Origin: Archaeoglobales archaeon
Lineage (GTDB): Archaea; Halobacteriota; Archaeoglobi; Archaeoglobales; Archaeoglobaceae
Length of the DNA stretch: 37,024 bases
NCBI GenBank assembly: GCA_011605865.1
Contig: JAAOZI010000039.1
Location: forward strand, 1 to 37,024
Reading direction: 5' to 3'
The notes below the pieces were generated by a model, which made no database searches, had not been told where the DNA came from, and saw nothing but the letters and a program-made list of their open reading frames with translations. Shown here one piece after another: positions 1-37,024 of the stretch; position 1 is the first letter of the stretch, and every line of letters starts with the position of its first letter. The position numbers and the translations under genes were made by a program.

Positions 1-693
1 CCTGCTCCCATCGGGCATCGTGGCGTCAACCATGGGCTCAGCGATGCTCAAATGCTTCCCGCACTTCTGAGCCAGGTTTATTACAAAGGAATCAAGCTCG
101 CTCTCATCTTCGAAGACCACGTTCGTTCTAAGATTTGTGTATTTTCTGTGAAAAACATAGATCGGTATTTTTGGACCGTTGCAGGATATATCTTCAAGGT
201 TAGGGTCAAACATGAGTGGAGTTATTCGATCGTAAAGAATGGTCTTTTTGATTATGTAATATAACAGCCTATAGTATTTGGCACCCTCTGTTTTTATTCG
301 GAAATCGTCAAAAATTCTGTTTACTTTGTTTCTTAGAGCGCTAAACTTATCCACTATTTCTTTGGGATTTATAGGGTAAAATTCCAGTTTTCTTAAAACA
401 TCGTTGACTATTTGTTTTTCTTCTTCGTCGAGTGGCGGCTCGTTTACGTGATAAAAGAATTCGTTGCTCTCTTCATTGTAAAGGATATGTATACTTGAAA
501 ATACGAATTTAGAATAAATTGGGTATCTTTCAACTTCAAAATATCCGTCAGGAGGTTTAAACTCCTCCATTAACCTTTTAGATAAGCTTTTTGTAGTTTC
601 TATGTCAAGCCAGTCAGCTTTGGCACTTCTTTTTATTACTTCAAATACTCCAACACTTTTTTTCTTAAATGAAATCTTGAAACTGGTTCTCAC
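1..693 (-). CDS. Type II/IV secretion system ATPase (GspE/TadA-like), N-terminal part, cut by window edge
   Basis: Reading the minus strand from a GTG at 693 gives 231 codons that stay open to the left edge, so the protein is truncated at its C-terminal side. The visible part matches the N-terminal domain of archaeal GspE/TadA-type secretion ATPases: it has segments such as TPLMFDPNLEDISC, a PIYVFHRKY stretch and IAEPMVDATMPDGSR just before the edge. These precede the Walker A domain, which lies outside the window. Family members power archaeal pili or secretion from the cytoplasmic face of the membrane. An in-frame TGA at 727-729 and no ATG after it make GTG 693 the best start. Family call is from memory of the motif set; the substrate is unknown. 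Confidence 0.8.
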   Translation of the reverse strand, partial: MRTSFKISFKKKSVGVFEVIKRSAKADWLDIETTKSLSKRLMEEFKPPDGYFEVERYPIYSKFVFSSIHILYNEESNEFFYHVNEPPLDEEEKQIVNDVLRKLEFYPINPKEIVDKFSALRNKVNRIFDDFRIKTEGAKYYRLLYYIIKKTILYDRITPLMFDPNLEDISCNGPKIPIYVFHRKYTNLRTNVVFEDESELDSFVINLAQKCGKHLSIAEPMVDATMPDGSR

Positions 694-928
694 ATAGTTA
701 ATGTTTCTTGGAAAATATAAGCTTTCTCATTCGATGATAATAACTATTGTAATAATATAAAAATTAGATGTCTATCATAGGTGTTTTAAAATTTTAAATT
801 AAATATACCGAACGATCTTGTCTGTTTTTCAAATGCATCTGCTTCGCTAACATCTAATCAATGTCCTCTTTAGCTCGTAAAAGGAAACTTGGAGCTTTCA
901 GAACTTATTCAAAACGCTCTTATGGTTT
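694..928. other. AT-rich intergenic region without a recognisable gene
   Basis: Very AT-rich stretch between the leftward secretion ATPase and the first repeat element. It should hold the ATPase promoter. I see no convincing ORF or RNA gene. Confidence 0.5.
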
Positions 929-1199
929 GTAACCGAAAACATCGCCCCCTAGCTGACCTCCTCCCCGCCCTAAAGGGCGAGGGTTCCAAAGGGTGAATTA
1001 GAAAAATCTTAAACTTAAATAAATAAACCCCCTTCAAAAGCCACAGGTGTAGGCATTTGCCCAAGTTGTGGCGTAGTATCAAGCATAGCCCCATGTTTCA
1101 AAGCTAAGCTCCATCCACAAATCTCATTGACCTGCAGATGAAAGAAGGCGTAACGCCCCTCTTAACGCAAGCCTTACCTTTGAAGTCAGGGTAGCTCAC
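929..1199 (+). mobile_element. Short TnpB-derived element without tnpB (copy A)
   Basis: About 270 bp. The left part (AACCGAAAAC, then a run ending CTTAAATAAATAA) matches copy B at 29959 and, inverted, copy D at 1846. The right part (CAGATGAAAGAAGGCG ... GGGTAGCTCAC) matches the right ends of B, C, D and F. The middle includes GCATTTGCCCAAGTTGTGG, which reads like a remnant of the CPxCG zinc finger of TnpB. I infer an internally deleted IS200/IS605-type element that keeps its 3' end. It stops 35 bp before the ATG of the next gene. Confidence 0.6.
953..987 (-). repeat. Right-end hairpin of IS605-type tnpB element, nested in copy A
   Basis: Read on the minus strand this is a CGCCCT/AGGGCG hairpin followed by GGGGAGGAGGTCAG. 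It is nearly the same as the right end of the 1.67-kb element at 32072-32105 and of the mini-elements at 4406 and 11834. Its antisense orientation inside copy A suggests a nested insertion or a recombination scar. Confidence 0.6.
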
Positions 1200-1234
1200 A
1201 AAAAATATATATTAGCGGTTTCCGGTTAGTAGTG

Positions 1235-1624
1235 ATGTACCATCTGCTTCTCTGGCTATCACTCTCAACCTTGATCATCGCATTTCTCTTAGCAATTTTT
1301 GGTTTAGAATTCACAGGCTATTTGCTTTTGTTACCAATTTTTTTGCTTCTCTATAGTATCCTGACTTCATTAATTAGTAAAGCTTCGAATTATCCCAAAA
1401 AAGTTTTAGCAAGAATTTCTGCAACTCTTTACGTTCTCGGGTTCTTCTGGTTTGTTTTATCATTGTCCGTTTTAGTTCTCTCTCTGGTATTTTATAACTC
1501 AGCTGCCTCCCGTGGAATGCTTAGATTGCTTCATTCTATCATTTTAATCGGCCTGACGGTTTTGGGACTTTCAGTACTTTCCATCATTGCAGCCAGAAAA
1601 TTAGATGAGTTACCCCGACTTTGA
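1235..1624 (+). CDS. Small four-helix membrane protein, unknown function
   Basis: About 129 residues with four strongly hydrophobic helices (roughly residues 4-25, 28-45, 62-85 and 98-118) and short polar loops; I recognise no family. A TATA-like run at 1204-1214 lies about 26 nt before ATG 1235, so I prefer that start to the GTG at 1232. The last residues (DELPRL) and the stop codon are encoded by the right end of the inverted repeat element D, so the original C-terminus was probably replaced. The gene lies exactly between inverted elements A and D. Confidence 0.55.
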   Translation: MYHLLLWLSLSTLIIAFLLAIFGLEFTGYLLLLPIFLLLYSILTSLISKASNYPKKVLARISATLYVLGFFWFVLSLSVLVLSLVFYNSAASRGMLRLLHSIILIGLTVLGLSVLSIIAARKLDELPRL

Positions 1625-1846
1625 AGACAAGGTTTCCAACGTTAAGGGAGGCTTTACACTTAAAATACTCGTTGATTTTATTCAATGCTAGGACTTTTGA
1701 TTTATTTGGGCCTGAATACCTTGCCTACAACGCATATCTGGACTTCCTTCTGCAAGTAAACTTCCCTCGGATCGTTTGGGCATTCTATTCAGACTTTCTA
1801 TTTATTTAAGCTTCTCTATCATCCCCTGAAGGGCGAGGTTTTTGTT
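1605..1846 (-). mobile_element. Short TnpB-derived element without tnpB (copy D, inverted)
   Basis: On the minus strand the left end begins near 1846 (AAAACCTCGCCCTTCAGG, then GAGAAGCTTAAATAAATAG) and the right end is AAGTCGGGGTAACTCAT at 1605. Both ends match copies A and B in the same order. The right end lies inside the 3' end of the upstream membrane-protein gene. A 62-codon open frame at 1621-1809 on the plus strand falls wholly inside this element and is not taken as a gene. Confidence 0.6.
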
Positions 1847-1875
1847 ATAATAATAGAAACATTTAGAAAGGAAAA

Positions 1876-1885
1876 ATTTTTAAAG
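1876..1885 (+). promoter_or_regulatory. TATA box of the TauE/SafE gene
   Basis: ATTTTTAAAG lies about 28 nt before ATG 1909, the normal archaeal TATA distance for a leaderless transcript. It therefore favours 1909 over the TTG at 1891 as start. Confidence 0.45.
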
Positions 1886-1908
1886 AAGTTTTGAGAAAAA
1901 ATGTGGAA

Positions 1909-2811
1909 ATGATAGATCTCCTCCTCCCACTTGTATCATTTGTAGTAGCTTTCTTTACATCTCCAGCCGGTGTAAGTGGAGCATTTCTTTTGCTTCCATT
2001 TCAGGTGAGTATTCTGGGATACACTTCCCCTTCCGTGAGCGCAACGAATCTCGTTTACAATCCCATAGCTATTCCAAGTGGTATATATCGCTATATAAAA
2101 GAGAAAAGAATGGCTTGGCCTTTAGTCTCGATAACCGCTCTTGCAACTCTTCCTGGAGTCTTCATAGGAGCCGTTTTAAGGTCGAGCTACTTTCTTGATC
2201 CGAAGCTTTTTAAGCTATTTGTCGGTTTAGTCCTACTATATCTCGGTCTCAGAGTTTTAAGTTCTGTCCTTAGACCGAATCCAAAGATATCTGAGCTTGA
2301 AAAAAGGTTTAAAGAGAGAGTAGGGATGATAAAAAGAGAGAGAGAAAAAAGATTAGCTGCCGGGCTACCACCAGATGCTGTTGTAAAGACTAAAAAAATT
2401 GGGATCAGAAAGATAGAATATGAGTTTTGGGGAGAAATCTTCTCTTTCTCCCCGCTCTTAGTATTTGCGGTTTCATTCGTGATCGGAATAATTGGTGGAA
2501 TTTATGGAATAGGTGGGGGAGCAATTTTAGCTCCAATTTTTGCGAGTGTCTTCGGTTTGCCCGTTTACACAACTGCGGGAGCGACACTTCTGGGAACATT
2601 TTTAACCTCCTTGTTCGGTATTATGGGTTATTACGCAGTAGGATACCCTCCGGACTGGAAAATCGGATTAGCTTTTGGTATAGGAGGGTTTTTTGGGATG
2701 TATCTGGGAGCGAGATTCCAGAAATTCATGCCCGAAAAAACGATAAGGCTTTGCCTTTCAGCAATTGTGCTTACAACTTCTGTTAGTTATGTAGTTCAAT
2801 TCTTTTTTTAA
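1909..2811 (+). CDS. TauE/SafE-family membrane permease
   Basis: About 300 residues with the two-half architecture of the sulfite exporter TauE/SafE (UPF0721) family. The first half opens with a hydrophobic helix and FTSPAGVSGAFLLLPFQ, the second repeats the signature as GGIYGIGGGAILAPIF followed by TTAGATLLGTF. A charged cytoplasmic loop of about 60 residues (near 120-180) links them. These proteins move small anions such as sulfite or organosulfonates across the membrane; the substrate here cannot be read from sequence. ATG 1909 is chosen from the TATA spacing, and TTG 1891 would add six residues. Confidence 0.85.
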   Translation: MIDLLLPLVSFVVAFFTSPAGVSGAFLLLPFQVSILGYTSPSVSATNLVYNPIAIPSGIYRYIKEKRMAWPLVSITALATLPGVFIGAVLRSSYFLDPKLFKLFVGLVLLYLGLRVLSSVLRPNPKISELEKRFKERVGMIKREREKRLAAGLPPDAVVKTKKIGIRKIEYEFWGEIFSFSPLLVFAVSFVIGIIGGIYGIGGGAILAPIFASVFGLPVYTTAGATLLGTFLTSLFGIMGYYAVGYPPDWKIGLAFGIGGFFGMYLGARFQKFMPEKTIRLCLSAIVLTTSVSYVVQFFF

Positions 2812-2824
2812 AAACCGAGAAAAG

Positions 2825-2834
2825 TTTATAAATA
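2825..2834 (+). promoter_or_regulatory. TATA box of the ferritin operon
   Basis: TTTATAAATA is centred about 26 nt before the ferritin ATG at 2855, which predicts a leaderless or almost leaderless transcript. A purine-rich tract just before it could be the BRE. I see no clear operator palindrome. Confidence 0.55.
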
Positions 2835-2854
2835 ATTTAATTAAGAAAAAAGAT

Positions 2855-3385
2855 ATGGCCATTAGTGATAGAGTTGTTAGAGAATTGAATTTGCAACTAA
2901 ACAGGGAGATATACTCTGCCTATTTGTATCTTTCCATGGCTGCCTATTTTGAATCCGTAGGACTTAGGGGTTTTTCAAAGTGGATGAAGGTTCAGTGGAG
3001 GGAAGAGTTGATGCACGCAATGAAATTCTTTGATTATATAGCCAGTAGGGGAGGAAGAGTAGAATTATATGCAATCGAAGCTCCACCGAAGGACTGGAAA
3101 TCTCCGCTTGATGCATTTGAGTTCGCTTTGGCCCATGAAAAGGAGGTAACTAAAAGAATATCAAATCTTGTTGAGTTGGCAATAGCTGAAAAAGATCATG
3201 CAACATTCAACATGCTTCAGTGGTTTGTTAACGAGCAAGTTGAAGAAGAGCAGAGCTTCGAAGAGGTTGTTTTAAAACTAAAGCTTGCTGGAAATGACAC
3301 AAGAGCTATACTCTTCCTCGATTCAGAACTAGGAAAAAGAGAGGTGAGTGCTGAAAATGAATCTTCAGGCGCTCTACAAGATTAG
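2855..3385 (+). CDS. ftnA: Ferritin (non-heme iron storage protein)
   Basis: This 176-residue four-helix-bundle ferritin should oxidise Fe(II) at its diiron centre and store iron in a cage. Visible features are the NREIYSAYLYLSMAAYFES helix A, the EELMHA motif with the ferroxidase Glu and His near residues 50-54, a Glu-rich third helix (LAHEKEV) and QVEEEQSFEE in helix D. Length and order fit the Archaeoglobus-type ferritin, which assembles an unusually open 24-mer; whether this one does cannot be seen here. The last residues (SAENESSGALQD) overlap the start of the next gene by 29 nt, suggesting translational coupling in an iron operon. Confidence 0.93.
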   Translation: MAISDRVVRELNLQLNREIYSAYLYLSMAAYFESVGLRGFSKWMKVQWREELMHAMKFFDYIASRGGRVELYAIEAPPKDWKSPLDAFEFALAHEKEVTKRISNLVELAIAEKDHATFNMLQWFVNEQVEEEQSFEEVVLKLKLAGNDTRAILFLDSELGKREVSAENESSGALQD

Positions 3386-3863
3386 CTATGGTCTTTATAT
3401 TGTTTCTTCAGTGAAAAACGGAAAATACTCTGCTCAGGTAGCAAATACGGTTTTTCAGGTTACTTCTGAACCCCCAAAGGTTGCAGTTTGTCTGAACAAA
3501 AAGAACACGACACATGAGTTTGTTAAAGATTCAAAAGTTTTTGCTGTAAGTGTATTAGAAAAGGAGACACCTTTGCAGTTCATAGGAAAATTCGGATTCA
3601 GAAGTAGCAGAGATTTTAACAAATTTGAGGGAGTTAATTTTAGAATTGGTAAAACCGGTTCGCCAATAGTTTTGGATCATGCAGTGGCTTTTCTGGAAGC
3701 GAGAGTTTTGCAGGAATGTGATGTCGGAACCCATACATTGTTTATTGGCGAGCTGGTAGACGCTGATATTTTAAGGGATGTAGAAGTTATGACGTACGAG
3801 TATTATCACTATGTCAAAAAAGGAAAAGCTCCAAAAACTGCGACAGTTTATTTAGAAAAATGA
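3357..3863 (+). CDS. Flavin reductase-like FMN-binding protein
   Basis: About 168 residues, whole length of the flavin reductase-like (flavoredoxin/DIM6-NTAB) domain. The N-terminus ALYKISYGLYIVSSVKNGK and the middle SEPPKVAVCLNKKNTTHEF match the FMN-binding beta-barrel pattern, and the C-terminal THTLFIGELVDADIL is a family hallmark. It probably transfers electrons from NAD(P)H or another donor through FMN. ATG 3357 is preferred over GTG 3348 because GAGGTGAG at 3341-3348 is well placed as a ribosome site. It starts inside the ferritin gene and overlaps the next gene by ATGA, so a role in reducing or releasing ferritin iron is a reasonable inference. Confidence 0.85.
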   Translation: MNLQALYKISYGLYIVSSVKNGKYSAQVANTVFQVTSEPPKVAVCLNKKNTTHEFVKDSKVFAVSVLEKETPLQFIGKFGFRSSRDFNKFEGVNFRIGKTGSPIVLDHAVAFLEARVLQECDVGTHTLFIGELVDADILRDVEVMTYEYYHYVKKGKAPKTATVYLEK

Positions 3864-4081
3864 GTCCGGAAGAAATTCTTAAAAAAGCTCTTGAACTGGA
3901 AAAAGAGGCTATTAGAGTATACAGTGAAATGCGAAAAAATGCAACTTCTGAAACCGCAGACATTCTAGACTATCTAATCTCGCAGGAAAAGGAACACGTA
4001 AAAATCATAAGCGATAGATTGAAGGTGATCAGATTTTTATCTGGACATTACATTCAAAATGATCTAGGAGACTCTCACTAA
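3860..4081 (+). CDS. Small ferritin-like (rubrerythrin-type) helical protein
   Basis: 73 residues, start overlapping the previous stop as ATGA. The sequence ALELEKEAIRVYSEM followed about 25 residues later by SQEKEHVKII gives two of the Glu/His ExxH-type helices typical of rubrerythrin-like diiron proteins, so it resembles half of a ferritin-like bundle that could dimerise. The last 10-15 residues (near SGHYIQNDLGDSH) lie against an IS607 recombinase ruin read on the other strand, so the native C-terminus may have been altered. Third gene of the ferritin operon. Confidence 0.65.
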   Translation: MSPEEILKKALELEKEAIRVYSEMRKNATSETADILDYLISQEKEHVKIISDRLKVIRFLSGHYIQNDLGDSH

Positions 4082-4397
4082 GCTTCTAAAAGGCTTTCCG
4101 GCAAAATGAGATACGATGGTTATCAAGTCTTCAACATCGCCGTAACCCTTGTCTTTAGCTTAGCTGTATAAAAGTTGCTTTCTTTCTAAGTCGTCTTTTT
4201 GAGTTGCAGAGGAACATAGCATAACCCACTACTGCCCTCTCTTCCTTCAATCCGAGAATTCGCTTAATCTCGCTTTCGGGTATCCTTCGCCAAGTTCTGA
4301 CGACTCTTATTTTTCATTCTTTATCCCAACGCTGAATGGTTCTCGTTGTAACTCCTAGCAACTTTTTAGCTTCTTTAAGTGTGTAGAACTTCTCACC
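4070..4397 (-). pseudogene. IS607-family serine recombinase TnpA, degenerate
   Basis: Minus-strand translation gives a MerR-like helix-turn-helix, EKFYTLKEAKKLLGVTTRT then IQRWDKE, an in-frame stop, RRIPESEIKRILGL, the start of the resolvase domain (EERAVVGYA), a garbled part, and in another frame GDVEDLITIVSHFAGKPF, which is the C-terminal region of the same family. Stops, frameshifts and loss of the catalytic core show a dead gene. A 40-bp mini-element abuts its 5' end. No tnpB follows. Confidence 0.75.
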
Positions 4398-4401
4398 AAG
4401 A

Positions 4402-4445
4402 TTACCACCTGAAAGCCTCGCTCTTCAGGGCGGGGAGGAGGTCAG
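4402..4445 (+). mobile_element. 40-bp mini-element: TTAC target plus fused left and right IS605 ends
   Basis: TTAC at 4402-4405 is followed by CACCTGAAAGCCTCGC, identical to the left end of the 1.67-kb element at 30435, and then directly by CTTCAGGGCGGGGAGGAG and GTCAG, its right end. The two ends share the hairpin core, so it looks like a recombined or internally deleted copy with no cargo. Confidence 0.65.
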
Positions 4446-4591
4446 ATCTATTTAAGTCTATCTTTTTTTAGGACTGCTGGTGGTTTAGTCTAGATTAAAT
4501 ACTTTGCACAGGATCAAAGATCTTCAGACAGAAAAGTGAGAGATAGCTCAAAAATTCATAAATCCAAAAGAGCTCTTTTATGAAGTTATTA

Positions 4592-5605
4592 TTAAATTTG
4601 TGTATAAATAATCGGAAGAATAACCATTAAAGAAAAGGAAATGACCAACAATATTATGCTCACTTTTAACTGCCCCTTTTTTCTTTCCAGTAGATAGTTA
4701 CCTATGCTTTCAGTCAAAATTATCACTGAGATCGTGAAAAAAATTAGGAGTAAAAAAGAAAGAATTTTTGGAATTTTCTCAACTGGTAAATAACTTTCCC
4801 AAATCTTCAGCGAATAGTAGGCAACAGCTACGAACTCTATAACAACTGCAGCAGCTGTAATTGCTGAAGTCCTTCGATTCAATTCAAGTTCATTTTTTCT
4901 CCTTTCAACTTCGATCTGCAAGTAAACCAAATTCAGTCTGTTCTCCAATTCCTTTAAGACCTTTTCAAAGTTTTCAGAATATTTTTTAACTTCGAGTAGT
5001 TCGAATTCTAATCTAGATACTTCTTCAAACATGAAATTGCCAATTTTGGAAGAAAAAAACTTTGCGTTTGAAATCGCTACCTCTGCTTTGTTTGCCTTTG
5101 AAATAAAATCTGAATAAGTGACAAAAAAAGAATCTCTTTTCTGTGCAAGGGTCACAGCATAATCTTCATAGTTTAACGTAGTTTCTTTTAAGAATTCACG
5201 AATTTCGATACTCTTATTCATAACGTAGTCCTTTGTTTGCATACAATCTCTAACAGTTAGCTTTGCAATTGTCAATTCCGCAAAAAAGGCTGGAAAAAGA
5301 TTGTAAAAAAGATTCTCGTCAAAAACTGTGTCGATTTCAATTAGTTGGTTATATTTGTATTTTCCAAAAGAAAATTGTTCACCGTGTTCCAAATGGACAA
5401 TCTTAATCTCGAATTTTTCGATTGGATTTCCAACATCCTGTTCGGAAATTATGAAAATAACCGACTTGTATCTCCCAAGAATAAGTTCTGTACCCTCTGC
5501 AAGGATCTCAGTGTATTTGAATCTCTTGAAAGATGGTTTAGCTCTTTTTCCGATCTCTTTTAAAACTTTCTCTAGCTCTGAATCATTGTAGAACATGTAT
5601 AGCAT
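4592..5605 (-). CDS. Unknown coiled-coil membrane protein
   Basis: 337 residues, not recognised. The N-terminal 120 residues are a soluble mixed alpha/beta region (ILAEGTELILGRYKSVIFII). Residues of about 120-245 are mostly charged helix with likely coiled coil (FEELLEVKK-like heptads, LENRLNLVYLQIEVERRKNE). The last 95 residues carry three hydrophobic helices (AITAAAVVIEFVAVAYYSL, ILSFLLLIFFTISVIILTE, VSIILLVISFSLMVILPII). This resembles RMD1/DUF155-type proteins in layout, but I cannot confirm a family. A TATA-like run at 5609-5618 is so close to ATG 5605 that ATG 5596 may be the true start. It stands alone between IS607 remnants. Confidence 0.65.
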   Translation of the reverse strand: MLYMFYNDSELEKVLKEIGKRAKPSFKRFKYTEILAEGTELILGRYKSVIFIISEQDVGNPIEKFEIKIVHLEHGEQFSFGKYKYNQLIEIDTVFDENLFYNLFPAFFAELTIAKLTVRDCMQTKDYVMNKSIEIREFLKETTLNYEDYAVTLAQKRDSFFVTYSDFISKANKAEVAISNAKFFSSKIGNFMFEEVSRLEFELLEVKKYSENFEKVLKELENRLNLVYLQIEVERRKNELELNRRTSAITAAAVVIEFVAVAYYSLKIWESYLPVEKIPKILSFLLLIFFTISVIILTESIGNYLLERKKGQLKVSIILLVISFSLMVILPIIYTQI

Positions 5606-5641
5606 ATCTTTAAAAAATCGGAGATGAATATGAAAGTTTTG

Positions 5642-5733
5642 TCAATGCTTACTTATAGCTGAAGGCTGTTCTGGTCTAGCATTAACTTTCATCTTCCCTC
5701 CTCTTTTCATGGGAGGGCCTTCGGGGTGAACGG
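5642..5733 (-). repeat. TnpB C-terminal/3'-end remnant (copy E1)
   Basis: In one minus-strand frame the segment reads GGKMKVNARPEQPSAISK before a stop, a TnpB-like C-terminus. GATGAAAG, TTAATGCTAGACC and the purine-rich lead-in match remnants at 24050-24170 (-) and 11900-11980 (+). It runs straight on from the IS607 tnpA remnant, so almost all of tnpB is gone. Confidence 0.5.
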
Positions 5734-5909
5734 AAGCTCCTGCATCTGCCTTTTGGTGCTTCGCCGAGAAGCCTCTTAATCTCGCTGTATTTACCGCCGG
5801 GCGTTTTAATGTACTTGATCTTCCCCGAGTAAGCCCACTCCTTCACAGTTGTGTAAGATACACCGAATATCTTGGCAACTTCACCGGTTGTGTAGAGATT
5901 CTCTGGCAT
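5682..5909 (-). pseudogene. IS607-family TnpA, helix-turn-helix fragment only
   Basis: 75 codons. The first 50 residues are a MerR-like DNA-binding domain, LYTTGEVAKIFGVSYTTV then KEWAYSGKIKYIKTPGGKY and EIKRLLG, as at the N-terminus of IS607 serine recombinases. The whole catalytic resolvase domain is missing, and the rest (RCRSFRSPRRPSHEKRREDES) is out-of-frame reading of a tnpB 3' end. I read it as a deletion derivative in which the start of tnpA was joined to the end of tnpB. A truncated DNA-binding product could still be made. Confidence 0.65.
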
Positions 5910-5959
5910 TCCATTTAAGGAAATTATGCAGGTAATAAACTAGAATGAAGCAGTTTCTA

Positions 5960-5980
5960 TACCCCGCTTTCAGGGCGGAA
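5960..5980 (-). repeat. IS-end hairpin upstream of the truncated IS607 tnpA
   Basis: CCCCGCTTTCAGGGCGG forms an inverted repeat of the same type as the other TnpB-element ends here. It lies about 50 bp upstream of the tnpA fragment and probably marks the left end of that deletion derivative. Confidence 0.45.
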
Positions 5981-6073
5981 AATGTTCAGTTTAAAAATTG
6001 TCAAGTTATGTTACTCAGGGGAAAATCTATAAATCTGAGAAGTCGGAATAGAAAATAAGCGGCTCTTATATTT

Positions 6074-7510
6074 TCAATTAATAGTAATTTCATCCGAGGA
6101 GATTAGGGTCGTTAATTCGATGTTTTCTAGCATTTTTATGAATTCCTTGACTTCAGCTGTATTTTCTAATCCCTCAATGAAGGGCCAGGATATTGGTTGA
6201 TAGAGAAGTTCAGCCCGTATCTTGAGGGGTTTTTTAAACTCTTTTTTTATTAAATAAGTTATCCTGTCTTTGCCGGGGGAGAAATTGTCATCTTCAACCC
6301 CAACTGGGATAGTATCTGGGTGTGCAAGCGTAGTGGTAAAACCCTTGGGCAAAATCCTGTTATCTTTGATATATCCATGAGCTTTTGTCAAATCTATTGT
6401 GTATTCTCCGTCTTTGCCCATCATCACACTCTCGTAGATTTGAACTTGATCTTCTGAAGTGATCAGATCGTAGTGTCTCTCAGGATAGTTTTCCCCAATC
6501 ACTTTTCCATTTTCCATAACTCTTCCAGATTCGAAGATTATTCCCTCAGGATCCTCAACTAGTACGTGAACTATCGCCCTTCGTGATGGAAAACCAGTAG
6601 GAAACTTGTGACCTGCGTTATTTTTTATCTCAACAAGAATCTCTATTTCACCGTCTTTTAGTTTTACGGAAATAATCTTAATCTCTGCAGACGATTTCAG
6701 CTGAGCTTCAGATCTTTTTGCCCCAATCTCGTCACCTAAGATTTTTAAAATCTGAACGTTTGCCCCCAAAAAGTGGTGATGTTTTGCCTTTCTTTCAAAG
6801 ATGTTTTCAGGTTTTGTAGATATCCTAAAGCTCTCCTCTTTCATATGACAGCTCTGACAAGGTCTGTCCGGGTTATAGATACTGTTTTTCCATTCTAAGA
6901 AAGTCGTTTGTTCAGCAAAAAACTTAGTTATTTTTCCATCCTCAATAGTTGGGGTGTATACAACGTGACAATTTCCACAAAGATCGGATTTGAGGAAATT
7001 TTCAGATCTTGTAGGGAAGTAACCCGAATTTCTGTACATTTCTATACTGTACATTGGAATAAAGGGCCCATAAATGGCCCTCTCTGGTTTTTTGTAGTTG
7101 ATATCTATTAAATAATTTCCGCTGAAATTATTCTTCTTAATCTGGTGACAAAGTGTGCAAGAAACGCCATCAATTGCGAACTCATAAAGTTCGTTGGACT
7201 TGTTGAGAAAGCCCGATCTAAGAATAATAGCTTCAATTCTATTAAGCTTGGCTTCTAATTTTGCAGTCGGCGTGTGACATTTGGCGCATTCCTCTTCGAC
7301 AAAGCTTCCAACTACTACCACTTCATTGCTAAGCTTGGCTAAGAAATATGGATCCTTGGCAGCATTTGAGTGCATTGATTGGCTCCAGTTTGTATAGAAG
7401 ACCCCGTGGCATTCTGCACAAGTTTCTGGAGTTGTGAAAATTCTTTCAGCGTGGGGAAAGGATATTATTGGGAAGATAATTGCCAGAAAGAGCAAAAGTT
7501 TTTGAAACAT
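6074..7510 (-). CDS. Secreted pentaheme cytochrome c
   Basis: 478 residues. A signal peptide (hydrophobic residues 3-18) is followed by five CXXCH heme-binding motifs: CAECH at 31, CAKCH at 75, CTLCH at 118, CGNCH at 178 and CQSCH at 218. The N-terminal arrangement resembles cytochrome c-554-like multiheme proteins. The C-terminal half (from about residue 265) has no hemes and looks like a beta-rich domain, with NNAGHKFPTGFPSRRA as a likely extra ligand or docking region. It should act outside the membrane as an electron carrier or terminal reductase. It is transcribed singly, divergently from a PAS-GAF sensor. Partner and acceptor are unknown; metal or nitrogen-oxide reduction are both possible. 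Confidence 0.88.
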   Translation of the reverse strand: MFQKLLLFLAIIFPIISFPHAERIFTTPETCAECHGVFYTNWSQSMHSNAAKDPYFLAKLSNEVVVVGSFVEEECAKCHTPTAKLEAKLNRIEAIILRSGFLNKSNELYEFAIDGVSCTLCHQIKKNNFSGNYLIDINYKKPERAIYGPFIPMYSIEMYRNSGYFPTRSENFLKSDLCGNCHVVYTPTIEDGKITKFFAEQTTFLEWKNSIYNPDRPCQSCHMKEESFRISTKPENIFERKAKHHHFLGANVQILKILGDEIGAKRSEAQLKSSAEIKIISVKLKDGEIEILVEIKNNAGHKFPTGFPSRRAIVHVLVEDPEGIIFESGRVMENGKVIGENYPERHYDLITSEDQVQIYESVMMGKDGEYTIDLTKAHGYIKDNRILPKGFTTTLAHPDTIPVGVEDDNFSPGKDRITYLIKKEFKKPLKIRAELLYQPISWPFIEGLENTAEVKEFIKMLENIELTTLISSDEITIN

Positions 7511-7563
7511 ATATCCACTTTTCTTTTTGTTATATAACCCTTATCATTAAAAAGGAGGAAAAG

Positions 7564-7573
7564 TTTTTAAATA
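7564..7573 (+). promoter_or_regulatory. TATA box of the PAS-GAF gene
   Basis: TTTTTAAATA is about 26 nt before ATG 7595 but only a few bases before ATG 7577, which favours the later start and a leaderless transcript. Confidence 0.45.
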
Positions 7574-7594
7574 GTCATGTACAACAGATCAACG

Positions 7595-8818
7595 ATGAAC
7601 TTTGAAGAGTTGTTCAACAAACTACCAATAGCAATCTTTGTTTCCCGCAAGGATTTTGAATACGAGAATGAGAAAGCTAGAGAAATAGGGCTTAAAGAAA
7701 ACAGGGATAGTAGTTGCATACGTTTTAATAACAGCATATATAAAATTTTTCATGATAGAATCTTGGATTATGATGTATATCTTGCGGTCGAGCATCCTGA
7801 TAAAATTTCGGATGCTGAAAGACTCAGCTTGTATCTTCATTTTTTCAAGGAGGCAAAAGAATTTTCTTTCATATTGGACAGAAACGGGAGATTTATTGAT
7901 GTGAACCCAAGTTATGAAATACTTGGATTTAAAAAGGACGAACTTCTTGGGAAGAATTCGAGATTCATAGCATTTGAAGATCAGATTGAAGTTTTACGCA
8001 AGAACTTTGGAAAAGTTTTAAAAGGGGAAACTGTTAAGTTTACTTTCAAGGCTAAAGATGCAAAAGGAGAAGCAAGATACTTGGAAGTTCTTGAGTGGCC
8101 TAGATATCTGAATGGAGAGATAGTTGGAAGTGAAGGAGTTGCCAGAGATGTAACAGAAAGCAAAAAGCTGGAGATTGAACTTGAAAGAGTAAATAAGGCA
8201 CTAAAAATTCTTAATCAGGTGCAAAAACTGATCTTTAAAGAGAGAGATGAGTATTCGTTGTTGAGAAGGGTTTATCTAATGATGAAAAAGTTCGGAATTG
8301 AAATCCATGCATGGCTTATGGAATCAAATAAGCTCATAGAAGCTACACCTGGTGCTTCAAGGTGCAACGTCAAAACAGTTGAATTTTATTACGGAAAATG
8401 CCAATGTGGTGAAGCAAGGAATTGTTCTCTGATAGTACCAATAACTCATGAAGGTAAAATCCTAGGTCTAATTGCATTCTGTTCGATTGGAGAGCTTAGT
8501 GAAGGGGAGATTAGTGTTTTTTCACAGCTTGGGGAGGATTTAGGATTTGCAATGAACCACTATCAGGTAGAGAGGCACAAAAAGATAATGTCCGAAATCC
8601 TAGTGGAAAATCTGAAACAGTTCGAAAAACTTGCAGATAAGTTGAGAAACCCTCTTGCAATTGCGTTGGGATATTTGGAGTTAGAAGAAGTTAGTTGCGA
8701 TGAGAAAATAAAGGAAATAGAAAAACAACTTAAGAGAATAATGGATACCATTGAAGATTTACGTTTTCAGGAAGTTATGACATTTCTCCTCACAAAAACT
8801 TCTGAAAAGAAAGTTTAG
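7595..8818 (+). CDS. PAS-GAF sensor protein with degenerate kinase-type helix and no ATPase domain
   Basis: About 407 residues. Residues of about 85-195 form a PAS domain (FILDRNGRFIDVNPSYEIL, then GVARDVTESKKLE). Residues of about 200-335 form a GAF-like domain containing a Cys cluster, C269-x-C271 and C277. The C-terminus has a dimerisation-like helix, KLRNPLAIALGYLELEE, that resembles the HisKA box, but Lys stands where the phospho-acceptor His is expected, and the protein ends without any HATPase domain. It is therefore not a normal histidine kinase; it may signal through a partner. It is divergent from the pentaheme cytochrome. ATG 7577 is an alternative start. Confidence 0.78.
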   Translation: MNFEELFNKLPIAIFVSRKDFEYENEKAREIGLKENRDSSCIRFNNSIYKIFHDRILDYDVYLAVEHPDKISDAERLSLYLHFFKEAKEFSFILDRNGRFIDVNPSYEILGFKKDELLGKNSRFIAFEDQIEVLRKNFGKVLKGETVKFTFKAKDAKGEARYLEVLEWPRYLNGEIVGSEGVARDVTESKKLEIELERVNKALKILNQVQKLIFKERDEYSLLRRVYLMMKKFGIEIHAWLMESNKLIEATPGASRCNVKTVEFYYGKCQCGEARNCSLIVPITHEGKILGLIAFCSIGELSEGEISVFSQLGEDLGFAMNHYQVERHKKIMSEILVENLKQFEKLADKLRNPLAIALGYLELEEVSCDEKIKEIEKQLKRIMDTIEDLRFQEVMTFLLTKTSEKKV

Positions 8819-8941
8819 TAAATTTTTTGATTATAAACTAATCTTGTTTTGGATAACTTTAAATATTGCCGAGTATATCAATAAAACCGGAAAATCCTTA
8901 AAAGAAAGTGTGATTAAAAGAACGAAATAAACCTAGTAAAT

Positions 8942-9391
8942 ATGGCTAGGATAGATGAAGTCGATATCGCAATATTGAAGGAGTTGCAAGAAGATGCAAG
9001 GAAAAGTTTGAAGGAGATAGCCGAAAAAGTCGGAGTTGCTGAGGGAACTGTTTATAATAGAATAAACAAGATGAAGAGCCTTGGAGTTATAAAAAAATTC
9101 ATTCCTGTTATAGATTACCCAAAACTTGGCTATGAAATAACAGCAATACTCGGGATTACTGCTGAAGGTGGACAAATAGTTGAGATCGAGAAGGAAATTG
9201 CTAAAGAAAAAAATGTGACTGCTGTTTACGATGTAACTGGTGAGTTTGATATTTTAGTTGTGGCAAAATTCGAAAACAGAGAAAAATTGAACGAGTTCGT
9301 AAAAAGAATATTGGGAATGAGGAGTGTAAAGAGAACGTATACGATGTTAGTTCTGAACGTTGTCAAGGAGTCGCATATCATCGAACTTTAG
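8942..9391 (+). CDS. Lrp/AsnC-family transcription regulator
   Basis: 149 residues with the standard two-domain build: an N-terminal winged helix-turn-helix (VDIAILKELQEDARKSLKEI, VAEGTVYNRINKMKSLGVIK) and a C-terminal RAM/AsnC ligand-binding ferredoxin-like fold (TAVYDVTGEFDILVVAKF, RTYTMLVLNVVKE). Such proteins bind amino acids and regulate their metabolism. Its 3' end overlaps that of argJ by 4 bp in convergent orientation, which makes arginine or ornithine sensing possible but unproven. Confidence 0.9.
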   Translation: MARIDEVDIAILKELQEDARKSLKEIAEKVGVAEGTVYNRINKMKSLGVIKKFIPVIDYPKLGYEITAILGITAEGGQIVEIEKEIAKEKNVTAVYDVTGEFDILVVAKFENREKLNEFVKRILGMRSVKRTYTMLVLNVVKESHIIEL

Positions 9392-10515
9392 GTTGTGTAT
9401 TCTGAATTTATCTTTACATATTCGTAGCTCAAGTCGCATCCAATTGCAAAGTCTTCATACACACCTTTGTGGAGATCTACGATTATCCTAAAATCTTTTT
9501 TCATCACTTCTTTTGCTTCCTCCTCTTTGCCAGTTATAAATCCTTTTTCGACCAACTTTACACTCTTTTCATCGTTTTCGAAAACTATGGTTATCTTATC
9601 GTCCACTTCTGCACCGCTGTATCCGATTGCGGAAACTATCCTTCCCCAGTTTGGATCTGAGCCAAATATTGCTGTTTTGACAAGCAGAGATCTTGCGATT
9701 GTTTTTGCCACAATTTCAGCATCTTTTTCATTTTTTGCCCCCTTAACAAATACTTCAAATATTTTTGTAGCTCCCTCGCCATCTTTGGCTATCTGTTTCG
9801 CTATGCTGTAGCAGACTCTTTCGAGTTCTTCCTCGAAGACGTATCTTTCAACCTTTTCTTTTCCAAGAGAGACTAAAAGCACCGTATCGTTTGTTGAGGT
9901 ATCCCCATCAACAGTAAGCCTGTTAAGCGGTTTAACGGCTTTTTTTAGCATCTCGTATAGTTCACCAGACTCAAACTTTGCCGTAGTAAATATGAAACAA
10001 AGCATAGTTGCAAGATTTGGGGCAATCATTCCAGCCCCTTTTGCAACTGCTGAAATCTTTGCTTTTTCGCTGTAGGCTTTTTTGATAAATTTATCGGTTG
10101 TTCTTATTGCGTTTGAAAATCTCTCTGCACACTCTTTGCTTTTTCCAAGTCCAGCAAAAACCTCAGGTGCTTTTCTTTTTATCCAGTCCATATCAAGTCT
10201 TCTCCCGATTACCCCTGTAGAAGCTAACGCTACTTCTCTTTCGTTGCAATTCAAAAGCTTGGATGCAATTCTGCACATTTCCTTCGCGTCTTCAATTCCT
10301 TTCTCTCCCGTGAAAGCGTTGGCATTCCCACTATTTACTATCAACCCTTTTGCGTATCCGGAGCTGATGTTTTCCTTACAGACTATAACTGGGGCAGCTT
10401 TTATTTTGTTACTTGTAAAAACCCCTGCAATAGCTCCTTTAAATTTTGCCATAGCCAGTCCAAACTTACCTTCTTTAATTCCATTACATAGGACCCCGAG
10501 GTCCGTTAGCTCCAT
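9388..10515 (-). CDS. argJ: Arginine biosynthesis bifunctional protein ArgJ
   Basis: 375 residues, typical for glutamate N-acetyltransferase / ornithine acetyltransferase. It moves the acetyl group from N-acetylornithine to glutamate and so recycles it in arginine synthesis. The autocleavage site is clear: KGAGMIAPNLATML, with Thr170 as the nucleophile that becomes the N-terminus of the beta chain. Upstream GVFTSNKIKAAPV and IVNSGNANAFTG, and downstream SDPNWGRIVSAIGYSG, are conserved family blocks. Whether it is mono- or bifunctional cannot be read from sequence. Divergent from pgk with a 57-bp gap that should hold both promoters. Confidence 0.95.
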   Translation of the reverse strand: MELTDLGVLCNGIKEGKFGLAMAKFKGAIAGVFTSNKIKAAPVIVCKENISSGYAKGLIVNSGNANAFTGEKGIEDAKEMCRIASKLLNCNEREVALASTGVIGRRLDMDWIKRKAPEVFAGLGKSKECAERFSNAIRTTDKFIKKAYSEKAKISAVAKGAGMIAPNLATMLCFIFTTAKFESGELYEMLKKAVKPLNRLTVDGDTSTNDTVLLVSLGKEKVERYVFEEELERVCYSIAKQIAKDGEGATKIFEVFVKGAKNEKDAEIVAKTIARSLLVKTAIFGSDPNWGRIVSAIGYSGAEVDDKITIVFENDEKSVKLVEKGFITGKEEEAKEVMKKDFRIIVDLHKGVYEDFAIGCDLSYEYVKINSEYTT

Positions 10516-10572
10516 ACTTGCAGTTTCTGGATCGATTAAAAAACTCTTTTAAACGGAAGTGGAACTCGTAAT

Positions 10573-11784
10573 ATGGACCTACCAACTTTGGACGATGCAG
10601 GTGAATTCAACTCCGTTCTGCTTAGGGTTGACATAAATGCTCCGATAGTGAATTCAACAATCTTAGATACATCGAGGTTCAGAAGTCATGTTCCAACGTT
10701 GCGAGAGCTCGAAGATAAAAAGGTTGTCATGCTGGCACATCAAAGCAGACCAGGAAGAAAGGACTTTACAACGCTTGAAGAGCATGCAAAGGTTTTTTCA
10801 AAAATTTTGGGAAGAAATGTTGAGTATATAGATGAAATATTTAGCAGGAGAGTTATTGAAAGAATCAAAAACCTTTGTAATGGCGAAATTCTATTACTAG
10901 AGAACGTTCGCTTTTACTCAGAAGAACAACTTGAAAGAAGCGCTGAAGAACATGCGGAGTCAATTATGGTTCGAAGACTGAGCCATCTTTTCGACATCTT
11001 TGTAAACGATGCTTTTTCTGCGTTTCATAGAAGTCATGCCTCTCTGGTCGGTTTCATTCCGGTTCTACCAACTTTCATAGGCAGACTCGCTGAAAAAGAA
11101 ATAAAAGCTTTAAGCCGAGCTTTAAGGCCCGGAAGGACCGCATTTGTTCTTGGAGGAGCCAAGATAAAAGATCCTATTAAAGTCATGAAAAACGTCTTGC
11201 AAAATGGGATAGCTGAAAAAGTTTTTCTGACTGGAGTCATTGCCAATTACTTCCTAACACTGAAGGGAAAGGATTTAGGTGAAGAGAATAAGAAAGTGAT
11301 AGAGGAGAACAAAGAAGGTGTAAAAGACGAGGAAGCAAAAGCCCTACTCGAAAAATATGGTGATAAAATAGTTCTTCCAGTTGATTTCGGCGTAGAAGAT
11401 GGAGGCTTAAGAAAAGATGTTTTGGTAAATGATTTTGATGGGAGGGGAAAAATAAAGGATATCGGAATCGAAACCGTTAATGAGTATACTTCGAAGATTT
11501 CTGAGTTTGAAACAGTTGTGATCAATGGTACAGCTGGAGTTTACGAAGACAGCAAGTTCTCGCTTGGCACATACGAGATATTGAAGGCCGCCTCGAAAAC
11601 ATATGCAATAGTTGGAGGAGGTCATACGGCTTCGGCTGCAAATTTGTTTGGCCTTTCAGAGAAGATAGCACACATTTCAATAGCTGGTGGAGCCTGTATT
11701 AGGTTTTTAAGCGGTGAAAAGCTTCCTGTAATAGAAAAGATAAGAGAATACTGGGAAAATAAATGGAAAGTAAAGAGGAGGTGA
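10573..11784 (+). CDS. pgk: Phosphoglycerate kinase (archaeal)
   Basis: 403 residues. It interconverts 1,3-bisphosphoglycerate and 3-phosphoglycerate, forming or using ATP in glycolysis or gluconeogenesis. The substrate loop LLRVDINAPIV, AHQSRPGR, the ENVRFYSEE and FVNDAFSAFHRSHAS blocks, GGAKIKDP and the C-terminal VGGGHTASAANLFG are all present in the right order. TATA-like CTTTTAAAC lies upstream. The stop codon TGA at 11782-11784 overlaps the end of the repeat element F, so the last few residues (WKVKRR) could have been shaped by insertion. Confidence 0.95.
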   Translation: MDLPTLDDAGEFNSVLLRVDINAPIVNSTILDTSRFRSHVPTLRELEDKKVVMLAHQSRPGRKDFTTLEEHAKVFSKILGRNVEYIDEIFSRRVIERIKNLCNGEILLLENVRFYSEEQLERSAEEHAESIMVRRLSHLFDIFVNDAFSAFHRSHASLVGFIPVLPTFIGRLAEKEIKALSRALRPGRTAFVLGGAKIKDPIKVMKNVLQNGIAEKVFLTGVIANYFLTLKGKDLGEENKKVIEENKEGVKDEEAKALLEKYGDKIVLPVDFGVEDGGLRKDVLVNDFDGRGKIKDIGIETVNEYTSKISEFETVVINGTAGVYEDSKFSLGTYEILKAASKTYAIVGGGHTASAANLFGLSEKIAHISIAGGACIRFLSGEKLPVIEKIREYWENKWKVKRR

Positions 11785-11822
11785 GCTATCACACCTTTAA
11801 AGGCGAGATTTCCGGCGTTAAT
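11781..11822 (-). mobile_element. Right end of short TnpB-derived element (copy F)
   Basis: Read on the minus strand, AACGCCGGAAATCTCGCC, then TTTAAAGG and finally GATAGCTCAC match the right end of copy B at 30140-30181. Only the 3' portion survives; a mini-element follows at once. The terminal GTGAGC overlaps the pgk stop codon. Confidence 0.6.
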
Positions 11823-11829
11823 GGTGGTT

Positions 11830-11872
11830 TTACTACTGAAAGTCTCGTCTTTCAGGGCAGGGAGGAGGTCAG
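11830..11872 (+). mobile_element. 39-bp mini-element after TTAC (fused IS605 ends)
   Basis: TTAC at 11830-11833 is followed by TACTGAAAGTCTCGTC, a variant of the left end, and by TTTCAGGGCAGGGAGGAG and GTCAG, the right end. Same structure as the 40-bp mini-element at 4406. Together with copy F and remnant E3 it fills the pgk-SepCysS gap, and an open frame at 11763-11960 across these repeats is rejected as a gene. Confidence 0.6.
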
Positions 11873-11899
11873 ACCTCGTTTAGCGAGCATGTTGTCCAA

Positions 11900-11980
11900 G
11901 TTTAACTCTGAAGGCTTCATGACGATGAGAGAACGATCGAGGAAGAAAATTGAAAGCTAATGCCGGATCGGAAAAAACTA
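11900..11980 (+). repeat. TnpB C-terminal/3'-end remnant (copy E3)
   Basis: GGCTTCATGACGATGAGAGA, then GAAAGCTAATGCCGGATCGG align with the minus-strand remnant at 24070-24170 and with E1. The shared peptide sense FMTM...KANAG suggests decayed ends of a tnpB gene. Confidence 0.5.
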
Positions 11981-12015
11981 TTTTTAACCATAGGAGGCAA
12001 AATATTTTTAGGTAG

Positions 12016-13146
<1,131 letters not shown>

Positions 13147-13148
13147 AT

Positions 13149-13487
13149 ATGGGGATGAGGTTACCATCATCTCTGAGGAGTAGAAAAAGATATATTGCGT
13201 TTAGGATTATAGCTGAGAATAGCGTTGACGGAAGACTGCTCTGGGATGCGATGATGAGGAGTTTAAGCTCGTTGTTTGGTGAAATTGAGGCGGCAGGGTG
13301 TGAAATGAAGCTTGAAGAATTTGATGGACGAAAGGGAATCGTTTCGTGCAAGCTGGAAAGTCTGCAGAAGGTAATGATAGCTATTACGCTAATCGAAAGT
13401 GTCGGGAATGAAAAGGCGGGGATAGTAACTCTTGCTACGAGTGGAACACTAAGAAGTTGTAAGAAAAAATTGGGGGTGGTTTCATGA
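13149..13487 (+). CDS. rnp2: Ribonuclease P protein component 2 (Pop5 homologue)
   Basis: 112 residues, the usual size. Rnp2 pairs with Rnp3 (Rpp30) to support the catalytic RNA of RNase P in tRNA 5' maturation. The start RLPSSLRSRKRYIAFRI and the segment KGIVSCKLESLQKVMIAI fit the Rnp2/Pop5 family. It lies between SepCysS and psmA with 2-bp spacing and an ATGA overlap, the expected place in the archaeal exosome superoperon. Confidence 0.88.
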   Translation: MGMRLPSSLRSRKRYIAFRIIAENSVDGRLLWDAMMRSLSSLFGEIEAAGCEMKLEEFDGRKGIVSCKLESLQKVMIAITLIESVGNEKAGIVTLATSGTLRSCKKKLGVVS

Positions 13488-14224
13488 ATCTTCCGCAAAT
13501 GGGATATGATAGGGCAATTACCGTATTCAGTCCTGATGGCAGACTGTTTCAGGTTGAATACGCAAGAGAAGCCGTAAAAAGGGGAGCTACGGCAATAGGA
13601 ATAAAGACAAAAGAAGGAGTGATTCTGGTAGCTGACAAGAGAGTTGGTTCTAGACTACTCGAAGCCGATACGATAGAAAAGATCTACAAAATTGACGAGC
13701 ACATATGTGCTGCAACTTCCGGTCTTGTGGCTGATGCGAGAGTCTTGGTCGAGAGAGCAAGAATTGAAGCGCAAATAAATAGACTGACTTATGAAGAGCC
13801 GATAACTGTAAAGGAACTAGCGAAGAGGATATGTGACTTTAAGCAACAATTCACCCAATTTGGAGGAGTTAGACCATTTGGAGTTTCTCTGTTAATTGCG
13901 GGTGTCGATTTTGTACCCAAGCTTTACGAAACCGATCCAAGTGGAGCTCTGCTTGAATATAAGGCAACTGCAATAGGTATGGGGAGAAACATTGTAATGG
14001 AGTTTTTTGAAAAGGAGTACAGGGAAGATTTAACATTCGAAGAAGCTTTGGTACTAGCACTTGTTGCAATGGGAAAGAGCATAGAAAGCGAGCTTCAGGC
14101 CGAAAATGTGGAAGTTGGTTGTGTCAGAACTGATGAAAAAGTCTATCGTGAAATGAGCGTAGAGGAACTGAGAAAGTACGTTGAAAAAGCGAATGAAAGG
14201 ATAAGAGCTGAATTGAAGAAGTAA
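13484..14224 (+). CDS. psmA: Proteasome subunit alpha
   Basis: 246 residues. It forms the outer rings of the 20S proteasome and gates substrate entry. The N-terminal gate [20 protein letters not shown], the [16 protein letters not shown] block and the [15 protein letters not shown] region are unmistakable. It has no catalytic Thr, as expected for alpha. ATG 13484 overlaps the rnp2 stop. Confidence 0.97.
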
Positions 14225-14225
14225 T

Positions 14226-14930
14226 ATGGTATCGCTTGAAAAAGCTGTTGTTGCAAAACTTAGAAAAGGCGGCATGGATTTCGAGATTCTAGTTGATCCT
14301 TACTTGGCTAGAGACCTTAAGGAAGGCAAAGAAGTGAACTTTGACGATTTGCTGGCAGTTGAGGAGATTTTCAGAAATGCTAGGAAAGGGGAGAGAGCAC
14401 CAAATGAGGAATTGCAGAAAGTTTTTGGTACAACTGATGTTAGAGAGATTGCAAGAACCATAATTATCGAGGGAGAAGTTCAGATTACTGCTGAACAAAG
14501 GAGAGAAATGCTTGAAGCGAAGAGAAAACAAATAGTTACTTTTCTAAGCAAGAATACTATAGATCCTAGGACTAACACCCCCCATCCTCCGGCAAGGATT
14601 GAGAGGGCTTTAGAAGAGGCGAAGGTTCACATAGATATTTTCAAATCCGTCGAGGCTCAGATAAAGGATATAGTTAAAGCCCTGAAACCAATTCTTCCTT
14701 TGAAATTCGAGGAAATGGAAGTTGCAATAAAAGTTCCGCCTGAATACGCAGGTAAAGCTATTTCAGCGCTCTATAAATTTGGGGGTGTGACTAAGGAGGA
14801 ATGGCAGAGAGATGGCAGCTGGATCTGCCTTATGAGAATTCCAAGCGGGATGTACGGAGAGCTGATGGATTTGCTTGGAAGAATTACTAAAGGAGAGGCA
14901 CTTACTAAAATTCTGAGGAGAATAGGATGA
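14226..14930 (+). CDS. SBDS/Sdo1 ribosome maturation factor
   Basis: 234 residues with the three SBDS domains in order: N-terminal FYSH domain ([30 protein letters not shown]), a helical central domain ([36 protein letters not shown]) and a C-terminal ferredoxin-like domain. It helps release aIF6 so that large subunits become competent. It sits between psmA and rrp4, its usual archaeal setting, with a 4-bp overlap with rrp4. Confidence 0.95.
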
Positions 14931-15604
14931 GAAAGATAGTTCTGCCTGGAGATTTAATTTCAACGAATCCAAAGGTTGCTGGATACGGTACTTATATCGA
15001 GGGCGATAAGGTTTATGCAAAAATTCTCGGTCTCTTTGATGAAGCAGAGAACTCCGCGAAAGTCATTCCGCTAAAAGGTAAATATATACCATCCATCGGC
15101 GATACCGTGATTGGAATTGTAAGAGAAGTAACAGCAAATGGTTGGAATCTCGACATAAACTCCCCTTACCAGGCATTTCTACCTTTGACTGAAAATCCAG
15201 AAACGAAACCGGGTAAAAAGCCAAATGATATCCTAGATCTCGGGGATGCTGTTATTGCGAAAGTTATTAACATAGATCCAAGGATGAGGGTAACTGTAAC
15301 AATGAAAGATAAGATTTGTAGGGCTATAAGGTTTGGGAGGATAGTTGCGATAAATCCAGCGAGAATACCGAGAGTAATAGGAAAAAAGGGTAGCATGATT
15401 AAGTTGCTAAAAAGTGAGCTTGATGTTCAGATAGTTGCTGGACAAAATGGATTGATATGGCTTAATGGGGATAGAAGAAAAATTTCTATCGCGGAGGAGG
15501 CTATTTATTTGATCGAAGAGGAAGCTCATACAGAAGGGCTAACAGACAGAGTGGCTGAATTTTTGAGGAGGAGAAAGGAATGTCTCGCCCAGAAAAATTC
15601 ATAA
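14927..15604 (+). CDS. rrp4: Exosome complex RNA-binding subunit Rrp4
   Basis: 225 residues: N-terminal beta domain with [19 protein letters not shown]1 domain ([20 protein letters not shown]), and KH domain ([19 protein letters not shown]). Rrp4 forms part of the trimeric cap that feeds RNA into the Rrp41/Rrp42 ring. The 3' end overlaps rrp41 by 25 bp, so the two are likely coupled in translation. Confidence 0.96.
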
Positions 15605-16314
15605 TAGACGGTAAAAGGCTAGACGGAAGAACTCCTGATCAGCTTAGACCTATCAAAATAGAAGTCGATTACCTTAAGAGGGCTGACGGTTCATGCTATT
15701 TGGAAATGGGTAAAAACAGAGTAGTAGCAGCAGTTTATGGGCCTAGAGAAGTTCATCCAAGACATCTACAAGACCCTACTAAAGCTATAATAAGATATCG
15801 CTACAATATGGCCCCATTTAGTGTTGAGGAACGAAAAAGACCAGGTCCAGACAGAAGGAGCATAGAAATTTCGAAAGTGAGTAAGGAAGCTTTTGAGGCC
15901 GTGATAATGAAAGAGCTTTTTCCAAGGAGCGCAATAGATATATTCGTAGAGGTTCTTCAGGCTGATGCCGGAAGCCGCACCGCTTGTATAAATGCTGCAA
16001 GCGTTGCTCTTGTTGATGCGGGAATTCCGATGAAGGGGATTTTGACTTCAGTTGCTGTTGCAAAAGTGGATGGGGTACTTGTTCTGGATCCTATGAAAGA
16101 AGAGGACAATTATGGCGAGGCGGATATACCATTTGCTTTCCTTATAAGGGGAGGAAAGATAGAGTCGATAGCTCTCTTGCAAATGGATGGCAAGATGACA
16201 AAAGAAGAAATAAAGGAAGCCATAAATCTCGCAAAGAAGGGTGCAATGGAGATATATCAGATGCAGAGGGAAGCTATAATGAAGAAGTTTATTGAAGAGG
16301 GAGAAAATGAGTAA
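15580..16314 (+). CDS. rrp41: Exosome catalytic subunit Rrp41
   Basis: 244 residues of the RNase PH fold. Rrp41 carries the phosphorolytic 3'-5' active site. The start [18 protein letters not shown], the arginine-rich [17 protein letters not shown], and the conserved [18 protein letters not shown] and [15 protein letters not shown] (with the catalytic acidic residue) are present. Overlaps its neighbours at both ends, consistent with equal production of ring subunits. Confidence 0.97.
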
Positions 16315-17101
16315 CGATATCCTTTCAGAGATAAAAAAAGACTATGTGCTTTCAAAGCTGAGAGATGGTGAGAGGATAGATGGTAGGAAATTCGATGAAT
16401 TTAGAAAATTAGAAATAAGAACTGGTTTAATCGGTAAAGCAGAAGGTTCGGCTTATGTAAAACTCGGAAATACACAGGTCGTTGTTGGTATAAAGATGCA
16501 ACCAGGAGAACCTTTTCCAGATGTTCCCGACAAAGGAGTTATAATAGTAAACGCAGAGCTCGTCCCACTTGCTTCGCCGATCTTTGAACCAGGTCCACCC
16601 GATGAGAATTCAATAGAGCTCGCGAGAGTTGTAGATAGAGGAATAAGGGAAAGTGAAGCGGTTGATTTATCAAAACTCTGTATAGAACCTGGAAAAAAAG
16701 TATGGATAATCTTTGTAGACATACACGCGCTTGATGATGATGGAAATCTATTAGATGCGTCTGCAATAGCATCTATTTGTGCTTTGATGAATACAAAAGT
16801 CCCAGCAAGTAGATTTGGCCTGGGAGAAGACTTCGATTTGCCCGTTAACGACATACCTGTAAGCGTAACATCGCTGATAATTGGAGACAAGTTTCTCGTT
16901 GATCCGACTAGAGACGAAATGAGTGTGGGTGAGCGAACTCTTACTGTTACAGTTGATAAGAGTGACAACATCGTTGCAATTCAGAAAAGCGGAGATTATC
17001 TGTTGAGCGAACCTTTATTCACAGAAGTTCTGGAAGTAAGCATAAGAGCCAGTAAGAAGATAAGAGAAGAAATTTTAAGGCAGTGTTCAAAGGCTTGCTA
17101 A
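16307..17101 (+). CDS. rrp42: Exosome structural subunit Rrp42
   Basis: 264 residues, RNase PH-like but lacking its own active site; it alternates with Rrp41 in the hexamer. Blocks LRDGERIDGRKFDEFRKL, GSAYVKLGNTQVVVGI and KVWIIFVDIHALDDDGN match the family. I choose ATG 16307 (ATGAGTAA overlap with the rrp41 stop, preceded by GAGGGAG) instead of an upstream ATG at 16292. The 3' end overlaps the convergent TFE gene by 15 bp. Confidence 0.96.
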   Translation: MSNDILSEIKKDYVLSKLRDGERIDGRKFDEFRKLEIRTGLIGKAEGSAYVKLGNTQVVVGIKMQPGEPFPDVPDKGVIIVNAELVPLASPIFEPGPPDENSIELARVVDRGIRESEAVDLSKLCIEPGKKVWIIFVDIHALDDDGNLLDASAIASICALMNTKVPASRFGLGEDFDLPVNDIPVSVTSLIIGDKFLVDPTRDEMSVGERTLTVTVDKSDNIVAIQKSGDYLLSEPLFTEVLEVSIRASKKIREEILRQCSKAC

Positions 17102-17599
17102 AAGCTTTTCTATAGTCTCTATTTCCTCCTTTATTTTCTCAACGGCTTCACTGCGGTCTAAATACTGTAACATGCTCCCACATTTTGGGCAAGAAAAGTT
17201 ATTAGCTATTGCATCATCATAGCTTAATTTGACGCACATGTTTGGACAGATATAGTATATCATCTTTGTTTCGTTCTCTAGTTTTCTTTCTAAATTCCTT
17301 TTGGTTTTTTCGAGCTCCCTTTTAAGCACAATTCTTGCTTTATCGTAATTTATTTTCCAGTAGTATTCCATCCAGCCAGTTTCATCATCCTTTTTTCTCC
17401 TATACTCCGCCAGTCCAATTTCGTACATTGCGAAAAGTGCTTTTCTGATCTCGCTTATCTCTATCCCTAGTTCTAGGGCCAGTTGATCATCTGTGAACTC
17501 GTTTTTTATTCCTAAAGAATACAAGATTGCCCCTATTTCCCCTGCAACTCTTGAAACAAGTTCAGCAATTAGTTCATCTTTTCTCATTAGAGCTTTCAC
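17087..17599 (-). CDS. tfe: Transcription factor E (TFE, alpha subunit)
   Basis: 170 residues. TFE aids promoter opening by archaeal RNA polymerase. An N-terminal winged helix (DDQLALELGIEISEIRKAL, then YEIGLAEYRRKKD) is followed by a charged helix (VLKRELEKTKRNLERKL) and a C-terminal zinc ribbon (YYICPNMCVKL ... FSCPKCGSMLQYLD), then an acidic helix. Convergent with the exosome genes. Confidence 0.93.
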   Translation of the reverse strand: MKALMRKDELIAELVSRVAGEIGAILYSLGIKNEFTDDQLALELGIEISEIRKALFAMYEIGLAEYRRKKDDETGWMEYYWKINYDKARIVLKRELEKTKRNLERKLENETKMIYYICPNMCVKLSYDDAIANNFSCPKCGSMLQYLDRSEAVEKIKEEIETIEKLLASL

Positions 17600-17700
17600 A
17601 GTTATATCATTAAGTTATAGGTGTTATTTTAATTTTATGCACACACACTGTTTATACATTATTTTAAAATAAGTTTAATTTTGCAATTCAGTCGCAAAAA

Positions 17701-18432
17701 TTAGATCATTTTCAAAGCTCTTTTTATGCACCTGATCTGTGCATCTTTGTTTTCTTTCAGACTTTCTTCCAGGCTCGTGTACCAACTTCTCTCAATTATT
17801 CTCTTTGCCTCTGAAATTGTGTAGTCCGGAACGGACAATATCTTCTGGACATATTCCTGAATCCCCTTCTCCAAGTCTGAGTATATTTCATTTACGAGGC
17901 CTATCAGCCTGCCTTCTTCAGCCGTTATCTGCCTTCTCGTGAACACCAAATCTCTAGCAAGCCCATCTCCGATCAACCTTGGTAGTATTTGGAGGGCCCC
18001 CATATCGGGAATTATACCGAACTCAGGTTCTCGAAGATAGAAAATAGTCCCGGGAGTTGCAATCCGAATGTCGGCAGCTATTGCTAACTGCAATCCGCCT
18101 CCGATTGCATAACGTTGGACAGCGGCTATTACAGGAATTCTAATAGTTCTCAAATCTATTATAATCTTTTGAACGAACTCTATTAATTCTTCAAGTCTGT
18201 CAACTAAATTACCTTTTTGAGTTAGACTCAGCAGAAGATCCCGGTCCAGACCCGAGCAGAAAGTATCACCTTCGCCGGTTAGCACAAGAACCTTGGCCGA
18301 AGAATTTTTAACTATATCTATAGCTTTTCTGAGGTCGGATAGCATTTGTTGATCAATTGCATTCTTCTTTTCTGGCCTATTCAGGCTAATTCTTGCAACT
18401 GTGTTGTCAAAAAGAAGTTTGACTTTCTCCAT
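17701..18432 (-). CDS. Enoyl-CoA hydratase/isomerase-family protein with Gln at one catalytic Glu site
   Basis: 243 residues of the crotonase fold: NRPEKKNAIDQQML near the start, oxyanion-hole segments DTFCSGLDRDLL and AIGGGLQLAIAADIRIA, then FYLREPEFGIIPDMGALQ. In hydratases the block GGGCELA carries the first catalytic Glu; here that Glu is Gln (GGGLQLA), while the second acidic region (EPEFG) is kept. This favours an isomerase or other crotonase activity over plain hydration, but the exact reaction is open. Monocistronic, 68 bp from the divergent next gene. Confidence 0.82.
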   Translation of the reverse strand: MEKVKLLFDNTVARISLNRPEKKNAIDQQMLSDLRKAIDIVKNSSAKVLVLTGEGDTFCSGLDRDLLLSLTQKGNLVDRLEELIEFVQKIIIDLRTIRIPVIAAVQRYAIGGGLQLAIAADIRIATPGTIFYLREPEFGIIPDMGALQILPRLIGDGLARDLVFTRRQITAEEGRLIGLVNEIYSDLEKGIQEYVQKILSVPDYTISEAKRIIERSWYTSLEESLKENKDAQIRCIKRALKMI

Positions 18433-18501
18433 GCGATTTTTGCGAACTTAGAATTTAAGATTATTTCGGCAATGCTTAAATAATCCGAAAGTTCATTTGC
18501 A

Positions 18502-19218
18502 ATGGTGATGAAATTGGCTAGGTTGAGTTCTGGTTTGGTGATAGCTGGTGCATATGCTGATAAGATAAGGAGAACTGCTTTTGCTCAATTGCGTGATTTG
18601 CTTAAAGAAGGTAGCTTAAAAAGCGAAGAAGTGGCCCAAGCTATAGCCCAGTTAAACAGATTACTTTACAACATACTTGTGGAAGGTTTGAAGTTGGACA
18701 AAGGAGATGTGGTTAGAATAGTTGTTGAATACGAAGTGAATTCAGGCAAGTTAAACTGGAAACTTGAAACATTAAAGATTGAAGCTTTTAAGAGAGTTTC
18801 AGAAGAAATCGTGAAGAGGGCAGTGGAATCTGGGCTTTCGAGAGCGGAGTCGCTGATGACGGGAATAGTCGAATATACTCTCGAAAAATTGGGTGAAACC
18901 GAAGACGGCGATATCGTCTTGGCTGTTAAGCTTGGAAACAGAGAAGTTGGGACCCTTGTTGTAACACCAATAAATGAAGAATTTGTCTTTATAAAAAAAG
19001 CTGCAATAGTTGAACCCTCTCCACTAATTGTAGAAAAGCAGAAGATTCCGCTAGAAGGAAAAGCGATCGAAGAGGCGTTGAGAGGTAATATAGGGATTCT
19101 AACAACGGCCGCAAGATATGTAACAGATGAAGAAGCAAGGAGACTATATGAGGCTCTTAAAAGAAAGGTCATACCTACTGCAACGGTTGAAAGGATAGAA
19201 GAATTTGAAATGTTTTAA
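18502..19218 (+). CDS. Conserved archaeal protein, probably DUF2258 family
   Basis: 238 residues, mixed alpha/beta, no membrane segment. The start LARLSSGLVIAGAYADKIRR, the helix-rich LLYNILVEGLKLDKGDVVRI and a C-terminal TAARYVTDEEARRLYEALKRK fit my memory of the DUF2258 family of archaea, whose function is not known to me. A TATA-like CTTAAATAATCC at 18476-18487 precedes ATG 18502 by about 22 nt. No operon partner. Confidence 0.65.
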   Translation: MVMKLARLSSGLVIAGAYADKIRRTAFAQLRDLLKEGSLKSEEVAQAIAQLNRLLYNILVEGLKLDKGDVVRIVVEYEVNSGKLNWKLETLKIEAFKRVSEEIVKRAVESGLSRAESLMTGIVEYTLEKLGETEDGDIVLAVKLGNREVGTLVVTPINEEFVFIKKAAIVEPSPLIVEKQKIPLEGKAIEEALRGNIGILTTAARYVTDEEARRLYEALKRKVIPTATVERIEEFEMF

Positions 19219-19240
19219 TTTTTCTTTCCATCCCTCAGCT

Positions 19241-19691
19241 TTACAACAGAAAGCTTTCCACGGCTAAAGCCGGGAGATTCTTGCTTCTAAGGCTCTCATC
19301 GGTAGGCTGTTCACAGCCCTTTTAGGCTCCCACCTCTTCCCATTCCACCTTAGAAGCAAGGGCCGCGTTCCCCGTTAACGCTATCTCCATGGAGGTAGCC
19401 TATGCTCAGGACCCCTTCTGATTATGTAGCTGAAGCTCTAGAAGTTGTTTATCATGGCATTTGTTCTTTTTTATTATCTGCTGGGCATTGCAGAGCCTAT
19501 CAATGGAGCGTATTTTTTTAGAGATGCTTTGGACACTCGAAACGCCTGTAGCATATATAAGCCTGCCTCCTTTCGAAGTTCAGTTCATTGTATAGCCTGG
19601 CGCAGCTGTCAGCGAGTTCCCATAAGGCAGGGCAGTCCTCGATTATGAAAGTGTTCGTTCTCTTTACTTCAGACACAGTTCCGGGCTTCAA
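19241..19691 (-). pseudogene. tnpB of an IS605-type element, heavily degenerate
   Basis: Minus-strand reading shows a TnpB N-terminus, VKRTNTFIIEDCPALWELAD then ARLYNELNFERRQAYI, starting at GTG 19676 or TTG 19691. After a stop and frameshift follow YAPLIGSA and AQQIIKKN, which match the intact order in the tnpB at 30948. Most of the RuvC nuclease region is gone. The C-terminal coding remnant runs into a CCGGCTTTAGCCG hairpin at 19260-19280, the right end. Left end at 19776. No function is expected except perhaps as a source of a guide-type RNA. Confidence 0.65.
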
Positions 19692-19776
19692 TGTATTTTT
19701 TAAAGGTATATTATATATAAACCTATCGACAATTCATCCTATGGTTAAAACCGTAGGCTTTCTTGTCGATTTTCAT
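19250..19776 (-). mobile_element. Decayed tnpB-only insertion element
   Basis: Spans the tnpB ruin. The minus-strand left end follows TTAC at 19777-19780 and begins ATGAAAATCGACAAGAA, identical over 17 nt plus the TTAC with the 65-bp mini-element at 32608-32672. The right end has a CGGCTTTAGCCG hairpin preceded by GCAAGAATCTC, also shared. It fills most of the gap before copA. Confidence 0.6.
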
Positions 19777-19852
19777 GTAATAGATTAAAGGAATTTAAGC
19801 AAAAAGCAAAACTTCAAAAGGTTTAACTTTAACCAATACTTAATCTAAGATT

Positions 19853-21964
19853 GTGAACTCCGAAACTAAAGAAATCGTGGCAAAAATCGGTGGAATGAGC
19901 TGCGCAATGTGCGCGAAGACGGTTGAGGAAACCCTCAAAAGATTGCCCGGTATTTATGATGCATCTGTTAACTTCGCAACGGAAAAGGCCAGAATAATAT
20001 ATGATCCATCGAAGATCCAACTTGAGAGAATCGGGGAAGAAATTGAGCGAATTGGATATCAATTTCTCGGTGTTGAGGGATTTGGTGAAGAAAAGGAGCT
20101 TAAAAGTGCTAAGAGAAATCTCGTACTCGGCTGGGTTTCGGGAATCTTTCTTTTTTTCCTAAAGGAGATAATTCCTCTTGAAATCCAATTTCTGGTCGCA
20201 AGCTTTGCTATAGCTTTTGCCGGAGCTGGAATCTTTAGAAAGGCCTTTGGTGCAATTAAAAATAGAACCCTAACTATGGAAGTCATGTATGCTATCGGAA
20301 TCGGCTCAGCATATCTTTCAAGCATAATGGCGACGATTGGCCTTATCCCTGGGACTTTTAATTTCTTTCCTGAAAGCGTTGTGCTGATGAGCTCCCTCCT
20401 TCTCGGCAAGTTTCTTGAAGAGAGAGCGAAGAAAAGAACCGGAGAAGCCATAAAAAAGCTTGTTGCGCTTCAAGCCAAAGAAGCAACCGTTTTAAGAGAA
20501 GGAAGAGAATTAAGAATTCCTTTAACCGAGTTAAGCGTTGGAGAAATTGTTCTAGTTAAACCCGGAGAGAGAATCCCCGTTGATGGGACGGTATTGGAAG
20601 GAGAGAGCTTTGTTGATGAATCCATGATAACCGGGGAGCCAATTCCAGCTTTAAAGAAGCAGGGAGACAAGATCATCGGTGGTACGGTTAACCGAGACTC
20701 TGTATTAAAAATTCGGGCTGAAAGGATCGGAAAGGATAGTCTTCTTTCACAGATCATTCGGGTTACGGAAATAGCCCAGAACTCCAAACCGAACGTTCAA
20801 AGACTTGCAGATCGAGTTGTTGTCTTTTTCATACCTTGTGTGTTACTAATTGCTTTCATTTGCTCCCTTTACTGGTTCTTCGTCAATGGCCCGCTCTTCG
20901 CATTCACAACTATGCTAAGTGTTATCGTGATAGCCTGCCCATGCGCCTTTGGTCTAGCAACTCCTACTGCGATAACTGTCTCCATCGGAAAAGGTGCCGA
21001 AAATGGAATCCTGATCAAGAATGCAGAAGCAATCGAAGAAGCTGCAAAGAGCACCCTTGTCTTTTTTGACAAAACGGGAACAATTACAAAAGGTAAACTT
21101 GACGTCGTGAAAATAGAAAGCTTTGGATTACCCGAGAGGGATCTTTTAAGAATTGCAGCTTCAGCGGAAAGATTTTCTGAACATCCTGTAGCAAAGGCAA
21201 TCGTGCAAAAAGCAAAAGAGGCTGGAATAGAGCTTTTAGAACCAGAAAGATTTAAAGCGATTCCGGGAAAGGGGGTTTCAGCCAGAATTGATGGTAAGGA
21301 AGTTATTTTGGGGAATTCGGAGTTTTTAAGAGAAAAGGGATTGGAGGTAGAAGGAGAAGGAGTTTTTCTAGCTGTCGATGGTAAACTGGCTGCAAGATTC
21401 TTCATTTCGGACACAATTAAGGAGAGCAGCAAGGAAGCCATTAGACTACTAAGAGAGCTGGGATTGAAAGTGGGAATCGTAACTGGCGACAAAAAGAGGG
21501 TTGCAGAAGAGATTGGAAAAACGTTAAACGTAGATTTTGTAGTCTCAGAGGTTTTTCCAACTAAAAAAGCTGAAGTTGTTCGTGATTTTCAAAATAGAGG
21601 AGAAGTTGTTATCTTTGTGGGAGATGGTATCAACGACGCCCCTGCACTTGCCCAGGCTAACGTTGGAATTGCAATCGGGAATGCAGAGGATATAGCGATA
21701 GAGAGCGGGAGCGTAGCTCTGCTAAGAGACGATCCTGTGGAGGTAGTAAGATTCCTGAGACTTTGCAGAAAGACTGTCGCCAAGGTTAGGCAGAATTTAT
21801 TCTGGGCCGTATTCTACAATGCAATTCTGATTCCATTTGCGGGTGGTCTTTCTTTCATACTTTTCAACATTCCTTTCCGTCCAGAATGGTCGGCAGGAGC
21901 GATGGTTCTGAGTAGCTTCAGTGTTGTAACAAATTCGCTTTTGCTGAAGAGAGCAGAGATTTAA
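19853..21964 (+). CDS. copA: Cu+-transporting P1B-type ATPase CopA
   Basis: 703 residues. It exports Cu+ from the cytoplasm at the cost of ATP. One N-terminal HMA domain with GMSCAMC (C17, C20) is followed by membrane helices, the actuator TGEP loop, the transport motif CPC (C362, C364), phosphorylation Asp406 in DKTGT and the GDGINDAP hinge (D591). YN in the penultimate helix and MVLSS in the last helix are the Cu+-specific residues. Unlike Archaeoglobus fulgidus CopA as I recall it, there is no second HMA at the C-terminus. GTG start. No copper chaperone or regulator gene is adjacent. Confidence 0.95.
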   Translation: MNSETKEIVAKIGGMSCAMCAKTVEETLKRLPGIYDASVNFATEKARIIYDPSKIQLERIGEEIERIGYQFLGVEGFGEEKELKSAKRNLVLGWVSGIFLFFLKEIIPLEIQFLVASFAIAFAGAGIFRKAFGAIKNRTLTMEVMYAIGIGSAYLSSIMATIGLIPGTFNFFPESVVLMSSLLLGKFLEERAKKRTGEAIKKLVALQAKEATVLREGRELRIPLTELSVGEIVLVKPGERIPVDGTVLEGESFVDESMITGEPIPALKKQGDKIIGGTVNRDSVLKIRAERIGKDSLLSQIIRVTEIAQNSKPNVQRLADRVVVFFIPCVLLIAFICSLYWFFVNGPLFAFTTMLSVIVIACPCAFGLATPTAITVSIGKGAENGILIKNAEAIEEAAKSTLVFFDKTGTITKGKLDVVKIESFGLPERDLLRIAASAERFSEHPVAKAIVQKAKEAGIELLEPERFKAIPGKGVSARIDGKEVILGNSEFLREKGLEVEGEGVFLAVDGKLAARFFISDTIKESSKEAIRLLRELGLKVGIVTGDKKRVAEEIGKTLNVDFVVSEVFPTKKAEVVRDFQNRGEVVIFVGDGINDAPALAQANVGIAIGNAEDIAIESGSVALLRDDPVEVVRFLRLCRKTVAKVRQNLFWAVFYNAILIPFAGGLSFILFNIPFRPEWSAGAMVLSSFSVVTNSLLLKRAEI

Positions 21965-21985
21965 AGATGAGTGGCGATTTTTATA

Positions 21986-22076
21986 ACTGAAAGTCTCACC
22001 GTTTATGGTGGAATGAAAAAATAGAGAGATGTACGAATCTCCTGCTAAACAGAGAAATCTCACGCTTTGGCTGAGT
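21986..22076 (+). repeat. Mini-element or terminator-like hairpins between copA and the HAD/ECH gene
   Basis: TGAAAGTCTCACCG, a short hairpin (CACCGTTTATGGTG), a middle GAGATGTACGAATCTC hairpin and AAATCTCACGCTTTGGCTGAG resemble the left and right ends of the TnpB-type elements compressed to about 90 bp. The stretch fills the whole gap between two convergent stop codons, so it may also serve as a bidirectional terminator. Confidence 0.4.
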
Positions 22077-22079
22077 GGC

Positions 22080-24014
22080 TTACCTTCCTTTGAATTCGGG
22101 TTTTCTTCTCTGGAAGAAAGCAGTTATTCCCTCTATCACATCTTGGGTTGATAGAGCAAGCCCAAAGGCAAGAACTTCGATGATCCTTCCTATGTCGGTT
22201 GGAAGCTCGTAGCCGAAGTTTATGGCGTACTTTGCAGCTTTTAGACTTATAGGTGGCATTTCAGCAAGTTGTTTTGCTAGATTCATAACTTCTTCCTCGA
22301 ACTTGTCTGCATCAACAGCTTTTGCAAGTCCTATTTTATCAGCTTCGTCTGCATCAATTCTCTTGGCCAGCATAATCATTTCCTTGGCCTTTGCGATTCC
22401 GACAATCTTTGGTAGTCTTTGTGTTCCACCCCAGCCGGGGATTAGCGCTAAGCTCAGTTCAGTTAACCCTATTTTTGCACCCCTTTTTATTATCCTGAAG
22501 TCGCAAGCTAGGGCCAATTCGCAACCACCGCCAAATGCATAGCCATTTATCGCAGCAATGACTGGTTTTGGGAATCTTTCAAGTTGTGAAAATACTTCAT
22601 TACCCTTCAAAGATATTTCAACCGCCTTGACTGGATTAAGTTCGGTAGCTGTTTGTAAATCGAAACCGGCCGAAAAAGCCCTGTCACCGGCCCCAGTTAT
22701 TACCAAAACTCTCACTTCCTCGTCTTTTTCGAGTTCCTTCAAAGCATTGGAGATTTCATCAAGCGTCGCGAAATCGAGCGCATTGAGTTTTTGTGGTCTA
22801 TTTATTATCATTTTCGCTATTTTACCCTCCTTTTGTATTTCTATGTTTTTGTATACAGGTTTCCCATAATCGTAAAATCCCTTTCCAGCTTTTACCCCTA
22901 ACTTGCCTTCTGAAACCATTTTCTTGAGCATGTCTTTTGGCTTAAGGATTTCGTATCCTTTTTCCTTGTATAGACTCTCGAGTTTTGATAGGATAACGTC
23001 CAAACCTATCTCATCTCCAAGCTCGCAGACACCTTTTGGCATATTTGTTCCGAGCTTCATGGCAGTATCGATTTCCTTTGCATCTGCAACGCCCAGTTCT
23101 ATCAACTCAGCCGCGATGTTTACCATTGGAGCAATCAGACGGAGCTCATCATAGCCTTCAATCTTGGCTATTTTTGGTCTACCTGTACTCCAGTCATAGA
23201 ATCCTCTTCCAGTTTTCATTCCAAGTTCTTTTCTTTCAAACTTGTCTTTTAGAATCTTGGGAACCGGTACAAGGCCCCATTGGTTTCCCGCAAAATATAG
23301 TATGTCTAAACCTACAAAGTCGGAGAGTTCTATTGGCCCCATTGGGAAGGAATACTTGGTTAGAAAGACCGTATCTATTTGTTCCGGTGCGGCAATCCCT
23401 TTATCTACGTCATCTATTGCTAAAGTTAAGTACGGTACGAGAATCCTGTTTACTATAAATCCGGCTACATCTTTCTTTACGACTACCGGAACCTTTCCAA
23501 TGCTTTTTACGAATTCAACGGCTTTTTTAATCGTCTCCTCGCTTGTTTTTTCACCCTTTATAACTTCGACAAGTTGCATCACGACCGGGGGATTAAAGAA
23601 GTGTAGACCAACGAATTTCTCTGGTCTGTCGGTGGAATTTCCGAGTTCTGTTATGCTCAATCCGGAGGTGTTACTCGCAAAGATGCACTCAGGTTTGGCA
23701 TACTTTTGCACTTCTGCAAAAACCTGCTTTTTTAATTCCATTATTTCTGGCACAGCTTCAATGACGAGATCTGCATCTTTTACAGCTTCTTCAACTGATA
23801 AAGTGAATTTAATCCTATTCATTATCTCTTTTGCTTTTTCACTGCTCATTTTACCCTTTGAAACAGCCTTTGCTAAGCTCTTCTCAATTGCGTCTTTTGC
23901 CTTGTCTAGAAATTCCTGTTTTATATCTCTCACGGCCACTTCATAGCCAGCGGTTGCGCAAACTTGCGCTATTCCGTGTCCCATCACACCAGCACCAAGA
24001 ATTGCAACTTTCAT
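22080..24014 (-). CDS. 3-hydroxyacyl-CoA dehydrogenase / enoyl-CoA hydratase fusion
   Basis: 644 residues with two beta-oxidation enzymes. The N-terminal dehydrogenase (about 1-380) has the NAD-binding VAILGAGVMGHGIAQVC, ASNTSGLSITEL, GLHFFNPPVVMQLVEV and two C-terminal helical domains ending in GFYDYG. The hydratase (about 385-644) has NRPQKLNALDF, AFSAGFDLQTA, GGGCELALACDFRI and LTELSLALIPGWGGTQRLP, so both catalytic Glu residues are present. Domain order is the reverse of bacterial FadB, as is common in archaea. It would hydrate enoyl-CoA and oxidise the 3-hydroxyacyl-CoA during fatty-acid breakdown. Confidence 0.93.
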   Translation of the reverse strand: MKVAILGAGVMGHGIAQVCATAGYEVAVRDIKQEFLDKAKDAIEKSLAKAVSKGKMSSEKAKEIMNRIKFTLSVEEAVKDADLVIEAVPEIMELKKQVFAEVQKYAKPECIFASNTSGLSITELGNSTDRPEKFVGLHFFNPPVVMQLVEVIKGEKTSEETIKKAVEFVKSIGKVPVVVKKDVAGFIVNRILVPYLTLAIDDVDKGIAAPEQIDTVFLTKYSFPMGPIELSDFVGLDILYFAGNQWGLVPVPKILKDKFERKELGMKTGRGFYDWSTGRPKIAKIEGYDELRLIAPMVNIAAELIELGVADAKEIDTAMKLGTNMPKGVCELGDEIGLDVILSKLESLYKEKGYEILKPKDMLKKMVSEGKLGVKAGKGFYDYGKPVYKNIEIQKEGKIAKMIINRPQKLNALDFATLDEISNALKELEKDEEVRVLVITGAGDRAFSAGFDLQTATELNPVKAVEISLKGNEVFSQLERFPKPVIAAINGYAFGGGCELALACDFRIIKRGAKIGLTELSLALIPGWGGTQRLPKIVGIAKAKEMIMLAKRIDADEADKIGLAKAVDADKFEEEVMNLAKQLAEMPPISLKAAKYAINFGYELPTDIGRIIEVLAFGLALSTQDVIEGITAFFQRRKPEFKGR

Positions 24015-24049
24015 ATTTTCACCAACCTCCTGACCTCAACCCTATCTTT

Positions 24050-24200
24050 CTATTTATTCCTTTTCGGGAGTGGGGAACGAAGCCGTTTCGGTCCAGCATT
24101 AGCTTTCATCCCCCTCTCTGATTTCTCATCCTTCATTGTCATGAAAGCCTTTCGGGGACGAATGAATCCCCACATTAGGCACACGTGGAAGTCTTGTTGC
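24050..24200 (-). repeat. TnpB C-terminal/3'-end remnant (copy E2)
   Basis: Minus strand reads GFIRPRKAFMTMKDEKSERG, then KANAGPKRLRSPL. Nucleotides GGGGATGAAAGCTAATGCTGG match E1 and E3 over 14-16 positions. An open frame covering 24050-24361 overlaps the methyltransferase gene and is judged to be a remnant rather than an active gene. A CCCCGAAAGGC segment may be part of an end hairpin. Confidence 0.5.
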
Positions 24201-24302
24201 ACTAGCCAATCATGTTTTATAAGGTTTACTCTAGAAAAATCAAAAGTTTCTGCAGATTGTGCCATGAAGAGTTTCTTGAGGTCTCCGATCGTTTGGATTT
24301 GT

Positions 24303-24923
24303 TCAGTCTTTAACCAGTAAATAATATCTCTCCCTTTTTCTCTTTGAGTGTTCATATGCAATTACTTTGAATTCGGAGAAGTCTGTTTCTTCATTCCCCT
24401 TCACAACAAAAAGTATTTTACCTTTCTCTCTTAACTTTGGAATAAATCTTCGTAAAGCTTTGAGTGAGGAAGTGAAATCGAGTGTCAAATCGTTTAGTAT
24501 TATATCTACAGCTTCTATTTTATCGACATCGAATGTGAAAACGTCTTCTATGAAAACTTTTACATTTTTCCTCTCCCTTTCAATCCTTCTAAGTTCGTTC
24601 TCGAAATTTTTGCTTACCTCTATTCCGTAAACGAATTTGGCTTTCTCGCTTGCATATAACAAAAATCCTCCAGCTGAGCTCCCTAGATCAAGGACAATTT
24701 CATATCCTTCAAAAATTCTGAACTTTTCATCGATTTCTTTCAGTTTCCAGTAGCCAGCCGGTTTGTCATCCAAAACTTCGATTTTTGCATTTAAATCGAC
24801 TTCCATGGAGGGTTTTTTTGCAACTTTCCCGTTAACTATTACCAGCCCATTCTCTATTGCAATTTTTGCTCTGTTTCGAGATTTAAAGTAGCCAAGCTTT
24901 ACCAGTAGAACGTCTAACCTCAT
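24303..24923 (-). CDS. TlyA-like S4-domain RNA 2'-O-methyltransferase
   Basis: 206 residues. An N-terminal S4 RNA-binding domain ([36 protein letters not shown]) is joined to an FtsJ-type methyltransferase with the SAM motif [18 protein letters not shown] and [10 protein letters not shown]. The family methylates rRNA ribose; TlyA itself acts on 16S and 23S rRNA. It is shorter than bacterial TlyA (about 270). Overlaps sucD by 4 bp and is probably co-transcribed with sucCD. Confidence 0.82.
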
Positions 24924-25789
24924 TTCTTAATTTCTTTTGCAACAATTTCGGCGACCTCTTTTGGTGTTTTTCCGACTTTTACCCCAACCTTTGAAAGAGC
25001 TCTTATTTTGCTTTCAGCGCTGCCGATTCCCCCTTCTATAATTGCTCCAGCATGCCCCATTCTTTTTCCAGGAGGAGCAGTTATTCCAGCAATGTAGGCG
25101 ACCACAGGTTTGCTTATATTTTCCTTTATATACTCTGCAGCCCTTTCTTCGTCTCTGCCACCAATTTCTCCTATTAAAACAATCAAGTCTGTTTCATCAT
25201 CTTTTTCGAACATTTCAAGAACTTCTGAGAAGCTTAAACCAACGATTCTGTCTCCACCAATCCCCAAAACTGTTGATTGTCCAATTCCAAGTCTCGTCAG
25301 ATTTTGAGCAATTTGATATGTTAGAGTTCCACTTCTCGAAACTATTCCAACATTACCTTCGCTAAAAACATGGGTCGGCATAATTCCTAGGTGGCATTTT
25401 CCTGGAGAGATGATTCCTGGGCAATTGGGGCCGATTAGAATTGATTCTGTTTCCTTTGCTTTTAGATATATTTTCAACTCATCGTGAACAGGTATACCCT
25501 CTGTTATGCAGACGATCGTCTTTATTCCCGCGTCTAAGGCCTCCATTACTGCGTCAGCGGCGAAAGGAGCTGGTACGAAAATAATACTCGCATTTACTCC
25601 CATTTTCATAGCTTCGCTTACGGTGTCGAATACCGGAATTCCGAGAATTTCGCTCCCTCCTTTTCCTGGAGTAACCCCACAAAGTATTTTCGTTCCGTAT
25701 TTCAGCATTCTTTCCGTGTGAAATCTTCCCTGAGTTCCAGTTACTCCTTGGACGACTGCCTTTGTATTCTCATTTACTATTATTGCCAT
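24920..25789 (-). CDS. sucD: Succinate-CoA ligase, alpha subunit
   Basis: 289 residues, full length. With SucC it interconverts succinyl-CoA and succinate with NDP phosphorylation. Visible are the CoA-binding [19 protein letters not shown] and [16 protein letters not shown], and the phosphorylated His246 in [13 protein letters not shown]. Overlaps sucC by 10 bp in the same orientation. Confidence 0.95.
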
Positions 25790-26910
25790 CTTGCCACCTC
25801 CACAACCTTTTTAGCTCCTTCTTCCATTGTTTCAACAATTTCTATAGTTTTTAAATTCTGGAGTATCTTTTTTCCCTCATCTTCGTTTGTCCCTGAAAGT
25901 CTAACCACTACTGGAACTTTTATATCCAGCTCACCGAACGCCTTCAGCAATCCCTTTGCCACTTCGTCGCACCTCGTAATCCCACCGAATATGTTTATGA
26001 AAATTGCCTTTACGTTTTCATCTTTTGTCAGAATTTCGAGGGCTTTCTTCATCATCTCTGCACTAGCTCCACCACCAATGTCGAGGAAGTTTGCAGGTTT
26101 TCCGCCTTCAAGATAAATGAGGTCCATTGTAGCCATCGCCATTCCTGCTCCGTTTGCAATAACCCCAATATTTCCGTCTAGTTTCACGTAATTCATTCCC
26201 TCTCTTTCAGCAACTCCCTCAAGTCCCTCTGAGAAAGTCCTCAGCGTTTCCAGTTCTTTGTGTCTGAAAAGAGCGTTATCGTCGATTGTTATCTTCGCAT
26301 CGAGCGCTATTAGACCCTTTTCGGTAACTCCAAGTGGATTTATTTCAACCAATTCAGCTTCTTTTTCGATAAAAATCCTGTAAATAGCTTTTGCAGTTGT
26401 AATTAAATCTCTCCATAAGTCTTGCCTAACTTTTGCTCTCCAAACTAGCTCCCTAAGTTGGTAATCCCAAAGACCCCATCTCGGGTCTATTTTTATCCTG
26501 AAGATATTCTCCGGCGATTTTAGTGCGATCTCTTCTATATCTACACCTCCTAATGGGCTGAAAATGAGTGAGAAGGATTTTTCAACTCTATCGAGTGTTA
26601 CACTTAAGTACCACTCCTCTTTCACATCTACAAGTTCTTCTACATAGATTTTTCTGATAACCTCTTCTTTGATGGACTTTCCGAGCATTTCTCTTGCTAT
26701 TTCTCCAGCTTCCTCAACACTGTTGACAATCTTAATACCTCCAGCTTTCCCTCTTCCTCCAACTAAGACTTGTGCCTTTAGAACTGCTTTACCTCCAAAT
26801 TCTTCGACAAATCTTCTAACTTCGTCCACACTTTCTGCAATCGAACCTTTGGGAACTTTTATTCCGTATTTTGTAAAGATCTGCTTTGCTTGAAATTCAT
26901 AAAGTTTCAT
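25780..26910 (-). CDS. sucC: Succinate-CoA ligase, beta subunit (ATP-grasp)
   Basis: 376 residues. N-terminal [19 protein letters not shown] and [16 protein letters not shown] are ATP-grasp hallmarks, NPLGVTEKG binds the nucleotide-metal site, and [14 protein letters not shown] with [15 protein letters not shown] are the C-terminal subunit contacts. First gene of the leftward sucC-sucD-methyltransferase group; its promoter must lie in the 43 bp before the tRNA-Val. Confidence 0.96.
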
Positions 26911-26953
26911 GATAAGAATTTCAAGTTATGGAGATTAATTTTTCCATTTTTGA

Positions 26954-27026
26954 TGGGCTCGGCCGGATTCGAACCGGCGATCTCCGCCTCGTAAGGGCGG
27001 TGTCATAACCGCTAGACCACGAGCCC
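26954..27026 (-). tRNA. tRNA-Val (anticodon UAC)
   Basis: Minus strand folds into a full cloverleaf: acceptor GGGCTCG/CGAGCCC, anticodon stem CCGCC/GGCGG with loop CTTACGA giving UAC, and T arm CCGGTTCGAATCCGG. Discriminator A; CCA is not encoded. No intron. Confidence 0.95.
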
Positions 27027-27049
27027 TTAAAAACTTGCAACTTGGAAAT

Positions 27050-27817
27050 TTAAGAATTTTGTTTCAGAGACTTCACAACTTCAACTATTCTGGGTAATAT
27101 CTCACCGGCTCTGCCATATATTCTGACATCAAATATGTGATCGGCTACTGTTGGTTCAGCGTTTACAAGGATCATTTTAGCTCCGCAACTTTTGGCTATG
27201 TAGGGAAGCTCTGCAGCAGGGTAGACTACAAGACTTGAGCCAACAACTATAAAGACGTCTGCGGATCTAGCCTCCTCTACTGCTTGTTCCAGAACGTCCA
27301 TCGGTAAAGGCTCGCCGAACAAAACAACCCTTGGTTTAACGTACCAACTTCCACATGCTTTGCATCGGGGTACTTCTCTTCTCTCAAAATTTTCGACGAA
27401 ATCTGACCAATCGTATTCTTTTCTGCAATCTAGGCAATCAAGCTTTGTCATGCTTCCATGAAGCTCAAGAACTCTTCTACTTCCGGCTCGTTGGTGAAGC
27501 GTGTCTACGTTCTGTGTTATTACCGCTTTTACAATTCCCATTCTCTCGAGTTCGGCTATTGCATAGTGAGCTGGGTTAGGTTCAGCAAAAAGCTTGTTCC
27601 TGAGTTCAAAGGAAAACTCCCAAAAGGCTCTAGGATTTCTTCTGAAGCCCCAAATCGAAGCTACTTCTTCGGGGTCGTATTTCTTCCAGAGGCCATCTTC
27701 GCCACGAAAAGTTGGGATCCCACTTTCGGCAGATATCCCAGCCCCAGTAAAAACTACTCCGTATTTTGCATTTGCTATTATCCAACCCGCTTCTTCGATT
27801 CTATCTCTCTCGATCAT
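27050..27817 (-). CDS. cobB: Sir2-family NAD-dependent protein deacylase
   Basis: 255 residues. It removes acyl groups from lysine using NAD, possibly on Alba or metabolic enzymes. Motifs: GAGISAESGIPTFRG for NAD, TQNVDTLHQRAG, catalytic His120 in LELHG, a zinc site C128, C131, C152, C155, and FGEPLP with VGSSLVVYPAAELP. Length fits archaeal class sirtuins such as Sir2-Af1/Af2. A likely monocistron next to tRNA-Val. Confidence 0.94.
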   Translation of the reverse strand: MIERDRIEEAGWIIANAKYGVVFTGAGISAESGIPTFRGEDGLWKKYDPEEVASIWGFRRNPRAFWEFSFELRNKLFAEPNPAHYAIAELERMGIVKAVITQNVDTLHQRAGSRRVLELHGSMTKLDCLDCRKEYDWSDFVENFERREVPRCKACGSWYVKPRVVLFGEPLPMDVLEQAVEEARSADVFIVVGSSLVVYPAAELPYIAKSCGAKMILVNAEPTVADHIFDVRIYGRAGEILPRIVEVVKSLKQNS

Positions 27818-27864
27818 AATTTTGAATTCAAATCAGACTTTAAAAATTTATTGAAAGCTTTGTA

Positions 27865-28518
27865 TTATAAAAAGGATTTTTCTTTATGGGATTTTAGTCT
27901 TTTTAGCTTGATTTCAATTTCATCAGGTTCAAGTATGGCGAACATTCCCCAAGCGATTGGTCCAGGATTGAGTGCGATTATTTTATCTCTATAAACTCCA
28001 AAACACTCATGTACATGGCCGCTTATGATTATACGGAAATTTTTAAGTCTCTTTCTAATTTCTTCGCTGCCTACGTTCTCCCCATGTTTTGTTCTATCTA
28101 GAACTCCTTTTGCGGGATTATGTGATAGTAAAATATTGAAATCGGAATCCGAGAATTCTAATTTACTCAAAAGCTCTGCAAAGTAATCTTCTGGATATTC
28201 TGAGGGGGTTCCAAATGGAGTTGGTAAAGAACCACCCACTCCGTAAATCTTTATGTCCCTAATTTTTATACTTCTTCCATGGATAAAGTTGATGCTATCG
28301 AGATCGAATTTGAGAAATTCTTCGTAATCGCAGTTTCCATGTACAGCATAGCATTCTACCCCTTCTTCGCTAAGGATTTCATCAATCTTTAGGAGATCAT
28401 CTTTGTTGAAGTTTGTCAGATCCCCGGCTATAAGCAAAACGTCAAAATTCTCAGTTTCAATTATTTTTTCCAAGTTAGATATCGCGGAGTGAATATCTGA
28501 AGCTATTAGAAACTTCAT
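27865..28518 (-). CDS. Calcineurin-like metallophosphoesterase
   Basis: About 217 residues. Metal ligands appear in order: SDIHSAI, LLIAGDLTNF, VHGNCD, LLSHNPA and SGHVHECFG, the metallophosphoesterase signature (YfcE-like size). Substrate unknown. I use ATG 28518, which overlaps the stop of the beta-CASP gene as ATGA, rather than the longer frame from 28581, because the extra N-terminus (MDKREHRHRCLF) is reading through the neighbour. Confidence 0.85.
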   Translation of the reverse strand: MKFLIASDIHSAISNLEKIIETENFDVLLIAGDLTNFNKDDLLKIDEILSEEGVECYAVHGNCDYEEFLKFDLDSINFIHGRSIKIRDIKIYGVGGSLPTPFGTPSEYPEDYFAELLSKLEFSDSDFNILLSHNPAKGVLDRTKHGENVGSEEIRKRLKNFRIIISGHVHECFGVYRDKIIALNPGPIAWGMFAILEPDEIEIKLKRLKSHKEKSFL

Positions 28519-29735
28519 ATAACAAATACGTCTCCGTTTTTCGGTGAAAAGGCATCTATGCCGATGTTCTCTCTTATCCAAGAAGCAAAAGCGTCACTTT
28601 TCTCGCCATGAACGGTGAAGGTCATCTCAGCACCTTTTCTAGCTGCTATTTTAACAAACTCCTTTAGTTGAGAATCCCCTACGTGAGCTGAGAAGTCGTA
28701 CTGTTCTACCTTCATTTTCAGCTTTACGATTTTGTTTCCAAGATTGATCATTCCGAGCTTTAGGGCCATGTCTCCGTTTGTACCTTCAACTTGGTAACCT
28801 GTTATGAGCAGTTTGGATTTGGGATCATCGTATAGTCTCGAAATATAAAACAGGGCTGGTCCACCGTTGAGCATTCCTGCTGTAGTAACTATTACTGACG
28901 GTTCTTGTAGAACGTCTTCTCTCTTTTTCCATTCAACCCATATTGCATTTTTGAAAGCTCTTCGTAGCGCTTTGGGATCCCTTATATAGTCAGGATATCT
29001 TTCTAGAACCTTGAAGACTTCCTTTCCCATACCGTCCACGTATGGAGTTATACCATAGTTCTCTAAAATCATCAGTACTTCCTGAGTTCTTCCAACCGCA
29101 AAGGCCGGAATTATTGCGTGACCTTTATTGTCTATTGTCTCCAAAACACTTTCAACAAATTTTTTCTCAAGTTCTTTTCTTTCAGGATGCTCTACACCAT
29201 AGTATGTACTCTCTACGATTAAAATGTCCATTTCTGGTAGATTCTTTTCAGCTCCTTCAAGCAGACGGGTGTCTTCTAGCTTGAAATCTCCTGAATAAAG
29301 AATCCTTAAATCGTTCTCAAGAAAAATCATAGCACTTCCCGGAACATGACCAGCGTTGAGAAACTCGATTTCGAAGTTCTCAACTTCGTATCTTTCATCA
29401 TAGTAAGCTTCTACACAATTGCTCTCGAATTGTCTGATCTCTCTTTTAGAAAAGGGTGGGGGTTGCATTACGTTTATTGAATCGTAAAGTAGCAGTCTTC
29501 CTATGTCTATCGATGGGGGAGTTATGTATATCTTAGGATCGTAATCCATCAGACTTGGGGCGAAACCCAAGTGATCCAAATGTGCGTGAGATATAATTGC
29601 AGCTTTTGGTGTAAAGTCCATCGGAAATTCTGGGGGAGAAGAAGGTTTTATTCCATAGTCTAAAATAACTGAATCAACAGCAATTGCTGATCTTCCCACT
29701 TCCCCACATCCGCCAAGGAATTTTATCGTAGTCAC
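28515..29735 (-). CDS. Beta-CASP metallo-beta-lactamase nuclease (aCPSF2-like)
   Basis: 406 residues. N-terminal metallo-beta-lactamase motif HAHLDHLG (motif 2), LNAGHVPGSAMIF (motif 3), and YSGDFKLEDT (motif 4), then the beta-CASP part with IPAFAVGRTQEV, VTTAGMLNGGPALFY and the final TVHGEKSD. There is no N-terminal KH pair, so it is the short aCPSF2/CPSF-like type rather than aCPSF1. Such enzymes process or degrade RNA 3' or 5' ends. Tightly coupled to the phosphoesterase downstream. Confidence 0.9.
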   Translation of the reverse strand: MTTIKFLGGCGEVGRSAIAVDSVILDYGIKPSSPPEFPMDFTPKAAIISHAHLDHLGFAPSLMDYDPKIYITPPSIDIGRLLLYDSINVMQPPPFSKREIRQFESNCVEAYYDERYEVENFEIEFLNAGHVPGSAMIFLENDLRILYSGDFKLEDTRLLEGAEKNLPEMDILIVESTYYGVEHPERKELEKKFVESVLETIDNKGHAIIPAFAVGRTQEVLMILENYGITPYVDGMGKEVFKVLERYPDYIRDPKALRRAFKNAIWVEWKKREDVLQEPSVIVTTAGMLNGGPALFYISRLYDDPKSKLLITGYQVEGTNGDMALKLGMINLGNKIVKLKMKVEQYDFSAHVGDSQLKEFVKIAARKGAEMTFTVHGEKSDAFASWIRENIGIDAFSPKNGDVFVI

Positions 29736-29958
29736 TTCTTGAATTAAATTACTCTGGTGATATATTCTTTTCGCGACATTATGAAGCTCTAAACTTAACT
29801 TTTGTTTGGACTATAGTTTGAATATTTCCGATTTTTTTAAACTTCCAAAGTTTCCAAAAATTAAATTTGCCAGATGTGTGTTTTAGACCAGAGGTTGTGC
29901 TATCGAGTTCTTAGAAGCTAAAATTGGCTATAGCCCCATTTCTTAAGTTTAATTTTAT
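29736..29958. other. AT-rich intergenic region
   Basis: Upstream region of the beta-CASP gene. I see no ORF or RNA gene; its AT-rich start should contain the promoter for that gene. Confidence 0.4.
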
Positions 29959-30181
29959 AACCGAAAACCTTGCCTTTCAGGATTGGATGAGAAAAGCTTA
30001 AATAAATAAAAAATGTAAAAATTAGCGGATGCGGGCATGTTGCCCAAGATGAGGCTGTAACATGGCCAATGCCTTAACAAGAGGCATGGGATGGGGGAGC
30101 TTGCTTTGAACCGACAGATGAGGGAGGCATAAAGCCCTCCCTAAACGCCGGAAGCCCCGCCTTTAAGGGCAGGTAGCTCAC
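29959..30181 (+). mobile_element. Short TnpB-derived element without tnpB (copy B)
   Basis: 223 bp, the best preserved copy. Left end AACCGAAAACCTTGCC, then GAAAAGCTTAAATAAATAAA. The middle contains CATGTTGCCCAAGATGAGGC, a decayed zinc-finger codon run. The right part reads in one frame as PTDEGGIKPSLNAGSPAFKG, a typical TnpB C-terminus, and ends GGGCAGGTAGCTCAC. In TnpB elements this 3' region doubles as the guide-RNA scaffold, with the flanking DNA as guide; that role here is inference. Confidence 0.65.
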
Positions 30182-30369
30182 TTCGATTTTTTAGTTATAT
30201 GGACTTCTAATCCCTGCTTTGTTTAAACCATTCATGCAATAACGGGCACTAGGTATAATTAATTTTTAAAATTTTTCATCTCATAAAGTTTTCCTTTTAG
30301 CTCTTTTATTACTAAAACAAATTTAAATACCGAAAAAGAAAAATATTTCATATTTAACTTAAATTTAAT
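30182..30369. other. Intergenic region with likely promoter
   Basis: AT-rich; contains TATA-like runs such as AAATTTAAATACC near 30318-30330 before the split gene at 30370. No ORF seen. Confidence 0.35.
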
Positions 30370-30434
30370 ATGGACTTCAAAAAAGTCTAAAAGACATAGC
30401 TGGAAAGATTAAGAAATCAATTGATACAGCTTAC
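30370..30434 (+). pseudogene. 5' part of a small gene split by the IS605 element
   Basis: ATG 30370 begins MDFKK and, after a one-base slip in a run of six A, continues as SLKDIAGKIKKSIDTAY up to TTAC at 30431-30434. The continuation is found at 32106 on the other side of the insertion element, in frame. Function not recognised. Confidence 0.55.
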
Positions 30435-30544
30435 CACCTGAAAGCCTCGCCCTTCAGGGCGGGAATGGGGAAAGAGAAAAATTTATAAGTGTGTATCCTC
30501 TAATATATTCGGGAGGTGTCTTGGAGGGCGAATCTTCCGAGTGG

Positions 30545-30951
30545 ATGAGACTTAGAAGCACTAGACATACTAAATATGGTGTGGTTATCACTTTTTGTAT
30601 GGATCCCTAAGTATCGTAGGGATAATTCTTGTGGGAGAGGTTGCCAAGTACACTAAAGAGGTCTTAAGTGAAATACTCAGGGAGCTGGGGTGCGAACCAC
30701 TAGCTCTAGATGTTATGCCTGACCATGTCCATGTGTTTGCTTTATGCCCTCCAAGGCACTCTCCAGCCTATATCGCGAACTACCTTAAGGGCAAGAGCGC
30801 TAGGAGAATACTGCAGAGGTTCCCGGAGCTAAGAACTAGAGCTACCCGTGAGAAGCTGTGGAGTAGAAGCTACTTTGTAGCAACAGTTGGAAACGTAACA
30901 GCCGACATCGTTAAGAAGTACGTTGAAGAGCAGTGGGAGAAGGAGAAATGA
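30545..30951 (+). pseudogene. tnpA: IS200-type Y1 transposase tnpA, frameshifted
   Basis: ATG 30545 starts MRLRSTRHTKYGVV, then reading shifts twice near 30570-30620: the expected family segment ending WIPKYRRDILVG is visible only across frames. From there the protein is intact to the end: HUH motif in MPDHVHVFAL, and the catalytic Tyr in VKKYVEEQW. The indels should abolish full-length protein. It ends with an ATGA overlap on tnpB. Confidence 0.8.
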
Positions 30952-32130
30952 AGAGAACAAGCGTTGTGAGGCTCATAGTTGATAAAAGCTCTGAGGAGAA
31001 GCTGAAGTTGCTCTGCAATTTATCGTCTAAGCTGTGGAACGAGGTTAACTACGCCAGGAGGAGGATGTTCTTCGAGAAGAAAGGAGTAGATCTCAAAGCA
31101 ACGTACAAGGAGTTCTACGAGAAGTATAAAACACTAATAGGTTCTGCCACAGCACAGCAAGTTTTGAATAAGAATGATGAGGCTTGGAGGAGCTTCTTCA
31201 AAATGCTAAAGCTCAAGAAAGAGGATAAGCTACCGCCGTTCATTACAAAAATCAATCCGCCAGGGTATAAGAAAAAAACAACAGGAGGATTTTGTGGATT
31301 GTTCTAAGGAAAGATCAGTATAAAATAGAAGATGATAAAATAGTTCTCAAAGGACTAGGTATTATTGGAAAGATAGAGCTGAGATATGAAGGATTGGTGC
31401 ACTTGAAGGGAGAGCAGGCAGGCTGGAGATACACTATGATCCAGACAGGAAGAGATGGTATGCTCATATATCGTTTGAGGTAAGCGAGAAGGCTGTCAGA
31501 GGAGCGTGGACTAGCGTCCCAAAGAAGCCAAGAGGGAATCTAGTGGCAGGTATTGATGTTGGTACCAACAATCTCATGGCTATATATGTTGAAAATGGCT
31601 TAACGCAACTTGTTAATGGCAGACCATTAAAAGCTATATCTCACTACTGGAGGATGAGAATTGCTGAGTATCAGTCCATGTTGAACAAATACGGTTTGAA
31701 GACTTCTAGAAGGCTTAGAACTATGTACTCCAAGTGGAGAAGACAGATAAAGTCATATGTTGATTCGAGAGTTAGACAAGCTATTGAGTGGCTTTATAAT
31801 GTGGAGTCTCTATTATAAAAATTGGCTACCCTAAGAACATTGCACAGGAAAATGGAAACTTCAACAACGTCCACGTATAGACATATGGCTACTTGCTGAG
31901 AAATTTATGAGGTTGCAGAAGAATACGGGATAACGGCGATCTACGTAAGCGGGGCATACATACTCATAACCCCGAGTCCCGAGAGGGATAGGGGTAATGG
32001 ATCGGAGACCCGGCCTGGGATTGAACCCTCAGGAAGAGGGGATGTAGTCCCAAACCTCTCCGCACTAGCAGGAACCTTCGCCCTTCAGGGCGGAGAGGAG
32101 GTCAGAAGGAGAATTTCGAAGAAGTTATAG
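30948..32130 (+). pseudogene. tnpB: tnpB RNA-guided nuclease gene, frameshifted and missing its zinc finger
   Basis: Order of surviving parts: N-terminal MKRTSVVRLIVDKSSEEK, LIGSATAQQVLNKNDEAW, a frameshift near 31280, IGKIELRYEGLVHL, a shift near 31420-31480, the first RuvC motif GIDVGTNNLMAIYV, then a stop at 31816 and more shifts before GNFNNVHV and EEYGITAIYVS. The segment that should carry the CxxC zinc finger and last RuvC Asp is deleted, and the frame resumes as PSGRGDVVPNLSALAGTFAL to the TAG at 32130. Catalytically dead, but the 3' hairpin region is intact. Confidence 0.78.
32072..32105 (+). repeat. Right end hairpin of the IS605 element (putative guide-RNA scaffold 3' end)
   Basis: CGCCCTTCAGGGCG hairpin followed by GAGAGGAGGTCAG. 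It overlaps the tnpB C-terminal codons, as TnpB guide-RNA scaffolds commonly do. Copies appear at 953 (-), 4406 (+) and 11834 (+). Confidence 0.6.
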
Positions 32131-32276
32131 CAGTGATTCTTGAGACAGGAGCAAATGTAGACATTGACAAATTCGCTAGGAAACTTGAAGAATACGGAAT
32201 TCATGTAATTCGACTTTTTGGGACGGTGAAAAGGCTTGGCAAAAAAGGAGATGTAATTATTATTAAACGTAGATAA
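32106..32276 (+). pseudogene. 3' part of the small gene split by the IS605 element
   Basis: Directly after the element the frame reads KENFEEVIAVILETGANVD, then KFARKLEEYGIHVIRLFG and ends KGDVIIIKRR with TAA at 32276. Joined to the 5' part at 30434 it gives a protein of about 78 residues, mostly helical with a basic C-terminus. I do not recognise the family. Confidence 0.55.
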
Positions 32277-32607
32277 AAAATTTGGAGTTTTTCCCATAAT
32301 GCATCTGGAGTTTAAGATATATGGAATGGCGGTACAAGATAAAATAATAGTAGGATAGAGTTCAAAAAATATATGAGATCCACATGATCCATCAAAAGCT
32401 TAAGAAATACCGAGAGCGTTTTATTGATGTTTTTGAATAGAAGACGTTTCCCTTTCTTGAAAACTAACTTTTAATCAACTTGTCATGAGGGTTTTGTAAG
32501 GTTGAAAGTTCCAAAAATATACATAAAAAGCACCGTTCGGACACAGGAAAAAAGTAAAAGCCTAAAGGCTTTGAAAGAGCATCACCGTTATCGAAAGAAG
32601 TTTCACT
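32277..32607. other. Intergenic region, nothing recognised
   Basis: AT-rich, multiple short stops in every frame, no hairpin family member seen. Possibly old element debris. Confidence 0.35.
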
Positions 32608-32672
32608 TGACACTCTCACGACTAAAGCCGTGAGATTTTTGTTTCTAAGGTGTTATTCTTGTCGATTTTCAT
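32608..32672 (-). mobile_element. 65-bp mini-element consisting only of two tnpB-element ends
   Basis: On the minus strand, after TTAC (32673-32676), the left end ATGAAAATCGACAAGAA is followed within about 20 nt by the right-end hairpin CTCACGGCTTTAGTCGTGAG and GTGTCA. Both halves match the larger element at 19250-19776, but all coding sequence is missing. Confidence 0.6.
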
Positions 32673-32684
32673 GTAACCTTAGAC

Positions 32685-32780
32685 CTTCGAAATCTACGAA
32701 TGGCTTAAAGAAAAAGTCTGTTAACGCATCGAAGTTCATCGAAAATCTCGTTAAAACTGTATCTCATGAAATGAGGCTCG
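32685..32780 (+). pseudogene. Possible ribbon-helix-helix antitoxin fragment
   Basis: Across one frameshift the stretch reads TFEIYEWLKEK then SVNASKFIENLVKTV, the pattern of the helical part of an RHH/antitoxin-like DNA-binding protein. The N-terminal beta strand is missing and a mini-element lies directly upstream. Weak call made on pattern only. Confidence 0.3.
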
Positions 32781-32807
32781 TAACTGTTGTAATAATGGAA
32801 AAAAGTA

Positions 32808-32881
32808 TGCCCGGAGCCGGATTTGAACCGGCGACTATGCGGTCTTCAGCCGCACGCTCTCCCAGGCTGAGCTACCCGGGC
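32808..32881 (-). tRNA. tRNA-Phe (anticodon GAA)
   Basis: Minus strand folds as a cloverleaf: acceptor GCCCGGG/TCCGGGC, anticodon stem TGCGG/CCGCA with loop CTGAAGA giving GAA, T arm CCGGTTCAAATCCGG, discriminator A. No intron, CCA not encoded. Confidence 0.95.
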
Positions 32882-32958
32882 TAAAAAGAAGTGAGAATGA
32901 TGGGTATTTTTATTTTTCGCTTGAGTTTGGTGGGTTGACGTTTTAAATTTTAATTTAC

Positions 32959-32991
32959 AACTTAAAGCCTGCCCTTTGGGGCGGAAAAAGC
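32959..32991 (+). repeat. Isolated IS605 left-end-like hairpin after TTAC
   Basis: TTAC at 32955-32958 is followed by AACTTAAAGCCTGCCC and a CGCCCC-type hairpin partner (GGGGCGG), a diverged copy of the left end seen at 30435 and 36556. No right end is visible close by. Confidence 0.45.
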
Positions 32992-33099
32992 CGATCACAA
33001 AGAAAAAGCTACAAGATTTCGGCAGACTATAGGATTCTGAAACCTAGCATTTTTTCAGTTTAAGCGAAAAAGCTAAAAAGTATCAGCGAACTTTTGTTT

Positions 33100-33363
33100 G
33101 TGATAGGGTTTGAGGAACTCATTTTTATTTTGATAATTGCAGTACTTTTGCTTAGTCCCGAAAAGCTTACAGAACTAGCTAGAGATCTTGGGAAAATTTA
33201 CGCAGAATATAAAAAGGCAAAGAAAGCAATAGAACTCGAAGTTATCTATGGCATTCCGAGTGATGAAAAGTTGAGGGAAGAGATGGAGAAAAAATTCAAG
33301 GAACTTGAGATGGAGGTGGAAAAGTTTAAAGCTTCGAAATCTCCTCCTCAGTCAAACCAGTAA
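33100..33363 (+). CDS. tatA: Twin-arginine translocase subunit TatA/TatB-like
   Basis: About 87 residues. One N-terminal membrane helix (ELIFILIIAVLLLSPEKL), then the hinge and an amphipathic helix (TELARDLGKIYAEYKKAKKA) and a charged tail, which is the TatA/Hcf106 plan for exporting folded proteins. The GTG at 33100 (VIGFEEL) fits the family start better than TTG 33094. No tatC is in the window. The 3' end overlaps the convergent ZPR1-type gene by 38 bp. Confidence 0.88.
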   Translation: MIGFEELIFILIIAVLLLSPEKLTELARDLGKIYAEYKKAKKAIELEVIYGIPSDEKLREEMEKKFKELEMEVEKFKASKSPPQSNQ

Positions 33364-33901
33364 GTTCTACTATTGTTACCCCAGTTTTAAGGTTCTTTGC
33401 CTCTTCTTCACTTATTCTCTCTTTAAAACACTCATCTGAAATGATCAAGCTGTTGCCGAATGGGTCTTCAAGGACAAGAGTGAGTTCCTCCTCCCCGTCA
33501 ATTGTTTCCTGAATTTTTTTCAGAATCCACTCACATCTTTTCACCTTAATTTCATCGCTCTCGTTCCAACGCATTGCTATTCTAACTATATCTTCAATTC
33601 TTCTTAGAATTCCTTCCAAATTAGTTACAAAAGCCTGACTTGCTGGCCCGGGCTCGATCGAGACGCCAAGTTCTGGAATTCTTATTGTTCCCGAAGTGGA
33701 TCTTATGACTTTAGTAAAAAGGTTGTCTCTCCTTACTTTTATTTTAAGCCTTGTAGGTTCTTTTTCCCCCACGACGATAGAATCGGCATATTTAAAGCCA
33801 CATTCGCACGAAATGGAGGTTAGAAGAATTTTTTCAAAGAAAGGAACATCATAGGTAGACACAAAAATTTTCAAATCTTTCCCGCAGATTGGGCAAATCA
33901 T
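33326..33901 (-). CDS. ZPR1-type zinc-finger protein
   Basis: 191 residues, the length of single-module archaeal ZPR1. An N-terminal C4 zinc finger (MICPICGKDL ... ISCECGFKYADSI) is followed by the ZPR1 beta domain (PTRLKIKVRRDNLFTKVIRS, IRIPELGVSIEPGPAS, LVLEDPFGNSLI). Eukaryotic ZPR1 acts as an eEF1A folding chaperone; the archaeal role is less certain. Overlaps sepF by 4 bp. Confidence 0.9.
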   Translation of the reverse strand: MICPICGKDLKIFVSTYDVPFFEKILLTSISCECGFKYADSIVVGEKEPTRLKIKVRRDNLFTKVIRSTSGTIRIPELGVSIEPGPASQAFVTNLEGILRRIEDIVRIAMRWNESDEIKVKRCEWILKKIQETIDGEEELTLVLEDPFGNSLIISDECFKERISEEEAKNLKTGVTIVELTGLTEEEISKL

Positions 33902-34257
33902 CTACTACCTCTTATTTTATTTCTGTCAATCTTGATTCCGGTTGGCGTTATTATCACGTAGTCATCTCCTAGTCCTACGATGTCTCCATTTATCTCGTCA
34001 GTGAGCTGTCTCAAATCTTTTAGTATTCTGTCCAATGTAAGCTTATCATGTTTCAAAAAGCCTACGTCAGCGACCACTATATTTCCATCGTGTATTTCCT
34101 TCTTTATTCTAGGGACTTCTGCCAATCCGGTAACCTCCGCAACCTTTATAAACATCGTTGCTTTTTCACCAACCTCAGCCTCGTATTGGCTCAAATCGAG
34201 CTCTTCGTAATCTTCAACCTCAATTTTCTTGGACTTTAGTTTATCGAGAAAGCCCAT
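33898..34257 (-). CDS. sepF: SepF-like cell division protein
   Basis: 119 residues. An N-terminal amphipathic start (MGFLDKLKSK) for membrane binding, an acidic linker (DYEELDLSQYEAEVGEKA) and a SepF core (RIKKEIHDGNIVVADVGFLK, LTDEINGDIVGLGDDYVIIT) match archaeal SepF, the membrane anchor of FtsZ. Co-transcribed with the ZPR1-type gene. Confidence 0.9.
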   Translation of the reverse strand: MGFLDKLKSKKIEVEDYEELDLSQYEAEVGEKATMFIKVAEVTGLAEVPRIKKEIHDGNIVVADVGFLKHDKLTLDRILKDLRQLTDEINGDIVGLGDDYVIITPTGIKIDRNKIRGSR

Positions 34258-34296
34258 ATTCTCACCAAAGGTTTGATGGTGAAAAAGTATTTAATT

Positions 34297-35478
34297 TTAA
34301 CGCAAAAGTTCTACAACATATCTATAGCTCCTCCAAATTTCTGAGCGATGTGCTATGATTATCGGAACCGCTAAAACAATGTAGGCGAAACTAAGCAAAT
34401 ATCGCATCTCAACGCTTTGATAAACAAACTGTAGCAGAAAAAGAGTGAGAAGCGAAATCGCTTCTAAAAAACTAAAGCGCAGATTTATTATTATAGCCAC
34501 TCCAAGTAAAGACTGCGCTGCTGTGAGCAAAAATTCTTCTTTTTGTCTCTCGTCTAGCGGAAGAGAGCTGGGGGCACATAGAGAAATGCTATAGATAAGC
34601 GCCAGACAGCCAACCAGAAGGGTCCATTGATTTACTTTAGAGGACACTAGAGTATTAAAACTTGCAGTAGTTCTCAGTCTTCTTATGAAGTAAATAGCGA
34701 CAATGAATTCTGGAGACTCGCTTGCCAGCGGAGCAATCCACTGGACCATGAGAAACTCATCAATGCCAAAAATCCTAGCAGTCTTTATGAGACCCTCTGC
34801 AAATGCCTCGACGCTTATTAGGATTACAAAACCAGAAAATATAAATAGGAAAATTACCGAGAGTCTTCTTTTGACAGCGGGAAAACAGCAGAGATAAGCT
34901 GGAACGCCTACAGCTTCGAACTCCTCTTTTTTTGCTTTAGTTGCAGTATATAAATAGAAAATGAAAATAAAAATAAGCACGAGCGAATCAACAAGAGATA
35001 TATATCCTTTTAATGGAATCAAAAAGCAATAAAGGGAAGCTATGAATAGAATAAAGAATTCGAGTCTTATTCCCTCATCTAGAACTATTTCTCTTTTCCT
35101 AAATTTAAGCATTGAAAGAATTGCTACGAGGCTCCAGCCAACACCAAGGAGTAGCCTATTTGCACCTGTCATGTTAGCAGCTGCGTAGTGAACATAAGCT
35201 CCACCAACTTTTCCTGCCATCCACGTAAAGTACAGATCTACAGCATATTCGGGAAGAACGGCTAATATTGCAACTACTGCCAGGCTCAGAGATCTTGGCA
35301 GATCTTTTTCTGCCGTTTCGGCAGCCCAAGAAAGCAAAAAGGCTGCGGAAACTACTGCTATTCCGGATATTAATGTGGCGAGATAGGGGGGATGATGGAT
35401 TGAAAGTAGAAAAGAGAATATCCAAGGAATTGTTGCTAAAACTGCTATCAAGATAAAGATCTTCTCTTTGAGAAACAT
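34297..35478 (-). CDS. Ca2+/cation exchanger family membrane protein (CaCA superfamily)
   Basis: 393 residues with about ten to eleven hydrophobic helices. Two inverted alpha-repeats carry acidic signatures: SLAVVAILAVLPEYAVDLYF followed by ANMTGANRLLLGVGWS, and APLASESPEFIVAIYFIRR followed by FNTLVSSKVNQWTLLVG. This is the sodium/calcium exchanger plan (GN.lLG / PE.i motifs). The ion cannot be fixed from the sequence. The first repeat keeps Glu in LPEY, and the second in SPEF. Confidence 0.85.
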   Translation of the reverse strand: MFLKEKIFILIAVLATIPWIFSFLLSIHHPPYLATLISGIAVVSAAFLLSWAAETAEKDLPRSLSLAVVAILAVLPEYAVDLYFTWMAGKVGGAYVHYAAANMTGANRLLLGVGWSLVAILSMLKFRKREIVLDEGIRLEFFILFIASLYCFLIPLKGYISLVDSLVLIFIFIFYLYTATKAKKEEFEAVGVPAYLCCFPAVKRRLSVIFLFIFSGFVILISVEAFAEGLIKTARIFGIDEFLMVQWIAPLASESPEFIVAIYFIRRLRTTASFNTLVSSKVNQWTLLVGCLALIYSISLCAPSSLPLDERQKEEFLLTAAQSLLGVAIIINLRFSFLEAISLLTLFLLQFVYQSVEMRYLLSFAYIVLAVPIIIAHRSEIWRSYRYVVELLR

Positions 35479-35563
35479 GCAGTCGGATAGTGTCAGTGAC
35501 TAAAAAGTTTTTTGAAATGAAAAGCTTAAATTTGAAGGAAAAATTTTATAAAATATAGTTAAA

Positions 35564-35717
35564 AGCAGAAAGTTATGCTAAACTGGAATGATGAGAAAAT
35601 TTAAATATGTCCGATAGGTTAAATCGGTGATAAAAATGAGCAACAAATCTCGCCCTTGGCTTTTGAAGCGGCAGATAAAGGAAGCATAAAGCCTCGCTTT
35701 TAAGGGGGTTAGCTCAC
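35564..35717 (+). mobile_element. Short TnpB-derived element without tnpB (copy C)
   Basis: About 155 bp. The left side (GCAGAAAGTTATGC, GATGAGAAAATTTAAATATG) is a diverged left end; the right side GGCAGATAAAGGAAGCATAA, then CGCTTTTAAG and GGTTAGCTCAC matches copies A, B, D and F with an internal loss of about 20 nt. It ends 2 bp before the ATG of the DMT transporter, so it supplies that gene's promoter and leader. Confidence 0.55.
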
Positions 35718-35719
35718 GT

Positions 35720-36529
35720 ATGAATTTGCTAATCCTGTTAATACCGATTCTATTCAGCCTTCAACACATTTCTGTCAGAATCGGAAGTGAAAGAGCTGAA
35801 ACGCTTAATGGGATATACGTGAGTTTATTGGTTTCTACCGTTCTATTTTCTCCCTCCATCTTGAATCCGACTATAGACAGGGCTTTTATATTTTATATGT
35901 CTGTTGCTGGAATTCTTCAGTTCTTTTTTGCGAGGATATGCTTATATTTAGCGATAAGCAGAATTGGGGCCAATCTTTCTGCCCCTCTGTCTGCAACTCG
36001 CATTTTCTTTGCCACTATTTTCGGAGTTTTCCTTGGAGAAATGATAACCCTTAATATAATTCTGGCTTCTATTCTTATCTTTGTTGGCATATTTCTCATC
36101 TCGAGGGCGGAAAAGAGGAGGGATTACATAGGAATCACACTTGCAGTTCTAACTGGTTTCTTCGCGTCTCTTTCGTCTTATCTCATAAAATTTGGAAATT
36201 CGATAGAATACAATCCGGTCTTTGCATCTTTCTTAGGATTCGCGATTTCGACGCTTCTTCTGACACCAGTAATGAGAGGTAGAAGTCTTAGGTATACAAA
36301 AATATTTGCCTTGGGGGGTGTTCTAGGGGCAATTGCTCACTTGATCCGATACATCGTCCTTAAATATGAGCCAGTTACAGTCGTGGAACCAATTACGAGT
36401 GCACATCCTCTGTTTACTTTGTTTTTTACAGCGGTATTTTTGAGAGAAAAAGAAGTTTTCACATTTAGATCGATTTTTGGAACGTTTGCGGTGATAATTG
36501 GAATTTATTTTCTAATATTATTAAAATAA
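35720..36529 (+). CDS. EamA/DMT-family transporter
   Basis: 269 residues with ten predicted helices as two EamA repeats: the first ends near YLAISRIGANLSAPLSATRI and IFVGIFLISRAEKRR, the second starts ITLAVLTGFFASLSSYLIKF and closes with EPITSAHPLFTLFFTAVFLR and GIYFLILLK. Drug/metabolite transporters move small metabolites; the substrate is unknown. Its ATG at 35720 follows the AGCTCAC end of element C by only two bases, so no native upstream region remains. Confidence 0.85.
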   Translation: MNLLILLIPILFSLQHISVRIGSERAETLNGIYVSLLVSTVLFSPSILNPTIDRAFIFYMSVAGILQFFFARICLYLAISRIGANLSAPLSATRIFFATIFGVFLGEMITLNIILASILIFVGIFLISRAEKRRDYIGITLAVLTGFFASLSSYLIKFGNSIEYNPVFASFLGFAISTLLLTPVMRGRSLRYTKIFALGGVLGAIAHLIRYIVLKYEPVTVVEPITSAHPLFTLFFTAVFLREKEVFTFRSIFGTFAVIIGIYFLILLK

Positions 36530-36598
36530 GTTCCAATCTAAAATTGTATGCTCACAACAGAAAGCCTCGCCTTTCAGGGCGGGGATGAAATAGAAAAG

Positions 36599-36606
36599 TT
36601 TATAAA
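36599..36606 (+). promoter_or_regulatory. TATA box inside the element's left end
   Basis: TTTATAAA about 26 nt before GTG 36628 predicts a leaderless transcript starting at the zinc-ribbon ORF. The 1.67-kb element has TTTATAAG at the equivalent place. Confidence 0.5.
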
Positions 36607-36627
36607 TGTTTGTGTGTATGTTTGTTG

Positions 36628-36759
36628 GTGGTGTGTTTGGTTAGGTTGAAGTGCCCTTCGTGTGGTCATGTCTGGGATTACAAGGGCAAAAGGAAGTACT
36701 ACGCTAACTGCCCGAACTGCCATAGGAGTGTGAACATAGCTAAGTATAGAGTTGAGTAG
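36628..36759 (+). CDS. 43-residue zinc-ribbon protein encoded before tnpB
   Basis: Small frame with two CPxC knuckles: LKCPSCGHVWDYKGK and ANCPNCHRSVNIAK, that is C-x2-C ... C-x2-C spaced for one zinc. Start taken as GTG 36628 from TATA spacing; TTG 36625 or 36622 are alternatives. It ends 2 bp before the tnpB ATG, so the two are probably translated together. Similar tiny proteins sit ahead of tnpB in several thermophilic archaea as I recall; their role is not known to me. Confidence 0.7.
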   Translation: MVCLVRLKCPSCGHVWDYKGKRKYYANCPNCHRSVNIAKYRVE

Positions 36760-36761
36760 GC

Positions 36762-37024
36762 ATGTCTTCAGGCGATGAGGGTTTGCTAACCCTAACCATC
36801 AAGATGAGGGTTAGCCCTGAGCTTGGTTCAGGGCAGGAGCTCATAAACCTCATGAGGAGGTATAGGGAAGCGCTGAACTACGCTATAGAAGTTGTTATAG
36901 AGAACAAAGCGTTAAGCCTCGGCAAAGCCCATAAACTACTGTACAACGTTCTTAAAGAGAGGTATGGTCTTCCTTCTAAAGTTGCTCAGGACTGCTACAG
37001 GGAAGCGATCACAGTTGCAAAATC
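36762..37024 (+). CDS. tnpB: TnpB RNA-guided endonuclease, N-terminal part, cut by window edge
   Basis: 87 codons are visible, open to the edge, with no stop or frameshift, so this copy may be intact. The N-terminus LLTLTIKMRVSPEL, then LMRRYREALNYAIEVVIENK and LLYNVLKERYGLPSKVAQDC, is typical of TnpB from thermophilic archaea. RuvC motifs and the zinc finger would lie to the right. Differs from the tnpB at 30948, which starts with a VVRLIVD segment, so two TnpB lineages share the same left end. Confidence 0.82.
   Translation, partial: MSSGDEGLLTLTIKMRVSPELGSGQELINLMRRYREALNYAIEVVIENKALSLGKAHKLLYNVLKERYGLPSKVAQDCYREAITVAK

Follow-up and report, generated by a model that had tools for sequence, protein, structure and literature searches.

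A zinc-ribbon gene placed recurrently before tnpB in tnpA-less IS200/IS605-type elements of archaea

The right edge of an archaeal contig raises the question of why a tnpB gene without a tnpA should be preceded at once by a gene for a tiny zinc-ribbon protein (ZnR), and whether this protein works with TnpB. The window, that is, the whole stretch of DNA analysed, is 37,024 bases long and makes up contig C10 of the Archaeoglobales genome assembly G000; loci carry L numbers and genomes G numbers below. Judged from its sequence, 36556–37024 is the left part of a tnpA-less IS200/IS605-type element with the order left-end hairpin, TATA-like box, ZnR, 2-nt gap and tnpB (Table 1), and the right edge of the window, which is the end of the contig, falls inside tnpB. 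The initial annotation had described a CPxC...CPxC reading frame ending 2 bp before the tnpB ATG, a TATA box ahead of both genes, no tnpA before them and a left end shared with a tnpA-tnpB element. These points were borne out: the frame is open up to TAG 36757–36759, the TATA-like box lies 5′ of ZnR, no tnpA precedes ZnR in this element, and its left end is 85% identical over ~50 bases to positions 30440–30492 of the tnpA-tnpB element. The proposed length of 43 residues held in so far as the frame is open from GTG 36628; the start aligned with relatives is TTG 36637, giving 40 residues. Starts at GTG 36628 or 36631 are possible alternatives to the TTG chosen by alignment, and neither choice is proven. 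In the tnpA-tnpB element, the Y1 transposase match begins at model position 19 of 121 and the tnpB frame is interrupted. The window also holds, at 4406–4445 after TTAC, a gene-free 40-base minimal derivative in which the left end is joined straight to the right end (ending GGTCAG).

Table 1. Features of the window element, of a related element in the window and of the complete relative L170
Feature	Position	Strand	Remark
Flank CTCAC	36551..36555	+	directly 5′ of element start 36556
Left end with hairpin	36556..36589	+	arms 36565–36571 and 36578–36584
TATA-like box TTTATAAAT	36599..36607	+	read in sequence
ZnR	36637..36759 (stop included)	+	40-residue C4 zinc-ribbon protein, start TTG 36637
tnpB, first 87 codons	36762..37024	+	ATG 36762; cut by contig end
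Related tnpA-tnpB element, left end as window element	30435..32105	+	both genes broken
L170 ZnR	2501–2620		stop outside range
L170 tnpB	2626–3783		386 codons, stop outside range

The tnpB-only elements of the IS200/IS605 family constitute the IS1341 group. Elements of this group and those described here share hairpin ends, a TTAC-type flank, a tnpB that apparently has the TNB zinc finger and the lack of tnpA; the window type differs in that a zinc-ribbon gene has been added 3′ of the promoter and 5′ of tnpB. The group name is found in PMC10134880, and TTAC is given as the target of IS608 in PMC8612924. As in tnpB-only IS200/IS605 elements, hairpin left and right ends lie at a short fixed target: TTAC adjoins the left end in 9 of the 11 copies listed, the exceptions being the window copy (CTCAC) and L172 (neither), and right ends were found in the relatives L170, L202 and L203 and, 3′ of tnpB, on contigs C13, C18 and C3 of G000, the window stopping before its own. 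The TATA-like box ends 28–36 nt 5′ of the ZnR start in 10 of these 11 copies and 19 nt in L203. Left ends resembling that of the window element were seen in Desulfurococcaceae and Sulfolobales relatives. No known RNA family was detected at the gathering threshold at the six loci searched, and no DNA match of the element was found on plasmids. G000 has four tnpA matches; the element may be mobilised in trans by a Y1 transposase.

G000 (1.27 Mb, 45 contigs) has two more intact ZnR copies, one on contig C31 and one on C30. Both are arranged as in the window element and likewise run out of contig within tnpB; in the C31 copy, which is close to that of the window, tnpB is open for 114 codons up to that point. 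A fourth element, on C23, carries an internal deletion in ZnR. At least four contigs (C10, C31, C30 and C23) end inside tnpB, and 3′ pieces of window-type tnpB lie at the edges of C13, C18, C3 and C38. A query comprising left end, ZnR and tnpB gave 31 matches in G000, mostly owed to the left-end part, and the TnpB C-terminal domain gave 32.

A whole element was found at L170 in an Ignisphaera MAG, with TTAC flank, left end, ZnR, tnpB and right end. The window TnpB fragment is 82% identical over 87 aa to L170 TnpB, which scores 119 bits against the cut-off of 100 of the NCBIfam family guided_TnpB (NF040570), so that the window gene belongs to the RNA-guided tnpB family by way of its complete relative. 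The TnpB of L064, representing a second type, stays under that cut-off with 91.6 bits. In TldR-like proteins, which are nuclease-dead TnpBs, the RuvC catalytic residues are lost. Inspected by eye, L170 and L064 TnpB apparently have the RuvC residues D, E and D as well as CxxC...CxxC; the window copy ends before these positions. The copy at L179 may be dead because its tnpB is frameshifted near the start.

ZnR itself bears the marks of a conserved protein. C6, C9, C25 and C28 are invariant in the 13 rows of the alignment, and the pooled pN/pS of 12 copies of 37 codons each, chosen by intact frame with broken copies outside the count, was 0.184. Since the shifted frames of the same DNA gave 2.79 and 1.19, this ratio indicates that ZnR evolves as a protein under selection. 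The structure model is a confident four-strand ribbon (mean pLDDT 90.5), and the pI is 9.1–9.9 across five ZnRs (9.6 for the window copy). A chance reading frame was ruled out by pN/pS, by the C31 and C30 copies in like arrangement and by the rarity of the pattern, the six frames of the window containing just one further CxxC-(10 to 22)-CxxC match. We also dropped the idea of a zinc finger detached from TnpB, because L170 and L064 TnpB, read by eye, appear to retain their own CxxC...CxxC. Among Pfam families, the window ZnR matched DUF7836 best, with 25.1 bits against a cut-off of 26.7 (the cut-off compared for this family alone), and three ZnRs searched against NCBIfam exceeded no cut-off. 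Fold searches returned weak zinc-ribbon matches, among those listed RNA polymerase and ribosomal zinc ribbons. The best viral match, at E 0.012, was to a protein of His 2 virus. For a ribbon of 40 residues, weak fold matches carry no information. A search of a phage collection with ZnR gave no match.

We surveyed ZnR loci starting from the small protein. A one-sequence query of 37 residues gave five clear matches in 60 genomes, all of them immediately 5′ of a tnpB start or overlapping it, and a profile of these five recovered the same five in 392 genomes of the window's phylum plus one of like strength in G166, also at tnpB. Weaker profile matches in the 392 genomes numbered 42 in the list, of which 25 were read, none with tnpB downstream by eye. 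Across 84,980 species genomes, 21 ZnR loci were obtained, one of them (L188) bacterial and weak. Among the 20 archaeal loci, eight (L168–L173, L179 and L181) have tnpB, a tnpB start or a remnant directly downstream, three (L177, L182 and L187) stop within ZnR at a contig edge, and nine have no tnpB there. The contigs of these three, from different MAGs, stop at identical ZnR codons in the second CPxC; in L182, an Aenigmatarchaeota MAG, ZnR is preceded ~100 bases upstream by a TATA-like box and a left end resembling a hairpin.

Spacing of the pair is tight: the gap is 0–2 nt in the window type, and ZnR overlaps tnpB by 65 nt in L063, 29 nt in L064 and ~23 nt in L181. Each of the five ZnR matches in G687, including a partial one, is located at a tnpB. 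L063, L064 and L105, of the second element type, resemble one another by eye across the ~170 bases that separate the left hairpin from ZnR, possibly an RNA or regulatory region. ZnR is open while tnpB is truncated or degenerate in L168, L169a, L172 and L226, and in L318 (G667) ZnR is followed by an assembly gap, with no tnpB match. An open ZnR whose tnpB is decayed or, as in L318, gave no match would be compatible with a function in trans, or with one that does not depend on the TnpB next to it, but the decay may just be recent. At L169 the element is present twice, ~2 kb apart, with one tnpB decayed and the other open.

Relatives of ZnR without tnpB also occur on archaeal plasmids and on viral contigs, the latter with no tnpB by eye at any of 15 loci. 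The viral zinc ribbons (e.g. L132, L133 and L134) share the pattern CxxCGxxWDYxGK...YYATCPxC with ZnR, but have no adjacent tnpB recognised by eye. Searches of viral contigs for TnpB relatives, with an L064-led alignment and with the L170 TnpB query, confirmed none. We also observed a ZnR-like domain at the N-terminus of 326–389-codon frames in one genus group (L109, L111, L112, L117, L118 and L123), and three ZnR-like copies in tandem on a Thermoplasmatota contig (L178, 2134–2975).

The reverse survey, blind to ZnR, took L170 TnpB as query against 398 genomes of its phylum (E 1e-40); because scoring stopped at four candidates per genome, counts are lower bounds. It gave at least 65 matches, of which 15 were set aside (no 5′ end or overlap with another match) and 50 were examined. 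Among the matches listed, an intact ZnR was present in 10 of the 20 loci with at least 50% TnpB identity and in none of the 30 below 50%; the ratio is 8 of 17 once L201 and L203, which the ZnR search had already turned up, are removed together with L209, which shares a genome with L203. The initial annotation would have been contradicted by a small ORF absent or broken in most related tnpB loci, and this was half borne out: the small gene was intact at half of the closer loci, and no intact copy was present at the other half or at the more distant ones. Of the 10 closer loci without intact ZnR, L255 has a clear remnant, L209 and L256 have weak remnants, four come from G512, and L260, L261 and L276 show nothing. 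No ZnR was found at nine examined control TnpBs of ~30% identity, in genomes reached via ZnR loci, nor at a further 16 TnpBs from the phylum of the window.

Loss can be followed within single genomes. Clear remnants were found at C23, L148, L227 and L255, and copies that have lost ZnR coexist with copies keeping it in G000, G395, G687 and G667; G398 has a lost copy alongside a keeping copy split over two contigs. G006 contains a ZnR-deleted copy and elsewhere a ZnR-like match of 21–22 bits at most. G512 maintains at least four open TnpB copies without ZnR and yielded no ZnR match at E 0.001, and a match was likewise absent in G619, G759, G564 and G423. G512 keeps TnpB copies with no detectable ZnR, and half of the 20 closer loci have no intact copy; together with the three TnpB groups described next, this marks ZnR as an accessory gene that has been recruited and lost repeatedly, rather than as a subunit that TnpB must have.

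ZnR-bearing TnpBs fall into three groups: the window type, the L063/L064/L179 type and L181. Constraining them to one clade cost 77 log-likelihood units, and a single clade was rejected (p-AU 1.8e-6), in a test that presumes a group named beforehand and on a tree where L181 and others are long-branched. Well-supported branches by themselves require at least two changes of ZnR state. Among TnpBs lacking ZnR, the closest sisters of the window type in this tree are two from Sulfolobales plasmids (99/96). The tree thus points to addition of ZnR before tnpB in at least two TnpB lineages, probably three, and the copies described above indicate repeated loss within the window type. The base of the window type is without resolution, so the ZnR-less copies of G512, G619, G759 and G564 represent either a state before the gain or losses.

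The Sulfolobales plasmids pMGB1, pRT2, pHVE14 and pHGQ25 carry comparable elements whose TnpBs are 37–39% identical to L170 TnpB. Left end and promoter position are similar in all four, and so is the right end in the three read (pMGB1, pRT2 and pHVE14), whereas tnpB stands straight after the promoter, with no ZnR. Since both ends and the promoter of these ZnR-less relatives resemble those of ZnR-bearing elements, no RNA or DNA feature specific to ZnR was seen.

Our leading proposal, a tentative one that falls somewhat short of even confidence, is that ZnR may bind nucleic acid as an accessory to TnpB or to expression of the element. ZnR would be made together with TnpB as the first gene behind the promoter-like box, would bind omega-RNA, the TnpB–RNA complex or element DNA, and would tune the amount of active nuclease formed or its performance. 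Since a ZnR encoded by another copy could stand in, or none be needed, single copies would lose the gene easily. From co-translation, the initial annotation had suggested that the small protein acts with TnpB, for example as a nucleic-acid-binding accessory or a regulator of the mobile element. A selected two-gene unit is supported by the 0–2 nt gap or overlap, the protein-level selection and the occurrence in three TnpB groups that form no single clade, and joint action of the two proteins is plausible; an obligate partnership is argued against, most of all by the G512 copies. A stronger form, which we regard as doubtful, is that ZnR could be a true protein cofactor, making a two-component RNA-guided nuclease whose separate ribbon, taken up independently by several archaeal lineages, would keep omega-RNA or target binding stable at high temperature. 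According to PMC10097598, ISDra2 TnpB is active as a monomer together with its RNA.

Several other roles were weighed against the accessory function. ZnR might be an autoregulator, holding down tnpB expression by binding to the promoter, the left end or the leader mRNA of its element, as the place of ZnR first behind the TATA-like box, the RNA polymerase and ribosomal zinc ribbons among its fold matches and the tnpB-free relatives on archaeal plasmids and viral contigs would allow; those fold matches are, however, uninformative, and the similar left end and promoter of the ZnR-less Sulfolobales elements reveal no operator special to ZnR-bearing ones, and we consider this role unlikely. That ZnR helps transposition, by binding single-stranded end hairpins and assisting TnpA from other elements, seems rather improbable: the element has no tnpA of its own, carries the same left end as a tnpA element and keeps ZnR open in some copies with truncated or decayed tnpB, yet the ends are alike with and without ZnR, and ZnR-less copies have multiplied, e.g. 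at least four in G512. Equally hard to credit, and placed just behind, is a service to the mobile element against its host, such as counter-defence, with the tnpB promoter merely borrowed; the tnpB-free relatives on viral contigs and archaeal plasmids and the His 2 virus match would suit it, but the position precisely before tnpB in three TnpB groups, overlapping in two, exceeds what promoter borrowing needs. A leader reading frame serving tnpB translation, its protein having no role, would explain the tight coupling and the repeated loss of ZnR while tnpB stays, but is very improbable given the pN/pS of 0.184, the invariant zinc ligands and the kin proteins that occur without tnpB.

The accessory function would have a counterpart in Cas12f, a nuclease resembling TnpB with an additional zinc module, which, according to PMC10097598, is a zinc-finger domain between WED and REC; there the module lies within the protein, whereas ZnR is a separate protein. 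Up to an E value of 10, the matches listed for the ZnR profile included no chain of Cas12f. The built-in zinc finger of Cas12f is a suggestive parallel, not demonstrated kinship. In the literature searched, covering titles and the beginnings of abstracts with most subscription papers outside that coverage, the ZnR-tnpB pairing is named nowhere; within that coverage, the component parts are known and the recurrent two-gene arrangement was not met. Elements with and without ZnR, with similar ends and related TnpBs, provide a natural comparison that makes protein partners of TnpB directly testable. Should ZnR prove a true cofactor, it would parallel the zinc-finger domain inside the Cas12f chain. 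TnpB tools might also profit from ZnR–TnpB pairs taken from hyperthermophiles.
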